Shown here piece by piece: positions 1-42,162 of a DNA stretch of 42,162 nucleotides. Position numbers and translations under genes: made by a program. The notes under the pieces are model-generated. The model did not search any database, had not been told where the DNA came from, and saw only the letters and a list, made by a program, of their open reading frames with translations. The DNA comes from an uncultured Synergistales bacterium (GTDB lineage Bacteria > Synergistota > Synergistia > Synergistales > Aminobacteriaceae): assembly GCA_905233725.1 (NCBI GenBank), contig CAJOEM010000032.1:1-42162 (forward strand), written 5' to 3'. Position 1 is the first letter of the stretch; each line of letters starts with the position of its first letter.

Positions 1-112
1 CTGTACCCCCCCCGAAACCGAACAGCAGCGTTCCAAGTACCAAAGCGAATAACATAAAACTTTTCGAGGTTATATTACTCGCAAAAATCTTAACAAAATT
101 TTTTCTTACCAT
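1..112 (-). CDS. N-terminus of an exported or membrane protein (cut by window edge)
   Basis: Reading leftward from an ATG at 112, 37 codons are open to the window edge. The start is MVRKNFVKIF, then a hydrophobic run (about residues 19-33, FMLFALVLGTLLFGF) and three glycines. This looks like a signal peptide or first membrane helix. A purine-rich ribosome site (GAAAGGA) precedes the ATG at good distance. The glycine codons are written by eight consecutive G on the coding strand (6-13), a tract that could slip and shift the frame. No domain is visible, so the function is unknown. Confidence 0.6.
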   Translation of the reverse strand, partial: MVRKNFVKIFASNITSKSFMLFALVLGTLLFGFGGGT

Positions 113-226
113 CAAATTTTAATCCTTTCATTAAAAATTCTTGAGGATATTATAGCACTAAAGAAACATTAGTCAACCCCTCAAGCGTTTTACAATGTCA
201 TAAAGTTAAGGAGCATTAATGCAGGA

Positions 227-316
227 CATAGTCCCCTGTGGGTAATGGGCCAATGCTTCCGTCCCTCGGGGACGGAAGACAAAAAAGCATAGTCCCCTAT
301 GGGTAATGGGCCAATG
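227..316. repeat. Two 29-base direct repeats enclosing a hairpin
   Basis: A 29-base unit beginning CATAGTCCCCT occurs at 227-255 and again at 288-316 with one mismatch. The 32-base gap starts with a perfect inverted repeat, CTTCCGTCCC (256-265) and GGGACGGAAG (269-278), with a three-base loop. The unit is itself rich in CCC/GGG pairing. Spacing resembles a CRISPR repeat-spacer unit, but there are only two copies and the gap is a palindrome, so a REP-like or other structured element is more likely. Confidence 0.55.
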
Positions 317-765
317 GGCAGTAAAAATCGCCCTAAAGGGCCGTAAAGGACCGATGAGCTCTTTAAGCTCGCTGACCCGTAATCCTAATACGCTTCCAAA
401 AGTAATTATCTAAAGCGGATTAGAAAGTCTCGAACGATACAGGCAAGCCAGACAAGCTCCCTTCTTTCTCTTTCTCTTCTTCAGAAATCTTCAGTGGCAT
501 TTATTAATCTTACGAAGGGGCGAAGTAAAACGGGCTTTATAACGGGCTTTCTTGCGCATACCTTCTATTTCCTCTATTCCCTCTATTCCCTCTACGCCGT
601 GAATAGAAAGCCGAAATAGACATCTTTAACTCTTCAGATATAAAACAACACATTGACTGACTTTTTTCAAAGCGTTCTGACGCGTTTATGAAGCCTGTAA
701 AACCGCCCTAATAAGCCGTAAAAACTCCCTTATGGGCCGTGAAAAGCCGTCAAGAACCGAAAGGG

Positions 766-793
766 CCTCTGAAAAATTCAGGGGTTCTTTTGT
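766..793 (+). terminator. Possible rho-independent terminator
   Basis: CCTCTGAA (766-773) pairs with TTCAGGGG (777-784), with one G-T pair and a three-base loop. A T-rich tail follows. No recognised gene ends just upstream, so its role is unclear. Confidence 0.35.
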
Positions 794-844
794 ATATTTA
801 AAATGGAGCAAAATTCTGTTTTATTTTCCAAACGGCCGAGCAAA

Positions 845-1367
845 GATTTTTCCAGAAAATCAAAACGGGGAAAACTATTTCAGAGGAATTGCTGAATTTC
901 TTTGATTATTAAATTAGATATCCCTTCTGCTTAGGCATTTGTTCAGGCCAGAAATAAAGCTTGCTCGTAACACTAAAAACGATGAAATTTCATTCAAAAA
1001 GCCCGGAATATGCACGTCATGAAATTTTTGCCGGACTAATTTATAATTTTTCCTGCGTTATAAAAATCAGCCTGAAATATTTTTTGAATAAGCTAACGTT
1101 GAGCGAAGTAGAAAAACTTATCGAAAAATTTATTTTGCCTGTTCGTAAGGGAAGAAATAATCCACGTAAAAATTCGCCAAAAACAAATGAGAGTTTCATG
1201 TATAGATAGATAAAAGGACGGAAATCTATTATTTGAATATTCTATATCGATTATGCCCGATTATTCATCATGTCTTTTTATAATGGAAAGAGCATAATCC
1301 CTTTTGATTGAAATATGCTCTTTTTTCTCATTCTGCGTTAATTTATGTCTTTAGCTTAATGACATTG
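845..1367 (+). mobile_element. Decayed IS4-family insertion sequence, copy 1
   Basis: Two transposase pieces survive. Near 850-940 is DNA closely matching the N-terminal part of the second copy (3519-4108), with an internal deletion. Positions 961-1209 translate to the C-terminal end of an IS4-type transposase: FHSKSPEYARHEIFAGLIYNF, then a stretch ending LIEKFILPVRKGRNNPRK and SFMYR. This matches the usual EIFARLIMYNF and ILPVRPGRKNPRK pattern of that family. The catalytic core is missing, so the element cannot be active. From about 1236 to 1367 the DNA matches the right end of the other copy, after which the two diverge; the boundary near 1367 is therefore the probable element end. Confidence 0.7.
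1287..1326 (+). terminator. Terminator hairpin in IS right end (copy 1)
   Basis: AAAGAGCATA (1287-1296) pairs with TATGCTCTTT (1314-1323) and runs into a T tract. The same hairpin occurs at the equivalent place in the second IS copy, so it belongs to the element. It may also stop transcription from the opposing gene that ends at 1376. Confidence 0.6.
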
Positions 1368-1375
1368 CATTGCTC

Positions 1376-3106
1376 TTAGGAGTTGGGTAGTTTTCTCATC
1401 ATGAACAAAAGTTCAAGCGCAACGAGAATAAGCCCGATTCCCTTACTGTTCATGGCATTACAGCCGCTGTCTGAATGTGAAATTTCAGATGAAGAGTCGT
1501 TGTTGCTACTATTATCCTCATCCTCATCGACTCCACCTTTTCTTTCGCCTCCAGCCTCTACAGTAACGTCCATTAAAATACTTTCGCCATTATTAATAAA
1601 GCCGGTGTCATAATCGTAAGTGAGCCTATAAGGATCCCCGCTTATTGTGATTTGACCGGTTTGAATGTCGAGTTTGGCTTCAAGTTCCATGTTAGATTCG
1701 TCATAGACTTTAAGATTTCTGATGCCGTTGAGGTCTGAATTTTCTTCTGCGGTATCAGCGACCGTTGCAGGAGAAATTAGTGAATTTTGCAGAAAGTTAT
1801 TGAAATTGAACGTTGGGATTAACCCACGCTGAATGTATTGATTCCCACAAGTAAATTCTTCGAGCTTCGGGAATTTGTCATTTGAAACTTTTAATTTCAG
1901 TAGCGAGTTATTTTTGACATTAAGCTTTACTAAGTTTGTGCAGTCTTCGATGTCTAAATTGATGAGACCTTCGATGTCTTCGTTTTTTTCTCTTTCGCAG
2001 GATAACTCAGTTAAATTTTTGCAGCCCTTGACCACCAGTTTATTCAGGGAGGTTTGGTTGAAATTCACTCTGACGGCATTCTCGCAGTTTTCGAGGTTAA
2101 CTTCTTCGAGAAATTCGCAGGAGTCTACTTCAATTTCTTTAACGGAGCTTCCAGAGAGATTCAAAGTAAAGACTGAACTGTCTTGGGTTTTAACTGTTTC
2201 GATGTACTGGTTGCCTTCGAAATTGATATTTATGAGACTTGTAACATGGTCGAGCTTAAATTCACTGATGTTAAGTTCGCGCAAATCTAAATTTTCGATC
2301 ATCGTAACTTTGCCGATTTTCTCCAGAATTGTGGCGAGGTCAGAACTGTCAAGCTCCCCGGTTATAGCTATATTCTTTTTGTTCTCATATTTTGCTTTAA
2401 TTTCATCTTCGGTCATTGCGAGGATAGACTTTCCGTCCGCTGTTATGATGTCTTCTGTGGGCGTAGTATCGTCTATCGGAAGTGTAACCCAAATCGCAGG
2501 ACGAACAGCGAGCGCATAACTAACTAAGGTGCCATCAGGGAAAACTTTGCCTTTAGAAGAGACGTACCCGGCTTTAGCGTAACTATTGGTTGACAAACGA
2601 AGCCACCATCTGCAATTTGAATTATTAAATTTACATACACGCTTTGCGTCATTCTCAAAATATTCGTTTGCATCTTTAACACTCAACAGGAACACGGAGT
2701 CAGGACCAGAAGAGTTTATAATCTGGTCGCTTTTCTTGCTCAGATTGTTTTTGTTTATTGAAACTTTGAGGATTTTCTCTTTCTCAGCGTCCGTGAAATT
2801 ACTGCTTGTGAAAAAATTATTGCCGTCTGTGCTATTCAGATAAGCCCGAACGTAGCTGTTAGACCATTCGTAGTTACTGTAGGCAAATTTCTGATTGACC
2901 ACGCAATTTTCTGTGATGAGCAACGCGCGTTTGTTTTTTTCGTCAACGTCTAGGACGAGCCACGATAATTCGCTGCCGTTAAATTTTCCGAATTTCACGA
3001 TTTCGCCAGCTTCAGGATTTTTGACTTCCTGTGCAAGTTCTAGCGCGGAGGCCGCATGACACAAAACAACAAAGGTCAACAAGGAAAATAAAATTTTTTT
3101 CTTCAT
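1376..3106 (-). CDS. Surface protein: DUF6273 domain, leucine-rich segment, C-terminal sorting signal
   Basis: A 576-residue exported protein of unknown function. The ATG at 3106 is preferred over an earlier in-frame start at 3151 because it begins a clean signal peptide (MKKKILFSLLTFVVLCHAASA) and has GGGAG upstream. Residues about 30-215 resemble DUF6273: a WLVLDVD motif, a W-x-x-S-x-V-R-x-Y-LN motif, FLLSVKDANEYF, WWLRLS and a closing AVRPAIWV. Residues about 255-470 hold irregular leucine/asparagine repeats (for example NLDLREL, EVNLENCEN, LNVKNNSLLKL) as in BspA-like leucine-rich proteins. An acidic Ser/Asp linker is followed by SGCNAMN, a hydrophobic helix and a basic tail, resembling the Synergist-CTERM signal. 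Decayed copies of one IS lie on both sides. The ligand is unknown. Confidence 0.8.
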   Translation of the reverse strand: MKKKILFSLLTFVVLCHAASALELAQEVKNPEAGEIVKFGKFNGSELSWLVLDVDEKNKRALLITENCVVNQKFAYSNYEWSNSYVRAYLNSTDGNNFFTSSNFTDAEKEKILKVSINKNNLSKKSDQIINSSGPDSVFLLSVKDANEYFENDAKRVCKFNNSNCRWWLRLSTNSYAKAGYVSSKGKVFPDGTLVSYALAVRPAIWVTLPIDDTTPTEDIITADGKSILAMTEDEIKAKYENKKNIAITGELDSSDLATILEKIGKVTMIENLDLRELNISEFKLDHVTSLININFEGNQYIETVKTQDSSVFTLNLSGSSVKEIEVDSCEFLEEVNLENCENAVRVNFNQTSLNKLVVKGCKNLTELSCEREKNEDIEGLINLDIEDCTNLVKLNVKNNSLLKLKVSNDKFPKLEEFTCGNQYIQRGLIPTFNFNNFLQNSLISPATVADTAEENSDLNGIRNLKVYDESNMELEAKLDIQTGQITISGDPYRLTYDYDTGFINNGESILMDVTVEAGGERKGGVDEDEDNSSNNDSSSEISHSDSGCNAMNSKGIGLILVALELLFMMRKLPNS

Positions 3107-3518
3107 ACTGTAGATTTCTCCCTTAAGATAAATTTTTATGCAAAAAAACATTATACGTTTCCACGCTAATACACATTAATAAAAATTATATTAACACTTT
3201 TTTATTTTTTTACAACTAAGCCTTATTGCTTGTGAAGAAATAAAATCGCAATCGCTTCGGTCGCCCCGGGTCTGTTCACATTAGTAGTGCGTCGAAAATT
3301 CCTTAAGAAGTTCGGTCTTTCCGATGTATGGAAGTATGCCACTGTGCCCGTAAAGCGCAAGTGCAGGCAAAGGAGATACTTTCTTCAGACTGTAAAACAA
3401 ATTTACGGATTTCAGCTCCATTAACGGTAAATATACTCAAAGCACTTGAAAAATGCTTAGTAGAACTTCATCAAAATTTCGATAAAAATTTAATAAATCG
3501 CATATCTTTTTTTTCAGC
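3107..3518. other. Intergenic stretch before IS copy 2
   Basis: No supported gene. A 70-codon open frame (3328-3540) lacks a ribosome site and recognisable similarity. The half near the surface-protein gene is very AT-rich (3150-3210) and probably holds that gene's promoter, though I cannot fix its -10 and -35. Confidence 0.4.
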
Positions 3519-4108
3519 CAGTACCAAAAATGTTTTATAGGATTCAATTTGGGGCTATTTTATTCCAGAAAATCAAAACTTAGTTTTGCTAAAACGGTTT
3601 CAATTTTGCTTGCCATGCAGGGGAAAACTATTTCAGAGGAATTGCGAAATTTCTTTGATTATAAATTGAATACCTCTTCTGCTTCTGAAGTACATGAAAC
3701 CTACAAAGGCTTCAGATTGCTTGCCGTTTACGATATTCAAAATAAAATTTACGTGGACAGCATTGTTGAAAGTGTTAATGTGTGCGATGAACAAAGTGCG
3801 CTTACTCAAATGATTGACCGCTCAGAAATTTTTATTTTGTGTTATACGCTTAAGAATTTCTGATAAAATCATTAAAACGTTGGTAACGAATTTGGATTTT
3901 CGAGACTTAAAACATACATTATGAAATTTTTGCCGAACTAATTATGTATAATTTTTCAGCATTGATAAGTTCTCAAACTGTATTCATTCTATATCGATTA
4001 TGCCTGATTATTCATCGTGTCTTTTATAATGAAAAGAGCATAATCCATTTCGAAATATGCTCTTTTTTCTCATTCTACGTTAATTTATGTTTTAACTTAA
4101 TGACATTG
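3519..4108 (+). mobile_element. Decayed IS4-family insertion sequence, copy 2
   Basis: The frame from about 3519 to 3863 reads YSRKSKLSFAKT, ILLAMQGKTISEELRNFF, FRLLAVYDIQNKIYVDSIVE and QSALTQMIDRSEIFIL. These match successive blocks of IS4-type transposases, but the stretches between blocks are shortened. After a frame change, EIFAELIMYNFSALISSQT (near 3917-3973) is the C-terminal block. The catalytic segment is lost and the gene is broken. The right end (about 3985-4108) matches copy 1 at 1236-1367. Both copies point the same way, with one gene between them. Confidence 0.7.
4032..4068 (+). terminator. Terminator hairpin in IS right end (copy 2)
   Basis: AAAAGAGCATA (4032-4042) pairs perfectly with TATGCTCTTTT (4056-4066), inside a T-rich tail. 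It lies just beyond the 3' end of the inositol operon and, being nearly symmetric, may serve that operon from the other side. Confidence 0.6.
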
Positions 4109-4138
4109 GTTTTGTACAAGGGATTCTTGATTGCAAAA

Positions 4139-5155
4139 TTATTTCGCGACTTTGACAGGTACTCCGCCTTTTTCACAGGATTCTTTCGCGGCGATTGCGA
4201 TGAGAACAGGCTGTAATCCGTCAAATGCTCCGACGACTGTCTCGGAATTATTCAGGCACGCATCAACAAAAGATTTCTCTTCTTCGATGAATGCGTCGTT
4301 GTAACGCTCCAGGAAGAACCAAAGCGGTTTCTCTTTTGAGACAGAATCTTTCGTGTAGAGCGTCGTGTTATTCGGAGTCTCGTTATCAGCCGTTATGCAG
4401 CCTTTCGAGCCGAAAACTTCGATTCGCTGATCATAGCCATAGACTGCTTGCCTGCTGTTGTCGATTACGCCCAACGCACCGTTCGCAAATTTCAGCGTGA
4501 TTATGCACGTATCAACATCTCCAGCTGCAGCAATTTCCGGATTCACAAGACACGCACCGAACGCACTGACTTCGACGACTTCTGAGCCGGATAAATATCT
4601 CACCATGTCGAAATCATGAATCGTCATGTCCACGAAAATTCCACCCGAAACTTTCACGTAACTAATCGGAGGAGCTTCCGGGTCGCGGCTTGTAACTTTC
4701 ACGATTTGCACGTCACCTATGCCGCCGGATTTTACGACTTCATGAACGTGCTTGAAATTTCGGTCGAAACGCCGATTGAAGCCGACTTGATATTTCACGC
4801 CAGCTTTTTTCACCTCGTCGAGAACTGCGCGAATTTTGTCGAGATCATGATCGATTGGCTTCTCGCAGAAAATATGCTTGTGAGCTTTTGCTGCTTCGAT
4901 TGAAATTGGCGAGTGCGTGTCGGTCGATGAGCAAATAAACACTGCGTCAATCGTCGGGTCGTTTAGGATCACGTGATAATCGTTCGAGTAAACTTTCACG
5001 CCCAATTTTTCGGCGAGTTCTTTTGCTGCTGGTTCATAAACGTCGGAGATTGCGGCGAGTTCAGCACCAGGCACACGTGAGATCAAGTTATTCGCGTGTA
5101 ATTTGCCGATTCGTCCAGCTCCGATTATTCCGATTCGTAATTTTTTCTCTGACAT
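4139..5155 (-). CDS. iolG: myo-inositol 2-dehydrogenase (Gfo/Idh/MocA family)
   Basis: A 338-residue protein expected to oxidise myo-inositol to scyllo-inosose with NAD+ in the cytoplasm. The N-terminal Rossmann fold carries GIIGAGRIGKLHA (about residues 8-20). The family catalytic lysine sits in EKP (near residue 98), and DMTIHDFDMVRYL supplies the conserved Asp and His. Length is normal. AGGAG stands about seven bases before the ATG. It is the last gene of a minus-strand inositol cluster, about 20 bases after iolD. A second family member is encoded at 9105-10118, so the split between myo-, scyllo- or other inositols among the two is inferred. Confidence 0.88.
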   Translation of the reverse strand: MSEKKLRIGIIGAGRIGKLHANNLISRVPGAELAAISDVYEPAAKELAEKLGVKVYSNDYHVILNDPTIDAVFICSSTDTHSPISIEAAKAHKHIFCEKPIDHDLDKIRAVLDEVKKAGVKYQVGFNRRFDRNFKHVHEVVKSGGIGDVQIVKVTSRDPEAPPISYVKVSGGIFVDMTIHDFDMVRYLSGSEVVEVSAFGACLVNPEIAAAGDVDTCIITLKFANGALGVIDNSRQAVYGYDQRIEVFGSKGCITADNETPNNTTLYTKDSVSKEKPLWFFLERYNDAFIEEEKSFVDACLNNSETVVGAFDGLQPVLIAIAAKESCEKGGVPVKVAK

Positions 5156-5176
5156 GTAAATTCTCCTGTTAATATA

Positions 5177-7105
5177 TTAATATTTTCTTGCAACTTTTTC
5201 GTGTTCAACGTGAGTTTCCCAAGCTTTGCGATTCGCTTCAGTACCGCCGACTTCGACAGAGCCAACGCGCCACCAGGCTCCGTAACCCTCAGTCATGGAT
5301 TTTGGCAGAACTTTTACGTCGATTAAGACTGGAACATTCTTGATTTTCTTTGCTTCAGACACTGCGCTTTCGAGTTCGGCAAGCGTTCTGACTGTGAAAG
5401 CTTTTGCCCCATAAGCCCGTGCGATCGCAGCGTAATCAACCGGCATGAAATCCCCGTCGAGTTTTCCAGACTCAGGATTGCGGAATCGCATTTCCGTGCA
5501 TAGAGTAGCATTTCCCTGAGCAGTTTGCAAATTATTTATGCAGCCGAACGAAGCATTGTCAAAAACTACGACCGTAATTTTCTTGTGTTCCTGGACAGCC
5601 GTTAAAAATTCCGAGTGCAGCATAACGAACGCGCCGTCACCGACCATTGAATACACTTCATGATCGTCGCCGACCGCGAATTTTACGCCCAAAGCTCCGG
5701 AGACTTCGTAGCCCATGCAGGAATATCCGTATTCCATATTATACGTGTCCTGACCTTTTGCGCGCCACATTCTTTGCATGTCACCCGGCAATGAGCCAGA
5801 TGCGCCAATTACGCTGTCATTCGGATCGATCAAACTATTTATTGCAGCGAGAGCCGTAGTTTGCGGGAGATTTGCGTTAATATCTTTCGCGAATCTAAAA
5901 GCAGAATTTGCGTTTGCATCGTTGACTTCGGGAACGTAATCTTCGCCGAATTTTATCGCAGCGAGCCTGTCATATTCCTGATTCCATTTTTGAATCGCAG
6001 CTTCAATCTCGCCATTATAGCCGGTCTTGTAGCCATCGAGAGCAGCCGTTAATTTCTCCAGAGCGTCGCGTGCATCAGCAATAACTGGAATCGCGTTTAA
6101 CTTGAACGACTGAAATTCTGAGACGTTTATATTCACGAACTTCGCAGATTCTTTGAAAAGCCATTTCGACGACGTTGTGAAATCCGTATATCTTGTTCCG
6201 ACACCGATTATAACATCAGCATCTTTCGCAATCTCATTCGCTGACGAGCAGCCGGTCACGCCCAAGCCTCCCAGATTCAGCCTGTGATCCCAAGCCAGAG
6301 CGGATTTTCCAGCTTGAGTTTCGCCGAACGGGATATTATATTTCTCCGCGAAATTCCTGAAAGCCTCGTGAGCTTCGGAATATCTGACACCGCCACCGCA
6401 AATCAGCAACGGTTTTTTAGCAGCTTTAATCGCCGCGACAGCTTGAGATATTGCTATTTCCGTTGCAGGTCTGCGTTCGATTCTCCAGACGCGCTTCTCG
6501 AAAAATGATTCCGGATAATCATACGCTTCACCCTCGACATCTTGCGGCATTCCGATACAAACTGCGCCAGTATCTGCTGGATCTGTCAAAACTCTGAACG
6601 CACTCATCATAGCGCTCATTAATTGCTCAGGTCTTACGATTCTGTCCCAATATCGGCAAACAGGTCTGTACGCGTCATTCGTCGAAATTGACAAATCACT
6701 TGGCTGTTCGATCTGCTGCAAAACTGGATCTGGCTGTCTGCATGCATAGACATCTCCGGGCAAAATCAGAACCGGAATATTATTCGCTGTTGCCGTAGCT
6801 GCTGCTGTAATCATGTTTGCTGCACCGGGTCCAACTGATGAAGTTACAGCCATGATCTGTTTGCGCTTCATGTGTTTTGCGAAAGCTACAGCCACGTGAG
6901 CCTGTCCCTGTTCGTTCTTGCCCTGATAAATTTCGAGTCTGTGAGCTTCCTGTAAAAGAGCCTGACCCAGTCCTACGACGTTTCCGTGTCCAGGTATCAT
7001 GAGAATGCCTTTCACGAACGGCTGTTCAACGTCATCATACGCTACGTATTGATTCTCAAGAAATCTCACGAGAGCCTGAGCCATTGTTAATCTTACTGTT
7101 TGCAT
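5177..7105 (-). CDS. iolD: 3D-(3,5/4)-trihydroxycyclohexane-1,2-dione hydrolase
   Basis: A 642-residue thiamine-diphosphate enzyme that opens the inositol-derived ring to give 5-deoxy-D-glucuronate. The N-terminal domain has the conserved Glu in KNEQGQAH (about residue 60), which activates the cofactor. The C-terminal ThDP-binding domain has VGDGAFVML and the matching FDNASFG about 25 residues later, the GDG...N motif that holds Mg-diphosphate. Length and order fit IolD rather than acetolactate synthase, and the flanking iolB and iolG support this. AGGAG precedes the ATG with good spacing. Confidence 0.93.
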   Translation of the reverse strand: MQTVRLTMAQALVRFLENQYVAYDDVEQPFVKGILMIPGHGNVVGLGQALLQEAHRLEIYQGKNEQGQAHVAVAFAKHMKRKQIMAVTSSVGPGAANMITAAATATANNIPVLILPGDVYACRQPDPVLQQIEQPSDLSISTNDAYRPVCRYWDRIVRPEQLMSAMMSAFRVLTDPADTGAVCIGMPQDVEGEAYDYPESFFEKRVWRIERRPATEIAISQAVAAIKAAKKPLLICGGGVRYSEAHEAFRNFAEKYNIPFGETQAGKSALAWDHRLNLGGLGVTGCSSANEIAKDADVIIGVGTRYTDFTTSSKWLFKESAKFVNINVSEFQSFKLNAIPVIADARDALEKLTAALDGYKTGYNGEIEAAIQKWNQEYDRLAAIKFGEDYVPEVNDANANSAFRFAKDINANLPQTTALAAINSLIDPNDSVIGASGSLPGDMQRMWRAKGQDTYNMEYGYSCMGYEVSGALGVKFAVGDDHEVYSMVGDGAFVMLHSEFLTAVQEHKKITVVVFDNASFGCINNLQTAQGNATLCTEMRFRNPESGKLDGDFMPVDYAAIARAYGAKAFTVRTLAELESAVSEAKKIKNVPVLIDVKVLPKSMTEGYGAWWRVGSVEVGGTEANRKAWETHVEHEKVARKY

Positions 7106-7151
7106 GAATATTTCTCCTTATCCTTATTTTTATTCCGGATTTATGCTGGAT

Positions 7152-7946
7152 TTATTCTGGTGTAAATATATGCTCGTTTGCGTCGCTTTTCCAGAGCCAG
7201 GAATGTTCGGGGTCATCGATTCGTGTTTTGCGCCAGGGATTGTCCGGCAAATGACGAATGCCCCACGTGTAACACATCGCGTAACCCGGAGCTGCTGCCT
7301 GTGAATGGAACGAGTGATTAATTACCAGGCAGCCATTCTGACCGGTCTGGTAAATTTGTCCGTTCGCGAAACCTGCGCCGAATCCCTGAGGATAATCGAA
7401 CCTGTAGAAATATACTTCCGGCTGTGGGTGATGATGCGGCGGATAGCTTGACCATTTGCCCGGGTAACTCAGAACTTCGCCGAGTACCATGTTGCTGTAC
7501 GGAGCTGACTCGTAATCAAAGAACGTCTGGATCTCTCGCTGCATACAGCCCATTAATTCACCGTTTGCGCCTGCGTGTTGGACCATGATGTCTTTTGGCG
7601 CGTATAATCTAGCCGGGAAATCATTTGCGTTGTCAGTTAATTGCACGTAAATTTCCGAGTGTTCCAGAGCCTTGATTACAACTTTCGTGCCTTTGCATAC
7701 GTGTAAGCAATACGCCGCATAATGAAAAGTATCGGGTCTTGAAGCCTCGCGCACTTCGTTATCATACGTGAAAACAACTTTGCCGATGAACAAATCCAGC
7801 GCAAGTTCTTTCTCTGGTTCATCAAAAGAATATTCGTCGCCAGCTTCGAGTACTAGCAAGCCAACGTCCATATTCGTAGCGCAATCGTTCTCGCCCATAG
7901 TCAGGTACGAGTTATAGCCGCGTGTAACTTGTTTTTGAATATACAT
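7152..7946 (-). CDS. iolB: 5-deoxy-glucuronate isomerase
   Basis: A 264-residue double-cupin protein expected to isomerise 5-deoxy-D-glucuronate to 5-dehydro-2-deoxy-D-gluconate. The metal-binding motif YPPHHHPQPEVYFY (about residues 170-183) is clear, followed by GFANGQIYQTGQNG and the C-terminal GIRHLPDNPW block typical of IolB. Its ATG lies two bases after the iolE stop, with no separate ribosome site, so translation is probably coupled to iolE. Confidence 0.92.
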   Translation of the reverse strand: MYIQKQVTRGYNSYLTMGENDCATNMDVGLLVLEAGDEYSFDEPEKELALDLFIGKVVFTYDNEVREASRPDTFHYAAYCLHVCKGTKVVIKALEHSEIYVQLTDNANDFPARLYAPKDIMVQHAGANGELMGCMQREIQTFFDYESAPYSNMVLGEVLSYPGKWSSYPPHHHPQPEVYFYRFDYPQGFGAGFANGQIYQTGQNGCLVINHSFHSQAAAPGYAMCYTWGIRHLPDNPWRKTRIDDPEHSWLWKSDANEHIFTPE

Positions 7947-7948
7947 GA

Positions 7949-8857
7949 CTAAATACCTGTGTGTTCGCGAATATATTTTCGTGCTTTAATTGCGTATTCC
8001 AACGGGTTAGCTTTTGCGGGATCCTGTTCAGCCTCGACTAAGAGCCAGCCCTCGTATTTCGCATCGCTGAGTAACTTGAAAATCGGATCGTAATCTACGC
8101 AGCCATCGCCAGGAACTGTGAACGCTCCTTCACGAACTGCTTTCAAGAAACTCCAGGACTCAGGCTTCACGCGAGCAACTACATCAGCGCGCATGTCTTT
8201 CAGGTGAACATGGCCTACGCGCTTGACATATTTCTTCAGGACTGTCAGCGGGTCTTCGCCTGCAAATGTGAAATGCCCCGTGTCATAGCACAAGAACACG
8301 TATTTCTCGTCCGTGTTAGCCATCATGCGTTCAGTTTCAGCAGCTGTCTGCACAACTGTACCCATATGATGATGATAGCACAATTTGAAGCCGCGTTCAG
8401 TTGCAATTTTCCCGAGACGATTCAATCCGTCGCAGAATCTCGCCCATTCTGAATCATTCATAACGTGCTTTTTATCAGCCAAGACCGGCGTATCTTTCTG
8501 ACCCTGAATCGAGTAGCTCTGTTCCGAGACGTTAATGCGATTCGCACCGACTGCCGCGAGAAAATCGAGTTCTCTCTTGAAATCAGCTTCGACCTTGTCA
8601 ATTTCCTGCGTCAAGATAAACGACGAGAACCAACGTGACGCGATTCTCATGCCTCTGAGATCGAGTTCATATTTCAGCTCTTTCGGGTCAGACGGGTATT
8701 TATTGCCAATCTCGCAGCCAGTGAAGCCAGCCAAAGCCATTTCGCTCACGGTCTGCCTGAACGTATTCTCCGCGCCGAGTTCGGGCATATCATCGTTGCA
8801 CCAGCCAATCGGCGCAATTCCTAAAAACACTTTGCTTGCATCAAACATGTTGCTCAA
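7949..8857 (-). CDS. iolE: myo-inosose-2 dehydratase
   Basis: A 302-residue TIM-barrel protein of the AP-endonuclease-2/xylose-isomerase-like superfamily. It should dehydrate scyllo-inosose to the trihydroxycyclohexane-dione used by IolD. Motifs in order: IAPIGWCNDD (N-terminal IolE signature), GCEIG, NVSEQS, CYHHHMGTVVQT, CYDTGHFTFAG, HVHLKD and LVEAEQD, which supply acidic and His metal ligands. The start is taken as TTG at 8857: AGGAG ends eight bases before it, while the next ATG (8848) would be 17 bases away. It begins three bases before the end of the small membrane-protein gene region. Confidence 0.92.
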   Translation of the reverse strand: MSNMFDASKVFLGIAPIGWCNDDMPELGAENTFRQTVSEMALAGFTGCEIGNKYPSDPKELKYELDLRGMRIASRWFSSFILTQEIDKVEADFKRELDFLAAVGANRINVSEQSYSIQGQKDTPVLADKKHVMNDSEWARFCDGLNRLGKIATERGFKLCYHHHMGTVVQTAAETERMMANTDEKYVFLCYDTGHFTFAGEDPLTVLKKYVKRVGHVHLKDMRADVVARVKPESWSFLKAVREGAFTVPGDGCVDYDPIFKLLSDAKYEGWLLVEAEQDPAKANPLEYAIKARKYIREHTGI

Positions 8858-8859
8858 AA

Positions 8860-9105
8860 TTATTGCTCCTTATCACTACTATTATTATCACTATTATTTT
8901 CTTTCTCTTGAGCGCGCCACGCCTTCCAGGAATAATACAGCAGCACGCCCCCGACGATCAAAAAGACAGCTCCGCCCAGCAGACTTACAACGGGATTCTC
9001 AGTCTCATTGCGAAACCAGCCCGTCAAAAGTTCGTCAGCCAAGTACAGCAAATAGCCGCCCGCGACCGTCCATATTACCATTCTGCGTTTGTGAAAATCG
9101 CCCAT
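8860..9105 (-). CDS. Small two-helix membrane protein in the inositol operon
   Basis: An 81-residue protein I do not recognise. The ATG at 9105 overlaps the stop of the upstream dehydrogenase as TAATG, so it is probably translationally coupled; an earlier in-frame start at 9135 would overlap more. Two hydrophobic stretches (VIWTVAGGYLLYLADELL and VVSLLGGAVFLIVGGVLLYY) suggest two membrane helices. The tail is charged and rich in Asn, Asp and Ser. Its place between catabolic genes suggests a role tied to inositol use, but nothing in the sequence says which. Confidence 0.7.
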   Translation of the reverse strand: MGDFHKRRMVIWTVAGGYLLYLADELLTGWFRNETENPVVSLLGGAVFLIVGGVLLYYSWKAWRAQEKENNSDNNSSDKEQ

Positions 9106-10118
9106 TATAATTTCACGATCTTGCCGGTTTTCCAAGCTTCAGTCGTAGCGTAGCCAATCGCTGTTGACTTTGTGCCATCATAGACATTCACGCCGGGTTT
9201 CTTGCCGGTTAAAGCGCAATCGACAAATTCCTGCATTTCTGTCAAATATGCTTCCTCGAATCTTTCCGGGAATGAGCCGACGCATTCAGTGCAAACTCCG
9301 TTAGAATTATAAACCTGCGCGAGATTTTTCTCAGGTACAGCAGAGATTCTAATCGTGCCATCTGTCCCAACGATTTCAGTTTCGACATGATAGCCATACG
9401 GAGCAGTTCTGCCAACGTGAACCATAGCCATTGCACCGTTCGAAAATTTATATACTGCAACGCCGGTTTCATCGTCACCAGCCTCGCGAAATTCCGGGTG
9501 CTTGAACGTAGAACCCATCGCGTAAACTTCCGTAGCCTCGCTATTCAAGAACCAGCGGCAAAGATCTATATCATGAATTGCCATGTCAAGAAAAATTCCG
9601 CCCGAAGTTTTTGCGAATTTTATCGCGCCTTGAACCAGAGCTTCCGGATCGATTCCTGTTGCTTTGACGAGATACGGTGTGCCGATTGAGCCATTGTCTA
9701 TTAATTTTTTCGCGTAAGAATACGATTTGTCATAACGGCGCATGAATCCCAACATGAACGTTAATTCCGGGTGACGCTCGACTGCAGCTTCTGCTTGTTT
9801 GCACTGAGCCACGTCAACTCCGAGAGGCTTCTCTGAGAAAACGTGTTTGCCTGCGTCCAAAGCGGCTTCAATTTGCCAGCAATGCTCACTCGAAGTCGTA
9901 ACGATACAAACGGCATCGAGATTTGCTTTTGCGAGCATTTCCCGGTAATCCGAATACACGTCATTAATACCGAGTTCTGATTTTGCGAAATCCAATTCCG
10001 CCGGAACAATCGAACACGCTGCTGTTAATTCTGAATTTGGAATTTTATACGCAATATTCTGCGCGTGAACTTTCCCCAGGCGACCTAAACCTACGATCCC
10101 AATATTTAATTTTTTCAA
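9105..10118 (-). CDS. Second inositol dehydrogenase-like oxidoreductase (Gfo/Idh/MocA)
   Basis: A 337-residue paralogue of the iolG product. It has GIVGLGRLGKVHA at the N-terminus, EKPLGVDVAQ with the catalytic Lys, and DMAIHDIDLCRWFL with the Asp/His pair. Many inositol clusters carry two or more such enzymes, acting on myo-, scyllo- or D-chiro-inositol or on inosose; which applies here cannot be read from the sequence. The start is TTG at 10118, with GAGAGG about ten bases upstream. It is the first catabolic gene after a terminator-like hairpin at 10146-10178. Confidence 0.85.
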   Translation of the reverse strand: MKKLNIGIVGLGRLGKVHAQNIAYKIPNSELTAACSIVPAELDFAKSELGINDVYSDYREMLAKANLDAVCIVTTSSEHCWQIEAALDAGKHVFSEKPLGVDVAQCKQAEAAVERHPELTFMLGFMRRYDKSYSYAKKLIDNGSIGTPYLVKATGIDPEALVQGAIKFAKTSGGIFLDMAIHDIDLCRWFLNSEATEVYAMGSTFKHPEFREAGDDETGVAVYKFSNGAMAMVHVGRTAPYGYHVETEIVGTDGTIRISAVPEKNLAQVYNSNGVCTECVGSFPERFEEAYLTEMQEFVDCALTGKKPGVNVYDGTKSTAIGYATTEAWKTGKIVKL

Positions 10119-10145
10119 GCTGTATTTACCTCTCGTTTGTCTGTC

Positions 10146-10178
10146 AAAAAAGCTGCCCCGACAAATTCCGAGACAGCT
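10146..10178 (-). terminator. Hairpin terminator between transporter and catabolic genes
   Basis: On the minus strand AGCTGTCTCG pairs with CGGGGCAGCT (10 pairs including two G-T), with an eight-base loop, followed directly by a run of T. It lies between the permease stop (10202) and the dehydrogenase start (10118). It could reduce read-through into the catabolic genes. A TTGACA directly follows the T run, but no good -10 is seen at the right distance. Confidence 0.7.
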
Positions 10179-10201
10179 GTTCTCCCAAAATGAATTAATT
10201 T

Positions 10202-11194
10202 CTAGTGTTTAGCGACTGCTGCGAGCCTTCGACGTTTTGCCTCCATGCTTGCACGTACAACGTCCATGAATACCGCGAGAATAATCACGAGTCCGAGAAC
10301 GATATTCTGCACCGACGAATCAATCGACAAGAGCGTAAATCCGTTTCTCAAAACTGCGATAATCAGCGCGCCAATCATTGTGCCGATCATTGTGCCTTTT
10401 CCACCAGTGAACGATGCGCCGCCGATTATGCATGCAGCGATTGCGTCCGTGTCATAAGGCTGTGTTGCCATTGAGCCGTTGCAAATTCCGGAGCGTCCGA
10501 CCGACAAAATTCCGCCGAGCGCAGCCATGATTCCCGACATTGTGTAGCAAAATGTCAAGACATTCGCCGTGTTAATTCCCGAGAGCCTCGTTGCTTCCAT
10601 GTTGCCGCCAGCGCAGTAAATCGATCGTCCGAGTGCCGTGCGACTCAGGAATATATGCATGAGCACGTACAAGACGATTATCACGAGAAAGCTTACAGGG
10701 AATCCGCCGCCAAATGTTCCGATTGTCTGTCTGCCCAGGAATTGCACTGTCTCCGGGAATTTGTTAATCATTTTGTTGCCCGTTACGACCAATGCGGCTC
10801 CCCAAAGAACGTTTTTCATGCCCAGTGTCGAAACGAACGGGTGTGGCAAATGTAATCGCGTCAACAGTGTGCCGTTTAAGAAACCCATGAAAGCTCCGGC
10901 AAGAATCGCGATGATCATGAGCAAGATTCCACTTGTTAAGCCAGCTTCTTTTAATGCACCCATCAAGCACGCGCAGAAAATTGCATTAGCTCCGACGCTC
11001 AAGTCAATTCCTGCTGTGATCAAACACAACAACATGCCTGTCGCAAGAAACGCATTGAAAGCCGTTTGCTTCAAAATTCCCATAATATTTCCAGGACTGT
11101 AGAAATTCTTGTTCGCGAACGCCAGAAACGCACACATCAAAACCAGCGCCAGTACCGTGCCTAACTGAACGCCACCGCCAATTTTCTTATTCAT
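10202..11194 (-). CDS. Sugar/inositol ABC transporter permease (RbsC-like)
   Basis: A 330-residue, strongly hydrophobic protein of the branched-chain/ribose-type permease family with about eight to ten membrane helices. Family features include GIDLSVGA near residue 65, AGAFMGFLNG, and the GGASFTGGKGTMIGTMIGALII segment near the C-terminus, which resembles the ATPase-contact region of RbsC. It overlaps the end of the ATPase gene by eight bases. The inositol catabolic genes downstream suggest that inositol is the substrate, but this is from context only. Confidence 0.88.
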   Translation of the reverse strand: MNKKIGGGVQLGTVLALVLMCAFLAFANKNFYSPGNIMGILKQTAFNAFLATGMLLCLITAGIDLSVGANAIFCACLMGALKEAGLTSGILLMIIAILAGAFMGFLNGTLLTRLHLPHPFVSTLGMKNVLWGAALVVTGNKMINKFPETVQFLGRQTIGTFGGGFPVSFLVIIVLYVLMHIFLSRTALGRSIYCAGGNMEATRLSGINTANVLTFCYTMSGIMAALGGILSVGRSGICNGSMATQPYDTDAIAACIIGGASFTGGKGTMIGTMIGALIIAVLRNGFTLLSIDSSVQNIVLGLVIILAVFMDVVRASMEAKRRRLAAVAKH

Positions 11195-12704
11195 CTAAAC
11201 TTCCTCCCCATGCAGCTTTCATAAGGTCTTCTTGATTAAAATGCTTGCTGTCTCGATCAACTTCAGCCATAACTCTGCCACCGCGCATAACGATTACGCG
11301 ATCGCTCATTCCCAAAATTTCCGGCATTTCCGACGAGATCATGATTACACACTTGCCATTCTTAACGAGATCATTCATGACGTTATAGACTTCAACTTTT
11401 GCACCGACATCGATTCCACGTGTTGGTTCGTCGAAAATATAGACATCAGCGTCAGCGTTGAGCCATTTGCCGATTACGACTTTCTGCTGATTGCCGCCGG
11501 ATAACTGACCGACAATCTCATAAATCGAAGGCGTTTTAATTCTCAGAGTGTCGATATGAGCCTGACCGCTTGTCTCGATCTTGTTCTCATCCAAAAAAAA
11601 GCCTTTTGAGTGTTGCTTGAAACTCGAAAGTATCAAATTCGTTCGTATCGTCTGAGCTAAAACAAGTCCCGAACCTTTGCGATCTTCTGTTAATAATGCG
11701 ATGCCTGCTTGAATTGCCTGTTTCGGACTCTTGATGCGCACTTCTTTGCCCTTCACGAAAATTCTGCCGCCATCAATCGGATCAGCTCCGAAAATTGCTC
11801 TTACTGTCTCAGTTCTGCCAGCTCCAACAAGTCCGGACATTCCCAAAATCTGACCGCCGTACGCCTCGAAACTCACGTTATCAAGAACGCCTCCGACCGT
11901 CAAGCCCTCGACTCTCAGGAAACATTCGCCTTTCACGCCAAATTCTTTGGGGAATTGCTTCTCAAGAGTTCGTCCGACCATTGCAGTAATCAACGAGTCA
12001 TTCGTCCATTCAGAAATTGGTCTTGTCTCGATATATTCACCGTCACGAATTACCGTAACGCGATCGCATAACTCGAACAATTCCTCAAGTTTGTGCGAAA
12101 CGAACACGATGCCAATTCCGCGAGATTTCAAATCACGACATGTTTTCATGAGCTGCTCGACTTCTTTTTCGCCGAGTGAAGACGTTGGCTCGTCCATGAT
12201 TATCATTTTCGCGTCGATTAACACGGCTTTTGCGATTTCGATCATCTGTTGAATGCCCATTCCGAAAGTTCCGGCTGCTTTTGTCGGGTCAATATCCTGA
12301 CCGAGTGAGAGCATAACTTCCTTGGCTTTCTTGTGCATTGCTGCGTAATCGAGTAATGGTCCGTTGCCTTTTTTGATCCACTTGTTGATAAAAATATTAT
12401 CCGTTACGCTCAAAAGTTTCTCGATATTCAGCTCCTGATAAACGCAAGCGATCCCTGCAGCGGCTGATTCATTAGGGTTACGAAATACTTTTCTCTCACC
12501 ATTGACGTAAATTTCGCCCTCGTCCGCCTGATAAACGCCCGTCAGAACTTTTATAAGCGTAGATTTTCCCGCACCGTTCTCACCGATTAAGCCCAGAATT
12601 TCGCCGGGTTTCACAGCCAGCTGCATGTGATTCAGTGCGACAACGCCCGGAAAACGTTTCGTAGCGTTTCTGAGTTCAACTACATACTCCGACACTTGTA
12701 ACAT
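11187..12704 (-). CDS. Sugar/inositol ABC transporter ATPase (RbsA/MglA-like, two domains)
   Basis: A protein of about 505 residues with two ABC domains. The N-terminal domain has Walker A GENGAGKST, a signature-like GMGIQQMIEIAKA and Walker B MIIMDEPTSSL. The C-terminal domain has the usual degenerate Walker A of this family (GLVGAGRTE), the signature LSGGNQQKVVIGKWL and Walker B DVYIFDEPTRG. GGAGGGG lies just ahead of the ATG at 12704; a GTG directly before it is the alternative start. It should power uptake with the permease and binding protein on either side. Confidence 0.9.
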   Translation of the reverse strand: MLQVSEYVVELRNATKRFPGVVALNHMQLAVKPGEILGLIGENGAGKSTLIKVLTGVYQADEGEIYVNGERKVFRNPNESAAAGIACVYQELNIEKLLSVTDNIFINKWIKKGNGPLLDYAAMHKKAKEVMLSLGQDIDPTKAAGTFGMGIQQMIEIAKAVLIDAKMIIMDEPTSSLGEKEVEQLMKTCRDLKSRGIGIVFVSHKLEELFELCDRVTVIRDGEYIETRPISEWTNDSLITAMVGRTLEKQFPKEFGVKGECFLRVEGLTVGGVLDNVSFEAYGGQILGMSGLVGAGRTETVRAIFGADPIDGGRIFVKGKEVRIKSPKQAIQAGIALLTEDRKGSGLVLAQTIRTNLILSSFKQHSKGFFLDENKIETSGQAHIDTLRIKTPSIYEIVGQLSGGNQQKVVIGKWLNADADVYIFDEPTRGIDVGAKVEVYNVMNDLVKNGKCVIMISSEMPEILGMSDRVIVMRGGRVMAEVDRDSKHFNQEDLMKAAWGGSLDE

Positions 12705-12762
12705 CACCCCTCCACTTCAAATTTTCTCTTCTTTTGCTTAGTTGCTTAGTCTTCTTCCAAGG

Positions 12763-12800
12763 AAAAAGACCCCCATTCTCGAACAAAAACGGGGATCTTT
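12763..12800 (-). terminator. Attenuator-like terminator after the binding-protein gene
   Basis: On the minus strand AAAGATCCCC pairs with GGGGGTCTTT (10 pairs, one G-T), followed by TTCC. It lies between the binding-protein stop (12819) and the ATPase start. Such hairpins are often seen after binding-protein genes, where they allow more binding protein than membrane components to be made. Confidence 0.75.
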
Positions 12801-12818
12801 CTCCTTTCAAATTCTTAA

Positions 12819-13784
12819 TTAATCCGCGAGATAACCTTTGAGCTGTTCCAATCGTGCTTGAGCAGTCTCCGGTGAAACAACGCTTGCTCCAGCATCGATG
12901 AATTTCTCAAGTTTTTCGCCGTTGAGTGCGCGAACTACTGCATCGACAGAATTATAACCCATCGCGTAGCCTTCCTGACAGACTGACATTGTCTCTTCAC
13001 CTGCGAGGATCGAGTTGCAAGCTGACTGAATGCCGTCAAATCCAAGGAATACCGTGTTCTTGTAGGCTTCGTTTCCAGCGGCAGCACGTGCAGCAGCCAT
13101 AGCCATGTCGTCATTATTCGCACAGATTACAGCGATTCCTTCCGGGTGATTCTGCATGATTGCTTCCATGCAAGCGACCGCCTGATTTGCCTCAGCATTT
13201 GCGTACTGAATCTCGTTGAACAGGAATTTTCCGCCCTCTGACTCGACACCCTTCGCGTAACCGGCCATACGAGCTTCATTTGTTGAATCGCCCTGAACGC
13301 CTGCGATCTCAATGCAGAAAATGTCTTTCCAACCGCGTTCTTTGGCAAGTTTCGCAGCAGCAGCTCCACCAAGCGCACCGGCACTCTCGTTGCCAGTTCC
13401 CACGAATGAGAGAACTTCTGGAGCATCAATGGCTGTGTCAACCGCAACGATCGGCTTCGTCTGACCCGAAATCATGTTCGCAACCATGTCCGCCTGAAGG
13501 GGAGCAATTACGTAACCGTCAATATCTGCGTTATTCATGTCGGTCTCGATCATGTTTTGCTGCTCGTCATAAGCCGTCTCGGAAGTCGCACCCTTGACCT
13601 GAACGTGTACATTCGGATGATCCTTGCCATACGCCTGCGCACCGGCAACAACATAGCCCCAATACTCAGACGCTGTCGTTTTGAGAATAACCGAGATGTT
13701 ATACTCTTTCTCAGCGGCAACTCCACAAACCGCGAGAGACAACACTAAAACCACAGATAAAGCGATTACCAACAACTTTTTCAT
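12819..13784 (-). CDS. Periplasmic sugar/inositol-binding protein (RbsB-like)
   Basis: A 321-residue protein with a signal peptide (MKKLLVIALSVVLVLSLAVCGVAA). The mature part has the type I periplasmic-binding fold: YNISVILKTTASEYWGYVVAGA, ADIDGYVIAPLQADM, VAVDTAI, VICANNDDMAMAA and FLGFDG, typical of the CUT2 family. A Cys inside the hydrophobic stretch (LAVCG) is not a clear lipobox. It is the first gene of the inositol locus, behind a good promoter (13887-13916). Inositol as ligand is inferred from the neighbouring catabolic genes. Confidence 0.9.
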   Translation of the reverse strand: MKKLLVIALSVVLVLSLAVCGVAAEKEYNISVILKTTASEYWGYVVAGAQAYGKDHPNVHVQVKGATSETAYDEQQNMIETDMNNADIDGYVIAPLQADMVANMISGQTKPIVAVDTAIDAPEVLSFVGTGNESAGALGGAAAAKLAKERGWKDIFCIEIAGVQGDSTNEARMAGYAKGVESEGGKFLFNEIQYANAEANQAVACMEAIMQNHPEGIAVICANNDDMAMAAARAAAGNEAYKNTVFLGFDGIQSACNSILAGEETMSVCQEGYAMGYNSVDAVVRALNGEKLEKFIDAGASVVSPETAQARLEQLKGYLAD

Positions 13785-13886
13785 AATAAGTCCACCATTC
13801 CTTTTCTTTAGATAGTGTTAAGATATGCCTTCACAATACATCTCGCAGCCGAAATTCCAACGAAGTTCTAACCTTGAGACGAGTTT

Positions 13887-13916
13887 AATATACTACACGA
13901 AATACATCTCTGTCAA
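13887..13916 (-). promoter_or_regulatory. Sigma-70 type promoter of the inositol locus
   Basis: On the minus strand TTGACA (13916-13911) and TATATT (13892-13887) are 18 bases apart, about 100 bases before the binding-protein start. The ten-base word AATACATCTC (plus strand) occurs inside the spacer at 13901-13910 and again at 13835-13844, downstream of the start. These two copies are candidate operator half-sites for an unseen regulator. Confidence 0.65.
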
Positions 13917-13966
13917 GATTTTAAGTCACGCTAAAATCTGTATTTTCACGAAAGTATTATCACGTA

Positions 13967-14962
13967 TTAATACATCGAACCGTCACGCTTAATTTGCCCG
14001 ACAATCTCGTGAGGCACGTATAATTCTTCGAGATAAGCGACTTCTGTATCAGATAAATTCATGTCAACGGATTTAGCAGCCTGATCAAAATGCGAGATTT
14101 TTGTAGCCCCGACGATTGGAGACGTAACTCCCTTCGAAAAATGCCACGCCAACGCGATTTCACTCATTGAGACATTGTGTTTTGCGGCGAGTTCAGCTAC
14201 ACGTTCGATTATGAGCAAGTCATTTTCACGCGAACGATCATATTTTGCGGCGAGAACTTTGTCGGAATTTGCGCGCTTGCTGTCACTGTCCCAGGATTTA
14301 TGCGACAAATGCCCGCCAGCTAACGGCGAAAACGGAATCAAAGACACGTTATACTGCTCACAAACCGGAATCAATTCGTGTTCGTCCTCGCGATAGAGCA
14401 AGTTGTAATGATTCTGCATCGTCGAAAATGGCGTGAGATTGTTTTTCTCAGCTGCGATTTGCATATTATGAAACTGATAAGCATACATAGCTGAAGCCCC
14501 GAGTGCGCGAACTTTGCCGGATTTCACGAGTTCATGTAATGCTGACATAGTTTCCTCGATTGGCGTGTCATAATCGAACCTGTGAATCTGGTACAAGTCC
14601 ACGTAATCCGTGCCAAGTCTTCTCAACGAGCCGTCAATTTCGGATTCGATTGCGCGTTTGGTCAAGTGTTCTTTGGTCGTTAGATTGAAAAATACTTTCG
14701 TAGCAATAATTACTTTTTCGCGGGCAATTCCGAGATTCTTGAGAGCCTTGCCGATAAATTCCTCGCTTGTGCCGCCTGCGTAGGTGTTAGCCGTGTCGAT
14801 GAAATTCACGCCCAGTTCGAACGCATGAGCCAGCATTTTCTGAGTTTCGTCCTGGTCGAGAGTCCACTGATGACCGCCGCTGAAAACTTCTCCGAACGAC
14901 ATTCCCCCGACGCAAATTCTTGAGACGTTAATGCCGGTTTTGCCTAAATTTGCGTATTTCAT
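13967..14962 (-). CDS. Aldo/keto reductase
   Basis: A 331-residue NADPH-type oxidoreductase. It has the family catalytic residues Asp (DTANTYAGG, about residue 56), Tyr (same motif), Lys (ATKVFF) and His (LYQIHRFD), and a C-terminal cofactor-binding block SPIVGATKISH. It resembles the IolS/YghZ-type branch. Its ATG is two bases after the stop of the CMD/cupin gene, so the two are co-translated. Substrate unknown; the nearby inositol cluster and the ABC operon upstream give only weak hints. Confidence 0.87.
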   Translation of the reverse strand: MKYANLGKTGINVSRICVGGMSFGEVFSGGHQWTLDQDETQKMLAHAFELGVNFIDTANTYAGGTSEEFIGKALKNLGIAREKVIIATKVFFNLTTKEHLTKRAIESEIDGSLRRLGTDYVDLYQIHRFDYDTPIEETMSALHELVKSGKVRALGASAMYAYQFHNMQIAAEKNNLTPFSTMQNHYNLLYREDEHELIPVCEQYNVSLIPFSPLAGGHLSHKSWDSDSKRANSDKVLAAKYDRSRENDLLIIERVAELAAKHNVSMSEIALAWHFSKGVTSPIVGATKISHFDQAAKSVDMNLSDTEVAYLEELYVPHEIVGQIKRDGSMY

Positions 14963-14964
14963 GA

Positions 14965-15810
14965 TTATTTAAGCTTCGAGTAATCCTGATCAGATACGGG
15001 TTCCAGCCATTCGTTGCTGGTTTCAGTTCCGGGGACTTCGATTGCCAGGTGACTGAACCAGGAATCCGGAGCTGCTCCGTGCCAGTGCTTGACGTTTGCA
15101 GGAATATTTACGACTGTTCCGGGTGTCATCTCGACTGGATCTTTGCCCCATTCCTGATAATATCCGCGACCACCGATGCAGATCAGAATTTGTCCGCCGC
15201 CATCTTTTGCGTGATGAATGTGCCAGTTATTCCTGCAGCCAGGCTCGAACGTAACGTTGAAAATTCCGACTTGACTTGTCGATAACGGTGCGAGATAACT
15301 TTGTCCGATGAAATATTTTGCGTAGGCGTCATTAGGCTTGCCGATTGGGGCAAAAATTTCTTTCTGGAACGCGTCTCTCTCAGGATTTTTCCCGACATCC
15401 AGCGCCTCAACTTGTTCTTCTGCCCAGACTTCTTTCGCCATGTTGAACACCGCCCAAGCCATTGGCCAACCTGCGTAGAAACCTGCGTGCGTGATAATTG
15501 CGGCGATTTCTTCACGAGTGATTCCGTTTTTCTTGGCTGTCATCAGGTGATACTTGAGCGAACTGTCCGCTAATCCGCGCCCCATAAAGACCGAGATTAC
15601 GATCGTGCTGCGTGTTTTCAGATCAAGCGTCTCGTCCGACCAAACTTCCCCGAAGAGAATATCGTCGTTATATCGCGCAAAATCCGGAGCAAATTTCCCG
15701 AGTGAATCGCGTCCGGCAGTCTGAACAACTTTACGAGAAGCTTCAGCCCGCGCAGAATTAAGCATTAAGACTACAAGCAACGCCATCAAAAACATAAACA
15801 TTTTAGACAT
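14965..15810 (-). CDS. Exported carboxymuconolactone decarboxylase-like/cupin fusion protein
   Basis: A 281-residue protein with a signal peptide (MSKMFMFLMALLVVLMLNSARA). Residues about 40-130 match the carboxymuconolactone decarboxylase/AhpD-like fold (LDLKTRSTIVISVFMGRG, HAGFYAGWPMAW). The usual CxxC redox pair of AhpD is absent. Residues about 180-260 form a cupin with NWHIHH, GGRGYYQEWG and HWHGAAPDSWF, giving His ligands for a metal. Such fusions are usually annotated as cupin or CMD proteins of unknown substrate. GGAGG lies nine bases before the ATG. It is encoded between an amino acid transporter and an aldo/keto reductase. Confidence 0.85.
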   Translation of the reverse strand: MSKMFMFLMALLVVLMLNSARAEASRKVVQTAGRDSLGKFAPDFARYNDDILFGEVWSDETLDLKTRSTIVISVFMGRGLADSSLKYHLMTAKKNGITREEIAAIITHAGFYAGWPMAWAVFNMAKEVWAEEQVEALDVGKNPERDAFQKEIFAPIGKPNDAYAKYFIGQSYLAPLSTSQVGIFNVTFEPGCRNNWHIHHAKDGGGQILICIGGRGYYQEWGKDPVEMTPGTVVNIPANVKHWHGAAPDSWFSHLAIEVPGTETSNEWLEPVSDQDYSKLK

Positions 15811-15840
15811 ACTACAATTCCTCCAATCAGGTTATTCAAG

Positions 15841-16626
15841 TTATTTCCCGGAATATCGCAGCAAAAATCTTCGTGTGCGTTCTTCCTTTGGATTCTCAAA
15901 AATTTCAGACGGGCTGCCCTGCTCGCAAATTTCCCCGTCCGACATGAATATGACTTTACTGGCAACATCTCGCGCAAATTCCATCTCATGCGTAACGATA
16001 ATCATCGTGGTCTTCTGCTCAGACAAGCCGCGAATAACTTTCAGGACTTCACCGGTTAATTCCGGGTCTAAAGCACTCGTCGGTTCGTCGAAACACAGAA
16101 TATCCGGCTTAAGAATTAACGCACGCGCAATCGCAACACGCTGACATTGACCGCCAGATAATTGATACGGGTAATTATTCTTGCGCTCAGACAGACCGAT
16201 TTGTGCGAGAATTTCGTTCGCCTGAGACTCAAGCTGCGTGAGAAATTCCGACTTCGATTTCCCGTTATAATTATTCTCAGCCGCAAGCAATCTCGGAGCA
16301 AGCATGATATTCTCAAGAGCCGTGTATTGCGGAAAAAGATTAAACGACTGGAACACCAGACCAAAATGCAGGCGGTTTTTGCGGATTTGCGATTCACTTG
16401 TTATGTGAGATTTCGCAGCATCGAACAGCACTTCGTCATTTACGATTATCTCGCCGGCGTCTGGAGTTTCGAGAAAGTTCAGACAGCGTAACAGCGTAGT
16501 TTTGCCAGAACCTGACGAACCGATTATCGACAACACCTGACCTTTATCCAGCGAAAAATCTATGCCTTTGAGTACTTCAACATTTCCGAAAGTCTTGCGT
16601 ATATTATTTACTTCGAGAATTTTCAT
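15841..16626 (-). CDS. Polar amino acid ABC transporter ATPase (GlnQ/HisP-like)
   Basis: A 261-residue ABC ATPase. Motifs: Walker A GSSGSGKTT, the Q-loop FGLVFQSFNLFPQYT, signature LSGGQCQRVAIARAL, Walker B ILCFDEPTSALDPE and switch IVTHEME. A short insertion near residue 110 (RLLAAENNYNGKSKSEFL) lengthens the helical domain compared with typical GlnQ. It follows the permease and binding-protein genes on the same strand. The amino acid is not predictable. Confidence 0.92.
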   Translation of the reverse strand: MKILEVNNIRKTFGNVEVLKGIDFSLDKGQVLSIIGSSGSGKTTLLRCLNFLETPDAGEIIVNDEVLFDAAKSHITSESQIRKNRLHFGLVFQSFNLFPQYTALENIMLAPRLLAAENNYNGKSKSEFLTQLESQANEILAQIGLSERKNNYPYQLSGGQCQRVAIARALILKPDILCFDEPTSALDPELTGEVLKVIRGLSEQKTTMIIVTHEMEFARDVASKVIFMSDGEICEQGSPSEIFENPKEERTRRFLLRYSGK

Positions 16627-16662
16627 GTTAATCTTCGCCTATCTCGCTTATCTAGCCTTAGC

Positions 16663-17349
16663 CTATCTGAAATAATTCATTTTGTCTTCGAGTTTTGTCA
16701 GTGCAAGCGTAACAATTCCGTTGAAGATCAAGTAATAGAACGCCGTGAAAAACAATGGCCAAATTGCTCCGGAGATTCCGTGTGAACCCTTCATGAACGC
16801 CTGCCCAGCCCAGATAATTTCCTGCAGAGCGATGATTCTTGCGAGAGCCGTGTCTTTTACGAGTGTGATTATCTCGTTTGAAATTGGCGGAACGATTCGC
16901 TTGATCATTTGCAGCAGCGTCACGTGAAAAAATATTTGGCGCTTCGTCATGCCCAGAACTAATCCGGCTTCCTGTTGACCGACTGGAACGCTCAAAATTC
17001 CGCCGCGGTAAATTTCTGAGAAATAGCACGCATAATTCACAACGAACGCAATCGCAGCAGCCGTGAATCTTCCGGACTCGCCGCCGCCCCAAATCGGATT
17101 ATGCAGAACAAGTCCGGGAAAATAATACACGATCAATAACTGGATCATCAACGGAGTTCCGCGAATTATCCAGATGAAGAGCCTTGTTATCACGCTAATC
17201 GGGGTAATTTTAGAAATCGATCCGAACGCTATTAATAATCCTAACGGGAATGCTCCCAAAAGCGTTATCGAAAACAATTTCAGCGTTTGAACAAAGCCGG
17301 CATTAAGAGCATTTATGACAACGGGCATTTGCTTTATAATCAATTCCAT
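16663..17349 (-). CDS. Polar amino acid ABC transporter permease
   Basis: A 228-residue permease of the His/Glu/Gln/Arg 3-TM-type family with about five hydrophobic segments. It has the family segment WIIRGTPLMIQLLIVYY and an EAA-like loop (GQQEAGLVLGMTKRQIFFHVTLLQMIKRIVPP) that contacts the ATPase. It acts with the downstream ATPase and upstream binding protein. Confidence 0.92.
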   Translation of the reverse strand: MELIIKQMPVVINALNAGFVQTLKLFSITLLGAFPLGLLIAFGSISKITPISVITRLFIWIIRGTPLMIQLLIVYYFPGLVLHNPIWGGGESGRFTAAAIAFVVNYACYFSEIYRGGILSVPVGQQEAGLVLGMTKRQIFFHVTLLQMIKRIVPPISNEIITLVKDTALARIIALQEIIWAGQAFMKGSHGISGAIWPLFFTAFYYLIFNGIVTLALTKLEDKMNYFR

Positions 17350-17406
17350 TCAAAATACCTCGCAAGACATGATAACAAGACTCTGAAAAATTCCGGATTT
17401 CCGAAT

Positions 17407-18186
17407 TTACTGTTTGATTAACGCAGCCTGGATCTTGTAAGTTTCAGCCAGTTTCTGAATGCTGCCATCGTTGTATTTCGCGTCGAAAAATGCGTTCAGC
17501 TTATCAGCCAGATCCGAATCTTTCCTGAAGCCAACGCCGTATTCTTCGCTGTTCAGAGCAACTGTGTACGTGAGATTTTCGTAGCCTGTTCCCTTGCCGA
17601 CCATCGCAGCAGCCATCAACGAGTCGATAATTGCAGCATCAGCCGTGCCAGACGCAACTTCCATCAGAGCCGTAGCCTGATCCTGAACATTCGTAGTTTT
17701 GAAGCCATTCGCCTGAGCAACTTCCATTCCTGCGCTGCCGTGTTCGACTGCGAAATTCAAGCCCTTGACGCTCTCGACGCTCTGGAATTTTTCCGCGACA
17801 TTTGCCGGAACGATTACGACCTGAGCATTGTTGCAATACGCTTTCGAACAAGCCATCGACGCAAGAACTTCGCTGGTTAAAGTCATGCCGTTCCAAACGC
17901 AATCAATATTTCTGCCGTTGAGTTCGAGAATCTTGTTGTTCCATTCGATTTCCTGAAACTCAGCTTTCACGCCCAAACTCTCAGCAAACGCCTTCGCCAA
18001 ATCAGCGTCAAATCCGAGCCATTCACCGGCTTCATTTTTGTAATCCATCGGCTGGAAAACCGTAATTCCGACAACCAACGTTCCCTTCGCTTTCACGTAT
18101 TCCGAATCCGTCTCAGCATACGCGCACGAACAAACCAACGCCAGAACCATCGCGAACAAAACCAATTTGCTAACAAACTTCTTCAT
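17407..18186 (-). CDS. Amino acid-binding protein of the ABC transporter
   Basis: A 259-residue solute-binding protein (family 3). The ATG at 18186 is chosen over an upstream in-frame start at 18285 because it begins a signal peptide (MKKFVSKLVLFAMVLALVCSCAYA), though AGGAG is 14 bases away. The mature part shows LVVGITVFQPMDYKNEAGEWLGFDADLAKAFAESLG, the standard N-lobe of polar amino acid-binding proteins, and EYGVGFRKDSDLADKLN near the end. A short inverted repeat with T-run after its stop (about 17380-17400) may reduce read-through into the permease gene. Confidence 0.9.
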   Translation of the reverse strand: MKKFVSKLVLFAMVLALVCSCAYAETDSEYVKAKGTLVVGITVFQPMDYKNEAGEWLGFDADLAKAFAESLGVKAEFQEIEWNNKILELNGRNIDCVWNGMTLTSEVLASMACSKAYCNNAQVVIVPANVAEKFQSVESVKGLNFAVEHGSAGMEVAQANGFKTTNVQDQATALMEVASGTADAAIIDSLMAAAMVGKGTGYENLTYTVALNSEEYGVGFRKDSDLADKLNAFFDAKYNDGSIQKLAETYKIQAALIKQ

Positions 18187-18244
18187 AATTAAAAACACAT
18201 CTCCTGTGAAAAATTTTGCGAATATTGTGAGAATATTCCAAAGA

Positions 18245-18273
18245 ATTTTAACAGTGTGATTCAAAATGCGCAA
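18245..18273 (-). promoter_or_regulatory. Candidate promoter of the amino acid transporter operon
   Basis: On the minus strand TTGCGC (18273-18268) and TAAAAT (18250-18245) are separated by 17 bases, about 60 bases before the binding-protein ATG. The match is fair at -10 and partial at -35. Confidence 0.45.
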
Positions 18274-18283
18274 GGTAATACAC

Positions 18284-18319
18284 AAAAAATAATTCCCGAC
18301 ATCTCAGCCAGGAATTATT
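18284..18319 (-). terminator. Terminator after the GLUG/Ig-like protein gene
   Basis: On the minus strand AATAATTCC (18319-18311) pairs perfectly with GGAATTATT (18296-18288) and runs into TTTT. It stands eight bases after the gene's stop and separates it from the amino acid transporter operon. Confidence 0.8.
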
Positions 18320-18326
18320 TTCGAAA

Positions 18327-20778
18327 TTATTTCGCTCTCTTGAATATCAAAGCTGCTGCACAAACTGCGAGACCGAAAATTCCTAATCCGGAATTACAGC
18401 CACCGCCACCACCACTGCTTGAGCTTTTAGGACTATCCTCGTCATCGTAATATGGCTCATCATAAACGTAGATATACAAATCCTGAGTATTACTTCCGGC
18501 AGAATTTTCAGCTTTCACAGTGAAGGAATAATAATCCTCGTAGTCATAGACGTAGCCTGAAATAACGCCAGTATTCGGATCCAACGTGAGATTATCTGGA
18601 AGATAGCCGGACGTAATTGACCACGTGATGTTTTCACCAGTTGCGAGTAAAGTCTCGTAATAATATTCGCCGTAATAAGCATATTCGAGATCTTCTGTCA
18701 TTATGACTGGAGCTGTGAGAGTTTGTCCCTGACCGCCTTCGCCGCCTTGACCGCCTTGAGCTGGGTTGATCACGATGCTGAGAGCTTGATCACCGCTTGC
18801 TGTTTGGGTCATTGCTCTGACTTTGAAATTTGAAGTGCCGGCAGTTGTCGGTTTCCCTGAAATTTTGCCATTATTCGCGAGGGTTAATCCATCTGGAAGT
18901 TTTCCGGATAAAATCGACCATGTTACACCAGCTGTGTCAGACTCAAGAGTTGCGTTATAATCCTGATTGACAGTTCCGTTGGGAAGATTTCTGGTTGTGA
19001 TCGTGACTATGCCTCCCTGAGTGGGATTACTTGAGCCGCCACCAGTTCCGCCACTTGAGCCAGTTATCGTAATTGTGAAAGTTTTTGACGCAGTAATTGT
19101 CGTGTCACTTGTTGCGGAAGCGATTATCGTGAACTGAGCAGCCGTTACAACTTCAGATGGAAGACCTGAAATTCTGCCGTTTGTCAGTGACAATCCAGAG
19201 GGAAGTTTGCTACCTTGAGCGAGTGACCATGTAACATTTCTAGCGCCGGTTGCAGAAAGTTGCTGATTATACTGCTGACCAATAACTCCTGCAGGGAGTG
19301 CTGACTCGGTATTTATGACAAGTCTTACAGTGAGAGAAAAATCTTTAGTTGCCGGAGTTGTTCCTGAAAGAGCCTGAATTGTGAATGTATATTTTCCGGC
19401 AGTTGTCGGCGTTCCTGAGATTTTACCGGTTGAAGAATCAAGATTCAGTCCATCTGGGAGCGAAGTTCCGCCCGTGAGAGACCATGTAACACTTGTTCCA
19501 GAAGCGGCATCAGTTTTGAGTTCAACGCTGTAATTAAATCCGGCATCAGCAGAATCAAGATTCGAATCGGTCATGATTGAGATTGGCGGCGTAAGTTTGT
19601 AGCAACCTTGTTCACCCGGAACTCCCTGAGCATTAATTCCGATTCCGTGCTCAGCATTAGCGTAACCGTTGTTTTCAATCGTGTAAGACGCGCTGTCAAG
19701 TTTTCCGATAATTCCGCCTTTATTCGTTGCGTCACTGGAGACTATTGCGTATGAAATATTATCCTGAACAGTTGCATTATTCATAACACCGACAATTCCA
19801 CCAATTCCCTCGGCTGAATTATTATCCGACATGACAGTCACGAGACCGGAAACGTCGCAGCTTTTGAGAACCGTAGTCTCGCCAACACGTCCAGCGATTC
19901 CACCAGCAACACTATTAGAATCTATTACTGAACTTGCGTTGTTATTTGCTGTAACGTGATTGTTCTCCAAATTTCCGCCTGAGATATAGCCAACGATTCC
20001 GCCTGCGTAAGAAACGCTCTCTAGTGTTCCCGAGAACGTACAATTTTTGATTGCCTCAAAGTCAGCGATTTGAGCATAACCAACAATCCCTCCAACAACC
20101 TTCAACTTTGCAATTATCAATAGTTCCGCCGGTCATTATCGCAACGATACCGCCAAAGTCTTCTCTATTACTATTATAACCAGAAGGCGCATCTATAGTC
20201 CCGCTCATTGTACAGTTCTTTATTTCTCCGTTAGTCATACTTTGAACGATACCTCCGATATAACCATCATCATTCCAATATCTACTGAACGACATAGTTC
20301 CGGAAAAGCTACAGTTATCAATAGTTCCATTATTCAGCTTATTCGCAATTCCAGCGGAGTATCTCCCATTAAGGTTGCCGCTAACTTTGAGATTTTTCAC
20401 AACATAATCCGAAGCTGAGACTGTTCCGAACAAACTCGCGATACCGCCACCTCTTGAAATGTTGACGTGTATCGAAAGATTATTGCCGTCAAAATGTCCT
20501 GAGAACGGGTGCGAATCAGTTCCAATCGCTTCCCAATTCGTGGTTTGAGAAATGTTCAGATCTGCTCCGAGTTTGTAATAAAAGTCTGCTGATTCAGTTC
20601 CTTTATTAACTCTGTCGCGGAGCATCACCAGATCAGCGTTTGTGTCAATGATGTACGGATCAGTCGCAGAGCCTGAGTGTCCTTCATCATAGTATTCCGC
20701 CCATGAACACGAAGTCATGGAAACAACGAGCGCTAAAACTACAAAAAGTGCTGAAATTTTCCTGTTCGTAAAAATCAT
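18327..20778 (-). pseudogene. Surface protein with GLUG repeats and Ig-like domains, split by a frameshift
   Basis: Two overlapping frames form one gene. The first (20778 to about 20100) has AGGAGG ten bases before its ATG, a signal peptide (MIFTNRKISALFVVLALVVS, possible lipobox MTSC), and GLUG-type repeats such as IGGIVQSMTNGEIKNC. It ends in the wrong frame soon after TIDNCKVEG. The second frame continues VVGGIVGYAQIADFE with more GLUG repeats, then about four putative Ig (He_PIG) domains, each with a LPDGLTLD...GKISGTP motif. It closes with SSGGGGGCNSG, a hydrophobic helix and KRAK, a Synergist-CTERM-like signal. One extra base near 20095-20100 explains the break. A sequencing error is possible; otherwise the gene is inactivated. 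Confidence 0.8.
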
Positions 20779-21029
20779 AAAAAACAAACCTCCTGAATTT
20801 TAGAATTTAAGATTTCCCATTAACGCGATTTCCCAAAAAATTCTTACTATTCTTATTAACTAAGGAGGTCGTTCCTTTTTGTGAGCGAATGTTAAGTCTG
20901 GATTATTTGCGCACGAACGATGAAAGACAACGCAAGCCTCTTCTCTTCTCTCAAATTATTAAGACTAGCACAAGATTGCATTTTTTTTCACCGTCCTTTT
21001 CCGTAATATTACATCATTTACAGATTATA
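20779..21029. other. Intergenic stretch between surface-protein gene and rsmA
   Basis: No gene supported. It should hold the surface-protein promoter (minus strand) and the 3' end of the rsmA transcript. A short AAGGA/TCCTT inverted repeat near 20862-20877 with a T run on the plus strand is too weak to call a terminator. Confidence 0.4.
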
Positions 21030-21833
21030 TCACGTTGCACAAATTTTCTCGTACAATTTCAGCCAAGACTCGCAATCCAAATCTTCAGCGCGAATCTTCG
21101 CGTCAATTCCCAATTCCGAAAATATCCGCAAAAAATCTCCGCGCGAAAAATTCCGCAAGCCTTCCAGGTTATTCAGCAAAAACTTCCGACGATGCGCAAA
21201 GCCTCGGTGCAGAAATTCCCGCCATAATTCGTCACCAGCCAGCGAAAAATTACGCTCAAGATTTATCTCGATTATGCACGAGTCAACGTCCGGTACAGGT
21301 CTGAAGCATTTACGCGAAACTTGCTTCACGATTTTCACATTGCCCATCGCCTCAAGAGCAACTCCCAACGGATAACGTGCTTTAGTGTCGGGTTTTGCAG
21401 CCAGTCTCTCAGCAGCTTCTCTCTGAACCATGTAGACATGTCGCGTCAATCCCAAATTCGCAAACTTCAGCAAATTCCAGATTAACGGCGTAGTAATATT
21501 ATACGGAATGTTCGCTGCAATCTTGTTCGGGAACGGTCTGAGCGATCCGTAATCGAATTTCATCGCGTCCGTCCAGTGAATAGCAAAATTCTCATTCTCA
21601 CGCGCAATCTCTTCAAGCTCCGGTCTGAATCTCTCGTCAATCTCAAGCGAATGCAGAAATTTCACGCCACTTTCAAGCAACGCTCGCGTCAAAACGCCTT
21701 TCCCCGCGCCAATCTCCAACACACAATCCGACTCGCACAAGCATGAATGCGAAATTATTATCCCGAGAATATTCGCGTCAACAAGAAAATTCTGTCCGTA
21801 GCGCTTCAACGCAACACGATTATCACGAATCAT
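21030..21833 (-). CDS. rsmA: 16S rRNA (adenine1518/1519-N6) dimethyltransferase
   Basis: A 267-residue SAM-dependent enzyme (KsgA) that dimethylates two adenosines near the 3' end of 16S rRNA. It has the opening KRYGQNFLVDANI, motif I VLEIGAGKGVLTRALL, and the catalytic NIPYNITTP (usually NLPYNITTP). HRGFAHRRKFLLNNL lies in the C-terminal domain. Its ATG overlaps the stop of the GGDEF gene by four bases (ATGA), implying coupled translation. Confidence 0.95.
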   Translation of the reverse strand: MIRDNRVALKRYGQNFLVDANILGIIISHSCLCESDCVLEIGAGKGVLTRALLESGVKFLHSLEIDERFRPELEEIARENENFAIHWTDAMKFDYGSLRPFPNKIAANIPYNITTPLIWNLLKFANLGLTRHVYMVQREAAERLAAKPDTKARYPLGVALEAMGNVKIVKQVSRKCFRPVPDVDSCIIEINLERNFSLAGDELWREFLHRGFAHRRKFLLNNLEGLRNFSRGDFLRIFSELGIDAKIRAEDLDCESWLKLYEKICAT

Positions 21834-23230
21834 ATCGCAAATTTTCCCAATCTGGTTTCTTGAGCCAAAATCGTTCTGCCACCACCGGATTTCTTCGCGG
21901 CAATCATCGCATCATACGCACGCGCTATCAAATCATGCAAACTTGTTCCGTTCTCCTCGCGAAATTCCGCAATGCCGATACTAAGCGTCAAATCACTCTC
22001 CAAATCCGACGCGTTCCTGTGCAGTTCATTCGCAAGCAACCTCGCCTCAGTCCCGGATTTACGCGACAAGACAACAAATTCATCGCCGCTCCATCGCCCG
22101 ATTACATTGCCAGCAGAAATAAAAACTTCCTTCAGAACACGCGCAAAATTCCGCAAAATGCGATTCCCGTACGCATAGCCTCTAGTCTCGTTAATCAACC
22201 GGAAATTATCCAGATTCAAGATCAATATGCTCAGATGCGACTTATTTTTCAGGGCAAGCTTCATCTCGCGTAATATAAAATGCTCACTGCCGTAGCGATT
22301 CAGAATCCCAAGAGAATTTTCCATTGATAAAACACGATGCAACTGTTCACGATTGCGCTTTGATTCCGTAATATCCTCGAAAGTCAAGAGCGTAAATTTC
22401 TGCGAGTCATGCTCAAACGGCGACGCATGAATCTTAACGCGAACGAACTCATGATCACGCTGAATTTTCGGCGCAGGATTATTATTCAGCTCCTCGTCCT
22501 GGTAAATCTCATCGCTGAATTTCACGTCGTCACTGCGAAGCAATTCCGGCACAAAAATCTCCAGCTCTCCCGAAGCACTCGAAATTATATCCGACAAATT
22601 CCCGCGCAAATCCAAATCCTGAGAATCATTCACTTTTGAATCTACCAGTCCGCGAACGTTCATGCCTGTCAAATCCGAGTCAAACTTTGACGCAAGAATC
22701 TTATTCACAGCCATGATTTTCCCGCGCAAATCTACAAGAGCTGCGGCGAACGGCAAGTCATCGATTGCTGCGAAACTCTCACGCAACGTAAGTTTAACAG
22801 GAACTTCTTTTACAACCTCGACTTCTTTCACGACTTCCTTGACAACTTCTTTTATTTCAGTCTTGATTTCAGTCTTTATTTCAGGTTTAGATTTCGCAAC
22901 ATCGCTCGACGAAAGCCTGATCACGATACCTGCAATCTCTTTCTCATCAAGCTTCAGCGGTGATGCAGTTAAATCCCAAATGCGCTCTCCCTCGGAAATT
23001 TCGAAGCCGTTCACTTCACCAAGACATGCAGCCGTCAGAACTTCGTGAAAAACTTCGTCCATGTTGCCGCCCAACGGTGGGTAATTTCTTCCGTACTCGC
23101 ATTTATGCCCGAATAATCTCTGTGCAACTATCTTGTAACCCTGTGTCGCGTAGATTAATTTGCCGTTCGTTTTCAAGACGCAGCAAAGCAATCCCGGACA
23201 ACTGTCGAGAACATGACTCCAGATATTCAT
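21830..23230 (-). CDS. PAS-GGDEF protein, probable diguanylate cyclase
   Basis: A 466-residue protein with no clear signal or membrane segment. An N-terminal PAS-like part (about 1-110) is followed by a Lys/Glu/Val-rich repeated linker (about 118-150, EVVKEVVKEVEVVKEV), probably helical. A second PAS-like domain (about 150-290) ends in FTLLTFEDITESKRNREQ. The GGDEF domain (about 300-455) has the motif as SGDEF in RWSGDEF, with LDNFRLINE upstream, so cyclase activity is plausible. No inhibitory RxxD is seen five residues before the motif. It is encoded between galE and rsmA with almost no gap. Confidence 0.85.
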   Translation of the reverse strand: MNIWSHVLDSCPGLLCCVLKTNGKLIYATQGYKIVAQRLFGHKCEYGRNYPPLGGNMDEVFHEVLTAACLGEVNGFEISEGERIWDLTASPLKLDEKEIAGIVIRLSSSDVAKSKPEIKTEIKTEIKEVVKEVVKEVEVVKEVPVKLTLRESFAAIDDLPFAAALVDLRGKIMAVNKILASKFDSDLTGMNVRGLVDSKVNDSQDLDLRGNLSDIISSASGELEIFVPELLRSDDVKFSDEIYQDEELNNNPAPKIQRDHEFVRVKIHASPFEHDSQKFTLLTFEDITESKRNREQLHRVLSMENSLGILNRYGSEHFILREMKLALKNKSHLSILILNLDNFRLINETRGYAYGNRILRNFARVLKEVFISAGNVIGRWSGDEFVVLSRKSGTEARLLANELHRNASDLESDLTLSIGIAEFREENGTSLHDLIARAYDAMIAAKKSGGGRTILAQETRLGKFAI

Positions 23231-23232
23231 GT

Positions 23233-24222
23233 TTACGCGTCGTAGCCGTTCGGGTGTGATTTATGCCAACGCCACGCCGTAGAAATTATTTCTTCCATGC
23301 TGGTGACTTTGGGCTGCCATTTGAGTATTTCGCGCGCCTTCGAACTATCCGCAACAAGCCTTGCCGGATCACCTGCTCTGCGTTTGCCGATTTCGAGTTT
23401 GATTTCATGACCGGAAGCTTTACGAGCAGCGTTTATCATTTCCATAACAGAATATCCGTCGCCGCTGCCGAGATTAAATATCTGACTTTCGCCGCCGTTT
23501 CGCAAATATTCCAGAGCAAGCAAATGTGCGTGCGCCAGATCCTCGATGTAAACATAATCGCGAATACACGTGCCATCAGGCGTATTGTAATCATCGCCAT
23601 AAACCGTAACTTTCTCACGCTTCCCCAATGGAACCTGCAAAATTATCGGCACAAGATGCGTCTCGTGATTATGCGCTTCACCGATAGTGCCATCATGCCA
23701 GGCTCCGGCAACGTTGAAATATCTCAGCGAAACGTAGCGAATATCATGCTGCAAACTCACCCAGTGCATAATCTTTTCCATAATGCGTTTCGATTCGCCG
23801 TACGGGTTCGTTGGATTTGTCGGGTCAGTTTCGAGAATTGGGATTCGTTCAGGCTCACCGTATACTGCTGCTGATGACGAAAAGACAATTTTCTTCACGT
23901 TATTTCGCTGCATGGACTCCAGCAAACTTATCATGCCGCCGACGTTGTTGTCAAAATATTTCAGCGGCTGTTCGACGCTCTCTCCGACAAGCGAGAATGC
24001 GCAAAAGTGAATCACTGCTTCGATATTATTCTGCGTGAATATCTCGTCAAGAATTTTCCCGTCGCGAATATCGCCCTCGTAGAATTTCACGCTCTCAGGC
24101 AAAGATTGCTTGTGACCCGTGACAAGATTATCGATCACTATCACATCTTCTCCGTGATTCAAAAATGCTCTGACATTGTGCGAGCCAATATAACCAGCTC
24201 CACCGCAGATTAACACTGACAT
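23233..24222 (-). CDS. galE: UDP-glucose 4-epimerase
   Basis: A 329-residue short-chain dehydrogenase-like epimerase that interconverts UDP-glucose and UDP-galactose, or the N-acetyl forms. It has the NAD-binding GGAGYIGSH, the catalytic SSSAAVYG and YGESK (YxxxK), and the family blocks SLRYFNVAGA and RDYVYIEDLA. The ATG at 24222 fits AGGAGG ten bases upstream; a TTG two codons earlier is the alternative. It probably supplies sugar nucleotides for the envelope glycans that other genes here seem to modify. Confidence 0.94.
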   Translation of the reverse strand: MSVLICGGAGYIGSHNVRAFLNHGEDVIVIDNLVTGHKQSLPESVKFYEGDIRDGKILDEIFTQNNIEAVIHFCAFSLVGESVEQPLKYFDNNVGGMISLLESMQRNNVKKIVFSSSAAVYGEPERIPILETDPTNPTNPYGESKRIMEKIMHWVSLQHDIRYVSLRYFNVAGAWHDGTIGEAHNHETHLVPIILQVPLGKREKVTVYGDDYNTPDGTCIRDYVYIEDLAHAHLLALEYLRNGGESQIFNLGSGDGYSVMEMINAARKASGHEIKLEIGKRRAGDPARLVADSSKAREILKWQPKVTSMEEIISTAWRWHKSHPNGYDA

Positions 24223-24248
24223 CTCCAAATTACCTCCTGAATATTAAT

Positions 24249-24983
24249 CTAGTCTCTTGGGACATTCGGAATCGGGTTGAAATTCACGTCTCCGATATGT
24301 GTCTCGTATTGCTCCCCGAAAGTTCTCTCGCGTGTCATGTGAATCTTATCCGGAACTTGAACTGACGAGGGTTTGACTTCATCGTAAATGCTCACGAGAT
24401 TGCTTTTCGGTGCGTGTAATTCCGGCGCGTTCGCAACACCGAAATTTTTGATTACATTGCGCGAGGCTTGAGACGTAAATTCCGGATTAGCCTGCCACCA
24501 TGAATCGCCATTCACACTCAGAAAAACAAATTCAGAATCATCGCCTGAGCCCAAACATGCTTCTATTCTAAGCGGCTTTAGATCTTTCCCGGAAATTTCC
24601 GCAACCTTCAGCCAGATAAAATCCCCGCTCAACCATGCGCGGCCGTTCGGTGAGTCTTTGAGCTTCAGTTTGTCAGCATTCGTGCGTAAATAGCTGCGTG
24701 CGTTCGAGAACTTGTCAACCAGAATCCCGAGCCAAATCGAGTTTTTTTCGCGCGAAATCTTCACACAATCGTTCCAGGATTTGCCATCATACGGAGCATT
24801 CCGGAAATACCGCGCAATCTGTTCAAGCGAGGGCTTCGTCGAATTATGCAAACTCACAGCACTGCCCAGCGCGTAAAGTCCGCCGACAATCTTGTGAACT
24901 TCGGGATTAGCTTCAACTTCGGCTCCAAACGCTGCAGCCGCAAAACTCACAAACAACAATACAACCGCAAAAATCTTTCTCAC
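24249..24983 (-). CDS. Exported protein of unknown function
   Basis: A 244-residue protein that I do not recognise. It starts at GTG 24983 with GGGAGG eight bases upstream. A signal peptide (MRKIFAVVLLFVSFAAAAFGA) is clear. The mature part mixes short motifs such as AWLSGDFIWLKVAEISGKDLKPLRIEA and ends in a Pro/Asn-rich stretch (FNPIPNVPRD). It is encoded between galE and a membrane glycosyltransferase, which hints at an envelope role but no more. Confidence 0.75.
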   Translation of the reverse strand: MRKIFAVVLLFVSFAAAAFGAEVEANPEVHKIVGGLYALGSAVSLHNSTKPSLEQIARYFRNAPYDGKSWNDCVKISREKNSIWLGILVDKFSNARSYLRTNADKLKLKDSPNGRAWLSGDFIWLKVAEISGKDLKPLRIEACLGSGDDSEFVFLSVNGDSWWQANPEFTSQASRNVIKNFGVANAPELHAPKSNLVSIYDEVKPSSVQVPDKIHMTRERTFGEQYETHIGDVNFNPIPNVPRD

Positions 24984-25008
24984 AACAAATTCCTCCCTAA
25001 ATTACTTA

Positions 25009-26727
25009 TTACTTATTACTCAGCAACAAATGCGAATCCGTTTGCGCAATACTGGTCACATTCGCCGGCAAAACTTTATCCAACTGCCTCTCCGCTGGCA
25101 ACAAAAGAAACACTCGTGCTTTTCCTCGCCACAGCGCAGATAGAGTTTGCTCATTCGTAACGAACTTTCTCTGCGCAACTCCAGGCAATAACGGCGCGTT
25201 CACCAAACTTGAGTCGCGATACGTGTAGAAAAACATTGACGGGTGATTCTCGTAATATTGCACAATCACATCGTCTTTCTGAACGAGTTTCTGAATCGCA
25301 AGTCCCTGAACACGAATCGAGCTCACTTCAGCAACAAGATCAATAACTCCGCTCAGCGGCATCAACGCGAACAACGCCAGCGCCATAACATTACGCGACC
25401 ATTTCAGGATTTGACGTGTCTTCGCGTAATACCAGGCCGCAATCACGAACAAGATCACAATTCCTGCCCAAGGCACAAGCGAAATCACCGACGCACGCAA
25501 AATCGGCACGAAAATTATTCCCAACGGCAAAATTACGAATATATTCACGAATATCAGCGGCACGTCTATCAAGAGCGACATTCCCACCGACAAGATTCTC
25601 TCGCGTGAGAGCCAAGCGTCCAGAACATCCCCCAACAATGCGGCAAACGGCACAACACACGACGCTAATGACAGAAAATTCCCCGTCAAAATCGCAGCAA
25701 TTCCGAAAATCATCGCCCAAACTATCAAGAAAAATCTCTGGTAAAAAACTTTCCTGTCGAAAACTTCCTGATCGTCCGCAAATTTCTGTTCAAATCCGTA
25801 GCCTGCAGATTCACCAGCTTCAGATTCAAATTCAGATTCCAAGCGATTCGCCTCGATAAAATATTTCGCACGAGACATGACCTCGTAAATTGCGCGAATT
25901 ATGAAACCCTGCCACGGCATGAAACTTCCCAAAACAAACGTCAATCCGCCAAAAACTCCCAACGCCGGCAAATCCGGAGGCTCACATCTCATGAAGTGCA
26001 ATATCAGCGGGTTCATCGCAATTAGCATAATCAAATAAATTCCGATTGACAAAATACTCGTGACTATACCGGGCATGTAACACAAGAATTTCACGAGTAA
26101 ATTATAATCATTCAGTACGCAGCAAAATATCAACACAGCCAACACAGCCAAGACTAACGTGTCGTAGCCCTTCAAGACGAAGCTCAGAATTATGCCAACG
26201 TGCGCGAACATCAGCCAGTTAGAGTTATCTTCGCCCATGGATTTCACAAGCCCGAACATGATCATAGACGCGAGAAATGCCAGAAGCGAATTTGGCGACG
26301 CAATCTGTGATGCAACGAAGCATATCGTCATACTCGCAGAAATACTCGCAGCTAACCAGCTTTTGCGCGAATTATCATCCGGGAATCTTTTCGCCGACAA
26401 CGCCGATAGAAAAATCATTGCCAATCCCGACAACGCCGAAAAAAATCTCACAGCGAACTCTTCCCAACCGAAAATTTTCAACGCAATCGCCGACAGCCAC
26501 CAATAACCCAACGATGCTCCCGCGATTAACGAACTGCCCAAACGTGGCTCGAAATAATTTCCCGTCGCGGATACGTGCAAACTCACAGAAGCATTCACGC
26601 CCTCAATCGGGTCTATCAAGCCGTGGTCTCCTGTGCCTCGGAAATACAAGTAAAACAGAAACGCCGCGAATAACAACAGGATTTTGTTTCTATTTTGATT
26701 TTGATTCTGCCACCGTGAGATCTTCAT
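25009..26727 (-). CDS. Membrane glycosyltransferase, GT39/ArnT-like
   Basis: A 572-residue polytopic protein (about 10-12 membrane helices) resembling the dolichyl-phosphate-mannose/ArnT glycosyltransferase family. Early residues GDHGLIDPIEGVNASVS fit the acidic (D/E) motif in the first periplasmic loop, and GYWWLSAIALKIFGWEEFAVRF matches the next family block. It should transfer a sugar from a lipid carrier to a periplasmic acceptor. The ATG has no ribosome site of its own but overlaps the stop of a 12-codon open frame (26724-26762) that does. Confidence 0.82.
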   Translation of the reverse strand: MKISRWQNQNQNRNKILLLFAAFLFYLYFRGTGDHGLIDPIEGVNASVSLHVSATGNYFEPRLGSSLIAGASLGYWWLSAIALKIFGWEEFAVRFFSALSGLAMIFLSALSAKRFPDDNSRKSWLAASISASMTICFVASQIASPNSLLAFLASMIMFGLVKSMGEDNSNWLMFAHVGIILSFVLKGYDTLVLAVLAVLIFCCVLNDYNLLVKFLCYMPGIVTSILSIGIYLIMLIAMNPLILHFMRCEPPDLPALGVFGGLTFVLGSFMPWQGFIIRAIYEVMSRAKYFIEANRLESEFESEAGESAGYGFEQKFADDQEVFDRKVFYQRFFLIVWAMIFGIAAILTGNFLSLASCVVPFAALLGDVLDAWLSRERILSVGMSLLIDVPLIFVNIFVILPLGIIFVPILRASVISLVPWAGIVILFVIAAWYYAKTRQILKWSRNVMALALFALMPLSGVIDLVAEVSSIRVQGLAIQKLVQKDDVIVQYYENHPSMFFYTYRDSSLVNAPLLPGVAQRKFVTNEQTLSALWRGKARVFLLLPAERQLDKVLPANVTSIAQTDSHLLLSNK

Positions 26728-26762
26728 CTCTTAACGCATAATATTCCCTGCAAAAATTTCAC
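26724..26762 (-). CDS. Possible 12-residue leader peptide coupled to the glycosyltransferase
   Basis: A GTG at 26762 lies eight bases after a perfect AGGAGG (26776-26771). The open frame reads VKFLQGILCVKR (first codon read as Met) and ends at TGA 26726-26724, overlapping the glycosyltransferase ATG as ATGA. The larger gene has a TAA in its own frame just upstream and no clear ribosome site, so it seems to depend on ribosomes finishing this leader. No peptide function is inferred. Confidence 0.5.
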   Translation of the reverse strand: MKFLQGILCVKR

Positions 26763-26803
26763 GAAAAACACCTCCTAAAATCTCTGCAATTATACTATAC
26801 GAA

Positions 26804-27433
26804 TTATCTTTCAAACCAGATTTTGCACAACTCAGCCAGAACCGGCACGATTGATTTGATCTCAATTCCGGTAGTGTTTACGCAAATATTATAGGCGGAC
26901 TTGTCTCCCCATTTTTTGCTCGAGATAATATCATGATATTCGGCGCGATTCCTGTCGATTTGCTTTATCTGTTTGAGCAATTTCGCGTCACTTAAATCCT
27001 GTGAGCGTTCGTCATCTGAGGCTCTGGCTCTGCAGCGTTTGAGCTTGGATTCGTCATCGGCGTACACGAAAATATTATACGGATTATAGCTCGACAGCAC
27101 AGAATCCGCAGCACGCCCAACGATAACGCAATTTCCCTTCGCAGCGATTTCCCTGACGATATTATGCTGCAAACTCAGAATATGAACGGTTGTGTTCGAA
27201 ATAGCTGACACTTGCGGAAAAGTTTTCGCGAATGTCAACGGGTGCCACTTGAAATTCACGACTTCGTTTTCAATCGTGTGTTCGATATAATTCTCGTTCA
27301 TTCCGGTTTGTTCAGCGATTTCGGTTATGATTTCGCGATCATAATACGCAAATCCGAGTTCATCGGCTAAGCGTTTTCCCAATTCTCTGCCGCCGCTACC
27401 AAATTCACGGCTCAACGTAATAATATTCGGCAT
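26804..27433 (-). CDS. Cytidylate kinase-like protein
   Basis: A 209-residue P-loop kinase of the cytidylate kinase-like family (AAK6-type). It has SREFGSGGRELGKRLADELGFAYYDREII at the N-terminus, NCVIVGRAADSVLS mid-way and a lid-like segment RCRARASDDERSQDLSD. AGGAGG lies seven bases before the ATG at 27433. Members of this family are often annotated as cytidylate kinase, but it is distinct from classical Cmk and the real substrate is uncertain. Confidence 0.8.
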   Translation of the reverse strand: MPNIITLSREFGSGGRELGKRLADELGFAYYDREIITEIAEQTGMNENYIEHTIENEVVNFKWHPLTFAKTFPQVSAISNTTVHILSLQHNIVREIAAKGNCVIVGRAADSVLSSYNPYNIFVYADDESKLKRCRARASDDERSQDLSDAKLLKQIKQIDRNRAEYHDIISSKKWGDKSAYNICVNTTGIEIKSIVPVLAELCKIWFER

Positions 27434-27760
27434 GTAAATTCCTCCTGAAAATTTCAAATTCACGTGTATATTTTAGCGTGTTATAATAAACGCGAAATTT
27501 GAATCTGCATTTGCGATCCCGAAATTCTGAACGAGAGTTTCCCGGTTTTACAGCTACATTTACAGCTACAAATTTTGCCCACCAAAAACATTCTGCTGAG
27601 TGCGATTATCCCGCGAAAAAATTGCACGATTTTCACAAAAAACGATATTCTTCTCAATCATGACAATCATGTTATGCATATTATGAAAAATTCCTGATTA
27701 CGTGAGCATGTCTTGGATTTATAATTTGCTCATGAAATTTTTTACGGAGGAGTAATATTC
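27434..27760. promoter_or_regulatory. Divergent intergenic region with candidate promoters
   Basis: This 327-base gap separates the kinase-like gene (minus) from the coiled-coil gene (plus). On the plus strand TTCACG (27459-27464) and TATAAT (27482-27487) are 17 bases apart, which would give a leader of roughly 270 bases. A second TATAAT at 27720-27725 has only a poor -35. No coding sequence is seen. Confidence 0.4.
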
Positions 27761-29959
27761 ATGATAAAAAAAATTGCACTTGTAATGCTAATCTTGATTT
27801 TCATGGTCACGCCGGTGGTTCACGCTGCCGAGCCGAATCCTGAAGATTCAGCCACTAACACTAACATCGAAACCAGAGAACAAGCGATTGCTGACAGAGA
27901 ATTTGCACTCGAAGTATTGTCGAATGATCTCTCAGGACGCGCAGAAAGTCTCGCAACTCAGGAAGCCGAATTAGTCGGAAAATCCGCAGAACTTGCTGAA
28001 GCCGAGAAATCAATTTTAGAACGCGAAAACAATCTCGATAGCCGTGAGAAATTACTCGACGAACGCGAAAATATTCTCGACACACGAGACATAGCTCTCG
28101 ATGGAAAATCAGATTCACTCAGCGATCGCGAATCAAGCCTCAATGACCGAGAAAGCGAACTCAATGACAAAGCTGCTGAACTTGAAAATTCTGAGAAAGA
28201 ACTTTCTGAACGTGAAAATAATCTCGCAATTCAGGAACAATCGCTCAGTGACAAAGAATCCGCACTCGAGACTCTGTCGCAGGATTTGTCCGAACGCGCT
28301 GAAAGTCTCGCAACTCAGGAAGCTGAACTCGCCGAATCTGAGAAAGACATCGCAACTCGTGAAGCAAATCTCACGTCTCAGGAACAAGCTATCGATGAGA
28401 AACTTGCCAAACTCGACACGCTCACAGACCGTGAAAGTGAACTCAATAGCAGAATATCTGAACTTGAGCAATCCGAGAAAGATTTTTCCGAACGCGAAAC
28501 GAATCTCGAAAAACTTGAAGGCACTCTCAAAGACCTGGAAATCGAACTTGGGAATCTTTCACGTGATGTCATGACGCTCTCAGGCGAACTCGCAAAACGT
28601 GAACAGGCACTCAATGACAGAGAAAACGAACTTGAGAATTTAGCTCAGCAATTATCCGAACGCGAATCAAATGCCGAATCGCGCGAACAAGCTCTGAATG
28701 ATAAACAAGCCGAACTCGAGAAATTATCCGAGGAAATCGCAACTCGTGAAGAGAATCTCGCAACTCAGCAGGAAACTCTAAACGATAAATTGCAGCAGCT
28801 TGAAACTCTAAACGAACGCGAAACTGAAGTCAATGCTAAAACCGAAACGCTTGAGAAATTATCGCAGGATCTTGGTGTTCTTAAGACAAATCTCGAAACT
28901 CAGGAACAGGATTTGAAGCGCAAAACTGCATCGGTCAATACACAGAATCGCAATTTGTCCGGACGTGAGACCGTAGTCTTTGGGCGTGAAACTCAGGTCA
29001 ACGAGCGTGAACGTGATATTATGGCGCGTGAGGCGAATTTGGCGCGTCGTGAGATGGCGTTCGCTTCGGAGGCAAAAAATTTCGCGGAGGCATCGGCTTC
29101 ACTCGCAATCCGTGAATCAGATTTGGCTAAGCGTGAGGCGAATTTATCGGAACGTGAAGCGGCTCTCAGTTCGAAATCAGAAATCAAAGACCTCAACGAC
29201 AAACTCGCAGCCCGTGAATCAGAACTCGTGAAACGCGAATCAGATTTAACACAGCGTGAGGCAGCAGGAAATCTCATTCACGAATTTGAGGCAACTCTTA
29301 AGAACAAAGAATCCGAACTCAAGTCACGTGAAGAAAAACTCGCAGCTCTGGAAAATTCCGCAAATGAACGCGAAAAAGCATTGTCCGAACATTCCCAGGC
29401 TACAAATGAACGCGAGGCAGAAATCGAAAAACGTGAAGTCGAATTAACCGCTCGTGAACAGGAACTCGCAGACAAAATCAAGACCTTCGAGGCATCGACA
29501 AACTCTTTGAAGCAGCGTGAGGCAGCAATCGTGAATTCCGAGGCAGAAGCTCTAAGAAAATCAGCAGAAGCTCGTGAATTTGAAGAATTGCTCAAAGAAA
29601 TTCCGGCGTTTGACCCGAATAATTCAACCGAGGCAGCGTTAATCCTGACATTTCCGATTTCAGCAGCAGCACGTCGTGATTTAATCGCACAGCAGCGTGC
29701 AGCCTACACAAAATATAACAACGGCAGAATCACTCAGGCATTCGAAGATTACGTCAAAGCAGCAGAATCTCAACCAGACGTGAATTATCTGTCAGCGTTT
29801 TGGGCAGCTCAGGCAGCAAGCAGATTACGCAATCGAACCGATGACGCTATGAAATGGCTTGACAAAGCTCTCGAAATTAATCCGTCGTATCGTCCGGCTC
29901 AGGAATTAAAGCGCAAACTCGAAGCTTCACGCGCTCCTGCACGAAGACGTTCGAAATAA
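27761..29959 (+). CDS. Exported long coiled-coil protein with C-terminal TPR-like segment
   Basis: A 732-residue protein with a signal peptide (MIKKIALVMLILIFMVTPVVHA) and GGAGGAG before the ATG. Residues about 35-610 are almost unbroken heptads of the kind xREANLx/xREQALN/xKESELE, with very few prolines. Such a rod would be roughly 85 nm if fully helical. The DNA is correspondingly repetitive. Residues about 610-720 turn globular and helical: RRDLIAQQRAAYTKYNNGRITQAFEDYVKAAE and AMKWLDKALEINPSYRPAQELKRKLE resemble tetratricopeptide units. The tail is basic (APARRRSK). No family is recognised; a structural or envelope-spanning role is inferred. Confidence 0.85.
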   Translation: MIKKIALVMLILIFMVTPVVHAAEPNPEDSATNTNIETREQAIADREFALEVLSNDLSGRAESLATQEAELVGKSAELAEAEKSILERENNLDSREKLLDERENILDTRDIALDGKSDSLSDRESSLNDRESELNDKAAELENSEKELSERENNLAIQEQSLSDKESALETLSQDLSERAESLATQEAELAESEKDIATREANLTSQEQAIDEKLAKLDTLTDRESELNSRISELEQSEKDFSERETNLEKLEGTLKDLEIELGNLSRDVMTLSGELAKREQALNDRENELENLAQQLSERESNAESREQALNDKQAELEKLSEEIATREENLATQQETLNDKLQQLETLNERETEVNAKTETLEKLSQDLGVLKTNLETQEQDLKRKTASVNTQNRNLSGRETVVFGRETQVNERERDIMAREANLARREMAFASEAKNFAEASASLAIRESDLAKREANLSEREAALSSKSEIKDLNDKLAARESELVKRESDLTQREAAGNLIHEFEATLKNKESELKSREEKLAALENSANEREKALSEHSQATNEREAEIEKREVELTAREQELADKIKTFEASTNSLKQREAAIVNSEAEALRKSAEAREFEELLKEIPAFDPNNSTEAALILTFPISAAARRDLIAQQRAAYTKYNNGRITQAFEDYVKAAESQPDVNYLSAFWAAQAASRLRNRTDDAMKWLDKALEINPSYRPAQELKRKLEASRAPARRRSK

Positions 29960-30083
29960 TATTCGCAAAAATTGCAAAAATACGATAAAATATAACCGTT
30001 GTTTCTCTTTTACCTCCATTTTATTAGATAAATGCATTAATCTCTCACTTGCGACAACAAGATTTTCCGCGAGTGGGGGATTA

Positions 30084-30113
30084 TTGCTGTTATGGCGTAT
30101 TATAAATTATAAT
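30084..30113 (+). promoter_or_regulatory. Candidate promoter of dnaJ
   Basis: TTGCTG (30084-30089) and TATAAT (30108-30113) are 18 bases apart, about 40 bases before the dnaJ start. Just upstream, CACTTGCG (near 30046) and CGCGAGTG (near 30068) can pair into an eight-base stem without a T run. No CIRCE element is seen. Confidence 0.5.
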
Positions 30114-30151
30114 AACCAGAAAATTTTTATAGCGAGGTGCTTTTATACAAG

Positions 30152-31288
30152 TTGGAAGATTTATACGAAATTCTCGAAGTCCCACGAAACGCAACACAAG
30201 CTGACATAAAGAAATCCTACAGGAAACTGGTTCACCAGTACCACCCGGATTCACACCCTGGCGACAAAGACATCGAGGAAAAATTCAAGAAAATCAACGC
30301 AGCTTACTCAGTTCTGAGCGATCCCGAGAAACGTTCACGCTATGACACGTACGGGACGACAAATCCTAACGAAAACCCTTTCGGCGGCATGGGCGGCGTA
30401 GATTTGGGGGATTTATTTGGGGACATATTTTCAGGATTCGGCGGATTCGGATTCACTGGCGCGTCTTCAGGTTCAAGGCGCGACCCAAACGCTCCAACAA
30501 GAGGCGATGATCTCGAAATGGTCTTTGAAATTACGCTGCTCGAAGCTTCTCAGGATACCAAGAAAAATATCGACGTTATGCGCTGGGATACGTGTGAAGT
30601 TTGTCACGGTTCGGGTGCAAAAGCCGGAACTCATGCCGAAACTTGTTCACGCTGCAAAGGTACAGGACAGATTCGCCAAACTCAACAGACTTTTCTTGGC
30701 AGCATGATCACAATGACGACTTGCCCGGATTGTCGCGGCACGGGGAAATTCATTCGCGAGAAATGCACGAATTGTGACGGCGTTGGGAAAATTCACAGGA
30801 AGCACAATATCGAAGTCAAGATTCCTGCAGGCGTTAGTCGCGGCACAAGAATCAGAGTCGCTGGAGCTGGTGAAGCTGGCACAAACGGCGGATCTCCCGG
30901 GGACTTGTATTTGATCGCGGACGTGAAACCCAATGAAAGATTCGAGCGTGACGGCGCAGATCTACACACACACTTGATTCTCACATATCCTCAGGCGGTT
31001 CTCGGAACTGAAGCCGAAATCGAAAATCTGGATTCGTCCCGAGAGAAAATTCCAGTCCCGCCAGGCACAGCTCATGGTAACGTTTTGAAAGTCAAGGGGC
31101 GCGGAATGCCGAGGTTAAACAATCCGCGAGTCAAAGGCGACTTGTACGTGCACGTTTACATCGACGTTCCAACAAAACTCACGGACAAGCAGCGAAAATT
31201 AATCACAGAACTTGCTTCGGAAATGAAAGCTCCAGTCGGTGTGAATGAGCCGGGATTTTTCGACAAGTTCAGGAATTTGTTCAAGTAA
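30152..31288 (+). CDS. dnaJ: Chaperone DnaJ (type I)
   Basis: A 378-residue Hsp40 that stimulates DnaK. The J domain (about 1-68) has the HPD motif in YHPDSHPG. A Gly/Phe-rich linker follows, then four zinc-finger repeats (CEVCHGSG, CSRCKGTG, CPDCRGTG, CTNCDGVG) and the C-terminal substrate-binding domains. The start is taken as TTG at 30152, giving MEDLYEILEVPRNA; a GAGGTG ribosome site lies about 12 bases upstream. A GTG at 30137 is the alternative but lies inside that site. No dnaK or grpE lies beside it. Confidence 0.93.
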   Translation: MEDLYEILEVPRNATQADIKKSYRKLVHQYHPDSHPGDKDIEEKFKKINAAYSVLSDPEKRSRYDTYGTTNPNENPFGGMGGVDLGDLFGDIFSGFGGFGFTGASSGSRRDPNAPTRGDDLEMVFEITLLEASQDTKKNIDVMRWDTCEVCHGSGAKAGTHAETCSRCKGTGQIRQTQQTFLGSMITMTTCPDCRGTGKFIREKCTNCDGVGKIHRKHNIEVKIPAGVSRGTRIRVAGAGEAGTNGGSPGDLYLIADVKPNERFERDGADLHTHLILTYPQAVLGTEAEIENLDSSREKIPVPPGTAHGNVLKVKGRGMPRLNNPRVKGDLYVHVYIDVPTKLTDKQRKLITELASEMKAPVGVNEPGFFDKFRNLFK

Positions 31289-31329
31289 AAGATTATTAAT
31301 CAGGTTATTAATCAGGAGGAATTTGTAAC

Positions 31330-32127
31330 ATGGCATTTGTAATTAACGACGCAGCACCAATAGTTTCGAGTTTAGGCAGCATTGTCGTAACGATATTCGT
31401 GCTGTTATTCGTGTTTTCGACAGCAATTCGAATCGTTCCGGAATACAGGCGACTGGTCTTGTTCAGGCTTGGGCGTTTAGTAGGCAGCCGCGGTCCGGGA
31501 ATCGTTTTCACAGTTCCGTTTTTAGACAAAGTTGTGACGGTGGATTTGCGAATCCTGACGCTCGATGTGCCGGTTCAGGAAGTCATCACGAAAGATAACG
31601 TCGCAATAAAAGTCAACGCTGTCGTGTATTTCCGGGTTTTGGAGCCTTCGAAATCAGTCGTTGAAGTTGAAAATTACGTGATCGCCACGAGCCAGTTAGC
31701 TCAGACAACGCTGCGTTCAGTTGTAGGCTCGGTTGAATTGGACGAAGTGCTGTCATCGCGTGAGAAAATCAATCAGGAATTGCAGAAAATTATCGACGAA
31801 CGAACTGATCCGTGGGGTATCAAAGTCAGTGCTGTTGAAGTAAAGGAACTCGAATTGCCCGAGGGAATGAAGCGCGCAATGGCTCGTCAAGCAGAAGCAG
31901 AACGCGAACGTCGTGCGAAAATTATCGCTGCTGAAGGCGAATTACAAGCTGCTGCGAAATTATCAGAAGCTGCTCATCAAATGGAATCTTCACCGGTTAC
32001 GCTGCAGTTGAGATATTTGCAGACGATCCGCGAAATTTCCGGAGAACGCAACACAACAACATTTTTCCCGATCCCGGTTGATCTGGTTCAGCCGTTTATA
32101 AACAAACTTGTCAAGACTGGAGAGTAA
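31330..32127 (+). CDS. SPFH-domain membrane protein (slipin/stomatin-like)
   Basis: A 265-residue protein with one N-terminal membrane helix ([15 protein letters not shown]), followed by the SPFH domain: [48 protein letters not shown]-like VNAVVYFRV and [19 protein letters not shown] helical stretch with [18 protein letters not shown] follows, as in bacterial slipins. It should form oligomers at the membrane. No NfeD partner is encoded next to it, although that pairing is usual. AGGAGG precedes the ATG, and alaS follows after three bases. Confidence 0.9.
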
Positions 32128-32130
32128 TTT

Positions 32131-34803
32131 ATGCAATACAGAACTGCGAAAGACCTGCGAGAATTATTTGTGAAATTCTGGGAGAGTAAGGGTTCGAAAC
32201 ATTTGCCGAGTTTTTCGCTCGTGCCTGAAGACCCGTCGTTATTATTCACGATTGCTGGAATGGTTCCGTTGAAGCCGTATTACCTGGGGATTCGTGAGCC
32301 AGAATTTCCGCGAGTAGCTACGTGTCAGAAATGCGTGCGCACGAATGATATAGAGAACGTCGGACGAACTGCGCGACATCATACGTTTTTCGAGATGCTT
32401 GGGAATTTTTCTTGGGGAAGTTATTTCAAGCAAGAGGCGATTACGTGGGCGTGGGAATTTTTGACGGAACGTATCGGGCTTGATCCTGATAGATTATACG
32501 CTACGATTTATGAGAACGACGATGAAGCTTTCGAAGTCTGGAACAAATCTGTCGGGCTGCCTGAAGCGAAAATTTTCAGGTTTGGTCAGGACGAGAATTA
32601 CTGGTTCATGGGCGATACCGGGCCATGCGGACCTTGCTCGGAGATTTATTACGACAGGGGCGAGAAATATTCTTGCGGAAAACCCACGTGCGGAGTTGGC
32701 TGTGATTGCGATCGCTACATGGAAATCTGGAATCTTGTTTTCACACAGTTTGACCGACAGAAAGATGGCTCGATGCCGCTTTTGCCGCACAAAAATATTG
32801 ATACTGGAATGGGGCTTGAGAGATTAACTTCGGTTGTTCAGGGAGTTGACACGGATTACGAGACGGATTTGTTCACGCCGTTGATTAAGCACACGTGTTC
32901 GAGAGCTGGCATAATTTACGGCAAGAATGCGCGCGATGACATGGCTGCGAGAGTAATAGCCGATCATGTCAGGTCTGTTGCGTTCATGTTAGCCGATGGA
33001 GTTTTGCCCTCGAATGATGGTCCGGGATATGTTCTGCGAAGATTGTTGCGACGTGCTGCGAGATTTGGAAAGCTGCTGAACTTTGACGGATTGTTCTTGT
33101 GCGAGTACCTGCCGATTTTGATCAAGATCATGGGTGATCCATATCAGGAATTAATCACGCAACGTCCGGTCATTGAGCAAATTATTAATCTCGAGGAAGA
33201 AAAATTCAACAAGACGCTGAAACAAGGCACGGAACTTTTCGAGAGTGAAATTTCCAGATTAAGGTCGCAAAATCGCAACGAGATTCCGGGTGAGATTATT
33301 TTCACGCTTTATGACACGTTCGGATTTCCGCCGGAATTAACACGTGAGATGGCAGGTGAAGAAAATTTCACACTTGATGAAGCCGGTTTCAAAGCTGCGA
33401 TGAATGACCAGCGTGAACGCGCAAGAGCCTCAAGTAAACAGAAAAAGAGCGCATTAACCGGAGATATTTACACTGAGCTTGAGAACGAATTTGGCAAGAC
33501 GAAATTCACGGGCTACGAAGCAAGTTCTGGTTCCGGGAAAATTCTCGCGTTGTTAAATTCTGAGGGGCGAGTTGACGCGATTGATTCACCTGGCGATTTT
33601 GAGATAATTCTTGACGTGACACCGTTCTATGCTGAGAGAGGCGGCGAAGTTGGCGACACTGGCGTTATGCAGATTTTCGACAGCGTTTCCGAGAATCCCG
33701 GCTCAGATATTAATTCCGGCTTCGAGATCGAGATCATGAACACTGTTCCACACGGAAACTTGATAGTACACACTGCGCGCATAAATTCTGCGAGGAAAAT
33801 TTCTGTCGGGGAAGTTGCGTTTTCCAAAGTGAACGATGAAAGACGCAGAGCCATTCGCAGGAATCACACGGCGACACATTTGCTGCACGAAGCTTTGGCG
33901 CGAGTTTTGGGCAGACATGTTCGACAGGCTGGTTCACTTGTTACGGACGAGTTTTTGCGATTCGACTTCACGCATCATTCACAGGTCACGGATTCAGAAA
34001 TTGCAAAAGCTGAGTTAATCGTCAATTCTGAGATTCTCAAGAACACTGAGCTGGAAATCAGCGAGCATTCGAAATCAGAGGCTCAGGAACTCGGTGCGAA
34101 AGCTTTGTTCGATGAGAAATACGGCGACGTTGTTCGAGTTGTGAATGTGCCGGAATTTTCGATGGAATTGTGCGGAGGCTTGCATGTGAAACGCACTGGC
34201 GATATTGGCAGCTTCAAGATTTTGCGTGAGGAGAGCGTCGGTTCAGGAACACGCAGAATTTTCGCTACGACAGGCTTGAATGTTTTGAACATGATGCAGA
34301 AATTATTCGCGCTGAGAAATTCCATGACGGCATTATTATCGACTGACGAGGAGAATTTGGCGGACAAGGCGAAACAGCTGCTCGAAGATTTGAGGGTTAT
34401 GAAATCACAGGTAGAAGCTGCGAAGTTGCGAGAGCTGCTGGATAATTCCGAGAAATTTCTTGAGCATGAGGACGTTGGGAAAATTTCTGTTCAAGTTGGC
34501 AGATTCCCGAACGTAAAAATTGACATGTTGCGCGACATTGGCGACAAAGCTCGTGCAAAACCCGAACCAACAGTTGTAATTCTCGCGTCATTGACTGAAG
34601 ATAATGCGTGCCAGTTGGTAGTCATGGCGAATGATAAAGCTGTCGAACTCGGAGTTGATGCCGGAAAACTCGTGAAAGAGTCCAGCGCAATTCTCGGAGG
34701 CAAAGGCGGCGGCAGGAAAAACACTGCTCAAGGCGGCGGACGTGATGGAAAGAATCTTGACTCGGCGTTGAAGCGAATACGCGAAATTCTGGGAAGTATT
34801 TAG
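32131..34803 (+). CDS. alaS: Alanine--tRNA ligase
   Basis: An 890-residue class II synthetase of full length. The catalytic core includes CQKCVRTNDIENVGRTARHHTFFEMLGNFSWG and MGDTGPCGPCSEIYYD. The editing domain has HTATHLLHEAL (HxxxH) and CGGLHVKRTGDIGSF with the Cys and His zinc ligands. The C-terminal DHHA1-type domain ends with GGGRKNTAQGGGRDG. It is followed directly by a strong terminator. Confidence 0.97.
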   Translation: MQYRTAKDLRELFVKFWESKGSKHLPSFSLVPEDPSLLFTIAGMVPLKPYYLGIREPEFPRVATCQKCVRTNDIENVGRTARHHTFFEMLGNFSWGSYFKQEAITWAWEFLTERIGLDPDRLYATIYENDDEAFEVWNKSVGLPEAKIFRFGQDENYWFMGDTGPCGPCSEIYYDRGEKYSCGKPTCGVGCDCDRYMEIWNLVFTQFDRQKDGSMPLLPHKNIDTGMGLERLTSVVQGVDTDYETDLFTPLIKHTCSRAGIIYGKNARDDMAARVIADHVRSVAFMLADGVLPSNDGPGYVLRRLLRRAARFGKLLNFDGLFLCEYLPILIKIMGDPYQELITQRPVIEQIINLEEEKFNKTLKQGTELFESEISRLRSQNRNEIPGEIIFTLYDTFGFPPELTREMAGEENFTLDEAGFKAAMNDQRERARASSKQKKSALTGDIYTELENEFGKTKFTGYEASSGSGKILALLNSEGRVDAIDSPGDFEIILDVTPFYAERGGEVGDTGVMQIFDSVSENPGSDINSGFEIEIMNTVPHGNLIVHTARINSARKISVGEVAFSKVNDERRRAIRRNHTATHLLHEALARVLGRHVRQAGSLVTDEFLRFDFTHHSQVTDSEIAKAELIVNSEILKNTELEISEHSKSEAQELGAKALFDEKYGDVVRVVNVPEFSMELCGGLHVKRTGDIGSFKILREESVGSGTRRIFATTGLNVLNMMQKLFALRNSMTALLSTDEENLADKAKQLLEDLRVMKSQVEAAKLRELLDNSEKFLEHEDVGKISVQVGRFPNVKIDMLRDIGDKARAKPEPTVVILASLTEDNACQLVVMANDKAVELGVDAGKLVKESSAILGGKGGGRKNTAQGGGRDGKNLDSALKRIREILGSI

Positions 34804-34807
34804 TAAT

Positions 34808-35608
34808 TCAGAGAATGCCGGAGCGATCCGGTATTTTTTTTTGTAAGCGTTTGATTGAGAGTGTGATATATTCGGGATTGTTTTCGATGCCGATGTATTT
34901 GCGATTAAGATTTTTACACGCAACACCAGTCGTCGAAGAACCGCAGAACGGATCTAAAACCAGATCTCCTTCATGCGTTGAAGCCAGCAAAATTCGTTCG
35001 AGTAAGTATACGGGTTTCTGAGTTGGGTGTTTGCCGAAAACTTTCTCGTTCCTGGGAGTGAGTGAACCCGTCCAAACGTCCTTCATTTGTTTGCCGCCGT
35101 TTAGTTCTTTCATGAGAGCGTAGTTGAAAAAATGCCGCGAATTTTTCTCGGATTTCTGCGCCCAAAGAATCGTTTCTGTACTGTGAGTGAAACATCGACA
35201 AGCAAGATTCGGTGGAGGATTCGTTTTTTGCCAGGTTATGTTGTTGATAATCTTGAAATTTTCCTGTTCAAGAGCCATGCCGACGGAGTAAATATTATGC
35301 AGCGTTCCAGAGATCCAGATTGAGCCGTTAGTTTTCAGGACACGATAGCAAGCTTTGATCCAGCGTCGGTTGAACTCGTGTTTTGCTTCGAGACCGGAAA
35401 TTTTGTCCCAATCGCCTTTATTAACAGAGACGGATTTCCCGGAGTTGCATGTGATGCCATCGTTCGAGAGAAAATACGGTGGGTCAGCGAATATCATGTC
35501 AACGCAATTTTCGAGCATGTCGTCGAGAGCTTCAAACGTGTCATGCAAATACAATTCTGAATTATCGTCGCGAAAATATGGTTGTAAATTTCTGAAATAA
35601 TTTCTCAT
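34808..35608 (-). CDS. Adenine-specific DNA methyltransferase (beta class, DpnA/HinfI-like)
   Basis: A 266-residue SAM-dependent DNA methyltransferase. The catalytic motif DPPY (ADPPYFLSNDG, about residue 40) precedes the SAM-binding motif DPFCGSSTTG (about residue 226), the beta-class order. WISGTLHNIYSVGMALEQ and WQKTNPPPNLACRCFTHSTETILWAQK match the DpnA/HinfI-like branch. No restriction endonuclease is encoded nearby, so it looks orphan. The ATG at 35608 lacks a ribosome site but has TATTAT and TATATT close upstream, so the message may be nearly leaderless. Its last nine codons are written by the alaS terminator. Confidence 0.88.
   Translation of the reverse strand: MRNYFRNLQPYFRDDNSELYLHDTFEALDDMLENCVDMIFADPPYFLSNDGITCNSGKSVSVNKGDWDKISGLEAKHEFNRRWIKACYRVLKTNGSIWISGTLHNIYSVGMALEQENFKIINNITWQKTNPPPNLACRCFTHSTETILWAQKSEKNSRHFFNYALMKELNGGKQMKDVWTGSLTPRNEKVFGKHPTQKPVYLLERILLASTHEGDLVLDPFCGSSTTGVACKNLNRKYIGIENNPEYITLSIKRLQKKIPDRSGIL
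34815..34842 (+). terminator. Terminator of alaS, inside the 3' end of the methyltransferase gene
   Basis: ATGCCGGA (34815-34822) pairs with TCCGGTAT (34827-34834, one G-T pair) around a GCGA loop, followed by a long T run to 34842. It starts 12 bases after the alaS stop. On the other strand the same DNA encodes the methyltransferase tail KIPDRSGIL. Confidence 0.85.
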
Positions 35609-35670
35609 GCTAATATAATACCGCAGATTTACATGGCGACTCGTGGGTTGTTTCGTTAATGATAGATATG

Positions 35671-35704
35671 TTGACAAAAAATTGGGGGGGGGAAAATGTA
35701 TAGT
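35671..35704 (+). promoter_or_regulatory. Candidate promoter with a G9 tract between -35 and -10
   Basis: TTGACA (35671-35676) and TATAGT (35699-35704) are separated by 22 bases, of which nine are consecutive G (35684-35692). A spacer of 17 bases is optimal for sigma-70, so the present length predicts weak activity and loss of four or five G would bring the elements into register. The promoter points to the small operon at 35749-36857. The tract also lies about 75 bases upstream of the divergent methyltransferase start. Confidence 0.45.
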
Positions 35705-35748
35705 AGCTAAGATTGTTGTAATATTATTTTGAAGGAGCGTGAAATGTT

Positions 35749-36165
35749 TTGACAGCGTTATTTAACTTTCTGATTTACTTGCTGCAAGTTCTGCTTGAAG
35801 ACGTTGCTTGGCTGCGAGATTATTGCGCGAGTTTGTCATTTGTGGAGATGTTGGGAGTTTTCCTGCGAATAATAATTTCTGGATTATTCATGCGATACGG
35901 CTACGTAATTTTCAAGTCAATTATTCGTGTGATCTGGAATCTTTTTGGAAAATTCCCGATTGTTGGGAAATTCATCAACGTGAACACTCTCGAAGATTAT
36001 CTCCGGGGTCACAAAGACGGTTACTTGAATGGCTACAAAGAAGCTGCTGTTGAGTACGAAGATCGCAAAAAAGCCGAACAAGAAGCCGAACAAAAAGCTC
36101 GTTGGCGTGAAGAATGGGAAGCTGAACGGGCTGCTCAGAAATCATGGTGGCAATTTTGGAAGTAG
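35749..36165 (+). CDS. Small membrane protein with charged C-terminal tail
   Basis: A 138-residue protein that I do not recognise. GAAGGAG (35731-35737) is 11 bases before the TTG start. An ATG five bases earlier (35744) closes at once (ATG TTT TGA). One or two hydrophobic segments (LFNFLIYLLQVLLE and MLGVFLRIIISGLFM) are followed by GHKDGYLNGYKEAAVEYE. The tail is charged and helical, rich in Glu, Ala and Trp (EQEAEQKARWREEWEAE...SWWQFWK). It is the first gene behind the G9 promoter candidate. Function unknown. Confidence 0.65.
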   Translation: MTALFNFLIYLLQVLLEDVAWLRDYCASLSFVEMLGVFLRIIISGLFMRYGYVIFKSIIRVIWNLFGKFPIVGKFINVNTLEDYLRGHKDGYLNGYKEAAVEYEDRKKAEQEAEQKARWREEWEAERAAQKSWWQFWK

Positions 36166-36189
36166 AATTTTTCGTGAGGAGTATGTGAC

Positions 36190-36285
36190 ATGAACGGAGA
36201 GACAAGATGCTGCAAAAATGCGTCGGCAAGAGAGAAAAATCTTACTGAAACAACTTGCCCAAAAGAAGAAGAAATAGAAGCTTAG
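36190..36285 (+). CDS. 31-residue cysteine-containing small protein
   Basis: An ATG at 36190 lies eight bases after AGGAG (36177-36181), a better ribosome site than that of either neighbour. The product begins MNGETRCCKNASAREK, has three cysteines (a CC pair and a later TCP) and ends in an acidic EEEIEA. It sits between two small membrane-protein genes, 24 bases after the first. The ribosome site and placement support it; no homology is recognised. Confidence 0.5.
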   Translation: MNGETRCCKNASAREKNLTETTCPKEEEIEA

Positions 36286-36305
36286 ATAGGAGATGAGTGT
36301 GTAAA

Positions 36306-36857
36306 ATGTTGACAGAAATTTTCCAGTTTGTGTTTAAGACGATCCCGTCAGTGTTGTACAAGTACGTTGTGAGTTATGTTTTGGACGCGGTGTACACGGT
36401 GTTCGGAGTGCCGATAAAAATTTTCCCGTTGGAAGTTCGCGAGCATTTTTCGGGAAGTCCGCAGAGAATTTTGGCGTTTATATTTCTGGTGTGTATGCTT
36501 GGCGGAATCATTCAGGCAGTGTGGCGCGTTCTGAAGAAATACGTCGGTGTATTTTCATGGTTGAGCTACGTTACGAATTACATCACAACAAATTTAGTAA
36601 ACGTAATTCCTGAGAAACTTCGCGAAATTTTCTCACCGAAAAATCTTTACGAGAACGGCTTTAGTGCCGGAAAAGCAGCAGGTAGAGCGTCATTTTCACC
36701 GGGTGTTGCGTACAGATACGAAGCTCCAATCACGAATGACAGCGGATTTTTTGCGAGAGTTTGGAGATCGTTTCGAATCTTTGGAAAGGACGTATTATTC
36801 ATACTAGTGTTAGTCTGGATAATTCTGAGTGTAGCGATTTCAATGCCGAATTTGTAA
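36306..36857 (+). CDS. Membrane protein of unknown function
   Basis: A 183-residue protein from ATG 36306, or three residues longer from GTG 36297. AGGAG at 36288-36292 is 13 bases from the ATG and four from the GTG, so the start is uncertain. Hydrophobic segments are near residues 50-70 (ILAFIFLVCMLGGIIQAVW) and at the C-terminus (VLFILVLVWIILSVAIS). Between them is NLYENGFSAGKAAGRAS, a glycine-spaced stretch that recalls GHKDGYLNGYKEA in the first gene of this operon, so the two may be distant relatives. Function unknown. Confidence 0.65.
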   Translation: MLTEIFQFVFKTIPSVLYKYVVSYVLDAVYTVFGVPIKIFPLEVREHFSGSPQRILAFIFLVCMLGGIIQAVWRVLKKYVGVFSWLSYVTNYITTNLVNVIPEKLREIFSPKNLYENGFSAGKAAGRASFSPGVAYRYEAPITNDSGFFARVWRSFRIFGKDVLFILVLVWIILSVAISMPNL

Positions 36858-36863
36858 TTTGCG

Positions 36864-36898
36864 AAAATTCCCCCCACGTGTGATGCGCAGGGGAAAAT
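36864..36898. terminator. Possible bidirectional terminator between convergent genes
   Basis: TTCCCC (36868-36873) can pair with GGGGAA (36890-36895). A-rich and T-rich flanks on both sides allow partial extension, and T-rich sequence follows in each direction. It lies between the plus-strand operon ending at 36857 and cdaR ending at 36904. Confidence 0.35.
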
Positions 36899-36903
36899 TT
36901 GTT

Positions 36904-38166
36904 TTAAGGCATTGCGGAATTTACGGTTATGTTCTGTGGATCAACCCGCACGATCCTGAAATTGTTGTCATCGGATTGCAATTCAGTTCGAACAGGCAGC
37001 GTCACGGGTGTCATGAATATATTCGACATGTCAACGTAAACTCGCAAGCCGGATTCTTCGGGTGAAAAATTCTCGATTCTTGACGGCATTCCCTCGATTG
37101 TAACTGAGACAAACGGCGGGTCTACGAGCAGCTTACTGGATTCGCTCTTGGAATTTTCCGGCAACCCAATAATCTCAACAGGAATTGACGCGAGCTTTTT
37201 CTCCGCACGAACTTCCCCGATTTGCACGCTCAATCTGACTGATGTGCCAGAATTTGCGATAGTAACGCCATCTATATCAGGTGTTTTTAACGGCACAACG
37301 ATAACTTGATCTTCGTTGAACAGCGAAATGTCTACTGTTTCCGTATCAATCGCATCAATTAACGCCAATTTTTCGCTTTCGCCTTCGACCTGGATTTCTG
37401 ATGGTTCTGTCATCGTGGATTTGATCTCGTGATCGCCGTCCAGAGTTCCGGTCAAACGCACGTTCACAGGAATTCGTTTTTTCGGCAGACCCCGAGCCAA
37501 TGTCCCTTTGAAGCGCACCTGTGACGGTTCGATTACTACTGAGCCATTGAACGGTTCTGACTGTGAGAATTTCACGGGCATCAGCAACTCGTGACCAGTC
37601 TGTAATTCTTCGATTGACGGAGTGATTCTGACTGAGCCAACTTTCGCAACGTCATCTTCTGCGCCGCGTATTCCGACTTCCTTGGGGATAATCTCTACGC
37701 CTTCGATATATTGTCCCTCGGGAATATTCTGCGGCAAAACTGTCTCAACGTTCATCAAGCGCGTAACCTGACGAACAAGATCTATCACAATCTGAGACGG
37801 AAATACAGAAACCAGATTCACATCCAGAGGCAAATTCGCAACTTCGATATTCTGCGTGTATTTTTTCCCGGGTGTAAGATTTCTCGCATCGACATACGCA
37901 ACTATCGAGTTATAATCCAAGCGCATAATCGCCTGTTCAGGACCGCGCACTTCCACGTCAATTTCTGAGATTTTCCCGCGCAAAATCGCTTGTGCTTCAA
38001 GATTGCGATATTCCAACGGACACGAAAATTTTCGGGTCAAGTATTCGCTCTCGTCCATACCAGTCACGTACACCCACATCAGGACAGCCGTAGTGATTGA
38101 GATTGCCCATAACACCCACGGCGACGTGAAAAACTCGTTGAAATTGAAACTTTTTTTTATATTCAT
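36904..38166 (-). CDS. cdaR: YbbR-domain protein, regulator of diadenylate cyclase
   Basis: A 420-residue protein with one N-terminal membrane helix (WVLWAISITTAVLMWVYVTG), followed by about four YbbR-like repeats outside the membrane. These are recognisable as Lys/Val-rich beta segments such as RIPVNVRLTGTLDGDHEIKS, PSEIQVEGESEKLALIDAIDTETVDIS and FVSVTIEGMPS. Its ATG follows the cdaA stop by two bases. YbbR proteins encoded next to cdaA modulate c-di-AMP synthesis. Confidence 0.9.
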   Translation of the reverse strand: MNIKKSFNFNEFFTSPWVLWAISITTAVLMWVYVTGMDESEYLTRKFSCPLEYRNLEAQAILRGKISEIDVEVRGPEQAIMRLDYNSIVAYVDARNLTPGKKYTQNIEVANLPLDVNLVSVFPSQIVIDLVRQVTRLMNVETVLPQNIPEGQYIEGVEIIPKEVGIRGAEDDVAKVGSVRITPSIEELQTGHELLMPVKFSQSEPFNGSVVIEPSQVRFKGTLARGLPKKRIPVNVRLTGTLDGDHEIKSTMTEPSEIQVEGESEKLALIDAIDTETVDISLFNEDQVIVVPLKTPDIDGVTIANSGTSVRLSVQIGEVRAEKKLASIPVEIIGLPENSKSESSKLLVDPPFVSVTIEGMPSRIENFSPEESGLRVYVDMSNIFMTPVTLPVRTELQSDDNNFRIVRVDPQNITVNSAMP

Positions 38167-38168
38167 GA

Positions 38169-39023
38169 TTACTTCACCAGACCTCCGGCTTCATTACTGG
38201 TTGAGCTAGTTACTTCGGGTTCAGCCCAGAGCAAATCCTTCAGAACATTCGTGAACGCTTTCACACCTTGAACTTGAGATTTGCCCGCGAAATAGTGCAT
38301 GAGCAACTTGTCCAGCTGAAAATCTTTCGTCAACTTGCCCTTCACAGCAAGCGAAATTTCCCCGCGTTCCTCCGAGACTATTAAAACAATCGCGTCAGAT
38401 ACCATTGAGACTCCAAGCCCGGCTCTGTGTCTAGTTCCGTACCATCGTGAAATCTCAGGAGCATCGGCTACAGGTAATATACAGCCAGCTGCTAAAATCG
38501 AGTTCTTGTCGATTATAACTGCTCCGTCATGTAACGGGTTATTTTTCCAGAATATCGAGATTAATAATTCCTGAGTTATATTCGAGTTCAGGTGAATCGC
38601 TGTGTGCCAGTATTCGCCCAAATCCGTATCTTTTTGAAACACGAGTAACGCGCCTATCTTGTGATTCTTCAGGTATGTTAATGCGCCGGTGATTTGTTTC
38701 ACGCGAACTTCTGCCTCATCAACGGACATCTGACGCTGAAACAAGTGAAATTTCCCGCGGCCTAATTCTTCGAGCATCTTGCGCAATTCCGGCTGAAACA
38801 CGATTGGAATAGCAAAACTCAACGCCCACAAAGTCGTGCCGAGAAACCACGTCAATAATCTAAAGCCCAGCAACGTAGCAAGAGCCGATAACAACGCGAG
38901 CATTAATACGCCCTTCACAAGCTGTATCGCACGAGTTCCGGTCAGCAAAACCAGAATCCTGTATATTATGAACGAGACAATAGCAATATCTACCAAACTT
39001 CGGACGTTCGCCCAAACCCACAT
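38169..39023 (-). CDS. cdaA: Diadenylate cyclase
   Basis: A 284-residue membrane enzyme that makes c-di-AMP from two ATP. Three N-terminal hydrophobic segments (VDIAIVSFIIYRILVLL, LVKGVLMLALLSALATLLGF, TLWALSFAIPIVF) precede the DisA-N catalytic domain. The domain has DGAVIIDKN (DGA motif, about residue 165) and GTRHRAGLG (RHR motif, about residue 195). It is encoded directly after pyk and before cdaR. The usual third partner, glmM, is not in the window. Confidence 0.95.
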   Translation of the reverse strand: MWVWANVRSLVDIAIVSFIIYRILVLLTGTRAIQLVKGVLMLALLSALATLLGFRLLTWFLGTTLWALSFAIPIVFQPELRKMLEELGRGKFHLFQRQMSVDEAEVRVKQITGALTYLKNHKIGALLVFQKDTDLGEYWHTAIHLNSNITQELLISIFWKNNPLHDGAVIIDKNSILAAGCILPVADAPEISRWYGTRHRAGLGVSMVSDAIVLIVSEERGEISLAVKGKLTKDFQLDKLLMHYFAGKSQVQGVKAFTNVLKDLLWAEPEVTSSTSNEAGGLVK

Positions 39024-39026
39024 GAT

Positions 39027-40796
39027 TTACACAACCAATCTGACTTTGCCTTTATAAACCAGACCGCGAGTTCCGTCGATTGAGATCAGGTCATCGTCCA
39101 TAAGTGTAGAAAACGCGTCTGCAACTCCAACGACACACGGCAGATTGTAATCCATTGCGAGTGCGCCGCCTTCTGAGAATAACAGGCCACTTTCGAACAA
39201 AACTCCTCCGACTTTGTCAAGAACCGGTTTGTAAGCTTCGGTTAATTGCCTCACAACCAGAATACAGCCGGGCGTAACTTTCTCAAGAGCTTCTTCAGGT
39301 GTGCGAGCTATGCAGACTTTTCCGACAGCGTTCTTGTGTGAGAGCGGCGTTCCTGATAATAGAATCGTGCCTGTTGTTAGAACTTCAACGACATTAGTTG
39401 AGCCGGGTCTGCCTACTGGGACACCTGCAGTTATGACGACTAATTCTCCCTCGGGAACGAGACCTTTGCTCACACACGTGTTGATAGCTTCTTTTGCGGC
39501 GACGTTAATATCGGACATTTCAGATAATCTTACCGGCTGAATGCCCCAACATAACGCCAATTCGCGCCATGTTTGCTGTGAAGGTGTAAGACCCAAAATC
39601 GGACAGTTCGGTCTATGTTTGCTAATCATTCGTGCAGTCAATCCGCTGCGGCTCAGAGAAATTATCACCGGAGCCTTGACTTGTTTCGCGATTAACACAG
39701 CAGCACCGCTCATAGCATCAGGAACAGGAATCCCTTCGAGAGTGCGAATGTCAGTCTGGTTATTCTTGTGATTGCCCCAGATATTCAGCTCTTGTTCAGC
39801 GCGATCGACGATTTGGCGCATTGTAGAGACAGCTTTGACCGGATAATTTCCCGAGGCAGTTTCACCGGACAACATTACGGCATCAGTTCCATCGAGGACA
39901 GCATTAGCTACGTCACTGGCTTCGGCTCTTGTAGGTCTGGGATTGCGTATCATCGAGTCCAGCATCTGAGTTGCAACGATAACGACTTTACCGCGAACTC
40001 TGCACATCTCGATAATTTTTTTCTGAACGAGCGGCACATCTTCAGTAGCGATTTCTACGCCCAAATCACCGCGTGCGACCATTACGCCATCTACAGCATC
40101 AACGATTTCTTCGATATTATCGACAGCTTGGCGTGTTTCGATTTTTGCGAGGACTTTCATTTTGCCGCCGTAAGATTGGATCAGGCGTTTGACTTCGAGA
40201 ATGTCTGATCTAGTCTTGACGAATGAAACTGCGAGATATTCCATGCCGTGTTGAATACCCCAGGCAATATCCTGTTTATCTTTCTCGGATAGTGCGGGCA
40301 GAGTGATGTCAGCTCCGGGAAGATTTATGCCCTTTGTGTTACGCAACGAGCCGCCAACGATTATTTTGCAGATTACGTTATTATCTTTGACGGATTCGAC
40401 TTCGAGATTCAGCGCGCCGTCGTCGATATATATGCTCTGACCCGGTGTGACTTCTTTTGCGAGTAACGGGTAATTCACGTAAATTTTCTCGGGTGTGCCA
40501 TCGAACGCTTCGCAATCTGACGCGAGAATGATTTTTTCGCCCTGAACGAGATTTATTTCGCCGTCCTTCATGAGACCGGTGCGAATTTCTGGACCTTTAG
40601 TGTCGAGTAACGCAGCTATTGGTTTTTTCACGCCACGTTCAACACGACGAATCAGCTTGAGTTTTTTCTCGTGACCTTCATAATCGCCGTGTGAGAAATT
40701 CAATCTTGCAACGTTCATGCCAGCTTCAGCCATAGCCTTGAGAGTTTCGTAATTATCGCTAGCTGGACCGATTGTGCAAACTATTTTTACAAACAT
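39027..40796 (-). CDS. pyk: Pyruvate kinase with extra C-terminal domain
   Basis: A 589-residue enzyme that converts phosphoenolpyruvate and ADP to pyruvate and ATP. It begins with KIVCTIGPASDNYETL and has the active-site blocks LLDTKGPEIRTG, VLAKIETRQAVDNIEEI, VMVARGDLGVEIA and MLSGETASGNYPV. Residues about 480-589 add a PEP-utiliser-like domain (GKVCIARTPEEAL, LFSEGGALAMDYNLPCVVGVADA), as in long pyruvate kinases of some Firmicutes. GGAGG precedes the ATG by 11 bases. It heads the pyk-cdaA-cdaR operon. Confidence 0.96.
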   Translation of the reverse strand: MFVKIVCTIGPASDNYETLKAMAEAGMNVARLNFSHGDYEGHEKKLKLIRRVERGVKKPIAALLDTKGPEIRTGLMKDGEINLVQGEKIILASDCEAFDGTPEKIYVNYPLLAKEVTPGQSIYIDDGALNLEVESVKDNNVICKIIVGGSLRNTKGINLPGADITLPALSEKDKQDIAWGIQHGMEYLAVSFVKTRSDILEVKRLIQSYGGKMKVLAKIETRQAVDNIEEIVDAVDGVMVARGDLGVEIATEDVPLVQKKIIEMCRVRGKVVIVATQMLDSMIRNPRPTRAEASDVANAVLDGTDAVMLSGETASGNYPVKAVSTMRQIVDRAEQELNIWGNHKNNQTDIRTLEGIPVPDAMSGAAVLIAKQVKAPVIISLSRSGLTARMISKHRPNCPILGLTPSQQTWRELALCWGIQPVRLSEMSDINVAAKEAINTCVSKGLVPEGELVVITAGVPVGRPGSTNVVEVLTTGTILLSGTPLSHKNAVGKVCIARTPEEALEKVTPGCILVVRQLTEAYKPVLDKVGGVLFESGLLFSEGGALAMDYNLPCVVGVADAFSTLMDDDLISIDGTRGLVYKGKVRLVV

Positions 40797-40833
40797 GTTC
40801 TAATTTTCCTCCCTCGTGAAAATTTTCACAGAA

Positions 40834-40842
40834 ATTATAACA
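40834..40842 (-). promoter_or_regulatory. Extended -10 promoter of the pyk operon
   Basis: On the minus strand TGTTATAAT is a perfect extended -10, about 40 bases before the pyk ATG. The -35 is weak. It is divergent from the acyltransferase promoter, about 30 bases away. Confidence 0.5.
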
Positions 40843-40871
40843 AGCCGCTGCGAATTTTTTGCGAGAAATTT

Positions 40872-40880
40872 TGCTATAAT
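40872..40880 (+). promoter_or_regulatory. Extended -10 promoter of the phase-variable acyltransferase
   Basis: TGCTATAAT (40872-40880) is a perfect extended -10. Transcription should start near 40887, about 33 bases before the TTG start. The same element occurs at 41987-41995 before the second gene. Confidence 0.6.
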
Positions 40881-40888
40881 TCGTGAGG

Positions 40889-40940
40889 GAAAATAATCGT
40901 CAAAAGTGAGGTTGACAAATTGAGAAATAATATAATTAGA
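40889..40940 (+). repeat. 52-base cassette leader, copy 1
   Basis: This block is identical to 42004-42055. It contains the ribosome site (GAGG 40908-40911), the TTG start (40920) and codons 1-7, and ends where the pentanucleotide array begins. Upstream of it the two copies stay similar through the extended -10. Confidence 0.95.
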
Positions 40941-42011
40941 ACAGAACAGAACAGAACAGAACAGAACAGAACAGAACAGAACAGAACAGAACAGAACAGA
41001 GATTCTAATTTTGAGCTGCTGAGAATTTTCGCAATGTTTATGATTATCGCGCATCATTTTTCGGTTCACGGTGGATTTGAGTTTCCGAAGAGTTTGAGCG
41101 ATATTACGATTAACAGATTATGGACGCAATTTATCTTGATGGGTGGCGGTCTTGGCAATGATATATTCGTGCTGATTTCGGGATATTTTCTTGTGAAGTC
41201 TCGTGCGATGAAAGTTTCGAAAGTGTTTGATCTATGGCTGAGAATGTTTTTCTACTCGGTCGGAATATTTGCGATTTTCACGTTGACGGGCCTTGAGAAA
41301 TTTGTGTGGCTGGATTTTGTGAAGAGTTTGTTGCCGCCGATTACTGGCTGGTGGTTTGCGAGTTGTTATTTCCTGCTATATTTGCTGCACCCGTACATGA
41401 ACATCACGCTGAACAGTCTCACGAAATCCGAGTACAAGAGAATGCTGATAATCTTCGGGATTTGCTGGTGTATAATTCCGACGTTTTTGAAATCGAATTT
41501 TCAGAGCAGTAATTTGATCTGGTTCATGTATCTTTACAGTTTAGCAGGCTACGTGAGATTATGGTGTGAAGATCTCTGCGGGAAAAAATATTTTATGTTT
41601 GCGTTGCTGTTGACGGTTGTAAATTTTGCCGGAGCTGTGTTGTTGGATTTGTTGGGTTTGAAATTTCCGTTTTTAGGGCGACCGGTTATCGCTTTGTATT
41701 ATTACGCTAATCAGCATTTATTGACGATTTCGATTGCGTTTTGCTTGTTCGTTGGCTTCAGGAGTTTGCGTGTGAAATATAGCGCTTTGATTAACACGAT
41801 AGCTTCTGCAACGTTCGGAGTATATTTGATTCACGATAACGCCTTTGTGAGACGATTTCTCTGGCTGAAACTTTTCAGGAACGCGGAATTTTTCGGGAGT
41901 AGATATTTTATTGCGTATTCCTTGGCTGCGATTTTGATTGTGTACGCTGTGTGCGTGATGATTGAGTTACTGCGTATGAGAATTTTTGCTATAATTTGTA
42001 CGAGAAAATAA
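40920..42011 (+). CDS. Phase-variable acyltransferase 3 family membrane protein
   Basis: A 363-residue membrane protein of the acyltransferase-3 family, which O-acylates envelope or secreted glycans. Residues 8-27 are four copies of TEQNR, encoded by 12 tandem ACAGA. The acyltransferase domain begins at SNFELLRIFAMFMIIAHHF, with the catalytic-type His, and runs through about ten helices to FGVYLIHDNAFVRRF. GAGG stands eight bases before the TTG. As sequenced the frame is open. One unit more leads to a stop eight codons into the new frame; one unit fewer leads to a stop three codons in. The last codons contain the promoter of the next gene. Glycan substrate unknown. Confidence 0.88.
   Translation: MRNNIIRTEQNRTEQNRTEQNRTEQNRDSNFELLRIFAMFMIIAHHFSVHGGFEFPKSLSDITINRLWTQFILMGGGLGNDIFVLISGYFLVKSRAMKVSKVFDLWLRMFFYSVGIFAIFTLTGLEKFVWLDFVKSLLPPITGWWFASCYFLLYLLHPYMNITLNSLTKSEYKRMLIIFGICWCIIPTFLKSNFQSSNLIWFMYLYSLAGYVRLWCEDLCGKKYFMFALLLTVVNFAGAVLLDLLGLKFPFLGRPVIALYYYANQHLLTISIAFCLFVGFRSLRVKYSALINTIASATFGVYLIHDNAFVRRFLWLKLFRNAEFFGSRYFIAYSLAAILIVYAVCVMIELLRMRIFAIICTRK
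40941..41000 (+). repeat. Pentanucleotide repeat (ACAGA)12
   Basis: Twelve perfect tandem copies of ACAGA (60 bases) lie within codons 8-27 of the acyltransferase gene. The unit length is not a multiple of three, so gain or loss of one unit shifts the frame. Confidence 0.98.
41987..41995 (+). promoter_or_regulatory. Extended -10 promoter inside the end of the acyltransferase gene
   Basis: TGCTATAAT matches the element at 40872-40880. Here it forms part of the last codons of the acyltransferase (RIFAIICTRK) and points to the second cassette gene. Confidence 0.55.
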
Positions 42012-42055
42012 TCGTCAAAAGTGAGGTTGACAAATTGAGAAATAATATAATTAGA
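42004..42055 (+). repeat. 52-base cassette leader, copy 2
   Basis: Identical to 40889-40940 over all 52 bases, including ribosome site (GAGG 42023-42026), TTG start (42035) and codons 1-7. It begins eight bases before the end of the acyltransferase gene. Confidence 0.95.
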
Positions 42056-42162
42056 GCAGAGCAGAGCAGAGCAGAGCAGAGCAGAGCAGAGCAGAGCAGA
42101 GCAGATTCTTATCTTTTAACAAGTGAACAATCCGAACGTCTGAGAATCTTGAAACTTTGGCT
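42035..42162 (+). CDS. Second phase-variable gene, N-terminus only (cut by window edge)
   Basis: From TTG 42035 the frame is open to the window edge (42 codons). It starts MRNNIIR as in the previous gene, then has three copies of AEQSR encoded by GCAGA repeats, then ADSYLLTSEQSERLRILKLW. The LRILKLW block sits where the acyltransferase has LRIFAMF, so another acyltransferase-type membrane protein is plausible but unproven. Gain of one or two GCAGA units leads to a stop within five or seven codons, so this copy too reads as on. Confidence 0.7.
   Translation, partial: MRNNIIRAEQSRAEQSRAEQSRADSYLLTSEQSERLRILKLW
42056..42105 (+). repeat. Pentanucleotide repeat (GCAGA)10
   Basis: Ten perfect copies of GCAGA (50 bases) directly follow the shared 52-base leader. 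The unit differs from the first array (ACAGA) at one position in every copy. Confidence 0.98.

Follow-up and report, generated by a model that had tools for sequence, protein, structure and literature searches.

Why do two adjacent genes with unrelated coding sequences begin with the same leader, each of them joined to a different short tandem repeat? The question is raised by the last part of the window, i.e. the whole stretch of 42,162 nucleotides analysed here, which is all of contig C32 in the genome (G000) of an uncultured Synergistales bacterium. Our answer is that the two copies in the window and the related cassettes of the genus very probably represent a reusable leader for slipped-strand phase variation, a reading for which there are no data on expression or on switching within a strain. 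The preliminary description of this DNA had claimed that a 52-base block with a ribosome site, a start codon and seven codons is identical at two places, and this block is indeed the longest exact repeat between them, a match by chance being excluded. It contains GTGAGG, TTGACA, TTG and TATAATTAGA, and carries a Shine-Dalgarno (SD) site, a TTG start and seven codons. Upstream of the block the similarity is weaker and fades gradually to about 40862, and it does reach up through the extended -10 sequence TGCTATAAT, as had been stated; an alignment of the copies gave 91% over 96 nt. The coordinates of the features are collected in Table 1.

Table 1. Features of the two leader copies in the window and of the further copies in the same genome (contigs C4, C13, C15 and C16)
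Feature	Position	Strand	Basis
Extended -10 TGCTATAAT, likely promoter of copy 1 leader	40872..40880	+	sequence
52-nt leader block, copy 1 (SD, TTGACA, TTG start, first 7 codons)	40889..40940	+	longest exact repeat
Shine-Dalgarno-like GTGAGG, copy 1	40906..40911	+	sequence
TTGACA, conserved leader core, -35-like	40912..40917	+	kept in 93/96 genus leaders
ORF 1, TTG start, 363 aa, Acyl_transf_3 membrane acyltransferase, in frame (ON)	40920..42011	+	Pfam E=1.4e-22, residues 30-348
TATAAT adjoining tract, 13 nt from TTGACA (most relatives 16-17 nt)	40931..40936	+	leader comparison
Tandem repeat (AGAAC)12.6, copy 1, period 5, 100% match	40938..41000	+	Tandem Repeats Finder
Extended -10 TGCTATAAT of copy 2, within 3' end of ORF 1	41987..41995	+	sequence
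52-nt leader block, copy 2	42004..42055	+	exact repeat
ORF 2, TTG start, in frame (ON), truncated by contig end	42035..42162	+	reading frame
Tandem repeat (AGAGC)10.6, copy 2, 100% match	42053..42105	+	Tandem Repeats Finder
C4 leader, AATCAGG tract, ahead of glycosyltransferase 8 gene	about 59940	-	leader model; Pfam E=1.4e-26
C16 leader and AATCAGG tract	at contig end		leader model
C13 AGCAC tract	near contig end		leader model
C15 ACAGA tract, beside N-gap	upstream of LRR secreted protein with own SD		

The other points made about the pair hold as well. Each gene has its own five-base tract, the sequences 3' of the two tracts show no resemblance and do not align, and the reading frames of the window confirm that both ORFs are open from their TTG, with the other two frames stopping within a few codons past the tract. 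Two tests were accordingly met in the window, namely a perfect tandem repeat within the 5' coding region whose unit is not a multiple of three, and one frame ON with the remaining frames stopped early. The second gene is cut off 57 nt past its tract, and neither a Pfam match for the 42 aa present nor a relative in the genus (queries of 18-42 aa) was found. Since this is a short-read MAG and the identical 52-nt block could permit a wrong join, it is uncertain which tract belongs to which leader copy. Rfam searches at the leaders yielded one tRNA and otherwise only weak matches under the family cut-offs, none of them relevant. Elsewhere in the window, on the minus strand at 18327-20787, a single secreted repeat protein seems to have been divided by a frame change into two ORFs that overlap in different frames.

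The occurrence of the leader was followed in 43 genomes of this genus of uncultured gut Synergistaceae (the named records are goat, deer and other gut Synergistaceae MAGs, one labelled Fretibacterium sp.); the Synergistaceae data comprise draft genomes only, one per species. A tract-first pattern that contains no leader sequence, CAGANCAGANCAGANCAGA, found NCAGA tracts in 19 of the 43 genomes, and about 35 of 37 distinct tracts were preceded by TTGACA or TTGACT and, after a further 16 or 17 nt, by a -10-like hexamer that ends just before the tract. These counts are lower bounds because many contigs end within the tract. A leader model (R1, 38 positions, sequence only, with the tract excluded), built from 36 leaders and used at a cut-off of E<=0.01, matched at about 180 places in 36 of the 43 genus genomes, with up to 14 leader matches per genome; in the rest of the family, sampled by 40 genomes of 19 genera, it matched in one. 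The model was trained on tract-adjacent leaders, and its weak matches include ordinary promoters; one of them, at C2:78375 of the genome to which the window belongs, is that of a tRNA and was rejected as a cassette. Among 60 fetched matches, the tract had at least 3 units in 47, 2-2.9 units in eight (some of them cut by the contig end) and only remnants in three, and was missing in two. A repeat of 5, 7 or 8 bases with at least two units thus stands behind 55 of the 60, compared with 2.2% of random positions in the same DNA. The units include GACCA, GACAC, GACAA, GTCAA, GAACA, AGAGC, GACTCAG, GAGCAAC, GACAGCA, ACACAGC, GAACCAC and GACGCAGG; the repeats are therefore not only of five bases, as described for the window. 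By the results of this leader-first survey, the same leader with a different repeat and a different gene is the rule in the genus.

The start signals recur together with the leader. An SD-like sequence is present in 91 of 96 genus cassettes (13.5 in shuffles) and an upstream extended -10, TGnTAnnnT, in 45 of 96 (9 in shuffles), lying 16-51 nt, mostly 22-31 nt, before TTGACA; as predicted elements, both fit ordinary expression of the ORF. Two observations are less favourable. In some leaders an ATG lies 14-15 nt past the start of TTGACA, which is far for the SD and counts against the model, and in five (L085, L109, L110, L313 and L314) the leader seems to follow directly on a terminator belonging to the gene before it, and no clear upstream promoter is seen, which is not explained by phase variation.

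The window's own genome (1.87 Mb, 57 contigs) has at least six tracts, two in the window and the others in C4, C13, C15 and C16. The supposition that copies were restricted to the window pair proved wrong, as the leader model found others with different units. In the C15 copy the stops of the three frames lie at +42, +85 and +101, and the start of the LRR gene (+189) is preceded by a hairpin with seven T after it, so that this copy probably represents a version with a separate leader ORF, as far as its sequence can tell. Two observations were made besides. In the glycosyltransferase 8 gene that follows the C4 cassette, a frame change interrupts the coding sequence after 217 codons (L453, about 59275), and an Acyl_transf_3 gene with an internal TAG (L268, C3:69621-70616) begins with ATGAGAACAGAACAGAA, a mini ACAGA tract, and is perhaps a decayed cassette.

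Pfam searches of 61 post-tract proteins gave Acyl_transf_3 (10), GT2 (9), methyltransferases (about 6), GT61 (5) and polysaccharide pyruvyl transferase (4), as well as Stealth, LicD, sugar transferase, UDP-glucose dehydrogenase and others; the genes behind the leaders are thus predicted to be mostly surface-glycan enzymes. The expectation that a search of this genome and its relatives would turn up more copies, with short tandem repeats and ahead of many envelope genes, was fulfilled genus-wide. Frames are mixed: counted from the first start codon of the leader, 19 of 59 genes are in frame, one third, as expected for random frames. Tract lengths and ON/OFF counts remain approximate because MAG assemblies often end inside the tracts. 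A post-tract NTG as the true start codon was rejected, being often out of frame with the gene body. One GACAA-tract cassette (L304, G022:C17:14534+) stands about 140 nt before a lepA (EF4)-like housekeeping gene.

A second promoter-like element adjoins the tract. TTGACA is kept in 93 of the 96 genus leaders; in 83 it is separated from a -10-like hexamer by 16 or 17 nt, and in 88 this hexamer ends 0-3 nt ahead of the tract. Its variants (CATAAT, TATAAT, TACACT, TATCCT, TACGAT, TAGAGT) differ as sigma70 -10 elements do, and the encoded residues differ too. In a set of 95 non-Synergistaceae loci, chosen solely for TTGACA and a tract, TANNNT lies 16-18 nt from TTGACA in 58 (5.8 in shuffled sequences), and 41 of these form a sharp peak at 17; when an SD is present upstream of TTGACA, the share is 46 of 56. 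TTGACA-N16-18-TANNNT would then be a sigma70-like promoter superimposed on the start of the ORF in most leaders, in Clostridia too, although its use is unknown. The window did not meet the sigma70 test (hexamers 16-18 nt apart); with a spacer of 13 nt in both copies, its tract-abutting promoter is degenerate, not standard. RNA from such a promoter could not make protein, since it would start inside the tract without a start codon, and hence the promoter may act on the tract itself. SD, TTGACA, start codon, TANNNT and tract might form one composite cis-element in Synergistota and Clostridia, in which the -10 ends 0-3 nt ahead of the tract irrespective of the repeat unit and the promoter tunes the mutation rate, for example by raising slippage through local melting or R-loops. 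We consider this unlikely as matters stand, but a tract-abutting promoter in two phyla makes it a testable question whether cells tune repeat mutability by local transcription.

One leader appears to have three outputs, namely fusion to the gene, a short leader ORF before a separate gene, and leader-peptide attenuation. Fusion is found in the window and in most copies. In one locus (L113) the leader ORF overlaps the start of a separate gene (ATGA), and an arrangement of this type suggests translational coupling. It could be supposed that this holds throughout, the tract lying in a short leader ORF whose frame decides whether a terminator is opened (attenuation) or the start of a separate gene is reached (coupling). 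Such control is likely for a minority of the cassettes in the genus (L302, L304, L307, L308, L324, L335 and L343) and probable for the C15 copy, and its mechanism has been shown experimentally for the GCAGA-based, attenuation-like phase variation of Streptococcus gallolyticus pil1/pil3 (Danne et al. 2014, PMC3894217), where the promoter mapped upstream of pil1 is TTGTGT/AATAAT (PMC3894217). It also applies to many Clostridia loci. When GTDB genomes were searched for TTGACA together with a tract, at least 118 stretches outside the genus matched; among the matches listed, those from Lachnospiraceae and other Clostridia have a leader ORF that a strong terminator separates from the following gene, which often encodes a secreted protein, and their three frames end just past the tract, at the 5' arm or within the hairpin. 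The pil1-type test (a separate leader ORF with a terminator between) is met for these loci, and with this matching three-stop and terminator design the pil1 mechanism appears much wider than S. gallolyticus. Pentamer leader-peptide attenuators of the pil1 design, mostly at secreted-protein genes, were noted within L120-L237 (e.g. L175, L180, L195, L168, L150 and L192). ORF 1 of the window does not meet the test: its tract runs on in frame into the acyltransferase domain, with no stop, terminator or second start between, and we hold leader-peptide control to be quite improbable there.

How the leader came to stand before different genes is a separate matter, on which the preliminary description spoke of a mobile or copied module. 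That it was copied is supported. Near-identical leaders precede different genes not only in the window but also in G015 (L100/L101) and in G030, where TTGACAAAATCAAAATGGCCACCATAATT is common to L305, L338 and L348 and is followed by GACAA, ACACAGC and GACTCAG, respectively. Leader similarity is slightly higher within genomes than between them (0.60 vs 0.57, permutation p=0.003). At one locus of the sister species G037 and G038, the upstream DNA is 93% identical and the leader region 97%, the tracts have 3 and 15.6 units, and the gene bodies are 51% identical as proteins, which as a pattern fits an exchange of the part behind the leader or a conversion of the leader. Variation of repeat number between close relatives is thereby seen, for this one locus. 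Mobility, on the other hand, has not been shown. Near-identical leaders ahead of unrelated genes in one genome could be expected if a transposase or recombinase moved the block as a small mobile element or mobile promoter, but no transposase was found among the window ORFs, no terminal inverted repeats surround the two copies, and the gradual fading upstream leaves no fixed outer boundary; we regard such an element as very improbable. Simple tandem duplication of one acyltransferase gene, with later divergence of the coding parts, would suit two copies lying head to tail, but it is scarcely credible when the leader is 100% identical and the post-tract sequences cannot be aligned, and as a full explanation it is refuted by the genus survey, where the leader type precedes many gene families in other species; a block confined to one tandem duplication, with downstream genes as similar as the leaders, had been named beforehand as refuting a module and was not seen. 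An assembly artefact, with unrelated pieces joined at the 52-nt repeat, deserves almost no credence despite a MAG whose contig ends 57 nt past the second tract and a genus whose contigs often end in tracts, as the window copies are not alike in their tracts or in the DNA preceding the 52 nt, and dozens of other assemblies show the pattern independently.

We therefore return to slipped-strand phase variation by a shared leader, which would work as follows. Transcription would start from the upstream extended -10 promoter, the SD would be bound by the ribosome, and translation would begin at the ATG or TTG, a few codons ahead of the tract. Units would be gained or lost at replication and, because units of 5, 7 or 8 bases are not multiples of three, one tract length in three would be ON and the others would stop soon after the tract (OFF). 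Homologous recombination or gene conversion, acting across leader and tract, would probably have carried the leader to many genes, the recipients being mostly putative glycosyltransferases, acyltransferases and other surface-glycan enzymes. While the layout, its spread in the genus, the mixed frames and the different tract lengths at one locus of sister species were observed directly, it is by inference that we speak of slippage, of a change in expression, of gene conversion and of a benefit from varying the surface in defence against phages, host or neighbours. Viral contigs as the main carrier were rejected, as only 20 pattern matches were obtained in 2.9 million, most of them with unrelated leaders. 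In viral contigs and one Alphaproteobacteria MAG (L424, L426, L435, L440, L171), an AGAGC tract stands in another coding context, common to them, which may be a phase-variable phage gene.

Simple-sequence-repeat (SSR) contingency loci in 5' coding regions include Neisseria opa and Haemophilus lic. Streptococcus suis ModS likewise undergoes 5' coding phase variation with GAGCA repeats (PMC8125046, PMC6265453). Streptococcus genomes (L363, L364, L365) had AGAAC or GAGCA tracts right past the ATG of a type III DNA methyltransferase-like (ModS-like) gene, two of them with TTGACA-17-TACCAT just ahead of the tract. A literature search, without preprints and with few subscription papers, found no phase variation in Synergistota and no shared leader of this sort. 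The kind of switch (SSR phase variation, GCAGA attenuation) is known, and a module shared and re-used among genes in this way is apparently undescribed. In the literature searched, Synergistota would thus pass from no described repeat-based phase variation to a rich case in which each leader may switch a surface-sugar gene. It is suggested that phase variability can spread as a module, a standard leader being joined to new genes and new repeat units, and such modular spread would help to explain the origin of contingency loci. Like S. gallolyticus pil1/pil3, the leader has GCAGA-type pentamers after an SD and a start codon, and the frame sets the outcome; unlike pil1, the window genes are fused to the tract without a premature terminator. 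Like ModS and other 5' coding SSR loci, it carries a frame-shifting repeat a few codons past the start, ON in one of three frames, at surface or regulatory genes; unlike them, the genus has one leader with start signals common to many unrelated genes, and this leader stays constant while dozens of different repeat units of 5, 7 or 8 nt occur behind it.
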